Source: Desulfonatronovibrio magnus
GTDB taxonomy: Bacteria > Desulfobacterota > Desulfovibrionia > Desulfovibrionales > Desulfonatronovibrionaceae
Assembly (NCBI RefSeq): GCF_000934755.1
Contig: NZ_KN882182.1
Coordinates: forward strand, 1 to 51,867
Direction of reading: 5' to 3'
DNA length: 51,867 nucleotides
Part shown: positions 1 to 51,867 of the stretch, in pieces
Numbering within the stretch: the first letter of the stretch is position 1
Layout of the letters: the number at the start of each line of letters is the position of its first letter
Notes under the pieces: generated by a model
Database searches by the model: none
The model's input: the letters and a program-made list of their open reading frames with translations, nothing else
What the model was told of the DNA's origin: nothing
Program-made: the position numbers and the translations under genes

Positions 1-96
1 GCGGGGACTGTCCCAATTTCCAGAAAAGTGACAGACTCGTAAAGTTACTCACAAGTTCGGTCCCGGTCCGCCCAGGTGAGGAGCTTCTAAGTAACT
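1..96 (+). repeat. Tail of repeat module C followed by an R1 unit
   Basis: Positions 1-42 match the end of module C seen at 8522-8563, including GCGGGGACTGTCCCAATTT. Positions 43-96 are an R1 unit of about 50 bp that begins AGTTACTC and ends AAGTAACT, so its ends are inverted repeats of each other. The rest of module C would lie before the window. No gene is seen in 97-183. Confidence 0.85.
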
Positions 97-183
97 ACAA
101 ATAACTGGTACCCGAGTCAGGGTTAAGACAGACTCTGATCCGGGGTCCAGTTTTTGTTAAATGCAGCAACTTTTACAGCAGTA

Positions 184-810
184 TTACAATCCAAGCTTTT
201 TCATAAGATCTTCAGGGCTTTCGCTAACCTCCTCTTCATTATTTTCAGCACCGGACTGACCGAACTGGTAAATAAAGTCAACTTTTTCTAAAGTGATTTC
301 AAGATAAAAGAATTTCTGACCTTCAGTCTTAAATTCAACCCGCCGATATTGGGGGCGATCAAGATCGGCTTCCAAGGATAATTTCATGGCCTGATTCAAG
401 GCCACCATTTTGGGTTGAGTCTGATTGACTCCGACTCCCACAGCGTTCTTCAAAAGTTGCCTGAATTTTCCTATGGACTGATTCAAAAGCTCTCCCATAG
501 CATCAGCCACTTCATTGGAGGTATGATGTTTAGCCAGATCATCTTCCGGCATACCCATATTTACATTGTACTTGGTATATATTTCCAAGGCTGCTTCAGC
601 GGAAAAATTTATGGCAACCAGACCGGAAAATCCACCTTCAAAAAGAACAAAACAACCAATATCCGGCCTTAGACAGGACTTGTTTGTCTTGATGAATGTT
701 GGAGAATATTGAACATCAGTGGCAGTGGTTGTTTGAAGAGTGCCCTGGATAGCCTGGCACAACAACAATAAAATATCATCAGTACTTTTAACTTTTTTTT
801 TCTTAGCCAT
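184..810 (-). CDS. CheX-like protein of the DUF3334 type
   Basis: This is a soluble protein of 208 residues with no signal peptide or membrane segment. I recognise it tentatively as the DUF3334 family, found mainly in sulfate-reducing deltaproteobacteria. The centre holds a helix-like stretch (NEVADAMGELLNQSIG) that resembles the conserved ExxN-type helix of CheX/CheC/FliY phosphatases of CheY. A chemotaxis or signalling role is therefore plausible but is inference. The start was set at 810 rather than the ATG at 816, because AGGAG lies 9 bases before the former and only 3 before the latter. The N-terminus is lysine-rich (MAKKKKVK) and the C-terminus acidic. It stands alone, and other chemotaxis genes are 38 kb away. 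Confidence 0.6.
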   Translation of the reverse strand: MAKKKKVKSTDDILLLLCQAIQGTLQTTTATDVQYSPTFIKTNKSCLRPDIGCFVLFEGGFSGLVAINFSAEAALEIYTKYNVNMGMPEDDLAKHHTSNEVADAMGELLNQSIGKFRQLLKNAVGVGVNQTQPKMVALNQAMKLSLEADLDRPQYRRVEFKTEGQKFFYLEITLEKVDFIYQFGQSGAENNEEEVSESPEDLMKKLGL

Positions 811-1025
811 AACCATTAACTCCTTTAATTTTGGTATACATAAACAGACCAGGTCAATTATCTTTATCGTCTATAAAATTAATACTTAAACTGTTATTGT
901 TTACTAATCAAGCTATAGTTCCTCCTTTAACCTTCCTCATTGTACCTTCTGCATTCAGCATGCTGCCTCATTGTAGTAACCCCGACTTTAAGATCCTTGC
1001 ATCAGCAGAGTTGTGGGCAGTCTCT

Positions 1026-1700
1026 CTAAAAGTACCCCAGTCCACGAAGAACATCCAAACTTTCCTCCTTGTCTCTGGCTCTGCCCGACCTCTCCCCGTC
1101 GCCAGTTGATTTTCTTGTACATGGCATGCAACCAAGTGAGGTAAAGCCCTGGTCATATAATGAACAGTATGGCAGATTTTTCTGTGTTATGAATGACCAG
1201 ATGTCCATTACATTCCAATGCAAAATTGGATTTATCTGAAAATAATCAGGGTTGGTCTTTTCTTCGACTTGATCCCTAATGCTTCTTGTAGGGTGCTCAT
1301 CATTACGTATTCCGGTTATAAGGGACCTAACATTGAACCGGGAAACTGCACTTTTCAAAGGCTCAACTTTCAGGTCACGACAACAATTAACCTTATCCCT
1401 GGCAACTGGATAATTTTCCAGATCAACCTCCGGTTTAACAACATGCAGTTCAATATCCCATTTTTGGGAAATCTCATCGCGAAATTTAATGATCTCTGGA
1501 AATTTAAGTCCGGTATCTAAGTTTATGGCAACTGGCTTGATTTTGATTCCATTATCCTCTAAGAAATGATTCCAGAGGCTGAGAGTAACTGTTGAGTCTT
1601 TACCTCCGGTCCAGGCCACATAAACATCCTCATATCCGGAAAAAGACAGGACCCTCTCAAAAATACCTCTTGTCAAGTTAACTTTCTCCTGCAAATTCAT
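1026..1700 (-). CDS. APS/PAPS-reductase family protein lacking the C-terminal catalytic motif
   Basis: This is a 224-residue adenine-nucleotide alpha-hydrolase-like protein. The PP-loop is WTGGKDS near residue 30. It carries the paired cysteines CC (in NCCRDLKVEPL) and a later CxxC (GCMPCTR), the set that ligates a [4Fe-4S] cluster in assimilatory APS reductases. Those enzymes normally end with an ECGLH motif holding the catalytic cysteine. Here the protein stops after ERSGRARDKEESLDVLRGLGYF with no such cysteine, so classical APS reduction to sulfite is doubtful. It could bind APS or another adenylylated substrate in a different reaction. A strong AGGAGG lies about 14 bases before the ATG, which is rather far. 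It diverges from the permease at 1822, and a shared role in sulfur or oxyanion handling is speculative. Confidence 0.7.
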   Translation of the reverse strand: MNLQEKVNLTRGIFERVLSFSGYEDVYVAWTGGKDSTVTLSLWNHFLEDNGIKIKPVAINLDTGLKFPEIIKFRDEISQKWDIELHVVKPEVDLENYPVARDKVNCCRDLKVEPLKSAVSRFNVRSLITGIRNDEHPTRSIRDQVEEKTNPDYFQINPILHWNVMDIWSFITQKNLPYCSLYDQGFTSLGCMPCTRKSTGDGERSGRARDKEESLDVLRGLGYF

Positions 1701-1720
1701 GGCTGGCTGGTTATCCTCCT

Positions 1721-1743
1721 TTTAAATTAAATTAAATTAAATT
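1721..1743. repeat. Short pentanucleotide tandem repeat (AAATT)
   Basis: About four copies of AAATT lie between the divergent genes at 1026-1700 and 1822-2334, just upstream of the AGGAGG of the minus-strand gene. The AT-rich track probably overlaps the promoter area of that gene. Copy number may vary by slippage. Confidence 0.6.
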
Positions 1744-1821
1744 GAACAGTCCATCCCTTTGCGAGCAAAGCAGCTCAAATTTTAAAAATACAATCCGGCT
1801 ACTTGGCACTGACCATCAAAA

Positions 1822-2334
1822 ATGAAAGGAACTTTTTTATTCATACTTGTCTTGTGCCTTGCGGCAAGCTTTATTGCTTTTAAGAAAGATCCGCAACTGG
1901 TACCAGAAGGTTTTTTTCAGGGTATGAAAATGCTTTGGAAAATACTGCCTGTTCTGGTAGTTGCCTTTATTTTGGCTGGAATGATGGAAAAAATTATCCC
2001 TCGAGAATTTCTGGCTCAGATTCTAGGGTGGGATTCTGGTTTTAAAGGCCTTTTGATCGGAACATTTGCCGGGGCCATAATGCCAGGTGGACCGTTTATA
2101 TTGTTTCCAATGATGGCAGTGCTCATGAGTGCTGGTGCCGGTATTGGCCCCTTAGTGGCTTACCTGAGTTCCTGGGCATTGATAGGCCTGCACAGAGTAA
2201 TGATATTTGAGGCTCCTATAATGGGATGGAAGTTTACCTTGTGCAGACTTGGGGCCAGCTTAGTGTTTCCAGTTATTATTGGCTATTTTGCAGATCAAAT
2301 ATGGAGAATGTATTCACGATACAACTCTATGTAA
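1822..2334 (+). CDS. Half-size permease (YraQ/ArsP-like, DUF318 family)
   Basis: This is a 170-residue integral membrane protein. Hydrophobic segments lie near residues 2-20, 38-58, 75-115 and 120-160. The glycine/proline-rich GTFAGAIMPGGPFILFPMM is typical of the permease family PF03773. Family members are usually about 300-350 residues, made of two such halves, so this is a half-size version that may dimerise. The transported substrate cannot be read from the sequence. No clear ribosome binding site precedes the ATG. The stop codon TAA at 2332-2334 falls inside an R1 repeat unit (2331-2376), so the present C-terminus may have been set by repeat insertion. Confidence 0.6.
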   Translation: MKGTFLFILVLCLAASFIAFKKDPQLVPEGFFQGMKMLWKILPVLVVAFILAGMMEKIIPREFLAQILGWDSGFKGLLIGTFAGAIMPGGPFILFPMMAVLMSAGAGIGPLVAYLSSWALIGLHRVMIFEAPIMGWKFTLCRLGASLVFPVIIGYFADQIWRMYSRYNSM

Positions 2335-3099
2335 GCTTCTCACCCGGGTGGCCCGGGACCGAACCTGGGAGTAACTGTCTTTAAAGTGGAGCCTGCATCC
2401 TGCAGGCTATTTAATTCCAGGCGGCTGGAAGCCGCCTCCACTTTGAAGAACAGTCCCATATTTGGAAATTGGGACAGTCCCCGCGAGGTACTATAAAAAA
2501 GATTGATGCTGCATTGGTTCCTGGAAAAAATTTGCTTAAATGAAAAAATTTACACAGCGAGGGACAGTCCCCCTCCGGGCTGTAAGCCTCCGGGCAGGAA
2601 GCTGTGCCAGGCGCAAAGTTCCCATCTTTGACGGAACTTTTGTGGTAATTGAGAATCAATCATATGTAAAAATCTTAAAATTGTGAAAATTATAACCGTC
2701 TGATTTTATTTATAATTTGGTTTTAGTTGCTTGTAAGCTCCTCACCTTGGGGGACCGGGACCGAACCTGTGAGTAACTTATACCACTCGTTCCCAGACTC
2801 CAGCCCGGGGACGTTTAGATCTTGCGGCTCCAGCCGCTTCTTTGAAATGTGGCTTAAGCCACAAAAAAAGAAGTAATAACCTTAACGCGTTCGAGATTGC
2901 CGCGCTCGAAGACTCGCTCGCAATGACAGCTGAGGTGTCAGGGATGTGGTTGCTGTAAATCTGTCACCCACGAGGGAGCCTAAGCGACCGAAGCAATCTG
3001 CAAGATAAAACCATAATGCTCTGAATTTATTACATATACGATTGTAGTTACTTAGAAGCTCCTCACCCGGGCGGACCAGGACCGAACCTGCGAGTAACT
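2331..3099 (-). repeat. Composite repeat R1-B-R1-C-R1 in minus orientation
   Basis: Read on the minus strand, the order is R1 (3099-3046), module B (3045 to about 2880), a spacer with GGCTGGAGCC-type hairpins, R1 (2778-2724), module C (about 2723-2460), a further hairpin-rich insert, and R1 (2376-2331). The same module order on the plus strand occupies 8067-8613. Module B contains CATTGCGAGCGAGTCTTCG, a relative of a motif widely dispersed in bacterial intergenic DNA. Module C contains GGGGACTGTCCC. Against the 8 kb copy, this module C has an extra stretch of roughly 30 bp around 2570-2605. I see no gene in the whole gap 2335-3391. Confidence 0.85.
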
Positions 3100-3328
3100 C
3101 ATACACCTCGTTCCCAGGCTCCAGCCTGGGGACGTCTTACTCTTGCGGCTCCAGCCGCTTCTTCAAAATGTGGCTGGAGCCACAAAAAAATAGGTGCTCC
3201 CAGGCTGGAGCCTGGGACCAAGAGCAAATATACTGAAATTTGTAAGTATTTGATTTTATTGGCAATACGATTCCAGTTACTTGTAAGCTCCTCCAGCATG
3301 CGATCCAAGATCCAATCTGCGAGCAACT
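3100..3328 (-). repeat. Hairpin-rich module bounded by a diverged R1 unit
   Basis: This joins the composite repeat at 3099 to a diverged R1 unit at 3275-3328. It contains paired copies of CCCAGGCTGGAGCCTGGG-type palindromes (around 3114-3135 and 3200-3220) and a GGCTCCAGCC/GGCTGGAGCC pair around 3150-3185. These fold into hairpins on either strand. No open frame here looks like a gene. Confidence 0.7.
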
Positions 3329-3391
3329 TATCGGTTTAATATTTAATCCCAGTTTCCAGAACGGTATAATCGCTTATAGAACAATTCTACC

Positions 3392-4642
3392 ATGTCAAAA
3401 TTTAATTTAATAGTCATTGGAGGTGGCCCTGCAGGACTAATGGCTGCAGGCCAGGCATCGGCCAGAGGGCTTAAAGTTCTGGTGCTGGAGAAAAAACATC
3501 TGCCTGCCAGAAAACTGGGCATTACCGGAAAGGGTCGCTGCAACCTGACCAATACAGCCACACATAAATCCTTTCTCAATGCTTTTGCCAATGGTGCCAG
3601 TTTTATGCGCTTTGCTCTGGGACGCTTCGATTCTGAACATCTTGTTGCTTTTTTCAAAAACCTCAATGTCAACATGGTTGAAGAGCGTGGAGGAAGAGTC
3701 TTTCCTGCTTCACAGCAGGCTTCTGAAATAGTAAGGTCATTGATAAAATGGGCCCGGGACATGGGAGTGACTATTATGACTGACTCAAGGGCAGGCAGGT
3801 TAGTAATTGAGGATAACTCAGTCAAGGGGTTAAGTATCCACGGCCCTGATGATACCCAATTTATTGAAGTACAGCAGATTATTATCGCTACAGGGGGATG
3901 TTCTTATCCAGCGACAGGATCAACCGGAGACGGATACCGATTAGCCAGGGAAGCCGGGCATAACATTATTACGCCCTGCCCTGCTTTGGTGCCATTGGAA
4001 ACTCAAGACAACAAAGTCCACCAGATGCAGGGGCTTAGTTTGCGCAATGTGCAGGCGGATCTTCTAATTGACGACAAAAAAAAGACAGGGCTGTTTGGAG
4101 AGATGCTTTTTACACACTTTGGAGTATCAGGACCTATTATCCTGACCATGAGCAGGACTGCGGTCCAGGCTTTAATGAACAAGCATAAGGTAACTCTGCG
4201 AGTTGACCTTAAGCCTGCAGTAGATCATGCACAATTTAAGCAAAGAATTGCCAGGGTCATGCACCAGCAGGGGAAAAAAAAGATCTCCAATATTCTTAAG
4301 GAGTTTCTGCCTTTAAAAATGATTCCGGTTTTCCTTGAACAAAGCTGCATTGATCCTGACAAGCCAGGCAATGCTGTAAACAACAAAGAACAAAAAATGC
4401 TTCGTCTATGGTGCAAGGAACTGCTTATAAAAATTACCGGATATAGATCATTTAATGAAGCCATTGTTACTTCCGGTGGCGTTGACCTCAAAGAAGTTAA
4501 TCCCAAAACCATGGAGTCCAGAAAAGTTAAAGGACTTTATTTTGCCGGAGAGGTTCTGGATGTTGATGCAGACACAGGAGGTTTCAATCTTCAGGCCGCT
4601 TTTTCCACCGGCTGGGTGGCGGGTAACAGTGTTGGACATTAA
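3392..4642 (+). CDS. HI0933-family FAD-dependent oxidoreductase
   Basis: This is a 416-residue flavoprotein of the HI0933/YhiN/BaiN family, usual length about 390-420. The N-terminal dinucleotide fold is VIGGGPAGLMAAGQA near residues 7-22. The family signature TGKGRCNLTN follows near residue 45. A second FAD-contacting GG motif is at ATGGCSYPATGSTGDG, and the C-terminal FAD motif is GEVLDVDADTGGFNLQ. Family members bind FAD and some act on unsaturated steroids or other small molecules; the substrate here is unknown. It begins about 60 bp after the last R1 unit. It is monocistronic, with a short terminator-like hairpin downstream. Confidence 0.85.
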   Translation: MSKFNLIVIGGGPAGLMAAGQASARGLKVLVLEKKHLPARKLGITGKGRCNLTNTATHKSFLNAFANGASFMRFALGRFDSEHLVAFFKNLNVNMVEERGGRVFPASQQASEIVRSLIKWARDMGVTIMTDSRAGRLVIEDNSVKGLSIHGPDDTQFIEVQQIIIATGGCSYPATGSTGDGYRLAREAGHNIITPCPALVPLETQDNKVHQMQGLSLRNVQADLLIDDKKKTGLFGEMLFTHFGVSGPIILTMSRTAVQALMNKHKVTLRVDLKPAVDHAQFKQRIARVMHQQGKKKISNILKEFLPLKMIPVFLEQSCIDPDKPGNAVNNKEQKMLRLWCKELLIKITGYRSFNEAIVTSGGVDLKEVNPKTMESRKVKGLYFAGEVLDVDADTGGFNLQAAFSTGWVAGNSVGH

Positions 4643-4670
4643 CTCTGTAGCGACACTTTATTTAAGCTGG

Positions 4671-4688
4671 AAGGGGAATGCCCCTTTT
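4671..4688 (+). terminator. Short terminator-like hairpin after the HI0933-family gene
   Basis: AAGGGG-AATG-CCCCTTTT forms a 6-bp stem followed by a short T run, 28 bp after the stop codon. The stem is short, so it may be weak. The following 4690-4800 contains a GTGCCTGTCCCC motif related to the dispersed repeats. Confidence 0.5.
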
Positions 4689-4800
4689 GCCACCGGATAG
4701 CCCGGCTGTTTTATGGTTTAAGGTCGGCAAAAGTGCCTGTCCCCGGTTGCCAAGGCAATAATTATTGCAAAGTGCCGCTGCAGTGATTGCAGTTTGCATG

Positions 4801-5499
4801 TCAGTATTGCGGACCTGGCTGGTTCATGGTTTGTTCAAAAAACAGTCCTTGAGTCCAGTTTCTGACTGGTTGCGCAAGGTCATAAGCCAGATTATTGACA
4901 ATAACGTATTCTGGAGATTCAGGCATCCAGGTACGTCGTTTAATCAGAAGAAAATCCATTTCTCCCCTGTTGTCTATGCGCCCTGCATGCTCCATGGACC
5001 AGATAAGGCTGTTATTTTGTGCTGAAAAGATATTGACAGTAATGCCCACAGAAGTTGTGCCCTGGGTGCCGCCATTAAGATAGTGGTTTATTTGTCCCAT
5101 GACGAAGAGGTCAGCTCCCTTGGCTCTGGCAATCTCTCCTGCTCTTCTTCGCCCCGGCCATTCCTGTATATCTTCATAAAGCATGGTGGTAAAAACTTCC
5201 TGACCCAACCAGGTTCTCCAGAAAATATGACCTATTCTTCTGCCGGTGTTATAGTTGCCCCCTGAATTCGGATTTGCATAAAACGGAAAAAATATGGCCT
5301 TTATGTCAAAAGGAGCGTTGCTTGCAGGGTAAACATAATACCCGCTTTGTGCTTTATCCAGAACTGGTCGCTGATAAAAAATAATACGGTCTAACTGTGG
5401 CTCAACTCTCTGCTCAAAGCGCGACTCAGCGTAAGCGCATCCCAGCATCAGACTCAGCATGACAAATACAAAGATATTTCGGAAAGATTTGAATAACAT
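4801..5499 (-). CDS. Predicted lipoprotein of unknown function
   Basis: From the ATG at 5499 the protein has 232 residues and a typical lipoprotein signal: basic MLFKSFRN, a hydrophobic run, then the lipobox LMLGC with the modified cysteine near residue 21. The upstream GAGGGATCAA serves as ribosome binding site, so I prefer this start over the ATG 19 codons earlier. The mature part contains ARAKGADLFVMGQINHYLNGG followed by an alternating strand pattern (TSVGITVNIFSAQNNSLIWS). This is reminiscent of small outer-membrane-associated lipoproteins that sample an oligomeric partner, but I do not recognise a named family. It is probably periplasmic-facing. The neighbours give no functional hint. 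Confidence 0.7.
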   Translation of the reverse strand: MLFKSFRNIFVFVMLSLMLGCAYAESRFEQRVEPQLDRIIFYQRPVLDKAQSGYYVYPASNAPFDIKAIFFPFYANPNSGGNYNTGRRIGHIFWRTWLGQEVFTTMLYEDIQEWPGRRRAGEIARAKGADLFVMGQINHYLNGGTQGTTSVGITVNIFSAQNNSLIWSMEHAGRIDNRGEMDFLLIKRRTWMPESPEYVIVNNLAYDLAQPVRNWTQGLFFEQTMNQPGPQY

Positions 5500-5575
5500 T
5501 TGATCCCTCTTGTCAAAACATTTGATAATATTATCACTACAGCGAAAATTATTCATTGAACCCTTGGGATTGGCT

Positions 5576-5626
5576 ATTTTTCTGCCGTGATTTTTAAGCT
5601 GCTCAAGCTTTTTTCACGGCAAAAAT
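5576..5626. other. Two-tier inverted repeat between the lipoprotein and protease genes
   Basis: Outer arms TGCCGTGA (5583-5590) and TCACGGCA (5614-5621) enclose inner arms AAGCT and AGCTT. The structure is symmetric, with A/T runs on both sides. It lies downstream of the protease gene and upstream of the lipoprotein gene, so it could attenuate, terminate or bind a regulator. There is no proper U tract right after either arm. Confidence 0.4.
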
Positions 5627-5788
5627 GACCTTCCCGCCGATTTTCATAAGGGTGCTAAGCTTTCAAAATTTCGTTGCAGTGTTATGTTTACAGGCTTTCA
5701 AGTTATGTGCCATACGCAAAGGATTGACTGTTATGCTGAATCTTTTCTTATTCAATTTTTTAAATAAAATCAAGCTGATACACTTGGT

Positions 5789-6931
5789 CTAATCTGAAAA
5801 ACTCCGGTCTCCCTCAAGCTCCATTCTCGCAGAAAGGTAGGCCATGATATCCTTAAGGGAGATAACCCCGATCAGATTACCATCTTCCACAACCATCATT
5901 CTGCTGCGACCGGTCTGGTTCATTTTGCCCAGCACTTTCATTACATCTTCATCAGGTGATACAGTATTTTCCATGGAACAACTGCTGGCTATATCCCGAA
6001 CTAAGATTCCCGGCCAGTTTTCCCTGTCAATTTCTCCTACCTGTCTTGTAGTTATACACCCTTCTAAAGTATTTCTGTTAATGACTGGAAACATCTTGAA
6101 GTGATGTTTATAAACATAGTTATCTACAAGGTCCTGGAGACTGATGTCAGGATCAACATATACAGGTCGATTCATCAAACTTTTGACAGTTTCACCCTCC
6201 AATGCATGCTTTACCATAAGCTGTCGGTAGGAATTCTGGGCAACAAACCTGATAAACATGCCGATAATAAAATACCAGAGCCCGCCTACCAGATTTCCGG
6301 TCAGCATATTAAGGATGCCCAGCCCCATAAGGATGAAGCCAAAAATGGAGCCCATATTGGAAGCAGTCTGGGTGGCCCAACGCAAATCTTTTTTAGTATG
6401 CCATAAAATAGCGCGCAAAATTCTACCGCCATCCATGGGAAAGGCCGGGATCAAATTAAAGATGGCCAGTATAAAATTGATCAAGGCCAGGTACATGAAA
6501 ACACTGGTAATGCCTTGAGTGACATCCAGTCTTTGAGACATGTCAAAAATAAGATAAAACACTAATGCCAGAAACAGACTGGCAAGCGGTCCTGCAATGG
6601 CTATCCAGAATTCGCTTTTCGGAGTTTTGGGGTCTTCTTCCATTTCTGCCACCCCGCCAAAAACAAATAAAGTGATACCCCTGATGGGTATTCCAAGCTT
6701 TCTCGCTACAAAAGAGTGCCAGAATTCATGGAAAATTATGGAGAAAAACAGGCCCAGGGCACCAAAAACTGCCAGAATCCAGTAGTCTAAAGGCCTTAGC
6801 CCTTCAAGATAATGAGGAAAAAATCCCACTGCAAGCGACCATGTAACCAGCACGGCTATCGCCAGCCAGCTTATGTCCACCTTGATTTGAAATCCGAAAA
6901 CTTTTACAAGATTTATGCTTTTCCCAAACAT
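5789..6931 (-). CDS. Site-2-type (M50) membrane metalloprotease with CBS domains
   Basis: The protein has 380 residues from the ATG at 6931, chosen because AGGAG sits 7 bases upstream and this avoids an overlap with cobT. Several membrane spans occupy residues 20-220. The zinc motif is HEFWH (residues 68-72), fitting HExxH but with tryptophan where glycine is usual. The second metal ligand motif is NLIPAFPMDGGR. The C-terminal 150 residues form a CBS pair, including a segment with MNQTGRSRMMVVEDGNLIGV. Members of this family cleave membrane-embedded substrates, and the CBS part probably senses an adenine nucleotide. The substrate is not evident. It lies 22 bp downstream of cobT on the same strand and may be cotranscribed. 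Confidence 0.88.
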   Translation of the reverse strand: MFGKSINLVKVFGFQIKVDISWLAIAVLVTWSLAVGFFPHYLEGLRPLDYWILAVFGALGLFFSIIFHEFWHSFVARKLGIPIRGITLFVFGGVAEMEEDPKTPKSEFWIAIAGPLASLFLALVFYLIFDMSQRLDVTQGITSVFMYLALINFILAIFNLIPAFPMDGGRILRAILWHTKKDLRWATQTASNMGSIFGFILMGLGILNMLTGNLVGGLWYFIIGMFIRFVAQNSYRQLMVKHALEGETVKSLMNRPVYVDPDISLQDLVDNYVYKHHFKMFPVINRNTLEGCITTRQVGEIDRENWPGILVRDIASSCSMENTVSPDEDVMKVLGKMNQTGRSRMMVVEDGNLIGVISLKDIMAYLSARMELEGDRSFSD

Positions 6932-6953
6932 GATATTACTCCTATCTTTCCAT

Positions 6954-8015
6954 TTACCTGCTGACCCCTGCAGTATCAAAGGTTGCCATTTTATTGAAAA
7001 TATCTGCTGCACACTTAAGAACAAAATAAGCCATAGCTGCGCCTGTGCCTTCACCCAGTCGCATATCCATGCTCAAAACAGGTCTTACTCCAAGCATTTC
7101 AACTATACGTGCATGTCCCTTTTCTGCAGAAAGATGGGAAAAAAAACAATAATCTTTTACCAATGGATTAATATTCCAGGCACACACAAATGCAGCTGTG
7201 GATATATAACCGTCCACAATAATATTCATCCGTCTCGCAGAACCTCCAATGATCAATCCCGTCAGGCAGGCAATTTCCAGTCCACCCATAACCGCCAGAA
7301 TATTCCAGGGATTTTTTTGATCAATAACAGCATGATGCAGTTTTAAGGTCCTGTCAATAATCTCAGCTTTTTTTATTATTCCATCTGGATCAAGTCCTGT
7401 GCCTGCTCCAGAAAGTGACACAGGATCTTCAAGCAAAAAAGCGCAAAAAAGGGCAGTGGCTGCTGTAGTGTTGCCTATGCCCATTTCACCAGTACAAAGA
7501 GATTTGAAGCCTCTATTATAAGCAGATTCAGCAAGATCAATCCCTGCAAGCACTGCCTCTGAGCATTGTTCCATATTCATAGCAGGCTCAACCGACATGT
7601 CTTTTGTACCAGACATAACTTTACGGTTGAGAATAAGGCTGTCAGATGAAAATTCTTCGCCCATAACTCCCACGTCCACAACTGAAAGATCCAGCCCTGC
7701 AGCTTCAGCAAGAACATTGATTGCTGCACCACCCTCAACAAAGTTCAGAACCATCTGCCTTGTAACCTCTTGAGGATAAAGACTGGTTCCCCGGCGTGCT
7801 ACACCATGATCTGCAGCACAAGTAAAGACCATACCTGGCTCCACTCTTGGATTTGATCCATTGCCGATGGCATATAGCTGGGCAGCAATTTCCTCCAGTC
7901 GCCCCAGGCTGCCTTGAGGTTTGGTCAAATTGTCAAGGTGAAGAAATGCTTTAGTGATCAGGTCCGTGCTTACAGGCTGAATACTGTAGACTACTTCGTT
8001 AATAAACTTATTCAT
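6954..8015 (-). CDS. cobT: Nicotinate-nucleotide--dimethylbenzimidazole phosphoribosyltransferase
   Basis: CobT (353 residues, usual length about 350) transfers phosphoribose from nicotinate mononucleotide to the lower-ligand base during nucleotide-loop assembly of cobalamin. Signatures seen are LTKPQGSLGRLE near the N-terminus, FTCAADHGVARRG, TGEMGIGNTTAA in the middle, and the C-terminal MRLGEGTGAA carrying the conserved catalytic glutamate. GGAG is placed 7 bases before the ATG. Only about 50 bp separate the start from the repeat block at 8067, and I see no cobalamin riboswitch there. No other cobalamin gene is in the window. Confidence 0.95.
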   Translation of the reverse strand: MNKFINEVVYSIQPVSTDLITKAFLHLDNLTKPQGSLGRLEEIAAQLYAIGNGSNPRVEPGMVFTCAADHGVARRGTSLYPQEVTRQMVLNFVEGGAAINVLAEAAGLDLSVVDVGVMGEEFSSDSLILNRKVMSGTKDMSVEPAMNMEQCSEAVLAGIDLAESAYNRGFKSLCTGEMGIGNTTAATALFCAFLLEDPVSLSGAGTGLDPDGIIKKAEIIDRTLKLHHAVIDQKNPWNILAVMGGLEIACLTGLIIGGSARRMNIIVDGYISTAAFVCAWNINPLVKDYCFFSHLSAEKGHARIVEMLGVRPVLSMDMRLGEGTGAAMAYFVLKCAADIFNKMATFDTAGVSR

Positions 8016-8066
8016 TAATTTGCTCCAATTCTGCAGACTTTACTTTCATTGTGACATGGTGTTAAT

Positions 8067-8613
8067 TATGCTTCTAAGTAACTAAAACCAAATTAGTAAT
8101 AAATTCAAAGCATTATGCTTTTACCATAAAGATTGCTTCGGTCGCTTAGGTTCCCTCGTGGGTGACAAGTTTTCAGCAACTACATCCCTGACACCTCAGC
8201 TGTCATTGCGAGCGAGTCTTCGAGCGCGGCAATCTCTAACGTGTTAAGGCTGATTTTTTAGTTACTCGCAGGTTCGGTCCTGGTCCGCCCGGGTGAGGAG
8301 CTTACAAGTAACTACAGTTGTTTTGCTAACAAAATCAGACGGTTACAATTTTCATATTTTTACGATTTTTGCTTATGAATGATGCACATTTGCCTGAAAA
8401 ATTCCGTCAAAGATGGGAACTTTGCGCCTGGCACAGGGACTGTCCCTCGCTGTGTAAATTTTTTCATTTAAGCAAATTTTTTCCAGGAACCAATGCAGTA
8501 TCAATCTTTTTAAAATACCTCGCGGGGACTGTCCCAATTTTCAGAAAAGTGACAGATTCGTAAAGTTACTCGCAGGTTCGGTCCCGGGCCGCCCGGGTGA
8601 AGAGCTTGTAACT
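8067..8613 (+). repeat. Composite repeat (half R1)-B-R1-C-R1
   Basis: A truncated R1 end (GCTTCTAAGTAACT) is at 8067-8084. Module B (about 8085-8259) contains ATTGCTTCGGTCGCTTAGG and CATTGCGAGCGAGTCTTCG. A full R1 is at 8260-8313, module C at 8314-8563 and a final R1 at 8564-8613. Parts match 2331-3099 (inverted), 38240-38510 (direct), the window start and the window end. The last R1 lacks four bases near its 3' end. No gene is seen between 8016 and 8883. Confidence 0.88.
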
Positions 8614-8735
8614 GACAGGTGGGCATCGGAAGCCCTCCAGGTGCCTTAAAATCATAAATTGCCTGCACACATATCTAAGGTCACAGGTCTGTAAACACAA
8701 GACTGAAAATCTGTAAACATGAAAAAGAGGAGAGA

Positions 8736-8860
8736 ATTACGCGTTTCTGAGAACATTAAATTGGATTGTCAGTCATAGCAATTTTTGGTGTTTAAACATG
8801 ATCATGGCGGATTTGCTCGACACGGGGCTGTCCTTAATTGACTTTTCAGAAACGCGTAAT
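8736..8860. mobile_element. MITE-like element, copy 1
   Basis: This is a non-coding 125-bp stretch flanked by perfect 15-bp inverted repeats, ATTACGCGTTTCTGA and TCAGAAACGCGTAAT. A second element with near-identical ends is at 10504-10663. The right end is followed almost directly by the AAGGAG ribosome binding site of the gene at 8884, so the element probably carries or displaces that gene's promoter. No transposase gene is in the window to move it. Confidence 0.7.
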
Positions 8861-8883
8861 GCCCCCTTAAAGGAGTCTTTTTA

Positions 8884-9300
8884 ATGAAAAGTTTTCGCAA
8901 AGAACTTTGGATGAATGTTCCGGCCAGAATGGACTTTGTTAACATAACACCTGAAGTGCAAAAAGCAATAGACGAAAGCCAGGTCCAGGAGGGAATTGTG
9001 CTTGTAAATGCCATGCACATTACAGCAAGTGTGTTCATCAATGATGATGAGTCAGGACTGCACCATGATTATAAGTTATGGTTGGAAAGGCTTGCACCCC
9101 ACGAGCCTGTGTCAAGTTACAGACATAATGTCGGTGAGGACAACGCTGATGCTCACATGAAAAGACAGATCATGGGGCGAGAGGTAGTTGTAGCCATTAC
9201 TGATGGCAAACTCGATTTTGGTACCTGGGAAAGAATATTTTATGGAGAGTTTGACGGCAGAAGAAAAAAAAGGGTTTTGATTAAAATAATTGGAGAATAA
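8884..9300 (+). CDS. YjbQ/UPF0047 family protein
   Basis: This is a 138-residue single-domain protein of the YjbQ (UPF0047) family, usual length 130-140. The family has been annotated as secondary thiamine-phosphate synthase because E. coli YjbQ shows weak activity of that kind; the true role is uncertain. Conserved parts are [15 protein letters not shown], with the histidine and acidic residues of the presumed active site, and [13 protein letters not shown], the family's GNxxAHLK-like motif. AAGGAG sits 8 bases before the ATG. It converges with the peroxiredoxin gene, with a hairpin at 9440 in between. Confidence 0.85.
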
Positions 9301-9439
9301 GCACTTTTATTTACCAGTATGGAAATATATGTATTATCTTTTCCACCTCAACAACCCCTACAGAACTGAAAATTGTTACACAATGTGTTACTTTTTTCGG
9401 CAAATGAAAGCAATGTCGTGAAAATGCTGTATGTTTTCA

Positions 9440-9460
9440 GGGCCTGCCAAAAGCAGGCCC
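9440..9460. terminator. Hairpin between convergent genes
   Basis: GGGCCTGC-CAAAA-GCAGGCCC forms a perfect 8-bp GC-rich stem between the YjbQ gene and the peroxiredoxin gene. No long T run follows on either strand, so it is only a probable bidirectional terminator. Confidence 0.5.
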
Positions 9461-9520
9461 CAATTAATAAAACTCTCACAAACAGCTGTCTTTCAGGGGT
9501 CTGTTTGCAGAGCATCAAGA

Positions 9521-10240
9521 TTAGTCAAAAGCCATGTCGGTTTTCCATTCCTTCCAGACATTACCTACAAGCTCAGGGCCGGGCTTAAGTGTCATTTTAC
9601 CGGGTTTCCAGCCTGAAGGTGTTGCTTCCGCGCCCTTGGTTTCTCTTACGAGCTGAAAGGCCTGAATCTGACGCAGTGTTTCACTTACATTACGTCCAAC
9701 AGGTGGAGTCAAAACTTCAAATCCCTGGACTACACCATCAGGATCAATAAGAAATCGGCCTCTTGTCTCAACTCCGGCTTCCTCATCATAGACTCCATAA
9801 ACCTTACCTACTCTGCCTCCTGCATCAGAAAGCATTGGAAAGGGTACCCCTCCCTCAACCATTTTGGAAAGCTCATGATCAACCCACATCTTGTGCACAA
9901 ACATACTGTCAATGCTCATGGACAATACTTCAACGCCAAGCTTCTGGAATTCGGAATGTTTTTCAGCAACTGCTGAAATTTCTGTTGCTCATACAAAGGT
10001 GAAATCACCAGGATAGAAGCAAAGTACTACCCATTTTCCAAGGTAGTCAGAGAGTTTGACGTTAATAAACTTTCCATCCTGGTAGCCTGGAGCAGTAAAA
10101 TCTGGAGCTTTTCTACCCACCTGAATCATATTTTTTTTCTCCTTTTTTATGGTTTGTTCAGTCTCAACTTCTTCAACTACTTCCTCGCCCACTGGACCAC
10201 CTGTGGGACGCGCGCATCCTGCAGGCAATTCTTCAGCCAT
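9521..10240 (-). CDS. Selenocysteine-containing peroxiredoxin (AhpC/Prx1 type)
   Basis: One continuous frame of 239 residues is interrupted only by TGA at 9989-9991. That codon falls exactly where the peroxidatic cysteine belongs (PGDFTFV-U-ATEIS; expected PxDFTFVC). I read it as selenocysteine, residue 84, supported by a hairpin just downstream. The protein would reduce hydroperoxides in the cytoplasm. The Prx core starts near M38 ([11 protein letters not shown]) and ends with [20 protein letters not shown]. The usual resolving cysteine (VCPAGW) is replaced by threonine (ATPSGW). The only other cysteines are C74 and C9, the latter in a 37-residue acidic N-terminal extension ([13 protein letters not shown]). 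The start was chosen by AGGAGG 5 bases upstream. A second in-frame start at M38 also has AAGGAG, so a shorter form is possible. Standard gene calling would split this gene in two. Confidence 0.9.
9961..9991 (-). promoter_or_regulatory. SECIS-like hairpin directing TGA readthrough
   Basis: Ten bases after the TGA in the mRNA there is a perfect 7-bp stem, TTTCAGC/GCTGAAA, with a four-base loop AGUU. The GU pair in the loop falls 22-23 nucleotides from the U of UGA. This is close to the position of the SelB-contacting GU in the E. coli fdhF element. The hairpin lies within the coding sequence, as bacterial SECIS elements do. Confidence 0.8.
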
Positions 10241-10317
10241 AAAAACCTCCTTCATATTTTTCAATTAACAAAAATTGACATGCGAGCTAATACTCACTCC
10301 ACAATAAGCACATTTTC

Positions 10318-10389
10318 AGCTATCAGCTATCAGCTATCAGCTATCAGCTATCAGCTATCAGCTATCAGCTATCAGCTATCAGCTATCAG
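10318..10389. repeat. Heptanucleotide tandem repeat (CAGCTAT, about 10 units)
   Basis: About 72 bp consist of the perfect 7-base unit CAGCTAT repeated just over ten times. It lies 78-150 bp upstream of the peroxiredoxin start codon. The unit is not a multiple of three and the tract is non-coding. Slippage could alter promoter spacing. Confidence 0.95.
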
Positions 10390-10503
10390 TAATGATTACT
10401 ATTAGTGAAAAAACTTGTCAAGAGCGTTTTTGAGTTTAATCTAAAGTATAAACATATAATACGAAAGGTCAGTTGGTAACTAATTGCATAAGTACTAAAG
10501 AGA

Positions 10504-10663
10504 GCATTACTCGCTTCTGACAACTGAAAAAATTGATGTGTTTGTCACAGTTTTTTTGGGGTTAAAAGCGGTTTATCATGCCTTGGCACGGCTTCCTGCC
10601 CGGAGGGGGACTGTCCCTGGCTTCGGGACTGTCCCCTGTCTGGTTGTCTGAAACGCGTAATGC
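10504..10663. mobile_element. MITE-like element, copy 2
   Basis: This 160-bp element has imperfect 21-bp inverted ends. The left starts GCATTACTCGCTTCTGAC and the right ends CTGAAACGCGTAATGC. It shares ends with the element at 8736-8860. The interior differs and includes GGGGACTGTCCCTGG and GGGACTGTCCCC, motifs related to module C. The rest of the gap 10390-10788 shows no gene. Confidence 0.7.
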
Positions 10664-10788
10664 TGCCGTCCTAAAGCAAAAAACAAGAAAATTTCAGGAC
10701 ACAGACAAGGCCAGTAAAGTCCAATAGAATAGATCTTCAGTCTTCAGCCTGAAAATTACAGCTCAACTCCAAAATTAACAATACTTGC

Positions 10789-11292
10789 TTAAGTTGGGTC
10801 GCGGGAAGAGTCCGATTTAGAAAACAGTTCCAGCAATCCTGACAAAGCTCTTTGTGCAGTCAGCATTTTGATTTCCAGGCGATTACCATGAAATAAATTA
10901 TGCTCTGAGTATACTTTGTTGTGTATTTTGAAAGCAACATATACTGATCCTACCGGCTTGAAGTCAGTTCCTCCAGAAGGTCCGGCAATTCCCGAAACAG
11001 CAATGCTTATCTGCGCGCCAGTGGCTCTTGATATTCCTTCTGCCATTTCAATGACACATTGACTGCTGACAGCACCATAATCTTCAATAGTGTTTATATT
11101 CACGCCAAGAATGTGTATTTTCATGGCATTGGAATAGGAAACAATACCTCCTTCAAACCATCCTGAACTGCCGGAATAGTTAGTCAGCCAATGGCTGATG
11201 AGTCCGCCTGTGCATGATTCCGCAGTACACAGCATAATTTTTTGTCTTAATAAGATATTAGCTAATCGCTCAATAGTCTGATCTATATTCAT
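10789..11292 (-). CDS. pncC: Nicotinamide-nucleotide amidohydrolase (CinA C-terminal domain)
   Basis: This is a 167-residue stand-alone CinA C-terminal domain. PncC deamidates nicotinamide mononucleotide to nicotinate mononucleotide in NAD salvage. Family motifs are TAESCTGGLISHWLT with the catalytic serine region, FEGGIVSYSNAMK, and AVSGIAGPSGGTDFKPVGSVYVAF. The start at 11292 is favoured because AGGTGA lies 5 bases upstream; GTG and ATG codons slightly upstream are possible. The N-terminal MoCF-like domain of full CinA is absent. Confidence 0.9.
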   Translation of the reverse strand: MNIDQTIERLANILLRQKIMLCTAESCTGGLISHWLTNYSGSSGWFEGGIVSYSNAMKIHILGVNINTIEDYGAVSSQCVIEMAEGISRATGAQISIAVSGIAGPSGGTDFKPVGSVYVAFKIHNKVYSEHNLFHGNRLEIKMLTAQRALSGLLELFSKSDSSRDPT

Positions 11293-11489
11293 TGTCATCA
11301 CCTGCGTTTCGTCGGAACATGATTAAAATTCATGTAAAAAAATGTCTGCACCATTAGCATAGTGGCATGGAAAGCGGATTTCCCCGTATTTATTATATAT
11401 ATGTAGATCTGTTCCGAGAGAAATGCCTGGGGATATGTCTGCCCTCTGCTTTCTCAAAAAAAGAGCTGAACTCTTGCCAACTCCTGGCT

Positions 11490-11912
11490 CTAAAGAATAA
11501 AGTTCTGGATAATGAAATAGCCGGTGTAGAACTGATACAAAGCCAGTCCCGACATAACCAGGTTGTTCAGGCCGTGCAGGGCAGGCAGCCATTTGCGTTT
11601 CTTTTTTTGCCTGTCCATAATGGATCCGGTAAAGTAAGCAATGATCATCAAAGGAGTCATAAACATGGCCCCTTGAACATGGCTTAAAAAAATCCCCCCC
11701 TCGCCCCATTGATTATGAGTGGCGAATCTTCCCAGAACCAGACCTGCAAGCCAGACAATAATTACAATCCTGCCCCAGAAAACGTGCTTTCTCCATTCAA
11801 ATTTTGCCTTGTGATTTAAATGCAGAACTCTAAAACGCTGCAACCCGAGAAAAAGGACATAAAAGGCCATAAGTGTTGCCCATAACTGTAGAACAGGATG
11901 AATCCAGAGCAT
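11490..11912 (-). CDS. Small four-helix membrane protein (DUF4079-like)
   Basis: From the ATG at 11912 (GGAGG 5 bases upstream) the protein has 140 residues with about four membrane helices. Histidines in the helices or at their edges (WIHPVLQLW, FLSHVQGAMF, ALHGLNNL) could ligate heme, as in small b-type cytochromes. The pattern resembles DUF4079 proteins; the assignment is tentative. It stands alone, about 190 bp upstream of pncC on the same strand. Confidence 0.55.
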   Translation of the reverse strand: MLWIHPVLQLWATLMAFYVLFLGLQRFRVLHLNHKAKFEWRKHVFWGRIVIIVWLAGLVLGRFATHNQWGEGGIFLSHVQGAMFMTPLMIIAYFTGSIMDRQKKKRKWLPALHGLNNLVMSGLALYQFYTGYFIIQNFIL

Positions 11913-12236
11913 TGAAACCTCCAATTTTGTATATTATCTTACTAGCTAAGCAGGCACAGGCACTCGGGCCTCAGTTGAGCAACAACCGATGTTTTGAAGG
12001 CGATATTTATGAGGCAAGTGGATCCCTTTGAAGAGCCTGTCCCTGAACAGCATGCAAAGAGCTAAACTTCTACCAGACATGAAAGAAAATACACTATCTA
12101 TTATTTTGCACATTTTAGCAAGTTACCTTGCAAATTATTTGCGAATTCGTTAGTAATAAGGCAACATGACAGCCGGGCTTTTCATACTGAATGATGAAGG
12201 GCGAAGGCTGAAGATTAAGTATTGAGGGTCTTGGAC

Positions 12237-12500
12237 ATTAGTAACTTACTCCTGAAGCCCTGTAATAAAAAACAAGAAAATTTGAACCGCAAAGAAGCGA
12301 AGGACTCAAAGTTAAAGACGATAAAGAAGATATTTTTTTGAAAACCGGGCATCGGTTTTCAAAAAGGCTGCCTTTTCATTTGCCGTTCCCCGGCAAATGA
12401 AAAAACCTCTTTCTTCCTTTGCGCCCTTTGCGTCTTGAGTGAGTCTTCGAACGGGCGGTTAAAATATTTTTTTTGGGGTTGTGGGCACAGCCCGCATTAG
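12237..12500 (+). repeat. ATTAG-bounded repeat, copy 1 (264 bp)
   Basis: It starts ATTAGTAACTTACTCCTGAA and ends CAGCCCGCATTAG, so ATTAG occurs at both ends. The second copy is at 35332-35710. The interior holds AACCGCAAAG-type and CCTTTGCGCCCTTTGCG motifs in inverted arrangement, relatives of a repeat common in bacterial intergenic DNA. A hairpin at 12337-12363 (TTTGAAAACCG/CGGTTTTCAAA) is absent from copy 2. The surrounding gaps 11925-12236 and 12501-13000 show no gene I can support. Confidence 0.85.
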
Positions 12501-13000
12501 TGCTCTTGTCAGTGTCCAACAGTTTTCTAATGTTGTAACAATCTATCTCTTTTTCAAGGAAAGAAGGGGCATGCAGCCCAGCCCTTATTAGTTGAAGTAA
12601 AACAGACTAATAAATCAAGGGCCGGGAGAGCTGGTCCCATACCACATGCAAACTGCTGAACTCTTTTCTTGTTTCTAAGTATTGGAATAAAGCGGCAAGG
12701 CAAACAAAATACTTTCAGATTATACATGATTGAATATTTTTTCACAAAACCTTACCTGAAATTATTGCCCATAGACTGAAATAATTTGCCGTTTACCTAA
12801 AAAAAAATGTTCAATATATTGAAGCTATGGTTTATTTCTTGGCTGATCGTTAAAAAAGTAACCATTACGAGTATTATTAGCTACAGAACAAATTCGGTAT
12901 GGTCATGCACGTTTATAAACTTGGCATATACACCAGGGGAAATTGAAATCATCTCTTCCCCGATAAAATTAATCAACAATCAACCATCAGGAGAACTTGT

Positions 13001-13546
13001 ATGTGGGAAATCAGACTTCACGGCAGAGGAGGTCAGGGTGCGGTAACCTCGGCAGAACTTCTGGCCAGAGCGGCAATTGCTCAGGGTAAATTTGCCCAGG
13101 CTTTTCCCAGTTTTGGTCCGGAAAGAAGAGGAGCTCCAGTCCAGGCCTTTGTCAGGGTAGATGACAAAAAAATTCTCAAAAGAGAAAAAATTTATGAACC
13201 AAACATGGTCATGGTTCTTGACCCCACTCTGCTTGACGTGGTGAATGTGGCTGAAGGCCTTAAAGAGGACGGAACAGTGGTAGTCAACTCACCTCAGGCC
13301 AATGATGAACTGAAGAAGAAGTACAGCTGGCCCAATGTTGCTGCTGTCAATGCCACAAGAATCGCCATGGACATTTTGTCCGTGCCCATTACCAACACAA
13401 CCATGATTGGCGCTTTGCTCAAAGCGTCAGGCATCCTTGAACCAGCTGACATGGAAGCGGTCATACTTGATCGTTTCGGCCCAAAACTGGGCCCTAAAAA
13501 CTTCAATGCCATGTCAAAGGCCTACGAAGTAACCAACATCAACTAA
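13001..13546 (+). CDS. porC: 2-oxoacid:acceptor oxidoreductase (pyruvate synthase type), gamma subunit
   Basis: The 181-residue gamma subunit carries the family start LHGRGGQGAVTSAELLARAA and FPSFGPERRGAPVQAFVR. It is the first gene of a four-subunit oxidoreductase set (gamma, delta, alpha, beta) that oxidises pyruvate, or a related 2-oxoacid, with CoA to acetyl-CoA, CO2 and reduced ferredoxin. AGGAG is placed 7 bases before the ATG. The leader contains a small inverted repeat (GGGGAA...TTCCCC, about 12937-12962). Confidence 0.9.
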   Translation: MWEIRLHGRGGQGAVTSAELLARAAIAQGKFAQAFPSFGPERRGAPVQAFVRVDDKKILKREKIYEPNMVMVLDPTLLDVVNVAEGLKEDGTVVVNSPQANDELKKKYSWPNVAAVNATRIAMDILSVPITNTTMIGALLKASGILEPADMEAVILDRFGPKLGPKNFNAMSKAYEVTNIN

Positions 13547-13563
13547 TTTTTCAGGAGAAGATT

Positions 13564-13848
13564 ATGTCCGAATTAGCTATTTGCGCCTGGCAAAAACTGG
13601 AATTGGGAACAGTTATCACCCAACCGGGGAATGCTGCCCAGCTCAGGACCGGAGACTGGAAAACTCTGCGCCCTGAAACTGATACAGAAAAATGTATAAA
13701 GTGCGGAATGTGCAGTATTTACTGTCCTGAATTCTGTATCAGTGAGAATGAAGAGGGTTATTATCCAGCAGATCTTTTCTACTGCAAGGGATGCGGTATA
13801 TGTGCTAATGAGTGCCCGAAACAGGCTATTTCCATGGTAATGGACTGA
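13564..13848 (+). CDS. porD: Pyruvate synthase-type oxidoreductase, delta (ferredoxin-like) subunit
   Basis: This is a 94-residue polyferredoxin subunit. Two motifs, CIKCGMCSIYCPE and CKGCGICANECPK, bind two [4Fe-4S] clusters that pass electrons from the catalytic subunit to ferredoxin. It follows porC by 17 bp with AGGAG 6 bases before the start. Confidence 0.93.
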   Translation: MSELAICAWQKLELGTVITQPGNAAQLRTGDWKTLRPETDTEKCIKCGMCSIYCPEFCISENEEGYYPADLFYCKGCGICANECPKQAISMVMD

Positions 13849-14023
13849 TATTTTGTTTGTTCTACAAACAAGTAAAACGGAAAAATTTGATATCTTTACA
13901 TAAAGGGCAGACCAGATTTAAATCATGGCTTAAGCAAATTTTTCGCTGCCTGATTGAAGGTCCTGTAATTGATCGACCTTAAAGTCCCGGGTCGGATATA
14001 ATGAAAATAATGGAGGAATGAAT

Positions 14024-15196
14024 ATGACCAAGGCTATTGGGTTGGAAGTTTCGCTGGCCATTGCCGAAGCGGTGAAACAGGCCAACGTAGATGTAGTGGC
14101 AGCCTACCCTATTACTCCCCAGACGCATATAGTTGAAGAATTATCTGTATATGTGGCTAATGGTGAGTTAGATGCAGAATATATTCCGGTAGAGTCAGAG
14201 CATTCTGCACTGAGTGCGGCTGTTGGTTCCAGTGCAGCCGGAGCAAGAACCTATACTGCTACGGCTGCACAGGGGTTGGCTTTTATGCATGAAATTTTGT
14301 TCATTACTTCAGGATTGAGACTGCCCGTGGTAATGACTGTCGCCAACCGAGCCATGTCTGCCCCCATTTCCATCTGGAATGACCATGGCGATATCATGGC
14401 TGAAAGAGATATCGGCTGGATTCAAATATTTGCTGAAAATGGTCAGGAAGCTTATGAGCTGACCATAGCTGCATTTAAAATTGCTGAAGATCGCAAGGTG
14501 CTTTTACCTATTTGCGTCAATGTGGATGGTTTTATACTTACCCATATGATAGAACCGGTGACTTTTATAGATCAGAAAAAGATTGATGACTTTCTGCCCC
14601 CTTACAGCCCGGCCCTGACCTTAGACCCTGACAAACCCGCAACCTTTGGTCCTGTTGGAGTTCCAGAAGTTTACATTGAATCTCGCAAACAGTGTGAACA
14701 GGCTCTTCTTAATTCCAAAGCTGTGGTTCAACAGGTTCTGGAAGACTGGGGCAAATCTTGTGGAGGAAAATACAAGCTGGTAGAAAAAAATGGTAATGAC
14801 AAGGCCAAAATCTTGTTTATAACCATGGGTTCATTAGGCGAAACTACAATGACTGCAGTAAAAGAACTGGAAGAGTCCGGGGAGTCTGCAGGTCAAGTCA
14901 GAATCAGACTGTGGAGACCCTTTCCGAGAGAAGAATTCTTAGAAGCCATTGCCGACGCTGATGAACTAATTGTCATAGACCGTGCGCTGAGCCCCGGAGC
15001 ACACAATGGTCCTGTGGCCCAGGAAATCAAGGCACTTCTTTTTAATGAATCTAAAAGACCTAAAGTTCATAATGTAATTGCAGGTCTTGGCGGCCGTGAC
15101 GTGACTGTCAAGGATTTCCAGAAAATGTACGCCATGGCCAAAGCCGATGAACTGGGACCAAACTATCTTATATGGGGGGTACGCTCAGATGCTTAA
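14024..15196 (+). CDS. porA: Pyruvate synthase-type oxidoreductase, alpha subunit
   Basis: The 390-residue alpha subunit contains AAYPITPQTHIVEELS at the N-terminus, YTATAAQGLAFMHE and ISIWNDHGDIMAERD, as in four-subunit pyruvate:ferredoxin oxidoreductases. The start at 14024 is preferred because GGAGG lies 7 bases upstream, against one base for the ATG at 14018. A gap of about 175 bp separates it from porD. That is unusually long inside such an operon and holds no gene, so a second promoter there is possible. Confidence 0.9.
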   Translation: MTKAIGLEVSLAIAEAVKQANVDVVAAYPITPQTHIVEELSVYVANGELDAEYIPVESEHSALSAAVGSSAAGARTYTATAAQGLAFMHEILFITSGLRLPVVMTVANRAMSAPISIWNDHGDIMAERDIGWIQIFAENGQEAYELTIAAFKIAEDRKVLLPICVNVDGFILTHMIEPVTFIDQKKIDDFLPPYSPALTLDPDKPATFGPVGVPEVYIESRKQCEQALLNSKAVVQQVLEDWGKSCGGKYKLVEKNGNDKAKILFITMGSLGETTMTAVKELEESGESAGQVRIRLWRPFPREEFLEAIADADELIVIDRALSPGAHNGPVAQEIKALLFNESKRPKVHNVIAGLGGRDVTVKDFQKMYAMAKADELGPNYLIWGVRSDA

Positions 15197-16142
15197 TTTA
15201 CCTGAATTAGAAAATTTTGAAAAAATAACTGCCAAGAATATTCCAACTGAAAACTATATTTCACCCGGGCATCGTGCCTGCCAGGGATGCGCTGAAATCC
15301 TTGCCCTTGGCATGGTGATGAAGGTTGCTGGCCCTAATACTATTGTAGCCAATGCCACAGGATGCATGGAAATTGTAACCTCACCCTTCCCGCAAACTGC
15401 CTGGAAAATTCCCTGGATTCATGTTGCGTTTGAAAACACCTCAGCAGTTGCTTCAGGCATAGAGGCCGGAATTAAGGCCATGAGCAGAAAAGGAAGGTAT
15501 TCCAAGGAGTTGCCCAATATTATTGCTGTGGGCGGTGACGGTGCCACTGCTGATATTGGGATCCAGGCCCTGTCCGGTGCCCTTGAAAGAGGGCATAACT
15601 TTCTTTATGTATGCCTTGATAACGAAGCCTATATGAACACCGGTATCCAGAGATCGAGTTCCACACCCTACGGAGCATCTACCACAACTTCACCGTTTGG
15701 CTCGCATAGTATTGGTCAGACAACCTGGAAAAAGGATATGCCTGCCATAGCAGCTGCTCATAATATTCCATATGTGGCCACTGCCAATCCAGGTTTTCAC
15801 TTAGACCTGATGAACAAAGTAAAAAAGGCATTGACCATAAATGGACCAGCATATTTGCATATTTACTCTGCCTGCCCGACTGGATGGAGGAGTAAGCCTG
15901 AAAAAGGTATAGAAGTATCAAAGCTGGCAGTGCAAACCAAAGTGTTCCCGCTATATGAGATTATTAACGGCAAACTGACTATTACGAAGAAAATCAACAA
16001 GCCCAAGCCAGTTGTTGACTACCTCAAAACTCAGCGCAGATTTGCTCATCTTAAAGAAGATGATATTAAGCTTATTCAGGAAGGTGTTGATGAGCAGTAC
16101 TCCAAGCTGCTTTACCTCGAAGGTGATACCCAGGAAAGCTGA
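15189..16142 (+). CDS. porB: Pyruvate synthase-type oxidoreductase, beta (TPP-binding) subunit
   Basis: The 317-residue beta subunit holds thiamine diphosphate and a cluster. The N-terminal GHRACQGCAEILALG carries the CxxC pair. The TPP motif is GGDGATADIGIQALSG, followed by CLDNEAYMNTGIQRS, which is diagnostic of the family. The ATG at 15189 overlaps the end of porA by 8 bases, with a GGGGG sequence 9 bases upstream. Sequence similarity to pyruvate enzymes is strong, but a related 2-oxoacid cannot be excluded. Confidence 0.92.
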   Translation: MLNLPELENFEKITAKNIPTENYISPGHRACQGCAEILALGMVMKVAGPNTIVANATGCMEIVTSPFPQTAWKIPWIHVAFENTSAVASGIEAGIKAMSRKGRYSKELPNIIAVGGDGATADIGIQALSGALERGHNFLYVCLDNEAYMNTGIQRSSSTPYGASTTTSPFGSHSIGQTTWKKDMPAIAAAHNIPYVATANPGFHLDLMNKVKKALTINGPAYLHIYSACPTGWRSKPEKGIEVSKLAVQTKVFPLYEIINGKLTITKKINKPKPVVDYLKTQRRFAHLKEDDIKLIQEGVDEQYSKLLYLEGDTQES

Positions 16143-16169
16143 TTGACCAGCAAAGTCAGTTGACAACCC

Positions 16170-16201
16170 AAGGGGTGTGAATTTCACACCCCTTTATTTT
16201 T
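16170..16201 (+). terminator. Rho-independent terminator after porB
   Basis: A perfect 11-bp stem, AAGGGGTGTGA/TCACACCCCTT, with a three-base loop is followed by TATTTTT. It separates the por operon from the acetyl-CoA synthetase gene. Confidence 0.9.
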
Positions 16202-16285
16202 CCCTTGTCAATCCGGGTACTAATTTAATATGGATAACTCTTTGAGTCTGACACCCCGACATCCATACACAACAAGGAGTCTTTA

Positions 16286-18391
16286 ATGACCGATAACCAA
16301 CTCCACGCCATGTTCAACCCGGAAAGCGTGGCTGTAATCGGAGCATCAGCAAAGCCTGGAAAGATTGGACACAGCATACTCAAAAATATGCTGGGAGCAG
16401 GATTTAAGGGAAAAATCTACCCGGTTAACCCCAAGGCCACAACTATTCTGAACTTAGAGGCAGTAAATGATATTGAAGACCTGCCCGATGAAATAGATCT
16501 TGCTGTAATTACCATCCCCCGCAAACTTGTCATTCCTTCCATTGAAAAACTCGGCTCCAAGAATACAAAATCTGCAATTGTTATAACCGCAGGTTTCAAG
16601 GAAATTGGAGGCAAAGGCTATTATCTTGAGCAGGAACTTATAGAAGTCGCCCAAAAATATGAAATGGCAGTGCTTGGGCCTAACTGCCTGGGGATGATTA
16701 ATACCCATGGCATGGTTAACGCCTCTTTTGCCGCAGGCAAGCCAGAACAGGGCAATATTGCTTTTTTTTCTCAGTCTGGAGCCCTGTGTGTGGCTATCCT
16801 GGACTGGGCTCTCGGAGAGAATATTGGTTTTTCCAAATTTGTAAGCCTTGGAAATAAAGCAGTTCTGGACGAAGCTGACATGATTGCCTACCTCGGAAAA
16901 GATTCCCAGACCGACGTCATTCTGGGATATATAGAAAATGTCAGCAATGGCCAAAGGTTTGTCCAGGAAGCAGTCCAGCACAGTAATGAAAAGCCCATTA
17001 TTATTATCAAGTCCGGAACGACATCAGCCGGTGCCAAGGCTGCGTCTTCTCATACAGGAGCCATTGCAGGTTCAGATCAGGCATACACTTCAGCCTTTCA
17101 AAAGGCTGGTATTATCAGAGCTCATGATGTAGAAACCCTGTTTAATCTTGCCCGGGCCTTTTCTACGCAGCCACTGCCCACAGGACCCAGCCTGGCAATA
17201 GTTACCAATTCAGGTGGACCAGGCATAATGGCTGCTGATGCCTGTGAAAAGTCTTCCCTTAGCATGGCCAGAATTTCTGCTGCCAGCATTGACAAGATGA
17301 AGGAGTTTCTGCCCTCTTATGCATCACTTTATAACCCTATTGACATCATAGGAGATGCCGGGGCTCAGAGATACATCCAAACCATGGAAACTGTAATCCA
17401 GGACAATAATGTCAACGCCCTGCTTGTACTCTTAACCCCAACTTCTTCTGCAGCTGATGAAATCGATGAAATCTGTCATGGTATTGTCAAGCTTTGTCAA
17501 AATACATCCAAGCCGGTATTTGCATGTTTTATGGGCAAAAAAATCATTTCCATCGGGGAAAAGATTCTCATGGATGGGAATGTACCCTGCTATTCTTTCC
17601 CTGAGCCTGCCATAAGATGCATGGAGCAGATGTACAAGCATTATCAGTGGAAAAACAACCCATGCCCTTTGCCCTCTCGTGTTGAACGTGACAAGGGACG
17701 AGCTGCACTTATAATGGATCGGGTCAAAAAAAGCGGACAAAGTGATATTGTGGAATTTCAGGCCCAGGAAATATTACAGGCCTACAATCTTCCAGTTCCC
17801 AAAACAGCTTTAGCCCGTTCCAGTCATGAAGCAGTAGAGCTTGCTGAAAAATTTGGATACCCAGTGGTTTTAAAAATTGCATCACCGAACATTTCTCATA
17901 AAACTGATGTTGATGGTGTTAAAATCGGTCTGCAGACATCTGAAGAAGTAAGAAAAGTATTTCTGGAAATAACAGGACGTTCTGCCAGGCTGAGGCCTGA
18001 TGCTCATATTGCTGGTTGTCTGGTACAGGAAATGGCCCCAAAAAATTGCAAAGAGGTTATTGTAGGCTTTAAAAGAGATGAGCAGTTCGGCCCCCTTATC
18101 ATGTTCGGCTTAGGAGGAATATATGTGGAAGTGCTAAAAGATATTTCATTTCGCCTGGCCCCGGTGACCAAGGATGACGCCCAGAAAATGATCAGGGAAA
18201 TCAAGTCTTACATGCTTCTAAAGGGCTTCAGAGGGGATTTGCCTATTGATTTTAACGCTGTTGAAGACATCATTTTAACAATGTCGCAAATGTCCATGGA
18301 TTTTCCAGAAATTTACGAAGCTGAATTCAATCCAATCCTGGTAAACTCTGAACAGGCAATCGTTGCTGATGTCAGAATGACACTGGGTTGA
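16286..18391 (+). CDS. ADP-forming acetate--CoA ligase (alpha-beta fusion)
   Basis: This 701-residue enzyme converts acyl-CoA, ADP and phosphate to the acid, ATP and CoA. The CoA-binding domain opens with FNPESVAVIGASAKPGKIG. The ligase domain contains GPNCLGMIN and SQSGALC, then SSHTGAIAGSD near residue 256, whose histidine is the expected phosphorylated residue. The C-terminal ATP-grasp domain begins near residue 490 and includes FGYPVVLKIASPNISHKTD. Alpha and beta parts are fused, as in many bacteria. AAGGAG lies 6 bases before the start. Placed directly after por, it would release acetate and save one ATP per pyruvate. Other short-chain acyl-CoAs may be accepted. Confidence 0.88.
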   Translation: MTDNQLHAMFNPESVAVIGASAKPGKIGHSILKNMLGAGFKGKIYPVNPKATTILNLEAVNDIEDLPDEIDLAVITIPRKLVIPSIEKLGSKNTKSAIVITAGFKEIGGKGYYLEQELIEVAQKYEMAVLGPNCLGMINTHGMVNASFAAGKPEQGNIAFFSQSGALCVAILDWALGENIGFSKFVSLGNKAVLDEADMIAYLGKDSQTDVILGYIENVSNGQRFVQEAVQHSNEKPIIIIKSGTTSAGAKAASSHTGAIAGSDQAYTSAFQKAGIIRAHDVETLFNLARAFSTQPLPTGPSLAIVTNSGGPGIMAADACEKSSLSMARISAASIDKMKEFLPSYASLYNPIDIIGDAGAQRYIQTMETVIQDNNVNALLVLLTPTSSAADEIDEICHGIVKLCQNTSKPVFACFMGKKIISIGEKILMDGNVPCYSFPEPAIRCMEQMYKHYQWKNNPCPLPSRVERDKGRAALIMDRVKKSGQSDIVEFQAQEILQAYNLPVPKTALARSSHEAVELAEKFGYPVVLKIASPNISHKTDVDGVKIGLQTSEEVRKVFLEITGRSARLRPDAHIAGCLVQEMAPKNCKEVIVGFKRDEQFGPLIMFGLGGIYVEVLKDISFRLAPVTKDDAQKMIREIKSYMLLKGFRGDLPIDFNAVEDIILTMSQMSMDFPEIYEAEFNPILVNSEQAIVADVRMTLG

Positions 18392-18649
18392 TTTTCATGC
18401 TATGACTCAATAAGCAGAACATTTTCATTGCACAATTAACCAGTTTCTGAGCTAATGATTTTAATCACATTCTTGTTTTTCATTTAATTATCCTATAATG
18501 GGTAATATTTCAATAACCGAATCTATAACTATTTAGAAACTGAAAAACTGAAAGAAAAGGCAACTTTGAATTAATTTACTCTTTAGAGCTATCAAACATA
18601 AATATAACTGTTTTCGGAACTGAACAAACAACAGGAGGAGGATATTGAC

Positions 18650-19723
18650 ATGGTCGGACTTTATATTGGATCTACATTTGGTTTTTCAGGTAAAAACCTG
18701 ATAACCTTGGCTCTTGGCAAAAAATTCCAGGACGATGGCCTCAATATTGGCTTTATGAAACCTGTAGGCGCTATTCCAAAAGAAATTGACGGAAAAATGG
18801 TTGATGAAGACGCTTACAAAACCACTCAGTATCTGCAAATCCAGTCTGATCCAGAAAAATTGACACCTGTTCTGGTCTCCCAGGACTTTAAAATGAAAGC
18901 CTACACCGGAGAGTGCCTGCTTTACAAGGACGATATCAAAAAAGCATATGAAGAGTTGAGTCAGAACAAGGAACTGATGATGATTGGAGGCTCAGGCAGT
19001 TTTCTTTATTCTGGTAAATACTGCCAGCTTGATGGCTACAATATTTCACGCCTTCTTGGTTCTAAGGTTATTATCATAGACAGATATATGCGGGAGCTTA
19101 ATTATGATTACCTTATTGCTGCCAAGGAAGTCCTTGGAGACGATCTCATTGGCGTTATTCTCAATGATGTGCCTGAGTATTTCATGCAGGAAACCAAAGA
19201 TTTTATAGTGCCAATGCTTCAAAACAGACAGGTTGATGTGCTGGGAGTTATTCCTCACGATGACGTCCTCAAGGCCATTACCATTGGAGACCTGGCCACC
19301 CAGCTCGGAGGAAAAATAATCTCCATGCATACCAAGTCTGATCAGATCATTCAAAGCTTTCTAATTGGTACCATGCAGATTGAAAACTTTATGACCCACT
19401 TCCATCGCAATAAAAATGTTGCCGTCATTGTGGGCGGTGACCGTTCTGACCTGCAGCTTGTTGCTCTGGAAGGTAATTGTCCTTGCCTTATACTTACAGG
19501 CAATATATACCCCAATGATATTATATTGACCAGGTCTGAAGTTCTTGGAGTTCCCATCATTGTGGCCCGTGAAGATACTTTCACAGTAGCACAAAAAATG
19601 GAAAACATCCTTAACCGGACCAAACTCAGAGAAGAAGTCAAAATCAATCAAGGATGTCAGCTTGTTAACGAAAATCTTGACTACGCCACTCTTTATAAAG
19701 GCCTGGGTCTTGACCCAAAATAA
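18650..19723 (+). CDS. BioD-like/DRTGG-domain protein (Pta N-terminal-like), paralogue 1
   Basis: The 357-residue protein resembles the non-catalytic N-terminal half of long phosphotransacetylases. It has a dethiobiotin-synthetase-like P-loop domain (GSTFGFSGKNLITLALGKKF at residues 6-25, KPVG near 37) followed by a DRTGG domain (VGGDRSDLQLVALEGN, then TGNIYPNDIILTRSEVLG). No phosphotransacetylase catalytic domain is attached. In Pta proteins this region binds regulatory ligands, so a regulatory or accessory role in acetyl-CoA/acetate metabolism is an inference supported by its place after the acetate-CoA ligase. GGAGGAGG precedes the start. A close paralogue is at 50619-51686. The 258-bp gap before it shows no gene. 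Confidence 0.8.
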   Translation: MVGLYIGSTFGFSGKNLITLALGKKFQDDGLNIGFMKPVGAIPKEIDGKMVDEDAYKTTQYLQIQSDPEKLTPVLVSQDFKMKAYTGECLLYKDDIKKAYEELSQNKELMMIGGSGSFLYSGKYCQLDGYNISRLLGSKVIIIDRYMRELNYDYLIAAKEVLGDDLIGVILNDVPEYFMQETKDFIVPMLQNRQVDVLGVIPHDDVLKAITIGDLATQLGGKIISMHTKSDQIIQSFLIGTMQIENFMTHFHRNKNVAVIVGGDRSDLQLVALEGNCPCLILTGNIYPNDIILTRSEVLGVPIIVAREDTFTVAQKMENILNRTKLREEVKINQGCQLVNENLDYATLYKGLGLDPK

Positions 19724-19758
19724 AAAATTTTTTTATTGAGCTTAATGTTTTGTAACTA

Positions 19759-19788
19759 AGGCCTGGACGTAAGTCCGGGCCTTTTTTT
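19759..19788 (+). terminator. Rho-independent terminator
   Basis: AGGCCTGGAC-GTAA-GTCCGGGCCT forms a 10-bp stem with one G-U pair, followed by seven T residues. It ends transcription of the BioD-like/DRTGG gene, 35 bp after its stop. Confidence 0.92.
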
Positions 19789-19852
19789 CTTGATTTTTCC
19801 TGATAAATAGTGAATATTGAGCATTGATTTTAAATTTTCATTTTATTAACGT

Positions 19853-19897
19853 CTCGTCTGGGCGGTCAAGAGTTCGTATCTTCGAGTAACTTCAAAT
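19853..19897 (-). repeat. Strongly diverged R1 unit
   Basis: The stretch ends TCGAGTAACTTC and contains TCTGGGCGGTC, aligning along its length with the minus-strand form of R1. Many differences suggest an old copy. It lies upstream of tmcD. Confidence 0.4.
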
Positions 19898-19961
19898 TAT
19901 CTAACACTAACAGCAGCTTTTTACCGCTGCTTTCAAAATATCACCAGGCATAGAATACAAT

Positions 19962-21215
19962 ATGATAAATAAATCAGACTGGGATTGGAATCCAGGAACC
20001 AAAATAGTTGTTGACTCCCTTAACTGCCCTCTTCTTTACGTCTGGCGTGAAGAACCCCAGGTCAGTCCTGACGGTCAAAAAATTGCATCGGTAATCAATA
20101 CCGGAGACTATCAGTTCAGCGTCTGCGAAAATCTTCGTAACTGGGATGTTTCATTTGAAAAAGTCTGGGGGCTGCACTACAGTCCTGATGGCAGGCTGAC
20201 CGCCATTGTCATGCAGGATGATGAATGGACAATTTGCGTAGATGGTCAGAGCTGGAAGGAAAAGTTTGACTATGTATGGGACATTCAGTTCAGCAGTAAG
20301 GGGAAGAGTATCTCAGCTGCAATTCAAAAAGAATTGCGTTATGGGATGTGTGTTAATGATCAACAATGGCCAGAATTATATATCAATGCCAACAATTTCA
20401 CCTTAAGTCCTGATGGCAACCATTCCTGTGCGGTAATTCAGACAAGGGCCATGGAGCAGGCTGATATATTCGGCTTTCAACAGGGCTGTTATTCCATTGC
20501 TGTAGATGGAAAGCCATGGGACTCAGAGTTTGTCAATGTCTGGACTCCGGTATTTCATCCAGCTCAAAACAGTGTGGCCGCTCAGTGCAGAACCTCTCTT
20601 TATGACTATACCATAGTTGAAAATGATCGTACATGGAATAAATCTTTCTCCAGTGTCTGGCGACCTGCTTTTAATCCTGCCACATCATCCGTTGCTGCTC
20701 CTGTGCGTGATGGCAAGCACTGGGCCCTGGCCCAAGATGGTGAAATAGTCATGAAGCCTGGGTTTGTTCAGATGTGGCACCTCTGTTTTTCTCCCACAGG
20801 ACATAATTGGGCAGTTGTAGCTGCTCCTGAATTCGGCAAGTGGACAGTAGCAGTAGGAGGCATTCCCTGGAAGACCAGGTTTGACAATCTTGTTCATGAG
20901 CTGACCTATGGTCCTCTTGGAGATCGGGTCGCTGCTGTGGGTAAAACAAGGAATAACTGGCATATCGTTGTGGATGGCCAAGTATGGGCCGGATCTTTTG
21001 ATATGGCCTGGAAACCAGTTTTCAGCCCTAATGAGAAACATGCTGCCGCTAAGGTTGAGAAAAGGGGGAAGTATTCCATCATAATTAATGGTAAAGTATA
21101 TCCCCGTGATTTCAGCTTTGTCTGGGACCCGGTATTCAACCCTGACAGCTCCAGAATAATGATCAGAGGCATTGTAGGGCACCAGTATGTAAGGATTATT
21201 GACAAGGTCAAATAA
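19962..21215 (+). CDS. tmcD: Tmc electron-transfer complex subunit TmcD (tryptophan-rich propeller)
   Basis: The protein has 417 residues with no signal peptide. It consists of repeated units of roughly 45-50 residues with a conserved tryptophan and a turn motif such as FSPDG, LSPDGNH, FNPATSS and FSPNEKH, typical of a WD40-like beta-propeller. It matches the fourth subunit of the Tmc complex of sulfate reducers, a protein of unknown function thought to sit on the cytoplasmic side. The upstream ribosome binding site is weak. It opens a cluster ordered D-C-B-A, the reverse of the usual tmcABCD. Confidence 0.8.
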   Translation: MINKSDWDWNPGTKIVVDSLNCPLLYVWREEPQVSPDGQKIASVINTGDYQFSVCENLRNWDVSFEKVWGLHYSPDGRLTAIVMQDDEWTICVDGQSWKEKFDYVWDIQFSSKGKSISAAIQKELRYGMCVNDQQWPELYINANNFTLSPDGNHSCAVIQTRAMEQADIFGFQQGCYSIAVDGKPWDSEFVNVWTPVFHPAQNSVAAQCRTSLYDYTIVENDRTWNKSFSSVWRPAFNPATSSVAAPVRDGKHWALAQDGEIVMKPGFVQMWHLCFSPTGHNWAVVAAPEFGKWTVAVGGIPWKTRFDNLVHELTYGPLGDRVAAVGKTRNNWHIVVDGQVWAGSFDMAWKPVFSPNEKHAAAKVEKRGKYSIIINGKVYPRDFSFVWDPVFNPDSSRIMIRGIVGHQYVRIIDKVK

Positions 21216-21329
21216 TTCTGCAGCAAAGCCTGGAAAATTTGGCTGTCTGTATATGACACGGCTACTGGCACTTTTGCCGTGTAAAAAAACAGCCAACTTC
21301 ATACCTTGAACTTTAAGTCAGGAATAATT

Positions 21330-21989
21330 ATGCATCAATTATATGAATTTGTATCCGGCCCGCTGGCCTGGTTTGCATGGGCTGTATTTATCTTTGGCTC
21401 TGTGGGAAGAATTATTCATCTGGTAGCCACCAGCATCAACAAGGATCCAGTAGTTGTTAACTACTTCAGGTTAAAATACTCCCTGCGCTCCATGGCTGCC
21501 TGGAGTATACCCTTTTTACCGAAAAATTCACGTCTGCACCCAGTAATGACCATTGTGTCTTTTGCGTTTCATATCTGTGTAGTAGCAGTTCCCCTATTCG
21601 CCTTAGGGCACATTATTTTGTGGGAAGAGTATTTTGGTATCAGTTTATGGGCTCTGCCAGATAGAGCTGCTGATATAATGACTCTTATTGTTCTGTTTTC
21701 ACTGGCCTTTTTCCTTATTCGCCGGCTGACTGTAAAAGAAGTCAAATATGTTTCCCAATTTCAGGATTATCTCATATTACTACTCGTTTTTATGCCTTTC
21801 ATGACTGGATACGCTGCATTTCACGGCTGGTTTGATCCACAGCTTATCATGATCCTGCATATCTTGAGCGCCGAGATCCTTTTGATTTGTATCCCTTTTA
21901 CCAGGCTGGTACATATGATCTTTGCCCCTTTTACACGATCTTATACTGCATCAGAATTTGGTGGTGTTCGTCACGTCAAGGACTGGTAA
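21330..21989 (+). CDS. tmcC: Tmc complex membrane subunit TmcC (cytochrome b-like)
   Basis: This 219-residue integral membrane protein has about five helices, near residues 8-25, 70-95, 110-135, 145-165 and 170-190. It resembles the gamma subunit of respiratory nitrate reductase and DsrM-like b-type cytochromes. Histidines in or near helices (SFAFHICVVAVPL, AFHGWFDPQL, MILHIL) could ligate heme b. It would move electrons between the periplasmic cytochrome and the iron-sulfur subunit TmcB. The start at 21330 has AGGA 6 bases upstream; an upstream TTG frame is rejected. An eroded R1-like stretch lies between it and tmcB. Confidence 0.88.
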   Translation: MHQLYEFVSGPLAWFAWAVFIFGSVGRIIHLVATSINKDPVVVNYFRLKYSLRSMAAWSIPFLPKNSRLHPVMTIVSFAFHICVVAVPLFALGHIILWEEYFGISLWALPDRAADIMTLIVLFSLAFFLIRRLTVKEVKYVSQFQDYLILLLVFMPFMTGYAAFHGWFDPQLIMILHILSAEILLICIPFTRLVHMIFAPFTRSYTASEFGGVRHVKDW

Positions 21990-22004
21990 CAATTCTATGA
22001 GCGC

Positions 22005-22040
22005 TCTTTCGGTCCCGGTCCCACTGGCGAGACGCTTAAA
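22005..22040 (+). repeat. Eroded R1 unit between tmcC and tmcB
   Basis: TTTCGGTCCCGGTCCCACTG and the following GGCGAGACGCT align with the centre of R1 with several differences. A GGGCTAAACAGTTACTT motif follows, resembling the end of the element at 42291-42430. Confidence 0.45.
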
Positions 22041-22083
22041 CAGGGCTAAACAGTTACTTAACTTTTAACTTTCAAGATATTTT

Positions 22084-23397
22084 ATGAATACCAGACAAAC
22101 TAAAGACCCCGGACTGGTGCAGGGAGCCAAAAAGCTCGACCGTGACAGAATCCGTAAAGCTATAAACCAGGTTTTCTATAAAGAAGCAGGGCCAAGACTG
22201 AGAGCCTATCAACACTCCTGCGTGCGCTGCGGTCTATGTTCTCCGGCCTGTCATTACTTTCTGTCCATGGATAACGATCCTGCCTACAGTCCTGTTGGTA
22301 AAATCAAGCAGACTGTGTGGGAGTTATTAAAACCCAGACGCGAGATTACACCGGAGTTCATTGTCAATGCAGCCCAAATAGCTTTTACTGAGTGCAATCT
22401 GTGCAGACGCTGCTCTATGTACTGCCCCATGGGTATTGACACTGCCTACCAGATAACCCTGGTGCGTCGGTTGTGTCACCTGCTTGGTGTAACTCCTCAA
22501 TACATCCAGGATACTGCTCACAGCCATGCGGCAACTATGAATCAGATGTGGGTAAAGGAAGACGAGTGGATTGACAGCCTGCAATGGCAGGAAGAAGAAG
22601 CGCGCGATGAACTGCCCATGCTGCGCATCCCTCTGGAAAAAAATGGAGCTGATGTATTTTATTCTGTCATCGGCCCTGAGCCGAAATTTCGCTCCCAGCT
22701 CATATATCAGGCTGCAGTCATTATGAATGTGGCCCAGGTAGACTGGACCATGCCTGCCACACCGGGATGGGACAACAGTGATATGGCCATGTATGTAGGC
22801 GACTACGAACTTATGGGCAGGTTGAAAAAGGTTCACTTTGAAACTGCTTTGCGACTAAAATGTAAAAAGATAGTAATGGGAGAATGCGGACACGCCTTCA
22901 GGTCTGTTTATGATACTGGTTCAAGGTGGCTGGGATGGAAAGAGCCTCCAATCCCCATAGTACATGCTGTTCAATTTTACTGGGAACTACTCAACGATGG
23001 GAAAATCAGGGTAAAGGAAAAATTTCAGGAGCCTGTAACCTTTCATGACCCCTGTAATATTGTGCGTGGCATGGGACTGCATGAAAAAGCTAGAGAAGTG
23101 GTCAACGCATTTTGTGAGAACGTAGTGGAAATGAGTCCCAACAGAGAACATAATTATTGCTGCTGCGCTGGTGGAGGAGTCATTAATTGCGGACCCCCTC
23201 ATAAGAAAACCAGAATTTTGGGTAATAAAATCAAAGCTGAGCAACTTAAGAGTACCGGAGTTGGAATAATTATTGCCCCCTGCCATAATTGTCATGGAGG
23301 ACTTGAAGATATTCTGCATTACTATAAAGTGGATATGAAAATTAAATTTCTTGGAGATATTATTTATGAATGTATGGATAAAAGCAGTGCTCAATAA
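22084..23397 (+). CDS. tmcB: Tmc complex iron-sulfur subunit TmcB (HdrD-like)
   Basis: The 437-residue cytoplasmic subunit is related to HdrD and DsrK. Two [4Fe-4S] motifs, CVRCGLCSPACHY near residue 41 and CNLCRRCSMYCPMG near residue 107, come first. The C-terminal half has cysteine-rich CCG-type elements: HDPCNIVRGMG, YCCCAGGGVINCGP and APCHNCHGG. In HdrD-like proteins the latter bind a noncubane cluster that acts on disulfides. In Tmc the cytoplasmic electron partner is not settled. tmcA overlaps its end by 32 bases, so the two are surely cotranscribed. Confidence 0.92.
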   Translation: MNTRQTKDPGLVQGAKKLDRDRIRKAINQVFYKEAGPRLRAYQHSCVRCGLCSPACHYFLSMDNDPAYSPVGKIKQTVWELLKPRREITPEFIVNAAQIAFTECNLCRRCSMYCPMGIDTAYQITLVRRLCHLLGVTPQYIQDTAHSHAATMNQMWVKEDEWIDSLQWQEEEARDELPMLRIPLEKNGADVFYSVIGPEPKFRSQLIYQAAVIMNVAQVDWTMPATPGWDNSDMAMYVGDYELMGRLKKVHFETALRLKCKKIVMGECGHAFRSVYDTGSRWLGWKEPPIPIVHAVQFYWELLNDGKIRVKEKFQEPVTFHDPCNIVRGMGLHEKAREVVNAFCENVVEMSPNREHNYCCCAGGGVINCGPPHKKTRILGNKIKAEQLKSTGVGIIIAPCHNCHGGLEDILHYYKVDMKIKFLGDIIYECMDKSSAQ

Positions 23398-23764
23398 ACT
23401 GTTTCCGGCGTTATGTATTTTAATGGCCGTCCTGTTTCTCCTGCCGGGTCTTATCCTTTCTGACGATTACAGGATCTTATTCAAAGATGATACCTTTGTT
23501 GACCCCAAAAGGGGGCCGGTAATATTTGATCATGACGAACACTCTTTATTTTACGACTGCGAAAGATGCCATCATGAATACGATGAGGATGGAAAGTTGC
23601 TGGAAGGAGTTGCTTCCATAGATCTAAGGTGTTCGGACTGTCACACCCTGGAAGGTGAAGGTAATATTCTGCCTTTACGTCAGGCCTACCATGTACAGTG
23701 CAAAAGCTGTCATATAGAAGAGAGATCCGGTCCTTTCACCTGTGCCGAATGTCATGTACGATGA
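23366..23764 (+). CDS. tmcA: Tetraheme cytochrome c3 TmcA (type II, acidic)
   Basis: The 132-residue periplasmic cytochrome has a signal peptide (MNVWIKAVLNKLFPALCILM and the following hydrophobic run). Four CxxCH heme sites are seen: CERCH, CSDCH, CKSCH and CAECH. The mature part is rich in Asp and Glu, as in the acidic type II cytochrome c3. It accepts electrons from periplasmic hydrogenases, usually through type I cytochrome c3, and passes them to TmcC/TmcB. GGAG is placed 9 bases before the chosen ATG. The gene is last in the cluster although it is usually first. Confidence 0.93.
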   Translation: MNVWIKAVLNKLFPALCILMAVLFLLPGLILSDDYRILFKDDTFVDPKRGPVIFDHDEHSLFYDCERCHHEYDEDGKLLEGVASIDLRCSDCHTLEGEGNILPLRQAYHVQCKSCHIEERSGPFTCAECHVR

Positions 23765-23792
23765 TCAGATCATAACATAAGCAGCGACAAAG

Positions 23793-25685
23793 CTACCTGA
23801 AGAATTTCAGGCTTGTGTTTTTGATGCCCCCTTTGCACATGCCCAGCATCTGGCGGAGCTCTTTCTGGGCTCCATGCTCAACAAAAATATCAGGGATACC
23901 AATTCGCTTGATCTGAACTCCAGACAATAGATTGTGATCAGACAAAAACTCCAGAACAGCTGAAGAAAATCCACCAGCAAGCACATTTTCTTCAATAATC
24001 AGAATCTTTTTGAACCTGCCTGATAACTCCCGGATCATATCAGCTGGCAAGGGTTTAACAAAACGAGGATTAAAGACTGACAACGATAAACCATCACTTT
24101 CCAGTTCCAGTGCAGCTTCTAAGGCCGGGTAAAGCCTGCTTCCAACAGCCATGATCAAACCATGATCCCCTTCTTTTACCAGTTCGCCCTGCCCCATATC
24201 AATGGGCTGCACAGCTTGTGATATGGATGAGCCAACACCAACGCCTCGTGGATACCTTAAAGAGGCAGGTCCATCATGTTCTATGGCTGTCAGAAGCATC
24301 ATCTGCATTTCAGCCTCGTCCTTGGGTGCCATACATACTAAATTTGGTATATGTCGAAGAAAGGAAAAATCGAACGCTCCGTGGTGAGTGCCACCGTCTT
24401 CTCCTACAAGTCCTCCCCGGTCAAGGCAAAGCGTTACAGGCAAATTTTGCAGGCAGACATCATGAATAACCTGATCGTAAGAGCGTTGAAGAAACGTAGA
24501 ATAAACCGCAACCACGGGTTTAAATCCCTTAGCTGCAAGTCCTGCTGCAAAAGTAACGGCGTGCTGTTCACAAATACCTACATCAAAAAAACGTTCAGGA
24601 AATTTTTCTGCGAACCGGCTGAGTCCTGTTCCTTCAGGCATGGCTGCTGTAATGGCAACAACCTTCTGGTTCTTTTCAGCAATGGAACATAAGGTTTTAC
24701 CAAAGACTTCAGTATAGCTTGGAAGACATTTCCCCGATACCTGCTTCGCCAGCCCAGTTTCAGGCTCAAAGCAGCCTACTCCATGAAAATAAGTTGGATT
24801 ATCCTCAGCAGGTTTATAGCCTTTGCCCTTTTTGGTCAGGACATGGACCAGGATAGGACCTTCAAGATCTTTCAGCTGACGAAACACTGGTATCATAGAC
24901 TTGATATTGTGCCCGTCCACAGGTCCTATATAGTTGAACTTAAAAGCTTCAAAGAGAATGCCCGGTGTAAAAAAACCTTTTAGAGATTCTTCACTGCGTC
25001 TGGCATAATTCAGGATATCATCGCCAATTTTGGGAATCTGGCGCATCCATCCCTCTACTTCCTTTTTAAAGCGCACAATCCATCTTGAAGAAAGCTTCCG
25101 GCTCAAAAAAGATGACAGGGCCCCTACATTTCTGGAAATGGACATTTCATTGTCATTCAGGATAACAACAAGGTCACGGTCCAGATCACCAGCCTGGTTC
25201 AAGCCTTCATAAGCAAGACCCGCAGTCATGGAGCCATCACCAATAACAGCGAGGACCTTGCCTTGCTCCTGAAGAATATCTCTGGCCACCGCCATACCAA
25301 GAGCAGCTGAAATTGAAGTGCTGGAATGCCCTACTCCAAAATGGTCGTATTCACTTTCTTCTATTCTGGGAAAACCGCTGATACCGTCAAGCTTTCTCAG
25401 GGTGTGAAACTGTTGCATTCTACCGGTAAGAATTTTGTAGGCATAAGCTTGATGCCCGACATCCCAGATTATTCTGTCCTTATTGAAGTCATAAACATTC
25501 ATCAAAGCCAGAGTCAGCTCCACCACCCCAAGAGAAGGTGCCAGATGACCTCCATTTTTTGATACAACCCTGATAATTAACCCACGAACCTCTGCTGCAA
25601 GCTGCTCCAGCTCTTCAGGGCTGAGTTCCATAATCTTTTGGGGAGAATCTATGGCAGGAAGAATTTTTTGTTCTTTATCAGACAT
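23793..25685 (-). CDS. dxs: 1-deoxy-D-xylulose-5-phosphate synthase
   Basis: Dxs (630 residues from the ATG at 25685) condenses pyruvate and glyceraldehyde 3-phosphate in the first step of the MEP isoprenoid pathway. The transketolase-like fold is complete. It has the N-terminal histidine region WDVGHQAYAYKILTGR, the TPP motif GDGSMTAGLAYEGLNQAG with LNDNEMSIS, the central CEQHAVTFAAGLA and the C-terminal LDRGGLVGEDGGTHHG. An upstream TTG in frame is unlikely. No good ribosome binding site precedes the chosen ATG. It converges with tmcA, leaving only 28 bp. The gap 25686-25980 upstream holds nothing recognisable. Confidence 0.95.
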   Translation of the reverse strand: MSDKEQKILPAIDSPQKIMELSPEELEQLAAEVRGLIIRVVSKNGGHLAPSLGVVELTLALMNVYDFNKDRIIWDVGHQAYAYKILTGRMQQFHTLRKLDGISGFPRIEESEYDHFGVGHSSTSISAALGMAVARDILQEQGKVLAVIGDGSMTAGLAYEGLNQAGDLDRDLVVILNDNEMSISRNVGALSSFLSRKLSSRWIVRFKKEVEGWMRQIPKIGDDILNYARRSEESLKGFFTPGILFEAFKFNYIGPVDGHNIKSMIPVFRQLKDLEGPILVHVLTKKGKGYKPAEDNPTYFHGVGCFEPETGLAKQVSGKCLPSYTEVFGKTLCSIAEKNQKVVAITAAMPEGTGLSRFAEKFPERFFDVGICEQHAVTFAAGLAAKGFKPVVAVYSTFLQRSYDQVIHDVCLQNLPVTLCLDRGGLVGEDGGTHHGAFDFSFLRHIPNLVCMAPKDEAEMQMMLLTAIEHDGPASLRYPRGVGVGSSISQAVQPIDMGQGELVKEGDHGLIMAVGSRLYPALEAALELESDGLSLSVFNPRFVKPLPADMIRELSGRFKKILIIEENVLAGGFSSAVLEFLSDHNLLSGVQIKRIGIPDIFVEHGAQKELRQMLGMCKGGIKNTSLKFFR

Positions 25686-25980
25686 TTTTATTAATATTAT
25701 TGGTTCGAGATTGCTCTTCAAGTAGCTCCAAAAAAGATAGCCCAAGAATCAAAGCCAGTCCCATTCTGATCCGGCATCAAAAATGATAATCAAAAAAATA
25801 TGATCACCATAACTGTCATTCCTGAGAAAACCAGACTCTATGATAAAAAATGAACAGGCACTCACAGACCTGATCTGATCTGAAACATACCAAACCAGTC
25901 GGCCGAAGCTATGGACTAACGCCTATGTCTCATAAGTGTACTGAACAGCTTCAAAAATATTCTCTCAATACGTATCAACC

Positions 25981-26007
25981 AAAAAAAGCGGCCGGAATCC
26001 GGCCGCT
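25981..26007 (-). terminator. Rho-independent terminator of the PEP synthase gene
   Basis: On the minus strand AGCGGCCGGA/TCCGGCCGCT forms a 10-bp stem with a one-base centre (effectively a 3-4 base loop) and is followed by seven T residues. It lies 15 bp after the stop codon of the gene ending at 26022. Confidence 0.92.
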
Positions 26008-26021
26008 CTGCATATAATCAG

Positions 26022-29000
26022 CTACCAGGTTTTTTTGGCCTGCACTGCATATGCTTTCTGTTGTTCTTCAAAAGTAGCAAACCCTGCGTGATGGAGCGCG
26101 TCTTCCACAGTAGTCGACCAGTCCCAGTTTGAGTAAATTACGGGTTTATGAAAGACAGCACGGAAACGGTTAAGTTCTTGTCTGTAAAAATCTTCCTTGG
26201 AAGAACCCAAACTTGAATACAGCTGATCGTGCAGCCTGCCCAGTTCACCTTCATACCAATCCAGGATATCTTTTTCAGATGAATATTTTTTAAGAATATG
26301 TTCGTAGTTGTGGTCTTTTAGAATTTCACGAAGGTTGTTGAAATGCTGCTTTTTAATCCATGCCCCAAGTCTGTCTATACTTATGTCTTCCTGTTCGGTC
26401 TCAGCAAAATCATACTTGGTCTGGGCATAGGTATCTGGAACAACAGAAGCTGATACAATGCCTGCAATGCAGACCAGCCCTCTGATAATTTTGCTGTTGG
26501 ATACTCCCTGGCCACAAAATCCGACCTTTTTACCAAACTTCTGTCCAGTAAAAATTGTGCACAGTATAGCCCAGACAACAGCTGGATCTTCTTCATCATA
26601 GATATGGCGCATTCTTGAGTTGTCACGATCCGTTCCCAGCACCAGCTGGGTCATATCATTGGAACCAATGGAAAAACCATCAAATTCCCGGATAAATTCC
26701 TTGGCAATGATGGCATTGCTGGGAATCTCAGACATCAGGATGATTTTCAGACCATCTTCTCCTGAACGTAGTTTATGGACATTAGCCAGGTATCTTTTCA
26801 TGCTTCTGGCTTCCTCCAGGGTACGCACAAAAGGCAGCATCAGCTGGAGGTTGCTCCCGCCAAAAGCACCTCTCGCCAGCTTAAAGGCTTCAAGTTCCCA
26901 ATCATGAATATCTCTGGAAACACCACGATATCCAAGCATGGGGTTATCTTCATAATCTTCGAAAAGCATCCCGCCCAGTAGATTACGGTACTCATTGGAT
27001 TTATAGTCAGTAGTTCTGTAAATTATTTCACGACCATAAAATGCCATGGCAAAAAGTGCCAGACCCTGAGAAAGGGTTTGGACATATAACTCCTTGCCTG
27101 TTCGGTAGCCTTTGGCCAGGATACTTTTAGCGATATTATCCGGCAAGTTGCGTACATCATCCATTTTCTGCTTAAGGCCTACTTTCTGTGCAACATCAGT
27201 TCTTAAATATTTAATTTTATCAAAAACCTCGTTAATATATTCATCACCTTTCACCCGCTTGTAGATAGACTCAATGCGGTCTTCGATTTCCCTTCGCGAT
27301 TGCACAGTTTCAGGGTCATCGCCCACCAGCAGCATAAGATCGTCAGCAAAACCCATTATAATAGCAATATGCTCTCGAAGATTTACTGAGGTTTTAAGAA
27401 TATCCAACCTTTTAGTTGCCAGATCGATGTGTTCATCAAGTTTATTGTCCAGTTCTCTCAACTGACGATGCAGGGCAAGAACCTCATCTGTGCCTTTTGC
27501 ACCTGTTTTTTCCGTAAGTTCATTAACCCTGTTTTCAAGGCCGGAAATAGTACCAACATACTTTCTCAGGTTAAAATCAAGAGACACCACTCCAGCAGAT
27601 AGCTGATCCCTGACAACCTTGGTCAGATCATTTTCAAATTCACGCTCTTTCTTGTCCACCACCTTTTGCAGATAGCCTTTATCATAGGCCTCCAAGGCCT
27701 GAGGATGGACACCAATATTGCCCAGCATAAATTCCGCCCTGAGCAGGCCAACCTCAAAATCAGATGTCTGTCTGAGTCTGGAAAGGAACAGTGCCTGCCC
27801 GACATCAGCAAGTATAAGACCAACCTTGGTTTTGGTGGGAGGCAGCTTACTGACATCCATCTCACCGCCGACTTCCACAAGAGGAATAAGTCCACGATAA
27901 ACAGTGCCCCGCGAACCATCTACGGTTACTTCCTGACCGTCCAAGGCTCTTAAAGCCTCTAACCTTTTTATTCCAATTACAGCAGGAATGCCTAGTTCTC
28001 TTGAAGTAATGGCGGCATGACTTGTGTCTCCACCAGCATCAGCCAGAATGGCGGAAGCTATGCGCATTCCAGGAACCATATCAGGATCGGTCCTGTCCGC
28101 AGCAAGAACATCACCCTTATTGATGCGGTTAAGCTCCAGAGCAGAGCGGAGAAATTTTATGGTACCTTGACCTGCTCCACGGGAAGCTCCATTACCTTCA
28201 AGTAATACTTCAGCTTTGTGCAGAGCAGTTTCATCCACCTCCATTCTGCGCATGAAGATGGTGCTGGGAAACTTTTCAAACTCTTCATTCCATCTTGTTT
28301 CCGGCCTGGCCTGGACAAACCAGAGTCTGTCCCATTGATCAATGCAGAACTCTGTATCCATGATCATGCCATTATAGGCCTTGCTGATGGCCCTTACACC
28401 CTTGGCTACCATTTCAGCCTGAGCCAGAGAAAGAGACCAGCGATATATCTGATCTTCTGGAACCTCTTCTTCCTTTGTTCCAGCACCGGTTTCATCATAA
28501 ATAATCTTGCAGTCTTTAAAACCCATATTTCGTATAACAATTTCTTCGCCATCATCGCGTTGATAGACAAAAAATTTGTCCGGAGTGACCATGCCACTTA
28601 CAACAGCCTCTCCAAGCCCATAACTGGCATCTATGGATACAAGATCTTTTCGGTCAGTACCCTGACATCCAGTAGAAGTATCAGCACTAAAAGCAGTTCC
28701 GGAAATAACAGGATTAATCATGCGCATAATACACACTGACAGCGAGGTATTTTCAATGGACCATTCTTCCTTAGCCTTGGCAGCTATTGCATCGTCTCCA
28801 GTACGTTCAGCTTTGGCCACAGCATCCAGAATGGCCTCCCTGCGATAAGTCATGCTGCGCAGATTATATGCGGAAGCACAATCCCAGTGATAAGCTTCTA
28901 CTACACTGTTTTCCCCGACTATATTCAGGTAAGTGTCCTGCAGTCCTGCAAAAGCCTTTTTGCGGCTGTCTTCTCCTGCTGCCGAAGATCTAACGGCAAC

Positions 29001-29621
29001 AGGCACATTTTCCTGGCCCGCCTCTTTGCAAATAAATTGGTAGGAAAGCCTGACCGCATCTTCAACTTCTTGAGGCAAATCAACGCTCAAAATAGCAACC
29101 TGAACCAGTACTGACCTCTTCCTGAGTTGATCAATACCCTCAGGGGAAACAGCAAAGCCCTCCACAACATTGTTGATAAAAGTACGCAGCTTGATTGAAG
29201 TTCCTTCAGGCTTAACACTGCGTTTGATCTTCATGGCCAGTTTACGCACAAATTTCCTGAGAAACTCCGGATCACTGTTAATGGAAGCTTCACCCCAGTC
29301 AATGGAGTCGTATTCCTTATCCACAGCGCCCCTGAGCATGGCAGCGTTAACCTTGGTCTCATCAAGAAGCTTATGAAAAGCAATTGCGGAAATTGCTCTA
29401 AATTGAGGCGCCCTGATATTTTCAATGGTATTCATGATGGCGGTGTTGTAATTTTTACCGCCAACAAGAAGCTCGGATTCAACTCCGATATCCATTATTT
29501 CCCGGGCATTGAGAACCAACTGCGCTTTAATTTGTTCAATTGCCTGATCCTGTTTACCTGTTTGCTTTGCTTTTTGAGCTGAAGCCTTTTTTTCATCTTG
29601 CTGCTTGGTGGACTTTGCCAT
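26022..29621 (-). CDS. Phosphoenolpyruvate synthase-like enzyme, long form
   Basis: This 1199-residue protein is of the PEP synthase / pyruvate phosphate dikinase superfamily, well above the about 800 residues of E. coli PpsA. The ATP-grasp part includes VAVRSSAAGEDSRKKAFAGL near residue 208. The phosphohistidine domain has the motif AGGDTSHAAITSRELGIPA. The C-terminal PEP-binding barrel includes IGSNDMTQLVLGTDRDNSRM and GFCGQGVSNS. A coiled, charged segment of about 200 residues separates the histidine domain from the barrel. The N-terminus is lysine/glutamine-rich. It should convert pyruvate and ATP to PEP for gluconeogenesis. AAGGAG lies 8 bases before the start. It sits next to pyruvate carboxylase on the same strand. 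Confidence 0.88.
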   Translation of the reverse strand: MAKSTKQQDEKKASAQKAKQTGKQDQAIEQIKAQLVLNAREIMDIGVESELLVGGKNYNTAIMNTIENIRAPQFRAISAIAFHKLLDETKVNAAMLRGAVDKEYDSIDWGEASINSDPEFLRKFVRKLAMKIKRSVKPEGTSIKLRTFINNVVEGFAVSPEGIDQLRKRSVLVQVAILSVDLPQEVEDAVRLSYQFICKEAGQENVPVAVRSSAAGEDSRKKAFAGLQDTYLNIVGENSVVEAYHWDCASAYNLRSMTYRREAILDAVAKAERTGDDAIAAKAKEEWSIENTSLSVCIMRMINPVISGTAFSADTSTGCQGTDRKDLVSIDASYGLGEAVVSGMVTPDKFFVYQRDDGEEIVIRNMGFKDCKIIYDETGAGTKEEEVPEDQIYRWSLSLAQAEMVAKGVRAISKAYNGMIMDTEFCIDQWDRLWFVQARPETRWNEEFEKFPSTIFMRRMEVDETALHKAEVLLEGNGASRGAGQGTIKFLRSALELNRINKGDVLAADRTDPDMVPGMRIASAILADAGGDTSHAAITSRELGIPAVIGIKRLEALRALDGQEVTVDGSRGTVYRGLIPLVEVGGEMDVSKLPPTKTKVGLILADVGQALFLSRLRQTSDFEVGLLRAEFMLGNIGVHPQALEAYDKGYLQKVVDKKEREFENDLTKVVRDQLSAGVVSLDFNLRKYVGTISGLENRVNELTEKTGAKGTDEVLALHRQLRELDNKLDEHIDLATKRLDILKTSVNLREHIAIIMGFADDLMLLVGDDPETVQSRREIEDRIESIYKRVKGDEYINEVFDKIKYLRTDVAQKVGLKQKMDDVRNLPDNIAKSILAKGYRTGKELYVQTLSQGLALFAMAFYGREIIYRTTDYKSNEYRNLLGGMLFEDYEDNPMLGYRGVSRDIHDWELEAFKLARGAFGGSNLQLMLPFVRTLEEARSMKRYLANVHKLRSGEDGLKIILMSEIPSNAIIAKEFIREFDGFSIGSNDMTQLVLGTDRDNSRMRHIYDEEDPAVVWAILCTIFTGQKFGKKVGFCGQGVSNSKIIRGLVCIAGIVSASVVPDTYAQTKYDFAETEQEDISIDRLGAWIKKQHFNNLREILKDHNYEHILKKYSSEKDILDWYEGELGRLHDQLYSSLGSSKEDFYRQELNRFRAVFHKPVIYSNWDWSTTVEDALHHAGFATFEEQQKAYAVQAKKTW

Positions 29622-29829
29622 TCACTGCTCTCCTTGTAGAATATAATTCCTGCTGCACAAAAAATGCAAGCTACTGAAGTATTGCTCCCAAACGTTACTC
29701 GGACAGAAACGCTCCGATTTTTAATGACTGAAATAAAGTCATTTTAGTAGCCTTTTGCAATACGAATAGTCAATATTGAAATGAACTTTTTTTTATTCTT
29801 TTACAACCGCTAAGGGCAGAAAAAGCTTA

Positions 29830-32800
29830 TTAAACCCTGTTTCCGCATTCCGGGCAGAATTTGCATTCTTCCAGAACAATATGCCCACCACATCCGGTGC
29901 AGGTATTGGGAACAGGACCTAACTCTATAAGGAGTTCACCTTCCTGAACAGGAACCATAATCTTGTCTTCCTGATAATCAGCAAATTTGAGAACTCGTCT
30001 GACTATGCCATCAACAGGAGATGTAACTGCTTTTTCCTGCTTCATAATGGATATGTTGAAAAGCTCTTCTCCTTTTTTGACTTTATCACCGGGTTTGACA
30101 TGCATTACCCATAAGTCACAATTGTTGGGAGCGCCAATCTGATAGATATCCTTTGGATCTGCCATTTCTAAGGCATCTTTAGGACCTCCGAATCCCTCAC
30201 TGACTTTTACCTGATAAGTTAAAAACTCAGAATCAAGAGAGTAGCGAACCACACTCATACCATTATGATCAGGCGCGGAAATATCCAGAATCATCAGGTT
30301 GTGAGGTTTGCCGTTGCTGTCCTCAAAGGTCATCTCTTCGCCTGAGCGGAGACCTTCAAACCAGACATCTAAGGGCAGTTGGTTGGGATCACCAAACTGA
30401 CACTTAAACTGAATATTTGTCAAAGCATCCCCTGGATGGTTCAGGTAAATAACAAGTTCTTCATCTGTAGGCTCTCTATCTATGTGAGAGATAAGATTCT
30501 CTCTTTCCTTATCAACATCAATATCTTCCAGACTGGCAAGAGGAGAATCTTCTGTTCTCGTACGCAAGGCCTCTTCAAATTTTTCACCAAAAGCACTTTC
30601 ATACACCCAGTCTGGAGGAAAGCCGAGAGGAAGCCTTCCGAACTTGCCAATCAAGAGATTTCTGAATGCATCATTGCTGTGCTTGTATATTTCAAGCCTG
30701 TCTTCCTTTGTTTTTTCATCCAGCTGGTCTTCAGGTGTAGAATTGACTTTATCAAGAACCCTCAGCAGCTTTCTAACCCCATGATCACCTTTTTCTTTAT
30801 AAACATTGGAAATTGTCAAAAAGGATGTGTTCCAGGTTATCTGAGAACCAGGAGTTACATCATGGTATCTGGTGATTTTGCGAATACCGGCGAGAAACTT
30901 AAGCATGTAGGGCAGCAAATGGATATACCCCTGTTTCATGGCACCTTCCTGAGAAGAAGAAGTTGCTCCACCAGGCATGCCATGCTCTACAACATCATAA
31001 TCAATACCCTGAAAATAAGGTGCTGTATAACGATCATAATAGGGCATAATCTGTTTTAGAAGAAAGCCGCACTTGCGAATCATTTCCTTATTCAGATTGG
31101 TTTTCATGCCAAGCTCTTCAATGTAGGCAGCAGTGGAAAGAACTTCTCCCTGACCATACCATCTTACGGCAGCTCCAATGGCTGTATCCACAATGTGCGC
31201 CCCTGCCCTTGCTGCCTCAGCAACAGCAGGAACAAACAGACCGTCTGTATAATGACGATGATAGTGAACCACAAGCTCCGGATATTCATCACGAATTTCT
31301 GTAACCAACTGACGGATAAAGGCTGGCGGACAGACCCCAGCCATATCCTTAAGCCCCAGAATAAATTTTTTCTGAGCTGCAGACCTGGACAATCCGGTAA
31401 CCTTCTTAATCATGTCAATTATTTCTTCCACAACTCCCATATAGTGTTCTATATCAAAGTCTCGCGCATAAGACATGGAAATTGCTGGTTCAAAGATATT
31501 TTTTCTGGAATTCATGGCCACCTCAGCAAAAGGAACCATGTTGTCAATATGATTTAAAAAATCAAAGCATCGGATAACATCGTAGTCTTCGCAAATCATT
31601 TCACCTGTCAGACGCATAATATTTCTGGGTTGGGGTTTATAGCCCAGAACATTGGTGGAACGGATAAGTATCTGCTTAAGAGACTTGGGAGCAAATTGAT
31701 TCCATTCTTTGGCTTCTGTAAACGGATACGTCATGTTAGCCATCATAGCCACATGAAAATGAGCACCTCCACCGTTTTCAAGGGAGAAGAAGCCACAATT
31801 ATCAAGGTAGGGTCCAATCAGTCGATCTTCAGCCAGACGAAACCTGTTGCCGCTATTGGACTGAGTTATATCTCTGGTCGTTGTATCACAGAAGTGTACA
31901 TGATCTGAATCGCGAATATAATCAAGAATAGCATCCCTGTCCCCTCTGGGGTAAGGGCTGTCATGATCATCATGAAATTCCGGATATGAAGGTTTGAATC
32001 TGCCCAGCCTTTTATCGTGTACTGTTCTGTATTCCCCAAGCTGAACATAAGGATTATATCCCTTGGCGGAAATCTCAGCAACAAGGCAGGACAGACGAAG
32101 TGACTCAGGCTCCTGATCACGGTAAACCATCAATTCAGGAGTATTGGCTACAAAATTGGTATCATAATGCCCTTCCCTGAATTGTGGATGAGTAATTATT
32201 TTGCGGTGGAAGGGGATGGTGGTTTTGACACCCCCTATAATATACTCTCGCAAGGCCCTTTCCATTGTACCCAGGATTTTGTCCCAGGATTTGCCGTAAA
32301 CAATAAGAAGGGATGCTGCTGAGTCATACTGGGAAGGAAAAGTGTAACCTGCAGTAATACATGAATCCACTCTTACGCCCTGGCCACCGGGAGACTGGTA
32401 CCTTGTCACCAGACCTGCATTGGGGGAAAAGTTTTTCTGGGGATCTTCACAGTTTACCCGAACCTGCATGGCATGGCTGGTGGCTGTCATATTGGATTCA
32501 TTGGAACGCAGCTTTGAACCAAATGAAACAGCAATCTGTTCTTCAACAAGATCAACACCATATCTGCATTCAGTTATGCCATGCTCAACCTGAAGCCTGG
32601 TATTTACTTCAATTAAATAGGGATTGCCTTCATTGTCCACCAGAAATTCAACAGTCGCCAGAGAATGATAGTTAACAGCCTTAATCAGTTTTCTTGCATA
32701 TTCTTTTAGATTCTCACGCAACTCTTCAGTCATTTTAGGCCATGGAGAAGGGGTTATCTCCACCAGCTTCTGATGATTTCTCTGCAGCGTGCAATCCCTT

Positions 32801-33510
32801 TCATCAAAGGCAAACACATTGCCATACTTGTCAGCAATCACCTGGATTTCAATATGTCTTACAGAAGTCAGAAGCTTTTCAACATAAAGTCTGGGATTGC
32901 CAAAAGAAGCCTGAGCAAGAGCAGAGGCCTTTACATAAGCCCTTTCCAACTGCTCCTCTTTAAAAACTTCATAAATACCGCGACCTCCGCCGCCACCCTC
33001 TGCCTTAAGCATGACCGGAAAGCCTATTTCATAGGCCAGATCCAATGCTTCTTCTACAGTAACCGCCCCTTCAGAACCTGGTACAACAGGTACTCCGAGT
33101 TTCTTGGCCAGATTTCGCACAGCCACCTTGTTGCCAAGAGTTTCCATGGCTTCAGGATCCGGTCCAATGAAAACCATGCCTGCTTCTTTGCATTTTGTAG
33201 GAAAGGAAAAGTCCTCGGAAGAAAATCCCCAACCCGGATGAATAGCTCTCACTTTCAAAGCCTTGGCCCTGGAAATAATCCTGTCAATGTTTAGATACGC
33301 TCTTGGATTTTTCCCAAGTAAAAGCAACTCTTGAGCACCTGAAGTAAAAGGAGCTGTCTTATCAACATCAGTAGCAGTCATCATCGGTGTAGCATGAAAA
33401 ACTTCCCTGATGGAACGAACAATCCTTCTGGCCGGAATTCCTCTGTTGGCCACCAGTATCCTTTTGCCCTTAAGCTCAGACACAACTTCTTCGAAAGATT
33501 TAATACCCAT
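29830..33510 (-). CDS. pyc: Pyruvate carboxylase with C-terminal zinc ribbon
   Basis: This single-chain biotin enzyme of 1226 residues makes oxaloacetate from pyruvate and bicarbonate. The biotin carboxylase domain (about 1-450) holds KAEGGGGGRGIYEV and the ATP-grasp core. The carboxyltransferase barrel spans roughly 520-800 (FCDTTTRDITQSN). A conserved carboxylase domain follows, and the biotin carrier domain is near 1120-1195. The biotinylation site reads IMKQEKA, with K near 1157, rather than the usual AMKM. The last 25 residues form a zinc ribbon (CTGC...CKFCPEC), an addition not found in textbook pyruvate carboxylases. AAGGAG lies 9 bases before the start. The biotin ligase gene is directly upstream. 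Confidence 0.93.
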   Translation of the reverse strand: MGIKSFEEVVSELKGKRILVANRGIPARRIVRSIREVFHATPMMTATDVDKTAPFTSGAQELLLLGKNPRAYLNIDRIISRAKALKVRAIHPGWGFSSEDFSFPTKCKEAGMVFIGPDPEAMETLGNKVAVRNLAKKLGVPVVPGSEGAVTVEEALDLAYEIGFPVMLKAEGGGGGRGIYEVFKEEQLERAYVKASALAQASFGNPRLYVEKLLTSVRHIEIQVIADKYGNVFAFDERDCTLQRNHQKLVEITPSPWPKMTEELRENLKEYARKLIKAVNYHSLATVEFLVDNEGNPYLIEVNTRLQVEHGITECRYGVDLVEEQIAVSFGSKLRSNESNMTATSHAMQVRVNCEDPQKNFSPNAGLVTRYQSPGGQGVRVDSCITAGYTFPSQYDSAASLLIVYGKSWDKILGTMERALREYIIGGVKTTIPFHRKIITHPQFREGHYDTNFVANTPELMVYRDQEPESLRLSCLVAEISAKGYNPYVQLGEYRTVHDKRLGRFKPSYPEFHDDHDSPYPRGDRDAILDYIRDSDHVHFCDTTTRDITQSNSGNRFRLAEDRLIGPYLDNCGFFSLENGGGAHFHVAMMANMTYPFTEAKEWNQFAPKSLKQILIRSTNVLGYKPQPRNIMRLTGEMICEDYDVIRCFDFLNHIDNMVPFAEVAMNSRKNIFEPAISMSYARDFDIEHYMGVVEEIIDMIKKVTGLSRSAAQKKFILGLKDMAGVCPPAFIRQLVTEIRDEYPELVVHYHRHYTDGLFVPAVAEAARAGAHIVDTAIGAAVRWYGQGEVLSTAAYIEELGMKTNLNKEMIRKCGFLLKQIMPYYDRYTAPYFQGIDYDVVEHGMPGGATSSSQEGAMKQGYIHLLPYMLKFLAGIRKITRYHDVTPGSQITWNTSFLTISNVYKEKGDHGVRKLLRVLDKVNSTPEDQLDEKTKEDRLEIYKHSNDAFRNLLIGKFGRLPLGFPPDWVYESAFGEKFEEALRTRTEDSPLASLEDIDVDKERENLISHIDREPTDEELVIYLNHPGDALTNIQFKCQFGDPNQLPLDVWFEGLRSGEEMTFEDSNGKPHNLMILDISAPDHNGMSVVRYSLDSEFLTYQVKVSEGFGGPKDALEMADPKDIYQIGAPNNCDLWVMHVKPGDKVKKGEELFNISIMKQEKAVTSPVDGIVRRVLKFADYQEDKIMVPVQEGELLIELGPVPNTCTGCGGHIVLEECKFCPECGNRV

Positions 33511-33693
33511 AAAAATCAGCTCCTTTAAAAATTTAATACTTAAATGCGAACTGTGCCCGCAACCACAATAAAAAACAGCTTAAACCATTATCATCCATGC
33601 AAGATTATCTATGTAAGATCAGTCTGAACCATTCACAAACAATGCATAAATGGATAATTATCTGTCTAAATGGCACATTCAGTGAGCATTTCT

Positions 33694-34476
33694 TTAATCC
33701 TGGATCAAACGGGAAATAGTGCCGCTACTGACCTTGTGCTCGATTCCCTGCTCTCCATGCTCATTGATGAGCAGTATCTCGCCACATTGTCCTATTCCTG
33801 AAAAAACTCCATAATTGACTCCATTGCTGGAATCAACACGTACTTTTTCACCTATCAGCCACATATTTAAGTTAATTTCCCGTATAAAGTCAATTAAAGA
33901 AAAATTGCACAATATATAAATATAGCTGGAATATAAATATTTAACCAGTTCAGACCAGAAAACATTAACATCAACTGTGTTCCTGTCCAACCCAAGACTG
34001 CCAGCTGGAACAATGCTGAATTCCCTCATTTGTGCCGGCTTAGGACAAGAGCATAAATTTAATCCTATACCCGCAACCTGAGCACCCTGCTTGTCTTCAA
34101 TGAGAATACCTCCGATTTTAGTTTCATTATATATCAAGTCGTTAGGCCATTTAATTGACAATTGAAAGCCAAATTCAGCAAGAGCTCGTTTAAGTGATAA
34201 ACCTATAACAAGGGGTAGAAGCTCTTTTTTCAAAATGGATTCAACTGATGGAATATACCAGGCAGCATAAAGGTTGCCAGAGGGAGAAAACCATTGTCTG
34301 CCCATTTGTCCGCGTCCTCGTGTCTGCACATGGCAAATCACTGAGTCACCATGGGCAGCAGAGTTTTCTTCAATTAAGCTCCACATTTCATCCAGAGCAG
34401 AAGTGCATGATTCAAAACTAAAAGTTCTCAACCCTGCTGATTCGGGCAATATAGCACAAGAAACAGATTTACACAT
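33694..34476 (-). CDS. birA: Biotin--[biotin carboxyl-carrier protein] ligase
   Basis: The 260-residue ligase contains QTRGRGQMGRQWFSPSGNLY (the biotinyl-AMP loop) and SIKWPNDLIYNETKIGGILIE with the catalytic lysine. The N-terminal DNA-binding helix-turn-helix of E. coli BirA is missing, so it is a monofunctional ligase without repressor activity. It presumably biotinylates the pyruvate carboxylase encoded next downstream. The upstream AGAGGT is somewhat distant from the ATG. Confidence 0.9.
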   Translation of the reverse strand: MCKSVSCAILPESAGLRTFSFESCTSALDEMWSLIEENSAAHGDSVICHVQTRGRGQMGRQWFSPSGNLYAAWYIPSVESILKKELLPLVIGLSLKRALAEFGFQLSIKWPNDLIYNETKIGGILIEDKQGAQVAGIGLNLCSCPKPAQMREFSIVPAGSLGLDRNTVDVNVFWSELVKYLYSSYIYILCNFSLIDFIREINLNMWLIGEKVRVDSSNGVNYGVFSGIGQCGEILLINEHGEQGIEHKVSSGTISRLIQD

Positions 34477-34682
34477 GGGCAGGGAAGACCTCTAAGCAAT
34501 TTGAAACAATTAATGGTTTTGACTTACGAGCTCATGCTGGGAGTTTGCAGCAACAGAAAACAAATGAGGATGCTGGCTGATTTCGCAACAAGGTGAATAG
34601 TTACCCTGTCGCTAAACTTCCAACTCCCCGTAAATATTGATTATACATAGTTTTAAAATGATTACCAGTATTTTTGTAAAAA

Positions 34683-34815
34683 AGGGGTTTGACCCGAGCG
34701 CCCCGGGATCAAACCTGAGAATTACTTTAAGGCACAGTCCTTTTTCTGGAAACTGGGACAACCCCTGCGAGGAAATATATAACAGATTAATATTACTTTG
34801 GTTCCCGGGAAAAGA
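34683..34815 (-). repeat. Eroded R1 plus part of module C
   Basis: Positions 34683-34728 align with R1 and 34735-34815 with part of module C, both in minus orientation and with many substitutions (for example GGGACAACCCCTGCGAGG for GGGACAGTCCCCGCGAGG). It lies in the 458-bp gap between birA and the response regulator, which otherwise shows nothing I recognise. Confidence 0.6.
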
Positions 34816-34934
34816 TAAAATAATAGTAATTATTGACTATTGCAACTGAACTTAATAAGATATCGATAAAAATAGGACATGAATATTATTTTATTAGGAA
34901 TATTGCGTTACTTTAAAAAAAAGCGGAGGAAATA

Positions 34935-35336
34935 ATGAAAGCTCTGGTTGTAGAAGACGATATGACAAGTAGAATGGTACTTGCCAAAATTCTTTCTCAG
35001 CATTTTACATGTGATACTGCTGAAAATGGGCTGCAGGCTGTGGAAATGTTTCGCGAGGCCCTGCAGAATAATGATCCCTACACCCTGGTTTTTATGGATA
35101 TTATGATGCCCGTAATGGATGGGCAAAGTTCCCTCAAGGCCATCAGAGAAACGGAAACCAAGATGAATGTACCAATTGGAGATGAAGTTAAAGCTGTCAT
35201 GACTACTGCTTTGTCTGATACCAAAAATGTCACTGAAGCATTTTTTCAAGGACAGGCAGACGCTTACATATCTAAGCCCATCTCCAAGGATAAGGTCTTC
35301 GAGGCTCTGCGCGAAGTTAGACTGTTGGAAGATTAG
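34935..35336 (+). CDS. Single-domain CheY-like response regulator
   Basis: This 133-residue receiver domain has no output domain. The acidic pocket is VVEDD, the phosphorylation site is D55 in FMDIMMPVMDG, the switch threonine is in VMTTALSD, and the conserved lysine is in YISKPIS. No kinase gene is adjacent, so its partner is unknown. GGAGG lies 5 bases before the start. The stop codon TAG (35334-35336) falls within the first bases of the repeat starting at 35332. Confidence 0.88.
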   Translation: MKALVVEDDMTSRMVLAKILSQHFTCDTAENGLQAVEMFREALQNNDPYTLVFMDIMMPVMDGQSSLKAIRETETKMNVPIGDEVKAVMTTALSDTKNVTEAFFQGQADAYISKPISKDKVFEALREVRLLED

Positions 35337-35443
35337 TAACTTACTCCTGAAACCCTGTCATAAAAAACAGGAAAATTAGAACCGCAAAGGAGCGAAGGAC
35401 TCAAAGTTAAAGACAATAAAAAAGGCTGCCATTTTATTTGCCG

Positions 35444-35493
35444 CCTGCCTTGTTAAACAGGCATAGTCTCCGTCGCAGACGGGTTTAACTGGG
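35444..35493. mobile_element. Nested 50-bp palindromic insertion
   Basis: Copy 1 of the host repeat reads TTTGCCGTTCCCC. Here 50 bp separate TTTGCCG from TTCCCC. The insert begins CCTGCCTTGTTAAAC and ends GGGTTTAACTGGG, with inverted GTTAAAC/GTTTAAC ends. The centre holds a small GTCT/AGAC hairpin. Confidence 0.75.
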
Positions 35494-35538
35494 TTCCCCG
35501 GAAAATAAAAAAACTTCTTTCTTCCTTTGCACCCTTTG

Positions 35539-35592
35539 CCTGCCTGGTTAAACAACGCTGAAAGCGTTCCTGCGCAGCAGGGTTTAACTGGG
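35539..35592. mobile_element. Nested 54-bp palindromic insertion, same family
   Basis: Its ends match the 50-bp insertion (CCTGCCTGGTTAAAC and GGGTTTAACTGGG) but the interior differs, with AACGCT/AGCGTT and CCTGC/GCAGG hairpins. It interrupts a CCCTTTG-CG junction that is intact in copy 1 of the host repeat. Confidence 0.75.
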
Positions 35593-35601
35593 CGCCTTGA
35601 G

Positions 35602-35653
35602 CTCGCCCTGTTGAATAGACCTTCGGTCTACGGCAAAGCCCTATTCAAATGGG
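35602..35653. mobile_element. Third nested palindromic insertion, different ends
   Basis: About 52 bp are absent from copy 1. The ends CCCTGTTGAATAG and CTATTCAAATGGG are inverted repeats with two mismatches. The centre holds AGACC/GGTCT around TTC. Exact borders are uncertain by a few bases. Confidence 0.6.
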
Positions 35654-35706
35654 TAAATCTTCGAACGGGCGGTTAAAATATTTTTGGGATGTGGGCACAG
35701 CCCGCA

Positions 35707-36531
35707 TTAGATATTCAAGTCTTTAAACATGGAAGAGACAATACGCATATGAGCTTTTTCCTGTTCAGCAAGTTTGAAAAAACATTCTGACAATTCTTGA
35801 GAGTTACTTTTCTGAGCTAAGTTACGGTACATGTCATACGCCATTGTTTCCACCTCAAGAGCCATTTCCAGCAGATATGAATGCAATCCTGGTTCATCGA
35901 CATTTTTGAGTTCATCAATCCAGGCAGAAATTTCTGACCCGCCTTCCATGATATCGCCACCAGCCTTGGCAAAAACCATTTCAAAATCATCATCAAAGGC
36001 TTGAGCATTCAGACTGTAGACCATTTTAGCGTGCCCCTTTTCAAGCTTGGCCAGCTTGCTGATTTTATTTTGCAACTCCTGGTCTTGTATACTGTCAGCC
36101 AGAATCGAGTAAAAATTTTGAGCACCTTTTTCTAAATCAATGGCTTTTTGCAATACCAGTTTTTGATTAGTCAGTCTGGAAAAAAGATTAATCTTGGGAT
36201 AATTAGCCAATGTTTTTCCCTGGTAAGCGAGAATACCGCCTGCCAGGTTATAAATATCCTGATGCAAGAGCCCACTATCCCTGGCCAGGATGGAAGCGCT
36301 CATGGATCTTTTGCCGCTGCGACAATAAAAAACTGTGTTTTTATCAGCTGCAATTTCACCAAGCCTGCCCTCAAGCTCGTAAAGAGGCACAAGAACGGCT
36401 CCGGGAATATGAAAATGTGCGTATTCCTGGGGTGTTCTTACATCAACAAGATTGAATGAATCCTCTTTTTGCTTACCTGTGAAATCTTTAAACTCCTGTG
36501 CTGAAAGGTCAATTATCTGCTGTTCATTCAC
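35707..36531 (-). CDS. Rhodanese-rubrerythrin fusion protein
   Basis: The 274-residue protein has two domains. The rhodanese domain (about 5-110) has the active-site loop CRSGKRS with C70 and DVRTPQEYAHFHIPGA. The ferritin-like, rubrerythrin-type domain (about 130-270) carries two helix pairs with diiron ligand motifs, AIDLEKGAQNFY...LEKGHAKM and ALEVETMAYDMY...EQEKAHMRI. No rubredoxin-like cysteine knot is present. Likely roles are sulfur-species transfer coupled to peroxide or oxygen defence in an anaerobe; the substrate is unknown. CGGAG lies 10 bases before the ATG. Its stop codon is inside the repeat ending at 35710. Confidence 0.85.
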   Translation of the reverse strand: MNEQQIIDLSAQEFKDFTGKQKEDSFNLVDVRTPQEYAHFHIPGAVLVPLYELEGRLGEIAADKNTVFYCRSGKRSMSASILARDSGLLHQDIYNLAGGILAYQGKTLANYPKINLFSRLTNQKLVLQKAIDLEKGAQNFYSILADSIQDQELQNKISKLAKLEKGHAKMVYSLNAQAFDDDFEMVFAKAGGDIMEGGSEISAWIDELKNVDEPGLHSYLLEMALEVETMAYDMYRNLAQKSNSQELSECFFKLAEQEKAHMRIVSSMFKDLNI

Positions 36532-36692
36532 GACAATCTCCGTATCTTAGAAAAAAGTTAATGGGAAGAAGAACTCACCGGCTGGCAATGCAAACTCTCA
36601 TGTATAAATATGCCTGACCATATTACCCGTCTGAAGATTCTCATCTCAACCATTTAAGTTTATATTGAAATGAGTCTCATGCATTTACATAT

Positions 36693-38123
36693 TCATAGGT
36701 ATGGGCTGAACAGCCAGCATAAGGAATCTCTGAGTCTGGCAGGAATAGAACGTGAGTCCACTTCCTCCAGAGTCAGCTTCCTGGACGACATTATCTTTTG
36801 CTCAACGTGAGAGTAAAGAATAGCTGCCAGCCTTTTGGAATATACCTCCACCACCATTTCAAAGTTCAATCTCAGACTGCGGGGATCCATATTTGCCGAC
36901 CCGATAACACAGTACTCATCATCCACGAGAAACAGCTTGGAATGATCAAAAGGTGGTGGCTGGTAATATACATTAACCCTGTATTGAAGGATTTCCCAAA
37001 GCATATTGCGGGTAGCCCAGTGAACAAATGGAAGGTTGTTCTTTTCAGGCAGAACAATAGTAACTTCTACACCTCTCAGGGAAGCTACCTGGAGCGCACC
37101 AAGGAGTTCCTGAGATGGAAGAAAGTATGGAGTCATGATAATAATCTTACTTTTCGCCTGAGAAACCATCCCTGTATAAAGCATTCTCAATTTATCTATA
37201 TCCTGGTTAGGTCCAACAGTGATAGTTCTGCAAAAAGCATCTCCAAAGACCTGCAGATCATGGCCTGAATCCCTGGTCGGCAAATGAAATCCTTTACAGA
37301 AAGACCAGTCTTCCATGAATACGTCTTTCATCTGGGATACTACAGGGCCTTTGAACTGAAATTGAATATCCTGTGCTCCTTTGCTTTTTTCATAGTCAAC
37401 AACATGTCTGTCGCCTATATTCATACCACCTGTAAATCCCATCATATCATCAATAATTAACATTTTTCTATGATTGCGCAGGTTGAGAAAAGGAGACACT
37501 GGAATAAGCTTTGGAGGGAGAAAACGAGAAAAAGGAACACCTGCCCTTTTGAGGTAGCGACTTATCTTTGGCCATGAATACAACTCTCCAATTCCATCCA
37601 CCAAAACCCTAACATCCAGACCACGCTTACATGCCTGGGATAAAGCCCCCACAAAACGCATCCCCCAATTGTTACTTTCAAAAATAAACGTCTGGAGATA
37701 TACATATTTCCTTGCGCTGTTAATGGCCGCAAGCATTTCAGGAAAGGCCTGATTGCCATTAAACAAAACATGTACTTTATTACCCCCCAGCAAAGGGCGG
37801 TTGGTCAGTTTGTCCGTCAATCCAGCTCTTAAATTTGAGTGAAACTTATCAACATCCTGCACTAATACTCTGGAAGTCAGGGTGCTTTGAGGAGCCCCCC
37901 TCCCCTGTTGAGTCAGAGCCAGAGGTTCAGCCTTAAGTTTTTTAGCTCTGGTTTTAATGCGGTTGATGCCCAGAAGATAATAGAGAATTGGTCCTAATGT
38001 GGGGATAAGCAGACAGGTTACAATCCAACCCCATGCAGTTCTCGGGTCTCGTTTGTACATTAGAGCATGTCCGGCTGCCCAGACATTTAAAAGCATGATC
38101 AGGAAAAAGATAAACAGGGCCAT
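36693..38123 (-). CDS. cls: Cardiolipin synthase (phospholipase D family)
   Basis: The 476-residue enzyme has two N-terminal membrane helices (about residues 2-20 and 32-55) and two PLD catalytic motifs, HRKMLIIDD...GGMNIGDRHV and HSKLFLVDDEYCVIGSANMDPRS. It joins two phosphatidylglycerol molecules, or a related pair, to cardiolipin at the inner membrane. The ATG at 38123 is preferred to the TTG just before it; no strong ribosome binding site is visible. It is isolated from its neighbours by repeats and intergenic DNA. Confidence 0.92.
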   Translation of the reverse strand: MALFIFFLIMLLNVWAAGHALMYKRDPRTAWGWIVTCLLIPTLGPILYYLLGINRIKTRAKKLKAEPLALTQQGRGAPQSTLTSRVLVQDVDKFHSNLRAGLTDKLTNRPLLGGNKVHVLFNGNQAFPEMLAAINSARKYVYLQTFIFESNNWGMRFVGALSQACKRGLDVRVLVDGIGELYSWPKISRYLKRAGVPFSRFLPPKLIPVSPFLNLRNHRKMLIIDDMMGFTGGMNIGDRHVVDYEKSKGAQDIQFQFKGPVVSQMKDVFMEDWSFCKGFHLPTRDSGHDLQVFGDAFCRTITVGPNQDIDKLRMLYTGMVSQAKSKIIIMTPYFLPSQELLGALQVASLRGVEVTIVLPEKNNLPFVHWATRNMLWEILQYRVNVYYQPPPFDHSKLFLVDDEYCVIGSANMDPRSLRLNFEMVVEVYSKRLAAILYSHVEQKIMSSRKLTLEEVDSRSIPARLRDSLCWLFSPYL

Positions 38124-38239
38124 CAAGGTAAAAAAAGCCTTTGGAGGATAACAATAATCTGCTCAAAGCAGCTAAAATAGAATCAATTCATGCATTACGC
38201 ATTCATGAAAATCAAACAGAAAGTTTAAGAATCAGGATG

Positions 38240-38510
38240 TTAAATAACTTTTAGCTTACAAGTAACTACAAACGTATATGTAATAAATTCAGAGCATTAC
38301 GGTTTTACGATACAGATTGCTTCGGTCGCTTAGGCTCCCTCGTGGGTGACAGGTTTTCAGCTACCACATCCCTGACAACTCAGGTGTCATTGCGAGCGAG
38401 TCTTCGAGCGCGGCAATCCTTGTTGCGAGCGAAGCGAAGCAATCTCGCGTTGAGGCTATATCAATTTACTCGCAGGTTCGGTCCCGGGCCGCCCGGGGGA
38501 GGAGCTACTA
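38240..38510 (+). repeat. Composite repeat (half R1)-B-R1
   Basis: A half R1 (AGCTTACAAGTAACTAC) is followed by module B (38276 to about 38440) and a full R1 (38464-38510). Module B matches 8085-8259 closely and carries one extra GTTGCGAGCGAAGCGAAGC stretch around 38421-38440. Module C is absent from this copy. No gene is seen in 38127-38566. Confidence 0.85.
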
Positions 38511-38566
38511 ACTACTAACTGATAACAATTTCTTGTTTTTTATGACAGGCTTTCAAGATTAAGTTA

Positions 38567-39406
38567 CTAATCTAATTGATAAAAAATGGAACGAAGATAT
38601 CTTTTGGGAACAAATGACCTTGTCACGCCTGAAAGAGACTCAGTTGAGCCAATAAGAAGACACCCATCAGGCTGTAATACGCCAGCAATTCTTTCAAAAA
38701 GCCTTTTTTTGTCGTCTGGCTTGAAATATATGGCTACATTTCTGCAAAAAACGATATCAAACTTACCAAGCACTGAGAAAGGCTGCATAAGATTGATCTT
38801 GCGAAAATTCGCTAAGGCTCTGATCTCGTCTTTTATTCTCCAGTTGCCATCAGGAGTGGGATTAAAAAATTTGTTAAGTTTGTCACTGGTCAAGCCTCTT
38901 TCAATCTCAAATTTATTGTATTTACCGTAGCTTGACTTGGCTATGGCTTCATCAGAAATGTCCGTGCCAAGAATGTTCACTTGATACTTATTGAGGTCAG
39001 GGATGATCTCTTTGACAGCAATAGCTATGCTGTAAACTTCCTGGCCTGTGGAACATGCAGCACTCCAGATTCTGAGTTTAACCGGCATGGAAGAATGTGT
39101 CTTTTTACTTCTGGCATCAATGATATCCGGCAAAATTTTATGCTTCAAAAGCTCAAAAGGAGCATTGTCCCTGAAAAAAAGAGTTTCCTTAGTTGTGATG
39201 GCATCAATTATGGCTTTTTCCAGCTTTTTGGTGCCATCAGATCTGGATTTGTTGTAAAGGTCCCTGTAGGAGGCAAGTTTTTCCTGCTGCAACAACGGTT
39301 TGAGCCTGTTTTCCAGCAAGTATGCCTTACTTTGGTCAAGGTAGATTCCTGAAAGATTATATATATACTGTGAAATAATCTTCAGTTCGTCGGGAGTAAT
39401 TTTCAT
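38567..39406 (-). CDS. cheR: Chemotaxis protein methyltransferase CheR
   Basis: CheR (279 residues) methylates glutamates of chemoreceptors using S-adenosylmethionine. The N-terminal helical domain is followed by the SAM-binding motif RIWSAACSTGQEVYSIA, GTDISDEAIAKS, and DIVFCRNVAIYF with the family's FCRN motif. It overlaps the end of cheB by 4 bases (ATGA). No receptor or CheA gene is in the window. Confidence 0.93.
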   Translation of the reverse strand: MKITPDELKIISQYIYNLSGIYLDQSKAYLLENRLKPLLQQEKLASYRDLYNKSRSDGTKKLEKAIIDAITTKETLFFRDNAPFELLKHKILPDIIDARSKKTHSSMPVKLRIWSAACSTGQEVYSIAIAVKEIIPDLNKYQVNILGTDISDEAIAKSSYGKYNKFEIERGLTSDKLNKFFNPTPDGNWRIKDEIRALANFRKINLMQPFSVLGKFDIVFCRNVAIYFKPDDKKRLFERIAGVLQPDGCLLIGSTESLSGVTRSFVPKRYLRSIFYQLD

Positions 39407-40482
39407 CTTTTGACAGTGCTGACTATTTCGGCTGCTATCCGTTCTAAAGGTACCATAATATCAACGACTCCTGCATCATGGGCCATCTTAGGCATGCCAT
39501 ACACAACACAGGTATCCTCATCCTGTCCAATCACAACAGCTCCAAGGGCCTTCATTACTTTGAGCCCCAAGGTGCCGTCATTGCCCATCCCTGTCATAAT
39601 CACACCTGTGACTTTGTTTTTAAATTCCCGGGCTACGGAACGAAAAAGATAATCTGCCGCAGGCTTGCAATTATTTTCAGGTGGATCATCAGTAATACGT
39701 AAAATCTTTTTCTGAGCTGCACCGGTGACAACTTTAGTCTGCTTTCCACCAGGGGCAATATAAACATGATTAGAACGCAGGATCTCTCCATCTTCTGCTT
39801 CCTTGATGCGCAGGCTGCATTTCTGATCAAGACTTTCTGCCAGAGATTTGGTAAATATGGGAGGCATATGCTGCACAATTACCACTGGAACATTAAGATT
39901 TCCTGGCAACATGGGCAGCATTCTTGTCAAGGCATTGGGCCCACCTGTAGATATACCGATGGCAACAATATCTGACTTTTCATGCGCCATTCTCGCTGAA
40001 TGGATTGTAGGAGTTGAGGCAGGTTTGGGTTTGACCCGGGGATCCTTATCAGTTTTCCGTAGTGCTTTCTTAATGTCCAAGCGTTTTAAAAAATGCTTGA
40101 CCCGGGGAGAAAGGGCTCTTTGCAGAATACTGATATTTTCTTCGCGCGACTCCTTGTCTGGCTTAGTAATAAAGTCAAATGCCCCTAATTCAAGGGCCTT
40201 CATGGTGATATCGCTGCCTCTTTTAGTCAGGGTGCTGACCATCACCACCCCGACATTGATCTTTCTCTTTTGAATTTCTTCAAGAGTCTGCACGCCGTCC
40301 ATAACCGGCATTTCTACATCAAGGGTTATCAGATCAGGTTTAAGAGATTCAATCCTATTCAGCGCAATCTTACCATTGCTTGCTGTTCCGACCACCTCGA
40401 CATCAGGAAAATCATTTAACACATCACCAATGATTTTTCGGTATACAATTGTGTCATCAACAACGAGAACCCTGAGAGCCAT
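39403..40482 (-). CDS. cheB: Chemotaxis methylesterase/glutamine deamidase CheB
   Basis: CheB (359 residues) has a receiver domain with phosphorylation site D55 (LDVEMPVMDG), a linker rich in Lys/Arg/Pro, and a methylesterase domain. The catalytic triad motifs are GISTGGPNALTR (serine), VQHMPP (histidine) and GMGNDG (aspartate). It removes methyl groups that CheR adds. AGGAG is 5 bases before the start, and cheR follows with an overlap. Confidence 0.94.
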   Translation of the reverse strand: MALRVLVVDDTIVYRKIIGDVLNDFPDVEVVGTASNGKIALNRIESLKPDLITLDVEMPVMDGVQTLEEIQKRKINVGVVMVSTLTKRGSDITMKALELGAFDFITKPDKESREENISILQRALSPRVKHFLKRLDIKKALRKTDKDPRVKPKPASTPTIHSARMAHEKSDIVAIGISTGGPNALTRMLPMLPGNLNVPVVIVQHMPPIFTKSLAESLDQKCSLRIKEAEDGEILRSNHVYIAPGGKQTKVVTGAAQKKILRITDDPPENNCKPAADYLFRSVAREFKNKVTGVIMTGMGNDGTLGLKVMKALGAVVIGQDEDTCVVYGMPKMAHDAGVVDIMVPLERIAAEIVSTVKR

Positions 40483-40619
40483 CTCAACTCCTGCATGTCT
40501 TAACAGCTAAAACACAGTCAAAACATGGTTATTGGTAAAATTGTTAAACTACATGGAATTTATATTTTAAACTTTGTGATTGTGTACTTATCATTTTAGC
40601 AACGGAAATATAAATGTAA

Positions 40620-41081
40620 TCAGGAGCAATCATTTAATTTGACTGTGTGCTCAGACCTGCGGGGATTCAACATAATCCAGAACCTTAAAACTGTTCCTGA
40701 ATCATTATACTCGAACCCGTCAGAATATTGTCTTATTAAAAAAAGCCCCCAACCGCAATGAGAAGTACTGCCTGCAGGATTTCTTTTAAGGCTGTCCCGC
40801 CAGTCAAAACCAGGACCAGGCCCTGAAACTTCAAACTCCACTTTGTCCTTAGTCAACAAGGCCCTGCAGGAAATAATTTTGGAATGATCCTGGTCTGCTC
40901 CATGAAAAATAGCATTATTCAGCGATTCTCTCAAGACAATAGTCAAATTAAAAAAAGTTTTTTCATCACACGCAGCATCAAGGAAAAGCTTAACCTTTTC
41001 CATTAGTGATTCCACAAGAGTTGGGTCAGCAGGAAATTCACAACTCAAGCTGGTTTTAGTGATTTTGCAATCTATAGTCAT
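40620..41081 (-). CDS. RsbW-like ATP-binding regulator (anti-sigma factor type)
   Basis: This 153-residue HATPase domain is related to RsbW/SpoIIAB serine kinases. The N-box is LRESLNNAIFHGAD and the G1/G2 region is SGPGPGFDWRD and HCGWGLFLIRQYSDG. Such proteins bind and phosphorylate an anti-sigma antagonist. Its start overlaps the stop of the phosphatase gene upstream by one base (TGATG), so the two are translationally coupled. No STAS-domain antagonist gene is nearby. Confidence 0.85.
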   Translation of the reverse strand: MTIDCKITKTSLSCEFPADPTLVESLMEKVKLFLDAACDEKTFFNLTIVLRESLNNAIFHGADQDHSKIISCRALLTKDKVEFEVSGPGPGFDWRDSLKRNPAGSTSHCGWGLFLIRQYSDGFEYNDSGTVLRFWIMLNPRRSEHTVKLNDCS

Positions 41082-42217
41082 CAGACCTCCGTCCCAAGAA
41101 TAACTACATCATCCTGGAGCAAATTTTTATCCGGGCATAAATGCTCAAAAATAAATTCAAGGGATTCTCCTAAGGGGAGGTCTGCAGATGCAGCAGCTTG
41201 CTTCATCACCTCTTCAATGCCTTGGGTCCGTGTCCTCATCGAATCGCCAAAAAGTTCCACCAGTCCATCAGTAAAAAGAAAGAATCTGTCTCCAGGCTCA
41301 ACATGTTCTTGAGTCGGATAAAACTCAACCTGTTCAAAAGGTCCTAAAATGTCTCCTTCAGCTTCCAGCAGCTTAGCCTCTTTTGTCGAAGCCTTGACAT
41401 TAACCGCAGGCAGATGACCTGCATTATAGAGAAATGCCTTGTTCATACCTTTATCCACCAAAAGGAAGGCTGCAGTCAGGTGCTGGGAAGGTTGCAGAAT
41501 TCTGTTTAAAACTGCGTTCGTCATCCGCAAGCCTTCCTCCACCGGGGTGTAGGGGTTAATATTCTGATCAAACAATACTTTCAGGGCAGATGTTACATAA
41601 GCAGTGCCAAGGTTATGCCCGCTTATATCCGCAACTGTGTATACATAGGTGTTTTCTCCGGTTCTGATGACATCAAGAAAATCTCCGCCCGCTTCTAATA
41701 TGGGCCGAAAAATATACTTGAATCGCGCTTCCGGATACATTTCAGGATCAACTAAAAACGATTCCTGGGCTTCTCTGATGTCAGCAAAGTGTCTGACCTG
41801 AGATTCAACAAGCTTTTCCTTGGCAAACTTAAGCTCAAGGTGAACCCTGATTCGGGCCAGCACTTCTGTCCTGGCAAAGGGTTTCCCTATATAATCCACA
41901 CCACCGAGTTCCAATCCCTTTACAATATTTTCAGTATCGTTCAGTGCGGAAATGAAGATGATGGGTATATCCTTGGTAAGAGGATTTTGCTTTAAACCTT
42001 TACATGTATCAAAACCGTCTTCAACAGGCATCATTACATCGAGCAAGATCAGGTCCGGCAAATTCTCAGAAGCCATACTTCTGGCCATCTTTCCATTTTC
42101 AGCCTCCATAGTCTGGTAACCGGAATTTTGGAGAACGACCTTTAGTAGCCTTCTGTTCAAGGGAGAATCATCTACAATTAGGATTAGCGCGGGCCTGAAT
42201 TTTTTTTCTTGATTCAT
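41081..42217 (-). CDS. Receiver-PP2C phosphatase (RsbU-like)
   Basis: The 378-residue protein has an N-terminal receiver domain with phosphorylation site D60 (LLDVMMPVEDG). A short coiled linker (about 125-160) leads to a SpoIIE/PP2C-type phosphatase domain (EAGGDFLDV, VADISGHNLGTAYV, LFTDGLVELFGD). It would dephosphorylate a STAS-domain antagonist when phosphorylated by a sensor kinase, opposing the RsbW-like protein encoded directly downstream. The upstream gap holds a 140-bp palindromic element. Confidence 0.88.
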   Translation of the reverse strand: MNQEKKFRPALILIVDDSPLNRRLLKVVLQNSGYQTMEAENGKMARSMASENLPDLILLDVMMPVEDGFDTCKGLKQNPLTKDIPIIFISALNDTENIVKGLELGGVDYIGKPFARTEVLARIRVHLELKFAKEKLVESQVRHFADIREAQESFLVDPEMYPEARFKYIFRPILEAGGDFLDVIRTGENTYVYTVADISGHNLGTAYVTSALKVLFDQNINPYTPVEEGLRMTNAVLNRILQPSQHLTAAFLLVDKGMNKAFLYNAGHLPAVNVKASTKEAKLLEAEGDILGPFEQVEFYPTQEHVEPGDRFFLFTDGLVELFGDSMRTRTQGIEEVMKQAAASADLPLGESLEFIFEHLCPDKNLLQDDVVILGTEV

Positions 42218-42290
42218 GTATATTTTGTATTACTCAAAAGTCAGTCAAAGCATTATGCAGGTAGTCTTAAGAGTTGAAGTTTGAAGTTTT

Positions 42291-42430
42291 GTAACAGTTT
42301 AGCCATTTGCATGCGGCATGAGGACTGGCTCTCCCCGCACTTATTATTAAATACTGTCAATCACCCATCAGAATAATAAGTGCGGGGGTGCCTGTCCCCT
42401 GCTTTCCTTAAAAAAAGGCTAAACTGTTAC
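42291..42430. mobile_element. 140-bp palindromic element with double inverted repeats
   Basis: Perfect 14-bp outer ends GTAACAGTTTAGCC/GGCTAAACTGTTAC enclose a perfect 16-bp inner pair CCCCGCACTTATTATT/AATAATAAGTGCGGGG (42333-42348 and 42372-42387). GTGCCTGTCCCC follows the inner right arm. The outer end sequence recurs at 51745-51758 near the window end, and a variant is at about 42553. No coding frame is present in 42218-42578. Confidence 0.75.
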
Positions 42431-42578
42431 GAGGTTTTCAGGTCAGAACACAGTAAAAAAAACAAATTGAACAAATATTTTAAGCAACAAAAAAGAATTT
42501 TGCAATAATCTAAACCTCATGAATTGACACTGTCAGCCCATGGGGGCTAAACTGGTACCTCATATGTAAAATATAATT

Positions 42579-43040
42579 TTACTCGTTTTCAAGCACTTCT
42601 TCAACATCAAGTATAGCTACCAGTTTGTTTTTATACTTATACACTCCCTGAAAAAATTTGCCCTTGACCCCTTTTATATTGGAAGGGGCAGGTGAAACAT
42701 TTTCCCGGTCTGCTACAACTACATCCGTTACCTTATTAACAAGAAAACCAATAAATTCCTGTTTTGAATTTACAATAATTATTCTGGTATCATCTGTAAT
42801 GTTTGCTGTTGATTCAATACCCAGTTTCTTCCCAAGGTCGATAATGGTTACAATTTTTCCTCGAAGATTCATAATACCTACGACATAATCCGGAGAGTGA
42901 GGGACTGATGTCAGCAATACCTGCTTATTGATCTCTTGAACAAACCCTATGTCTATGCCGCATAAAGCTTCTCCTACATAAAAACAGGAAATCTGAAAAG
43001 TTCCTTTCTTACCATGCTTGGCAATATTGTCTTCTGTCAT
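42579..43040 (-). CDS. cheW: Chemotaxis coupling protein CheW
   Basis: This 153-residue CheW domain has the pattern FYVGEALCGIDIGFVQEI, VGIMNLRGKIVTIIDLGKKLG and a C-terminal KLVAILDVEEVL. CheW links chemoreceptors to the kinase CheA. It is on the same strand as cheB/cheR but separated by the RsbU/RsbW-like pair and a 361-bp repeat-bearing gap, so it probably has its own promoter. Confidence 0.92.
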   Translation of the reverse strand: MTEDNIAKHGKKGTFQISCFYVGEALCGIDIGFVQEINKQVLLTSVPHSPDYVVGIMNLRGKIVTIIDLGKKLGIESTANITDDTRIIIVNSKQEFIGFLVNKVTDVVVADRENVSPAPSNIKGVKGKFFQGVYKYKNKLVAILDVEEVLENE

Positions 43041-43149
43041 TATATTTCCCCTTTATCTGCCTTGGAAAGTTGCCTGATTACTTAAAGTTTTTGTCCATAG
43101 TATGTGCCCCGAACTCCAATCTTGAGACACACAAAACTGAAGGGGGCGT

Positions 43150-43698
43150 CTAAAACACTGCAGCCTGAAACCAGAATATTTCAGTATTCGGGTCCTGCCA
43201 GCAATTGTCCAGAAGGCCTGCTTTACGACATGTATTAGCCAAAAAGGTATTTCTGTCCCATTTCCATTCCACTGCTACCTGAGGCAAAAGCAGGCCACTA
43301 TGGGCTCCCTGCCTGATGAGCAGGCCATGTTTACCTGGTACAATATCTTGAGGATTGTCTACTTTGGATAAAGGACTCAGAATGGAAATTTCCAGATTGA
43401 TTGAATTAAGTTCGGCTTTCTGTAAAGGTGGAAAGCGAGGATCATGAAAGGCAGCCTGAGAGGCCATTCTGATAATTGTTTTCCACAAAGGCTTATCACC
43501 AATAATATGCCCTATACATCCCCTTAACTTACCTTTTATCTTCAAGGTAACAAATGCCCCTAACTTTTCCTTCATTTTTTCCGTTGGAGGCTCAGGGTAA
43601 TTTATATTTTCTTCAAAAGCGACCTTAATGCTCAGCCAGGCTAACTGCTTCAGATAATCTTTTTCCTGTGCTGAAAGTTCAAAAGTAAAATCGCTCAT
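43150..43698 (-). CDS. AMMECR1-domain protein (AmmeMemoRadiSam system protein A)
   Basis: This 182-residue AMMECR1-domain protein has the strictly conserved motif LRGCIGH and later FHDPRFPPL and EISILSPL. In many prokaryotes it accompanies a MEMO protein and a radical SAM enzyme. Neither partner is in this window, and the biochemical role is unknown. The start at 43698 has AGGGG 5 bases upstream, two bases after the stop of the flavoprotein gene, so the two form an operon. Confidence 0.85.
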   Translation of the reverse strand: MSDFTFELSAQEKDYLKQLAWLSIKVAFEENINYPEPPTEKMKEKLGAFVTLKIKGKLRGCIGHIIGDKPLWKTIIRMASQAAFHDPRFPPLQKAELNSINLEISILSPLSKVDNPQDIVPGKHGLLIRQGAHSGLLLPQVAVEWKWDRNTFLANTCRKAGLLDNCWQDPNTEIFWFQAAVF

Positions 43699-43700
43699 AA

Positions 43701-44609
43701 TCACCCCTGATTCTCAGCAGCTTTTTTTTCTTTCAGATAAGCAATTGCTGAATGCGCTGCAATTGCTCCTTCACCTACAGCTACACTGATCTGTAAAAAC
43801 CTGCCCACGCAGTCACCTGCGGCAAAAACACCAGGAATATTGGTCTTTTGATCATAATCAGCCTCGATAAATACTCCTCTTGTGGTAATACCCAAAGCAT
43901 AAGCAAAATCAGTTGATGAGGCTTCGCCCATGGCGATAAAAATTCCATCAACATCCATTACATTGCCATCGCTAAGGACTGCCTGCTGTAAAAAATTATC
44001 ACCCTTAAGCTCAACAACTTTTTGAGACAAAATCTCTATATGTTCATTTTTTAAAAGTTCTGCATAGCTTTCAGTAATTTTTTCCTTCTTACCTTGAGTG
44101 CAGATCTTAACATCAGAAGTGTAGTTCTTAAGCTCTAAGGCCTGATTGGCGGCAAATATTCCTTCGCCAAGAACAAAGACTTTTTTACCCTTAAAAAAGA
44201 ATCCATCGCAACTGACACAATAAGAAATGCCGCGACCTTCATATTCAGAAATATTCTTAATTCCTGGACGTACCCTGCTTACTCCAGTTGCCAGAATGAT
44301 GGCTTTGCTGGAAACTTTTTTCTTGTCAGTCTTGATATCAAAACCACCCTGATCGTTATGATATATTCCAAGCACCTTTTCACAGCGAAGATCAGCCCCG
44401 AATTTGGCAGCATGGCTACACCCCAGTTCAATTAACTCTTTTCCGGTTATTGAGTCTGGAAAACCAAAATAGTTGTCAATGTCATAATTACCGGCAACCT
44501 TTGGGTCGCAGCCCAGCACAGTAGTTTTGATTCCGGCCCTGGCAGTATATATGGCAGCAGAAAGACCTGCTGGCCCCTGTCCGATAATGGCAATGTCTGT
44601 TGTATCCAT
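43701..44609 (-). CDS. Thioredoxin-reductase-like flavoprotein
   Basis: The 302-residue protein matches low-molecular-weight thioredoxin reductases. The FAD fold is IIGQGPAGLSAAIYTARAG, the redox pair is CVSC at residues 131-134 followed by DGFFFKGK, and the C-terminal FAD motif is IPGVFAAGDCVGR. The pyridine-nucleotide region has GEGIFA but lacks the HRRxxxR signature for NADPH, reading CTQGKKEKITES instead. The electron donor may be NADH or another carrier. No thioredoxin gene is adjacent. The start has AGAGGT 7 bases upstream, and AMMECR1 follows directly. Confidence 0.85.
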   Translation of the reverse strand: MDTTDIAIIGQGPAGLSAAIYTARAGIKTTVLGCDPKVAGNYDIDNYFGFPDSITGKELIELGCSHAAKFGADLRCEKVLGIYHNDQGGFDIKTDKKKVSSKAIILATGVSRVRPGIKNISEYEGRGISYCVSCDGFFFKGKKVFVLGEGIFAANQALELKNYTSDVKICTQGKKEKITESYAELLKNEHIEILSQKVVELKGDNFLQQAVLSDGNVMDVDGIFIAMGEASSTDFAYALGITTRGVFIEADYDQKTNIPGVFAAGDCVGRFLQISVAVGEGAIAAHSAIAYLKEKKAAENQG

Positions 44610-45131
44610 AAAGTTTACCTCTAAATTAACTATAAAATGAAGACTGCAAAACACTCAGGAAACACTCAGTATCTTATACAGTACTTTTACCCCGTTTGTA
44701 AACTTTGGATTTGGCAAACTTTTATAAAACAGTGAACAAGAGCAGCATCAACTGCATGGGAAAAGTAGTCGGGCAAATCTGATTTCGGCCGTTTGATCTA
44801 AAGACAGAATAAAATTCAACCAGCAGTAACTGGATTAAAATGATTCAATAGACTTACTTGAGAGTTAAAAGTTATCAGTTAATTGTTATTAGTTTAAGAA
44901 AAAAACATTATGATTTCAAATGGTTAGGCTTTGAAAACGACTGGATATCTAAAGCTTGTAAAATGGCAATAAATCCAAGGGGTTGCACAAGAACTTTTGA
45001 CTGTCCAGAGACTTAGTTTTCAGCAAAATCGGATAAGAAGACCTGGGACCGGGATGACGGTTAAAGCAGGCAGCTGCCTTTCTCCGTCATTCCGGCGAAA
45101 GCTGGAAGGGAGCATTACACATTTTAAAATA

Positions 45132-45188
45132 GTAACAGCTTCTACCTCATGGATTGACCATGTGAATCCATGGGGTAGAAGCTGTTAC
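45132..45188. repeat. Long near-perfect inverted repeat
   Basis: Arms of 24 bases starting GTAACAGCTTCTACC have one mismatch and surround a 9-base centre. It could form a strong hairpin in RNA, ending transcription of the diguanylate cyclase gene 8 bp away on the minus strand. The first six bases GTAACA match the ends of the 42291-42430 element. Just upstream (about 45090-45115) is CGTCATTCCGGCGAAAGC, a motif known from many bacterial intergenic repeats. The rest of 44610-45131 shows no gene. Confidence 0.7.
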
Positions 45189-45195
45189 AAAAATT

Positions 45196-46659
45196 TTAAC
45201 TTGAGACAGCCTCTCCAACACATATATCTGCTGAAGTACAGACCATGTTTCTGCCGCTGTTTTTTGCCATGTACAGGGCCTGATCAGCCTGGCTGATTAG
45301 ACTGTCTCCCGGGGTAAGAGGGTTGGGCTTAAGTGAAGCCACACCAATGCTGGCAGTAACATTGAACCTTTTATTATCATAAGAAAAACTTGTTTTACCA
45401 ATTTTTTTCCTGAGTCTTTCCGCCAGAAGCCACGCCTGTTCCTCATTAGTCTCAGGTAGAATAACTACAAACTCCTCGCCCCCATATCGAGCTGCGATAT
45501 CTGTTTCACGAACAGTCTCTTCAAGCAGTGATCCAACTTTTTTTAATACCAAATCACCGGCAATATGGCCATACGTATCATTGAGGCGTTTGAAATAGTC
45601 GAGATCCAGCATAATCAGGCTTAAAGGCTTGGGATTTCTCTGGTGTCTTTTCAACTCTATGCGCAACACCCTATTAAAATGCTGACGATTATACACACTG
45701 GTCAAGCCGTCCAAATCTGCTTCAAATCTCAAATCTCTGTATTTAAGAGCGTTACGCAATGCCAAAGCCAGGTGATTCCCGGCACTGTGGATAATTTGCA
45801 GCTGATCTTTACCAAGTTTCAAAACATTGTCTGATGCCACAACCAGGGCTCCAAAACTTTCTTGACCGGTTTTCAGAGGAATAACTATCTGTTGCAGAGG
45901 GTTGGGCATCCAGCTTATTGTATTATCTTCAAAATTGAGATTGATCTCTTTAAAGTTTTCAATGTTCCTGTGGGTAAATCTTCTCCCTATCCCTAAAAGA
46001 TTCTCCCGCCACTTGTTTTTGAGATTTTTATTTTTAAACTCAGGCAAGTGCAGCTCGGCATTTATTTCCTGGTTTTCATTTTTTTTCCAGAATACTGTAG
46101 CTATGGCTCTGGAGTCTATCAGACCTGAAAATTCCTGTTTGGCAATCCTCAAAACATCATCTATCTTGAGAGAGGAAGATGATTTGGTCAATATTCTGTT
46201 AAGAAACTCAAGCTGAAGATTTTTTCTGGCCAGCAATTCCCTTTCTAAGGTTATCTCCCTGGCCATGAGGTGTAAATCTGTGTAAAGCTCCTGGATTTCC
46301 AGTGCCTTATCCCTGAGTCTGCTCAATGATCCAGGAGTTATTGGTCTGCGTATTATGCCCAGGAATGACCCCATATCATTACTTTCAGCTTCATTGACAT
46401 GGCTCTTTTCATCAATAACCAGAACCTGATGAACATTATATTGATCAGCAACAGCTTGATGAAAATCACTTTCAGACTTCTCAAAAGTACTGGCCGTGAG
46501 AAAAATAATTGAAGCGCTCGATGGGTCAGTGTTATTCAGGTCCATTGTGCCTATGGAGTTAGTGACAAACAATTGACATCCATGTGGCAAATTATGCTCT
46601 ATTTCCTTTGCTATTTCCTCAGGTAAGTCCAGAAGCCAGAATATGGTTTCCTGCTGCAT
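45196..46659 (-). CDS. Diguanylate cyclase (GGDEF) with N-terminal sensory regions
   Basis: The 487-residue protein starts at 46659 (AAGGAG 6 bases upstream). The N-terminal part resembles a pseudo-receiver without a clear phosphorylation site. A coiled segment and a GAF-like region (about 150-310) follow. The C-terminal GGDEF domain has LDLDYFKRLNDTYGHIAGD and the active loop GGEEF, so it should make cyclic di-GMP from GTP. An RxxD inhibitory site is not evident before the loop. It is soluble, with no membrane segment. Confidence 0.88.
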   Translation of the reverse strand: MQQETIFWLLDLPEEIAKEIEHNLPHGCQLFVTNSIGTMDLNNTDPSSASIIFLTASTFEKSESDFHQAVADQYNVHQVLVIDEKSHVNEAESNDMGSFLGIIRRPITPGSLSRLRDKALEIQELYTDLHLMAREITLERELLARKNLQLEFLNRILTKSSSSLKIDDVLRIAKQEFSGLIDSRAIATVFWKKNENQEINAELHLPEFKNKNLKNKWRENLLGIGRRFTHRNIENFKEINLNFEDNTISWMPNPLQQIVIPLKTGQESFGALVVASDNVLKLGKDQLQIIHSAGNHLALALRNALKYRDLRFEADLDGLTSVYNRQHFNRVLRIELKRHQRNPKPLSLIMLDLDYFKRLNDTYGHIAGDLVLKKVGSLLEETVRETDIAARYGGEEFVVILPETNEEQAWLLAERLRKKIGKTSFSYDNKRFNVTASIGVASLKPNPLTPGDSLISQADQALYMAKNSGRNMVCTSADICVGEAVSS

Positions 46660-46834
46660 GCTCAGCTCCTTAGTGATGGTGTTATCATTTAAGATCATTG
46701 ATTATTAACTTGCATGCAAAAAAAGATCCAAAAATAATCACTTGATTGATTGAAAGTAAATGTCTACCAGTTTTACCTCAAGAAGCTGGCTATGACCAAA
46801 AACTCTAAAACACAACTTCAGATACATATTACAA

Positions 46835-48448
46835 ATGATCAGGCATATCTGGGGCACCTTAGACCCTTTCTATGAGGCAGGTCCTTTTCTGGGACGAATA
46901 GAGGCCAACACAGGATTTCTCAGGGCGCTGCTCGAGGCAGACCCTTTTGACGAGTACCATTTCTTTGTGTCTTCAGAAAAAACTGCCTCCACCTGTAAAG
47001 CATTCATTAAGCAAAACTTTACAGCCATTCATCCAAAAATATCATTTATTCCAAGAACAAGACTGATTCAATGCCTGCAAAATAATCCATATAAGGTTTT
47101 CCATCTCTCTGATTGCATCAACTACCCTGTACATCTTGCCTTGCTAAGGAATAAATACAGCAAATCGCTTTTTTCCATAACCAGCATCACACACAGTTTA
47201 AGCTACAGCAGCTATTCTCATCAACTTCTTAAGCAACTCTGGCCTGGCTGGTCAGCAAAAGACGCTATTATCTGCTCATCAGCATGCGGCAGAAAGGTTC
47301 TTGAGAATTATTTTGAACATCTCCATAAGTACTACAGGCTGTCAGCTGACTTTACCCATCCACAACTGGTAACTATTCCTCTCGGCATCAATACAGAAGA
47401 TATAGCCAGTGCTGCAAAAAAGCCTGGGAACTCAAATCTTTTAAAAAATGATAAAGTCAATATTTTGTGCCTTGGCAGGATTTCCTGTTATTCCAAAATG
47501 GATGTCCTGCCCATCCTTAGAAGCTTTCAGTTGGGAAAAATATACGGACTGAACCTTGATTCTGTCAGACTGGTCATGGCAGGAGGTGTGGATCAAAAAG
47601 ATGATACTATAAAAAAACTCGCACTGTTTGCCCGTAACATTGGCCTGGAACTTATGGTTTTTCCCAACCCGGACCAGGCAAAGAAAATGGAATTGATGCA
47701 TCATGCAGATATTTTTGTTTCCATGTCTGACAATCCTCAGGAAACTTTTGGGCTAACCATCTTAGAGGCAGGTGCAGCAGAACTTGCCGTGGTAGCTTCA
47801 GACTATAATGGTTATAAGGAATTGATTAAAGATCAGGAAAACGGTTTTCTCATACCTACTCTTGGACCTGACAGCACAGAGTTTATCGATGATCTGGCCC
47901 CAATTTTATTCGACAGCGAATCACATCTTTTGCTGGCTCAAAGTTGTGCTGTGGATATTCATGCCCTGATCAAAGCCTTATCCTTACTCATAGTCAATCC
48001 TGACTTGAGAAAAAGTTTGGGTGCCAACCTGAAAAAATCAGTACAAGATTATGACTGGTCCCGGGTTATCCAGCAGTATCTGGAACTCTGGGACAACCTT
48101 TATAAGGCTGAACATAGAGAGAGTATGGACATTACCAGCCATGCCGCGCACACTCCATACGCGCAGATTTTTAAACACTACACCACAAATTCCTGGATCA
48201 ATTCAGTTTTAAGTCTGAGCAAACTTGGACAGGCTGTATATAAAAAGAAAGATTTTCCTGTTATATATGCTGGCATGTCCGAGATGATCGATCCCCAGAA
48301 AATAAGAATGCTTTTATTTTTATCCCGCGCTCCTATAAAATCATCCAACCTAATTGCAAGGCTTTCCGCATCCTTAGATCTTTCTCCGTCTGTTTCCCGC
48401 ATACTAGTATCCTGGGCTGTCAAGCAGGGACTCCTGCAAACCTCCTGA
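46835..48448 (+). CDS. Glycosyltransferase, GT4-like with long C-terminal extension
   Basis: This is a 537-residue GT-B fold protein. The C-terminal nucleotide-sugar part has VNILCLGRISCYSKMDVL and the family motif PQETFGLTILEAGAAELAVVASDYNGYKELI. The last 130 residues extend past the usual domain and are mostly helical. Donor and acceptor are unknown. It lies directly upstream of the flagellin gene on the same strand, so flagellin glycosylation is a reasonable guess, but envelope polysaccharide is equally possible. No good ribosome binding site is seen. Confidence 0.75.
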   Translation: MIRHIWGTLDPFYEAGPFLGRIEANTGFLRALLEADPFDEYHFFVSSEKTASTCKAFIKQNFTAIHPKISFIPRTRLIQCLQNNPYKVFHLSDCINYPVHLALLRNKYSKSLFSITSITHSLSYSSYSHQLLKQLWPGWSAKDAIICSSACGRKVLENYFEHLHKYYRLSADFTHPQLVTIPLGINTEDIASAAKKPGNSNLLKNDKVNILCLGRISCYSKMDVLPILRSFQLGKIYGLNLDSVRLVMAGGVDQKDDTIKKLALFARNIGLELMVFPNPDQAKKMELMHHADIFVSMSDNPQETFGLTILEAGAAELAVVASDYNGYKELIKDQENGFLIPTLGPDSTEFIDDLAPILFDSESHLLLAQSCAVDIHALIKALSLLIVNPDLRKSLGANLKKSVQDYDWSRVIQQYLELWDNLYKAEHRESMDITSHAAHTPYAQIFKHYTTNSWINSVLSLSKLGQAVYKKKDFPVIYAGMSEMIDPQKIRMLLFLSRAPIKSSNLIARLSASLDLSPSVSRILVSWAVKQGLLQTS

Positions 48449-48598
48449 GTCTGACCAATTTTTCGCAACTTAAACTCCGGCTATCAATTTTTTAGTCCGG
48501 AATTTCAACTGGGAAATTTTGTCCTGATTTTGACTTTCTCAAATATCGCACCTTAATCAATTCACGTAACTAACTGTAATAAAAAGATTTTTTTTCAA

Positions 48599-48614
48599 TG
48601 GCACACCCATTGCT
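48599..48614 (+). promoter_or_regulatory. Sigma-54 promoter of the flagellin gene
   Basis: TGGCAC-ACCCA-TTGCT matches the -24/-12 consensus (TGGCAC N5 TTGCW) exactly, 67 bp before the flagellin start codon. It implies RpoN-dependent transcription with an enhancer-binding activator. Confidence 0.9.
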
Positions 48615-48681
48615 TAAAAGTTTTCAAAACAACTCACACGGATTGCGATATACTTGAATACTAATTGAGGAGGTTAATCCT

Positions 48682-49599
48682 ATGTCTTTGGTCATCAATC
48701 ACAATTTAATGGCAATGAACGCGTCACGCAACCTTGGTGACGCTTATGGCAACCTTGCAACATCCACGAGACGTCTTTCATCAGGTCTCAGAATAGGAAC
48801 AGCAGCAGATGATGCTGCAGGACTAGCTGTCAGAGAGCTTATGCGAGCAGATATAGCAGCCATGAACCAGGGCATTCGCAATGCCAATGACGGCATATCC
48901 CTGATTCAAACAGCTGACGGTGCTCTCGGAGTTATCGATGAGAAACTCATTCGCATGAAAGAATTGGCTGAACAGGCAGCAACTGGTACTTATAATTCTG
49001 ATCAAAGACTTATTATTGATTCAGAGTACCAGGCTATGGCCTCGGAAATCACCCGTATCGCCAATGCCACAAAGTTTAACGGTATATATCTTCTAAACGG
49101 CAATATTTCAGCCAGTGCAGGCAATCCTGCTGAATGGGGGGGGAGCTATGACGGCTCAGGCGTCCAGCCTCAGGGGCCTTTGAAAATCCACTTTGGCCCT
49201 GGAAATGACGCAGCTGAGGACTACTACTATATTGAAATAGGAACTTCCACGGCTTCAGCTCTTGGAGTAGGAAACTCAGCCGCAGCAGGAGCAGGCTTTT
49301 CCATATCTACCCAACAGGGAGCGCAGGAAGCCTTGGAAGCCCTGGATGAGGCCATTATATCCAAGGATAAAATCAGAGCTCAGTTAGGTGCGCTGCAAAA
49401 CAGACTCGAAAACACCATCACTAATCTTCAGATCCAGTCTGAAAATCTGCAGGCAGCAGAATCACGCATCTCCGACGTTGATGTGGCTCAGGAAATGACA
49501 GAATTTGTCCGTAACCAGATTCTTACCCAGGGAGCGGTCGCCATGCTGGCTCAGGCCAACAACCTGCCTAGAATGGCAATGCAGCTTATCCAGGGATAA
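48682..49599 (+). CDS. fliC: Flagellin
   Basis: This 305-residue flagellin has the conserved N-terminal coiled region (SLVINHNLMAMNASRNLG, RLSSGLRI, AADDAAGLAV), a short variable middle (about 140-215) and the conserved C-terminal region ending AQANNLPRMAMQLIQG. It is exported unprocessed and polymerises into the filament. GGAGG lies 8 bases before the ATG. It is monocistronic, between a sigma-54 promoter and a strong hairpin. Confidence 0.97.
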   Translation: MSLVINHNLMAMNASRNLGDAYGNLATSTRRLSSGLRIGTAADDAAGLAVRELMRADIAAMNQGIRNANDGISLIQTADGALGVIDEKLIRMKELAEQAATGTYNSDQRLIIDSEYQAMASEITRIANATKFNGIYLLNGNISASAGNPAEWGGSYDGSGVQPQGPLKIHFGPGNDAAEDYYYIEIGTSTASALGVGNSAAAGAGFSISTQQGAQEALEALDEAIISKDKIRAQLGALQNRLENTITNLQIQSENLQAAESRISDVDVAQEMTEFVRNQILTQGAVAMLAQANNLPRMAMQLIQG

Positions 49600-49627
49600 G
49601 ACGTGATTGAGGTGTGACCAGAGACAT

Positions 49628-49657
49628 GAATGGCTGGAGTCACGACTCCAGCCATTC
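49628..49657. terminator. Strong hairpin between flagellin and rnc
   Basis: GAATGGCTGGAGT/ACTCCAGCCATTC forms a perfect 13-bp stem with loop CACG between convergent genes. A U tract is not directly adjacent on the plus strand. It likely ends or stabilises the flagellin transcript. Confidence 0.7.
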
Positions 49658-49678
49658 AACCAAAAAAGTGGTCACTAA

Positions 49679-50416
49679 TCAGGCAGAAGCACGGGAAAGC
49701 TCTTGAATTGCTTTGCCTGCAGCCTTTTGTTCCGCCTTTTTCACACTGCTGGCTGAGGCATCCACGTATACGCCATTGGGCAATTCCACTCTTACCCGAT
49801 AAGTTTTTTCATGTTCCGGACCCGAGCTTTCCATAAGGGCATAAACCGGGCGAGCTTTGAAAAGACTTTGAGTGGCCTCCTGAAGCCTGCTTTTATAATC
49901 TTTGCAGGAAGGAAGGCTTTCAACGCTGTCCGGTATGAAATTCATGAAAATTTTTTTTATGCATTCATGAGCAGTTTCATATCCCGAATCAAGATACACA
50001 GCACCCAGAACAGCCTCAAGAGTATCGCTGAGTACAGAATCCCTTTCTCGTCCTCCTTGATGATCCTCACCTTTTCCCAGTAAAATATAATCCCCGAGAG
50101 AAAGTGTCCTGGCAATCCTTGCCAGGGACGGTTCACTGACAAGACCTGCCCTGAGTTTGGTTAAGTGCCCTTCAGAAGCTTCAGGAAAAGAATAAAACAA
50201 AATACGCGAAATACATAACTCAAGCACTGCGTCCCCTAAAAACTCCAAACGCTCATTATGCTCAATTCCATGTTCATTGGCATATGAACTGTGAGTCAAC
50301 GCCTGGCTAAGAAGGTCTTTGTGTTTAAAATAATAACCAATTTTTTTTTGAATTAGTTCCTGATTTTCCATGATTACGGTAAAAATTGCCTCATGTTGCG
50401 TTGAATTAATTATCAT
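49679..50416 (-). CDS. rnc: Ribonuclease III
   Basis: RNase III (245 residues) cleaves double-stranded RNA in rRNA and mRNA processing. The catalytic signature is NERLEFLGDAVLELC with its acidic residues. A second acidic site is in SDTLEAVLGAVYLDSG, and a C-terminal double-stranded RNA-binding domain begins near residue 170. AGGAAG lies 9 bases before the ATG at 50416. An inner ATG at 50371 would give a more typical 230 residues but has no good ribosome binding site. Confidence 0.95.
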   Translation of the reverse strand: MIINSTQHEAIFTVIMENQELIQKKIGYYFKHKDLLSQALTHSSYANEHGIEHNERLEFLGDAVLELCISRILFYSFPEASEGHLTKLRAGLVSEPSLARIARTLSLGDYILLGKGEDHQGGRERDSVLSDTLEAVLGAVYLDSGYETAHECIKKIFMNFIPDSVESLPSCKDYKSRLQEATQSLFKARPVYALMESSGPEHEKTYRVRVELPNGVYVDASASSVKKAEQKAAGKAIQELSRASA

Positions 50417-50618
50417 TTGAAAACACTTCCTGTGTCAAAATATTGATTTTCTTTTTACACACAAATCATCAACGGTCAATCCCCTGAATATCAGACTAAA
50501 AATCTTTTACCCTCTTACCTGAAATTTCTACCCTTTCGTCTATTTCTTTTGGATCTTTACCGTAAGCCAACATATAGTTTTAATTCTCAAGTTCATATAA
50601 TTATTTTTAGGAGGGCTT

Positions 50619-51686
50619 ATGCTTGGTTTGTATATCGGTTCAACTACAGGATATTCCGGAAAAAACATGATTGCCATGTCAATGGGCAAAAAATTCCAGA
50701 AAATGGGACTTAACGTAGGATACATGAAGCCAGTTGGTGTAATGCCCAAGGAAATCGATGGAAAGCTGGGGGATGAAGATGCATTTTTTGTTCAGGAAGT
50801 TTTAGGGCTGTCTGAGGATCCATCCAAGGTTACCCCTGTTCTCGTAGACCAGGATTTCAAGGTCAAGGCCTTTCGTGGACAATGCGAGGATCTTTTGCCT
50901 GTGATAAAAAAAAACTATCAAGATATAAGCCAGGACAAAGACGTAATGATCGTCTCTGGTTCAGGAAGCATGTATTCAGGCAAATATTGCGGTCTGGACG
51001 GAGTAAGTGTAGTAGAGGCCTTGAATTTGAACGCAGTTGTTATTGACCGATTCAACAAAGAACTCAACTATGACTACATGACAGTGCTTAAAGACTCTCT
51101 TGGAGACAGGATGCTCGGGGCCATTCTTAATGATATTCCACCCTACTTTAATGAAGAAATAAACTCCATGCTTGCCCCGTTTCTTGAGAGCAAAGGGATC
51201 AAGATCCTGGGAATCATTCCCAAAGATCCCCTTATGGGAGCCATAAAAGTTTCAGACCTGGCAAAACGACTTGGTGGAAAAATAATTTCCGCCCCGGATA
51301 AAGCAGACAAGGTAGTGGAAAATTTTATCATTGGAACCATGCAGGTGGAAAACTTCATGCTGCACTTTAAAAAAAGCAAACGCTCTGCAGTAATCGTAGG
51401 TGGAGATCGCTCTGATGTTCAGCTTGTAGCGTTGGAAGGAAATGCACAATGCCTTATCCTGACAGGCAATCTTTACCCCAATGATATCATTCTCACTCGC
51501 TCTGAAGTACTGGGGATACCCATCATTATGGTCCGCGACGATACTTATGCAGTTGCCAGAGAAATGGACACCCTGCTTTCCAGGCACAAATTAAGAGACG
51601 TCATCAAAATTCAGCACGGCAGCCAGCTTGTCAATTCAGCAGTAGACTATCAATATATTAAGGAAACTTTTGACTTAAAGTGGTAG
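50619..51686 (+). CDS. BioD-like/DRTGG-domain protein (Pta N-terminal-like), paralogue 2
   Basis: The 355-residue protein is closely related to the product of 18650-19723, with long shared stretches (YPNDIILTRSEVLG, KPVG, SGKYC-LDG). The P-loop region reads GSTTGYSGKNMIAMSMGKKF and the DRTGG region VGGDRSDVQLVALEGN. No catalytic phosphotransacetylase domain is present. A function in sensing or supporting acetyl-phosphate/acetyl-CoA metabolism is inferred only from the family. GGAGG lies close to the start. The 50417-50618 upstream region shows no gene. Confidence 0.8.
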   Translation: MLGLYIGSTTGYSGKNMIAMSMGKKFQKMGLNVGYMKPVGVMPKEIDGKLGDEDAFFVQEVLGLSEDPSKVTPVLVDQDFKVKAFRGQCEDLLPVIKKNYQDISQDKDVMIVSGSGSMYSGKYCGLDGVSVVEALNLNAVVIDRFNKELNYDYMTVLKDSLGDRMLGAILNDIPPYFNEEINSMLAPFLESKGIKILGIIPKDPLMGAIKVSDLAKRLGGKIISAPDKADKVVENFIIGTMQVENFMLHFKKSKRSAVIVGGDRSDVQLVALEGNAQCLILTGNLYPNDIILTRSEVLGIPIIMVRDDTYAVAREMDTLLSRHKLRDVIKIQHGSQLVNSAVDYQYIKETFDLKW

Positions 51687-51706
51687 CAGACTTTCTTCGT
51701 TGCCAT

Positions 51707-51731
51707 GGCTCTCACGTTAAGCGTGAGAGCC
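51707..51731 (+). terminator. Hairpin after the second DRTGG gene
   Basis: GGCTCTCACG/CGTGAGAGCC forms a perfect 10-bp stem with a 5-base loop 20 bp after the stop codon. The following CAATCAATTC is not a true U run, so termination efficiency is uncertain. Confidence 0.6.
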
Positions 51732-51744
51732 AATCAATTCTAAG

Positions 51745-51867
51745 GTAACAGTTTAGCCCTTTTAAAGAAAAACTTACAAGTAACTATAATCGTTTTGCTA
51801 ACAAAATCAGACGGTTACAATTCTCATATTTTTACGATTTTTGCTTATGATTGATGCACATTTGCCT
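51745..51867 (+). repeat. Palindromic-element end, half R1 and start of module C
   Basis: GTAACAGTTTAGCC (51745-51758) equals the end of the element at 42291-42430. A half R1 (CTTACAAGTAACTA) and the first about 85 bp of module C follow, nearly identical to 8301-8395. The window stops within module C. Confidence 0.85.

Follow-up and report, generated by a model that had tools for sequence, protein, structure and literature searches.

Precisely inserted tagged hairpins in a dispersed repeat of Desulfonatronovibrio magnus: a probable family of very small non-autonomous mobile units

Two copies of a dispersed repeat are located in the window, that is, the whole stretch of 51,867 nucleotides of Desulfonatronovibrio magnus DNA analysed here, and the second copy has gained three short units that are missing from the first. 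These and the other insertions observed in the repeat are all members of one family, whose units have been gained singly, intact and precisely, with a target preference, nesting of units within one another and paired changes in their stems. Judged from these sequence comparisons, the three gains are probably members of a large hairpin family whose units, 33-60 bp in size, are mobile but non-autonomous and are moved in trans.

The parent repeat and its copies in the window

A search of the genome from which the window derives (G000; 4.81 Mb, 134 contigs) with copy 2 yielded 90 match stretches, while the left end of the parent repeat is found at 57 places when up to three mismatches are allowed. 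The stretches around all of the repeat matches were read and the two window copies were aligned to each other. The following features were identified, with a vertical stroke marking the point of insertion:

35332..35710, plus strand: parent dispersed repeat, copy 2, with ends ATTAGTAACTTACTCCTGAA ... GGGCACAGCCCGCATTAG; modules A, B and C present and the GAAAACCGGGCATCGGTTTTC hairpin absent
12237..12500, plus strand: copy 1 of the parent dispersed repeat, the ancestral short form, in which all four sites (A to D) are empty
12337..12363, plus strand: ancestral parent hairpin TTTGAAAACCGGGCATCGGTTTTCAAA (GAAAACCGGGCATCGGTTTTC) in copy 1, deleted from copy 2 with the deletion point at about 35417-35424
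35444..35493, plus strand: module A, 50 bp, CCTG-tagged (CCTG-CCT-T-GTTAAAC ... GTTTAAC-T-GGG), a clean insertion that folds as predicted
35539..35592, plus strand: module B, 54 bp, CCTG-tagged, a clean insertion at CCCTTTG|CGTCTTG that forms a perfect three-way junction
35602..35657, minus strand: module C, 56 bp including a flank change (TTTA-CCC-A-TTTGAATA...TATTCAA-CAGGG-CGAG), with the TGAG of the empty site replaced
12385..12386, no strand: empty site A of copy 1, TTTGCCG|TTCC
12430..12431, no strand: empty site B of copy 1, CCCTTTG|CGTC
12440..12443, no strand: empty site C of copy 1, TGAG
12297..12298, no strand: empty site D of copy 1, from anchored site comparison
35392..35393, no strand: empty site D of copy 2, from anchored site comparison

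An earlier sequence-only reading of this DNA had claimed clean gains of 50 and 54 bp in copy 2, and both are confirmed against all other copies in the genome. Its third gain, put at about 52 bp, amounts to 56 bp substituted for the 4-bp TGAG, which leaves 52 bp net, and is as such not a plain insertion, since 4 bp differ. The ends of this unit had been described as unrelated to those of the other two, but the minus strand reveals the same stem plan behind a TTTA tag, and the description is thus a misreading. Likewise, the hairpin at 12337-12363 had been described as an extra one of copy 1's own. Of the 40 matched copies, 36 possess it, whereas copy 2 does not, and it therefore represents a loss in copy 2 and no gain in copy 1. 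For the three gains of copy 2, the earlier description as palindromic elements of very small size, revealed by comparing copies, is apt.

The parent repeat carries TTAG at each end (ATTAGTAACTT... and ...GCRTTAG), as observed at 35332-35710 and 12237-12500, and tandem parent copies have one TTAG in common (L032 and L048). Three loci (L030, L057 and L070) contain parent-repeat ends around very different interiors of about 140-190 bp. Copy 2 is situated between two convergent genes, both of whose stop codons are provided by its ends: TAG (35334-35336) is the stop codon of a response-regulator receiver ORF (34935-35336; Pfam PF00072) and TAA (35707-35709) that of a rhodanese/rubrerythrin ORF on the minus strand (35707-36531).

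Site occupancy and direction of change

Occupancy was counted with anchors on either side of each insertion point, over distinct fetched loci of the own genome and leaving out decayed copies. The empty sites that the sequence-only reading proposed to look for are present for all three of its insertions. Site A (TTTGCCG|TTCC) is empty in 18 copies and harbors the 50-bp unit in 17, with two additional copies in which a 33-bp unit is nested in the 50-bp unit (F in A). Site B (TTTG|CGTC) is empty in 32 copies and contains a unit of 53-54 bp in 13, while two additional copies carry a 34-bp unit nested in B (E′ in B). At site C, GTCTTGAG(TGAG)TCTTCG, 37 copies are empty and six are filled, three of the latter with an additional unit of 42-45 bp (E in C). 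A fourth site, D (TTTG|CGCC, minus strand), which the sequence-only reading had missed, is empty in both window copies; in the genome it is empty in 15 copies and occupied by a 51-bp CCTG-tagged unit plus one G in 12.

In the related genomes, site B of the parent repeat is empty in 11 loci, site D in 11 and site C in nine, alongside one CGAG variant. Site A is empty as well, save in two copies of G009, where a different 35-bp unit, CCTGCCCCGTTAAA(A/C)GCGAAGCCTGTTTAACCGGG plus one G, is placed exactly at TTTGCCG|, and this site has been struck more than once. Because sites B, C and D are empty in the relatives, the short form is, on this comparative evidence, ancestral. The sequence-only reading had named the reverse polarity as the result that would tell against it, with the long form ancestral and copy 1 shortened by precise deletions. 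Replication slippage can indeed remove hairpins precisely, and copy 2 has lost one, but in view of the state of the four sites in the relatives, and as the empty form TTTGCCG|TTCC is an uninterrupted hairpin of the parent itself, this polarity is highly improbable.

Modules A, B and D each lie at one fixed position in many parent copies, suggesting that most copies of each are passengers. This is also what would be seen if the modules were immobile, each with a single origin inside the parent and dispersed solely along with that repeat by duplication or gene conversion. Near-identical modules are, however, found in unrelated targets and outside the parent, as for the 33-mer CCTGCCCAGTTGAATCTCTTCCATTCAACCGGG, which is identical in unrelated targets of G000, G005 and G006. 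Furthermore, another genus holds a different module at the same site, modules occur inside modules and the same architecture recurs with other centres in other phyla. Immobility is as such a very improbable explanation, and it is contradicted for the family as a whole.

Shared architecture of the units

The units follow a single plan, comprising an unpaired 5′ tag, CCC, a free position, GTNNAAN, a centre, NTTNNAC, a second free position and GGG, often with an extra G, over a length of about 33-60 bp. The tag is CCTG or, in a sister set, TTTA. In a tally of loci not selected by tag, in which every module was read on both strands, CCTG is by far the commonest sequence next to the stem foot (40/90 strand-readings), with TTTA in second place (8/90). 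The base pair between the CCC/GGG clamp and the 7-bp stem is usually mismatched, while the centre ranges from a short loop to two abutting hairpins, which give a three-way junction. The single-strand DNA fold of module B is an exact three-way junction with the tag unpaired (z = -4.4).

A search for like modules, also proposed in the earlier reading, shows that they are not due to chance: the pattern CCTGCCYNGTTNAAN{8,38}TTNAACNGGG has 45 matches in the 4.8-Mb own genome against none for the reversed control, and a relaxed CCTG pattern which fixes the foot alone retrieves 77 units, again against none. The stem columns left free by the pattern are paired in 56, 52 and 55 of 57 distinct own-genome sequences, as against 28-30 after shuffling, and the stems include GTTAAAC, GTGAAAC, GTGTAAC, GTAAAAC and GTTGAAT, among others, with the complement always opposite. 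Among 11 distant units of the double-hairpin type, each 54 nt long and together drawn from several phyla, 93.5% of cells are paired over 21 proposed pairs, 12 of which have changes on both sides. Their covariation score is 0.432, compared to 0.146 for shuffled sequences (0/500 shuffles), and falls to about 0.11 on shifting the partner by one column, no shift scoring above about that value.

A candidate avoidance of pairing at the mismatch three pairs above the foot was rejected. Pairing is seen there in 1/57 sequences of the own genome, while across all genomes 17 of 85 clustered sequences are paired against 17.0 expected, and the position is thus unconstrained. In one subfamily the foot is paired throughout (CCCTGTT...AACAGGG) and there are two 13-nt hairpins and TRAA after the GGG (L204, L209, L231, L264 and L283), with CCTG on one side and the complement of a TTTA/TTCA tag on the other. 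To go by its sequence, it may represent a unit bearing both tags.

Two explanations for such palindromes agree poorly with these features. The GTTAAAC and GTTTAAC of the units, which fit the core motifs of integron attC sites, recall tyrosine-recombinase cassettes with GTTRRRY/RYYYAAC-like motifs around a centre. The motif order is, however, reversed relative to attC, the targets at sites B and D are without a shared GTT, and the stem varies in pairs to GTGAAA, GTAAAA and GTGTAA, leaving such cassettes a scarcely credible source. Formation of the palindromes in the course of replication, by template switching or fold-back synthesis and with no dedicated enzyme, would be in keeping with the palindromic centres and with the location of some insertion points in hairpin loops. 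Shared ends are not a prediction of template switching, whereas the units keep their tag and their CCC-N-GT / AC-N-GGG ends from phylum to phylum around unrelated centres, and this origin is considered very improbable.

Insertion signature and target preference

To look for empty sites, the left and right flanks of every unit were fused and compared with all fetched sequence, over 24 bases with up to three mismatches. Empty-site matches exist for 101 of the 210 CCTG units and for 12 of the 40 TTTA units. A minority are array neighbours and hence uninformative. Many are exact or near-exact and derive from the same or a related genome, with 0-mismatch sites including TATTCCG|TGGGCAG, TGAGTGAGTCTT|CGAACGGG and CCCCGTTAAATG|CAAAGCC. 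The DNA gained is a unit ending in GGG or GGGG, that is, its own sequence and at most one G. A check for target duplications, likewise called for by the earlier reading, found none, either among the own-genome sites or among the empty/filled pairs, and A, B and D have kept all their target bases.

With one representative taken per flank cluster (n = 93), the CCTG units enter at YTG|Y, with G at position -1 in 73, T at -2 in 55, a pyrimidine-rich tract at -5 to -3, and T or C as the base after the G run in 87. The targets of TTTA units have only a right-hand pyrimidine in common (22/22). A 1-bp target duplication was considered, as in many CCTG units a left-flank G goes along with a fourth G, and was rejected: at GAGTCTT|CGAACGG, TTTA units have T as their left-flank base and G as the extra base, and the fourth G therefore belongs to the unit rather than to a duplicated left base.

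Units also enter the foot of other units (CCCNG|TTRAA) and the hairpin loops of other repeats, and the landing point of module A is itself the loop of a parent hairpin, CATTTGCCG|TTCCCCGGCAAATG. Head-to-tail arrays occur, such as three 54-bp units in one array of G006. In MAGs of the Desulfobacterales, many 35-bp modules are lodged in the tip of a longer hairpin whose flanks read ...(C/G)TC[module]GTCA... (L228, L242, L252, L278, L290, L302 and others), and from this arrangement a second hairpin family may be a preferred landing site.

DDE elements duplicate their target, while single-strand transposition of the IS200/IS605 type does not. Classical MITEs, with short inverted ends recognised by a DDE transposase, would resemble the units in their conserved inverted ends, variable centres, lack of coding capacity and dispersal. 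The units are, however, without a target duplication, of which at least 2 bp would be required, and their ends are asymmetric with the tag on one side. Single-end 15-base left ends are nearly all short modules or decayed forms, so that no long autonomous partner is evident, and unpaired left ends examined for a long autonomous element gave no clear candidate. An origin as MITEs is thus very improbable.

Distribution and genomic context

A stricter pattern has at least 118 matching stretches in 84,980 species genomes, against about one match expected by chance in the whole collection by a rough estimate. Among the matches listed, most are from Desulfobacterota, and others are from MAGs named Cloacimonadota, Omnitrophica, Moranbacteria, Nomurabacteria, Moraniibacteriota, Armatimonadota and Deferribacteraceae. 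Related modules hence appear in Desulfobacterota, Cloacimonadota, Omnitrophota, Patescibacteria and others, with errors of MAG binning being possible where single contigs are concerned. Carriers number 14 of 297 genomes of the order and 15 of 395 of the phylum, indicating a patchy distribution, and the reversed control patterns have no match in either set. The units are intergenic, only 11 of 135 lying within ORFs of at least 150 codons, though such ORFs make up 66% of that DNA. No strand bias was detected by local GC skew, which is a weak test.

Comparison against Rfam at the gathering score gave no matches in the window, and five module loci yielded a tRNA only. Literature searches with unit sequence strings returned primer and gene matches in unrelated papers only, and no description was found of CCTG-tagged units or of such repeats in Desulfobacterales or Cloacimonadota.

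Comparison with known systems

The small dispersed repeats (SDR) of cyanobacteria, the subject of Elhai et al. 2008, are reportedly very small mobile repeats, to which the units can be likened by description.

The nearest known system is the REP. Like REPs, the units are intergenic palindromes of small size in which one end carries an unpaired tetranucleotide, with many copies, no coding capacity, paired stem changes and sometimes an internal mismatch, and some REP families lie within other palindromes (PMC3733652), although REP-free target palindromes were not found for two of the three cases given there. The REP tag is, however, GTAG (GT[AG]G) or CGTC, while that of the units is CCTG or TTTA, and a REP survey makes no mention of CCTG tags (PMC12306157). 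GTAG REPs flank a RAYT (Y1) gene, which the units do not. REPINs move as inverted doublets (PMC3116915), whereas the units at A, B and D were gained singly, and unit arrays are mostly head-to-tail, a form that is rare in REPs (PMC3733652). The basal stem of the units is kept across phyla, while REPs are species-specific (PMC6006769), and unlike in REPs the centre may be two hairpins and nesting is documented. Since they share the structure of REPs and differ in the tag and in the link to RAYT genes, the units are not to be filed as REPs, though by analogy they may function in a similar way.

Mitochondrial GC clusters and double-hairpin elements are similarly about 30-60 bp in size, with one or two hairpins, intergenic, and able to merge and shuffle (PMC4478555). 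They differ in their organelle hosts, their unrelated sequences and, in the GC clusters, AG or ACT repeats, which are read as target duplications. Rickettsia palindromic elements (RPE) are also small palindromic insertions into existing sequence, two of which, RPE-4 and RPE-6, are CGTC-tagged REPs (PMC3733652), but many are located within coding genes, which the units avoid. The subterminal hairpins of IS200/IS605 elements (HUH Y1) have a 5′ guide tetranucleotide (PMC6006769), and the units agree with this type in the lack of a target-site duplication and the fixed left target (YTG|Y). IS200/IS605 elements contain a transposase gene, however, while the units have none.

Proposed mechanism and significance

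The mobile form of the units would be a folded single strand, on which a trans-acting enzyme would read the tag and stem foot and then cut and join, in the manner of HUH/Y1 enzymes on REP and IS200/IS605 ends. The centre would be expendable, whether a simple loop or two more hairpins, and the large parent repeat would then copy inserted units as passengers. The tag of REP hairpins is read by TnpAREP (PMC6006769, PMC8266576), for which the published guide rule gives cleavage at C|A or C|G in the case of CCTG (PMC8266576). On the tag strand, the observed junction reads G|C at the left and GG|Y at the right. This is not what the published IS200/IS605 guide-to-target rule would predict for that strand, CA or CG being present at the junction on the complementary strand only. 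Y1/RAYT genes are present in G000, G006 and G009, while G005, G012, G014 and G016, which are draft genomes, contain modules without a Y1 match. In 28 stretches scanned, no modules flank the Y1 genes, the nearest lying about 1 kb or more away, with the exception of one related hairpin upstream of a Y1 gene (L147; G015). In G009, matches to Y1 transposases amount to 31 stretches, among them clusters of RAYT-like genes (L319 and L320; contigs C2 and C3).

RNA copy-and-paste is an unlikely alternative to movement as DNA, in which the unit would be transcribed as a hairpin within the repeat and reverse-transcribed into a nicked target in trans. The G-U-compatible stems, intergenic location and high folding stability of the units would suit it, and a reverse-transcriptase route has been suggested for the GC clusters of yeast mitochondria, being discussed for GC42 (PMC4478555). 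The units nevertheless occur in both orientations relative to the parent repeat, and have neither an A-tail nor 5′ truncation.

Returning to non-autonomous hairpins moved in trans, the units could, as a tentative possibility, constitute a separate class of mobile DNA conserved in several phyla. A dedicated enzyme would then move naked hairpins of 33-60 nt one at a time, the four-base tag and the stem foot would suffice, and any centre, even another hairpin, could travel along. In size, the modules appear to rank among the smallest pieces of mobile DNA known. They are single tagged hairpins with exact before-and-after sites at several positions of one repeat, a target rule and a known direction, so that the minimal needs of hairpin mobility could be tested with short oligonucleotides. 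The insertion of units into units accounts for the build-up of mosaic intergenic repeats, while the occurrence of the same ends across phyla suggests a common machinery.
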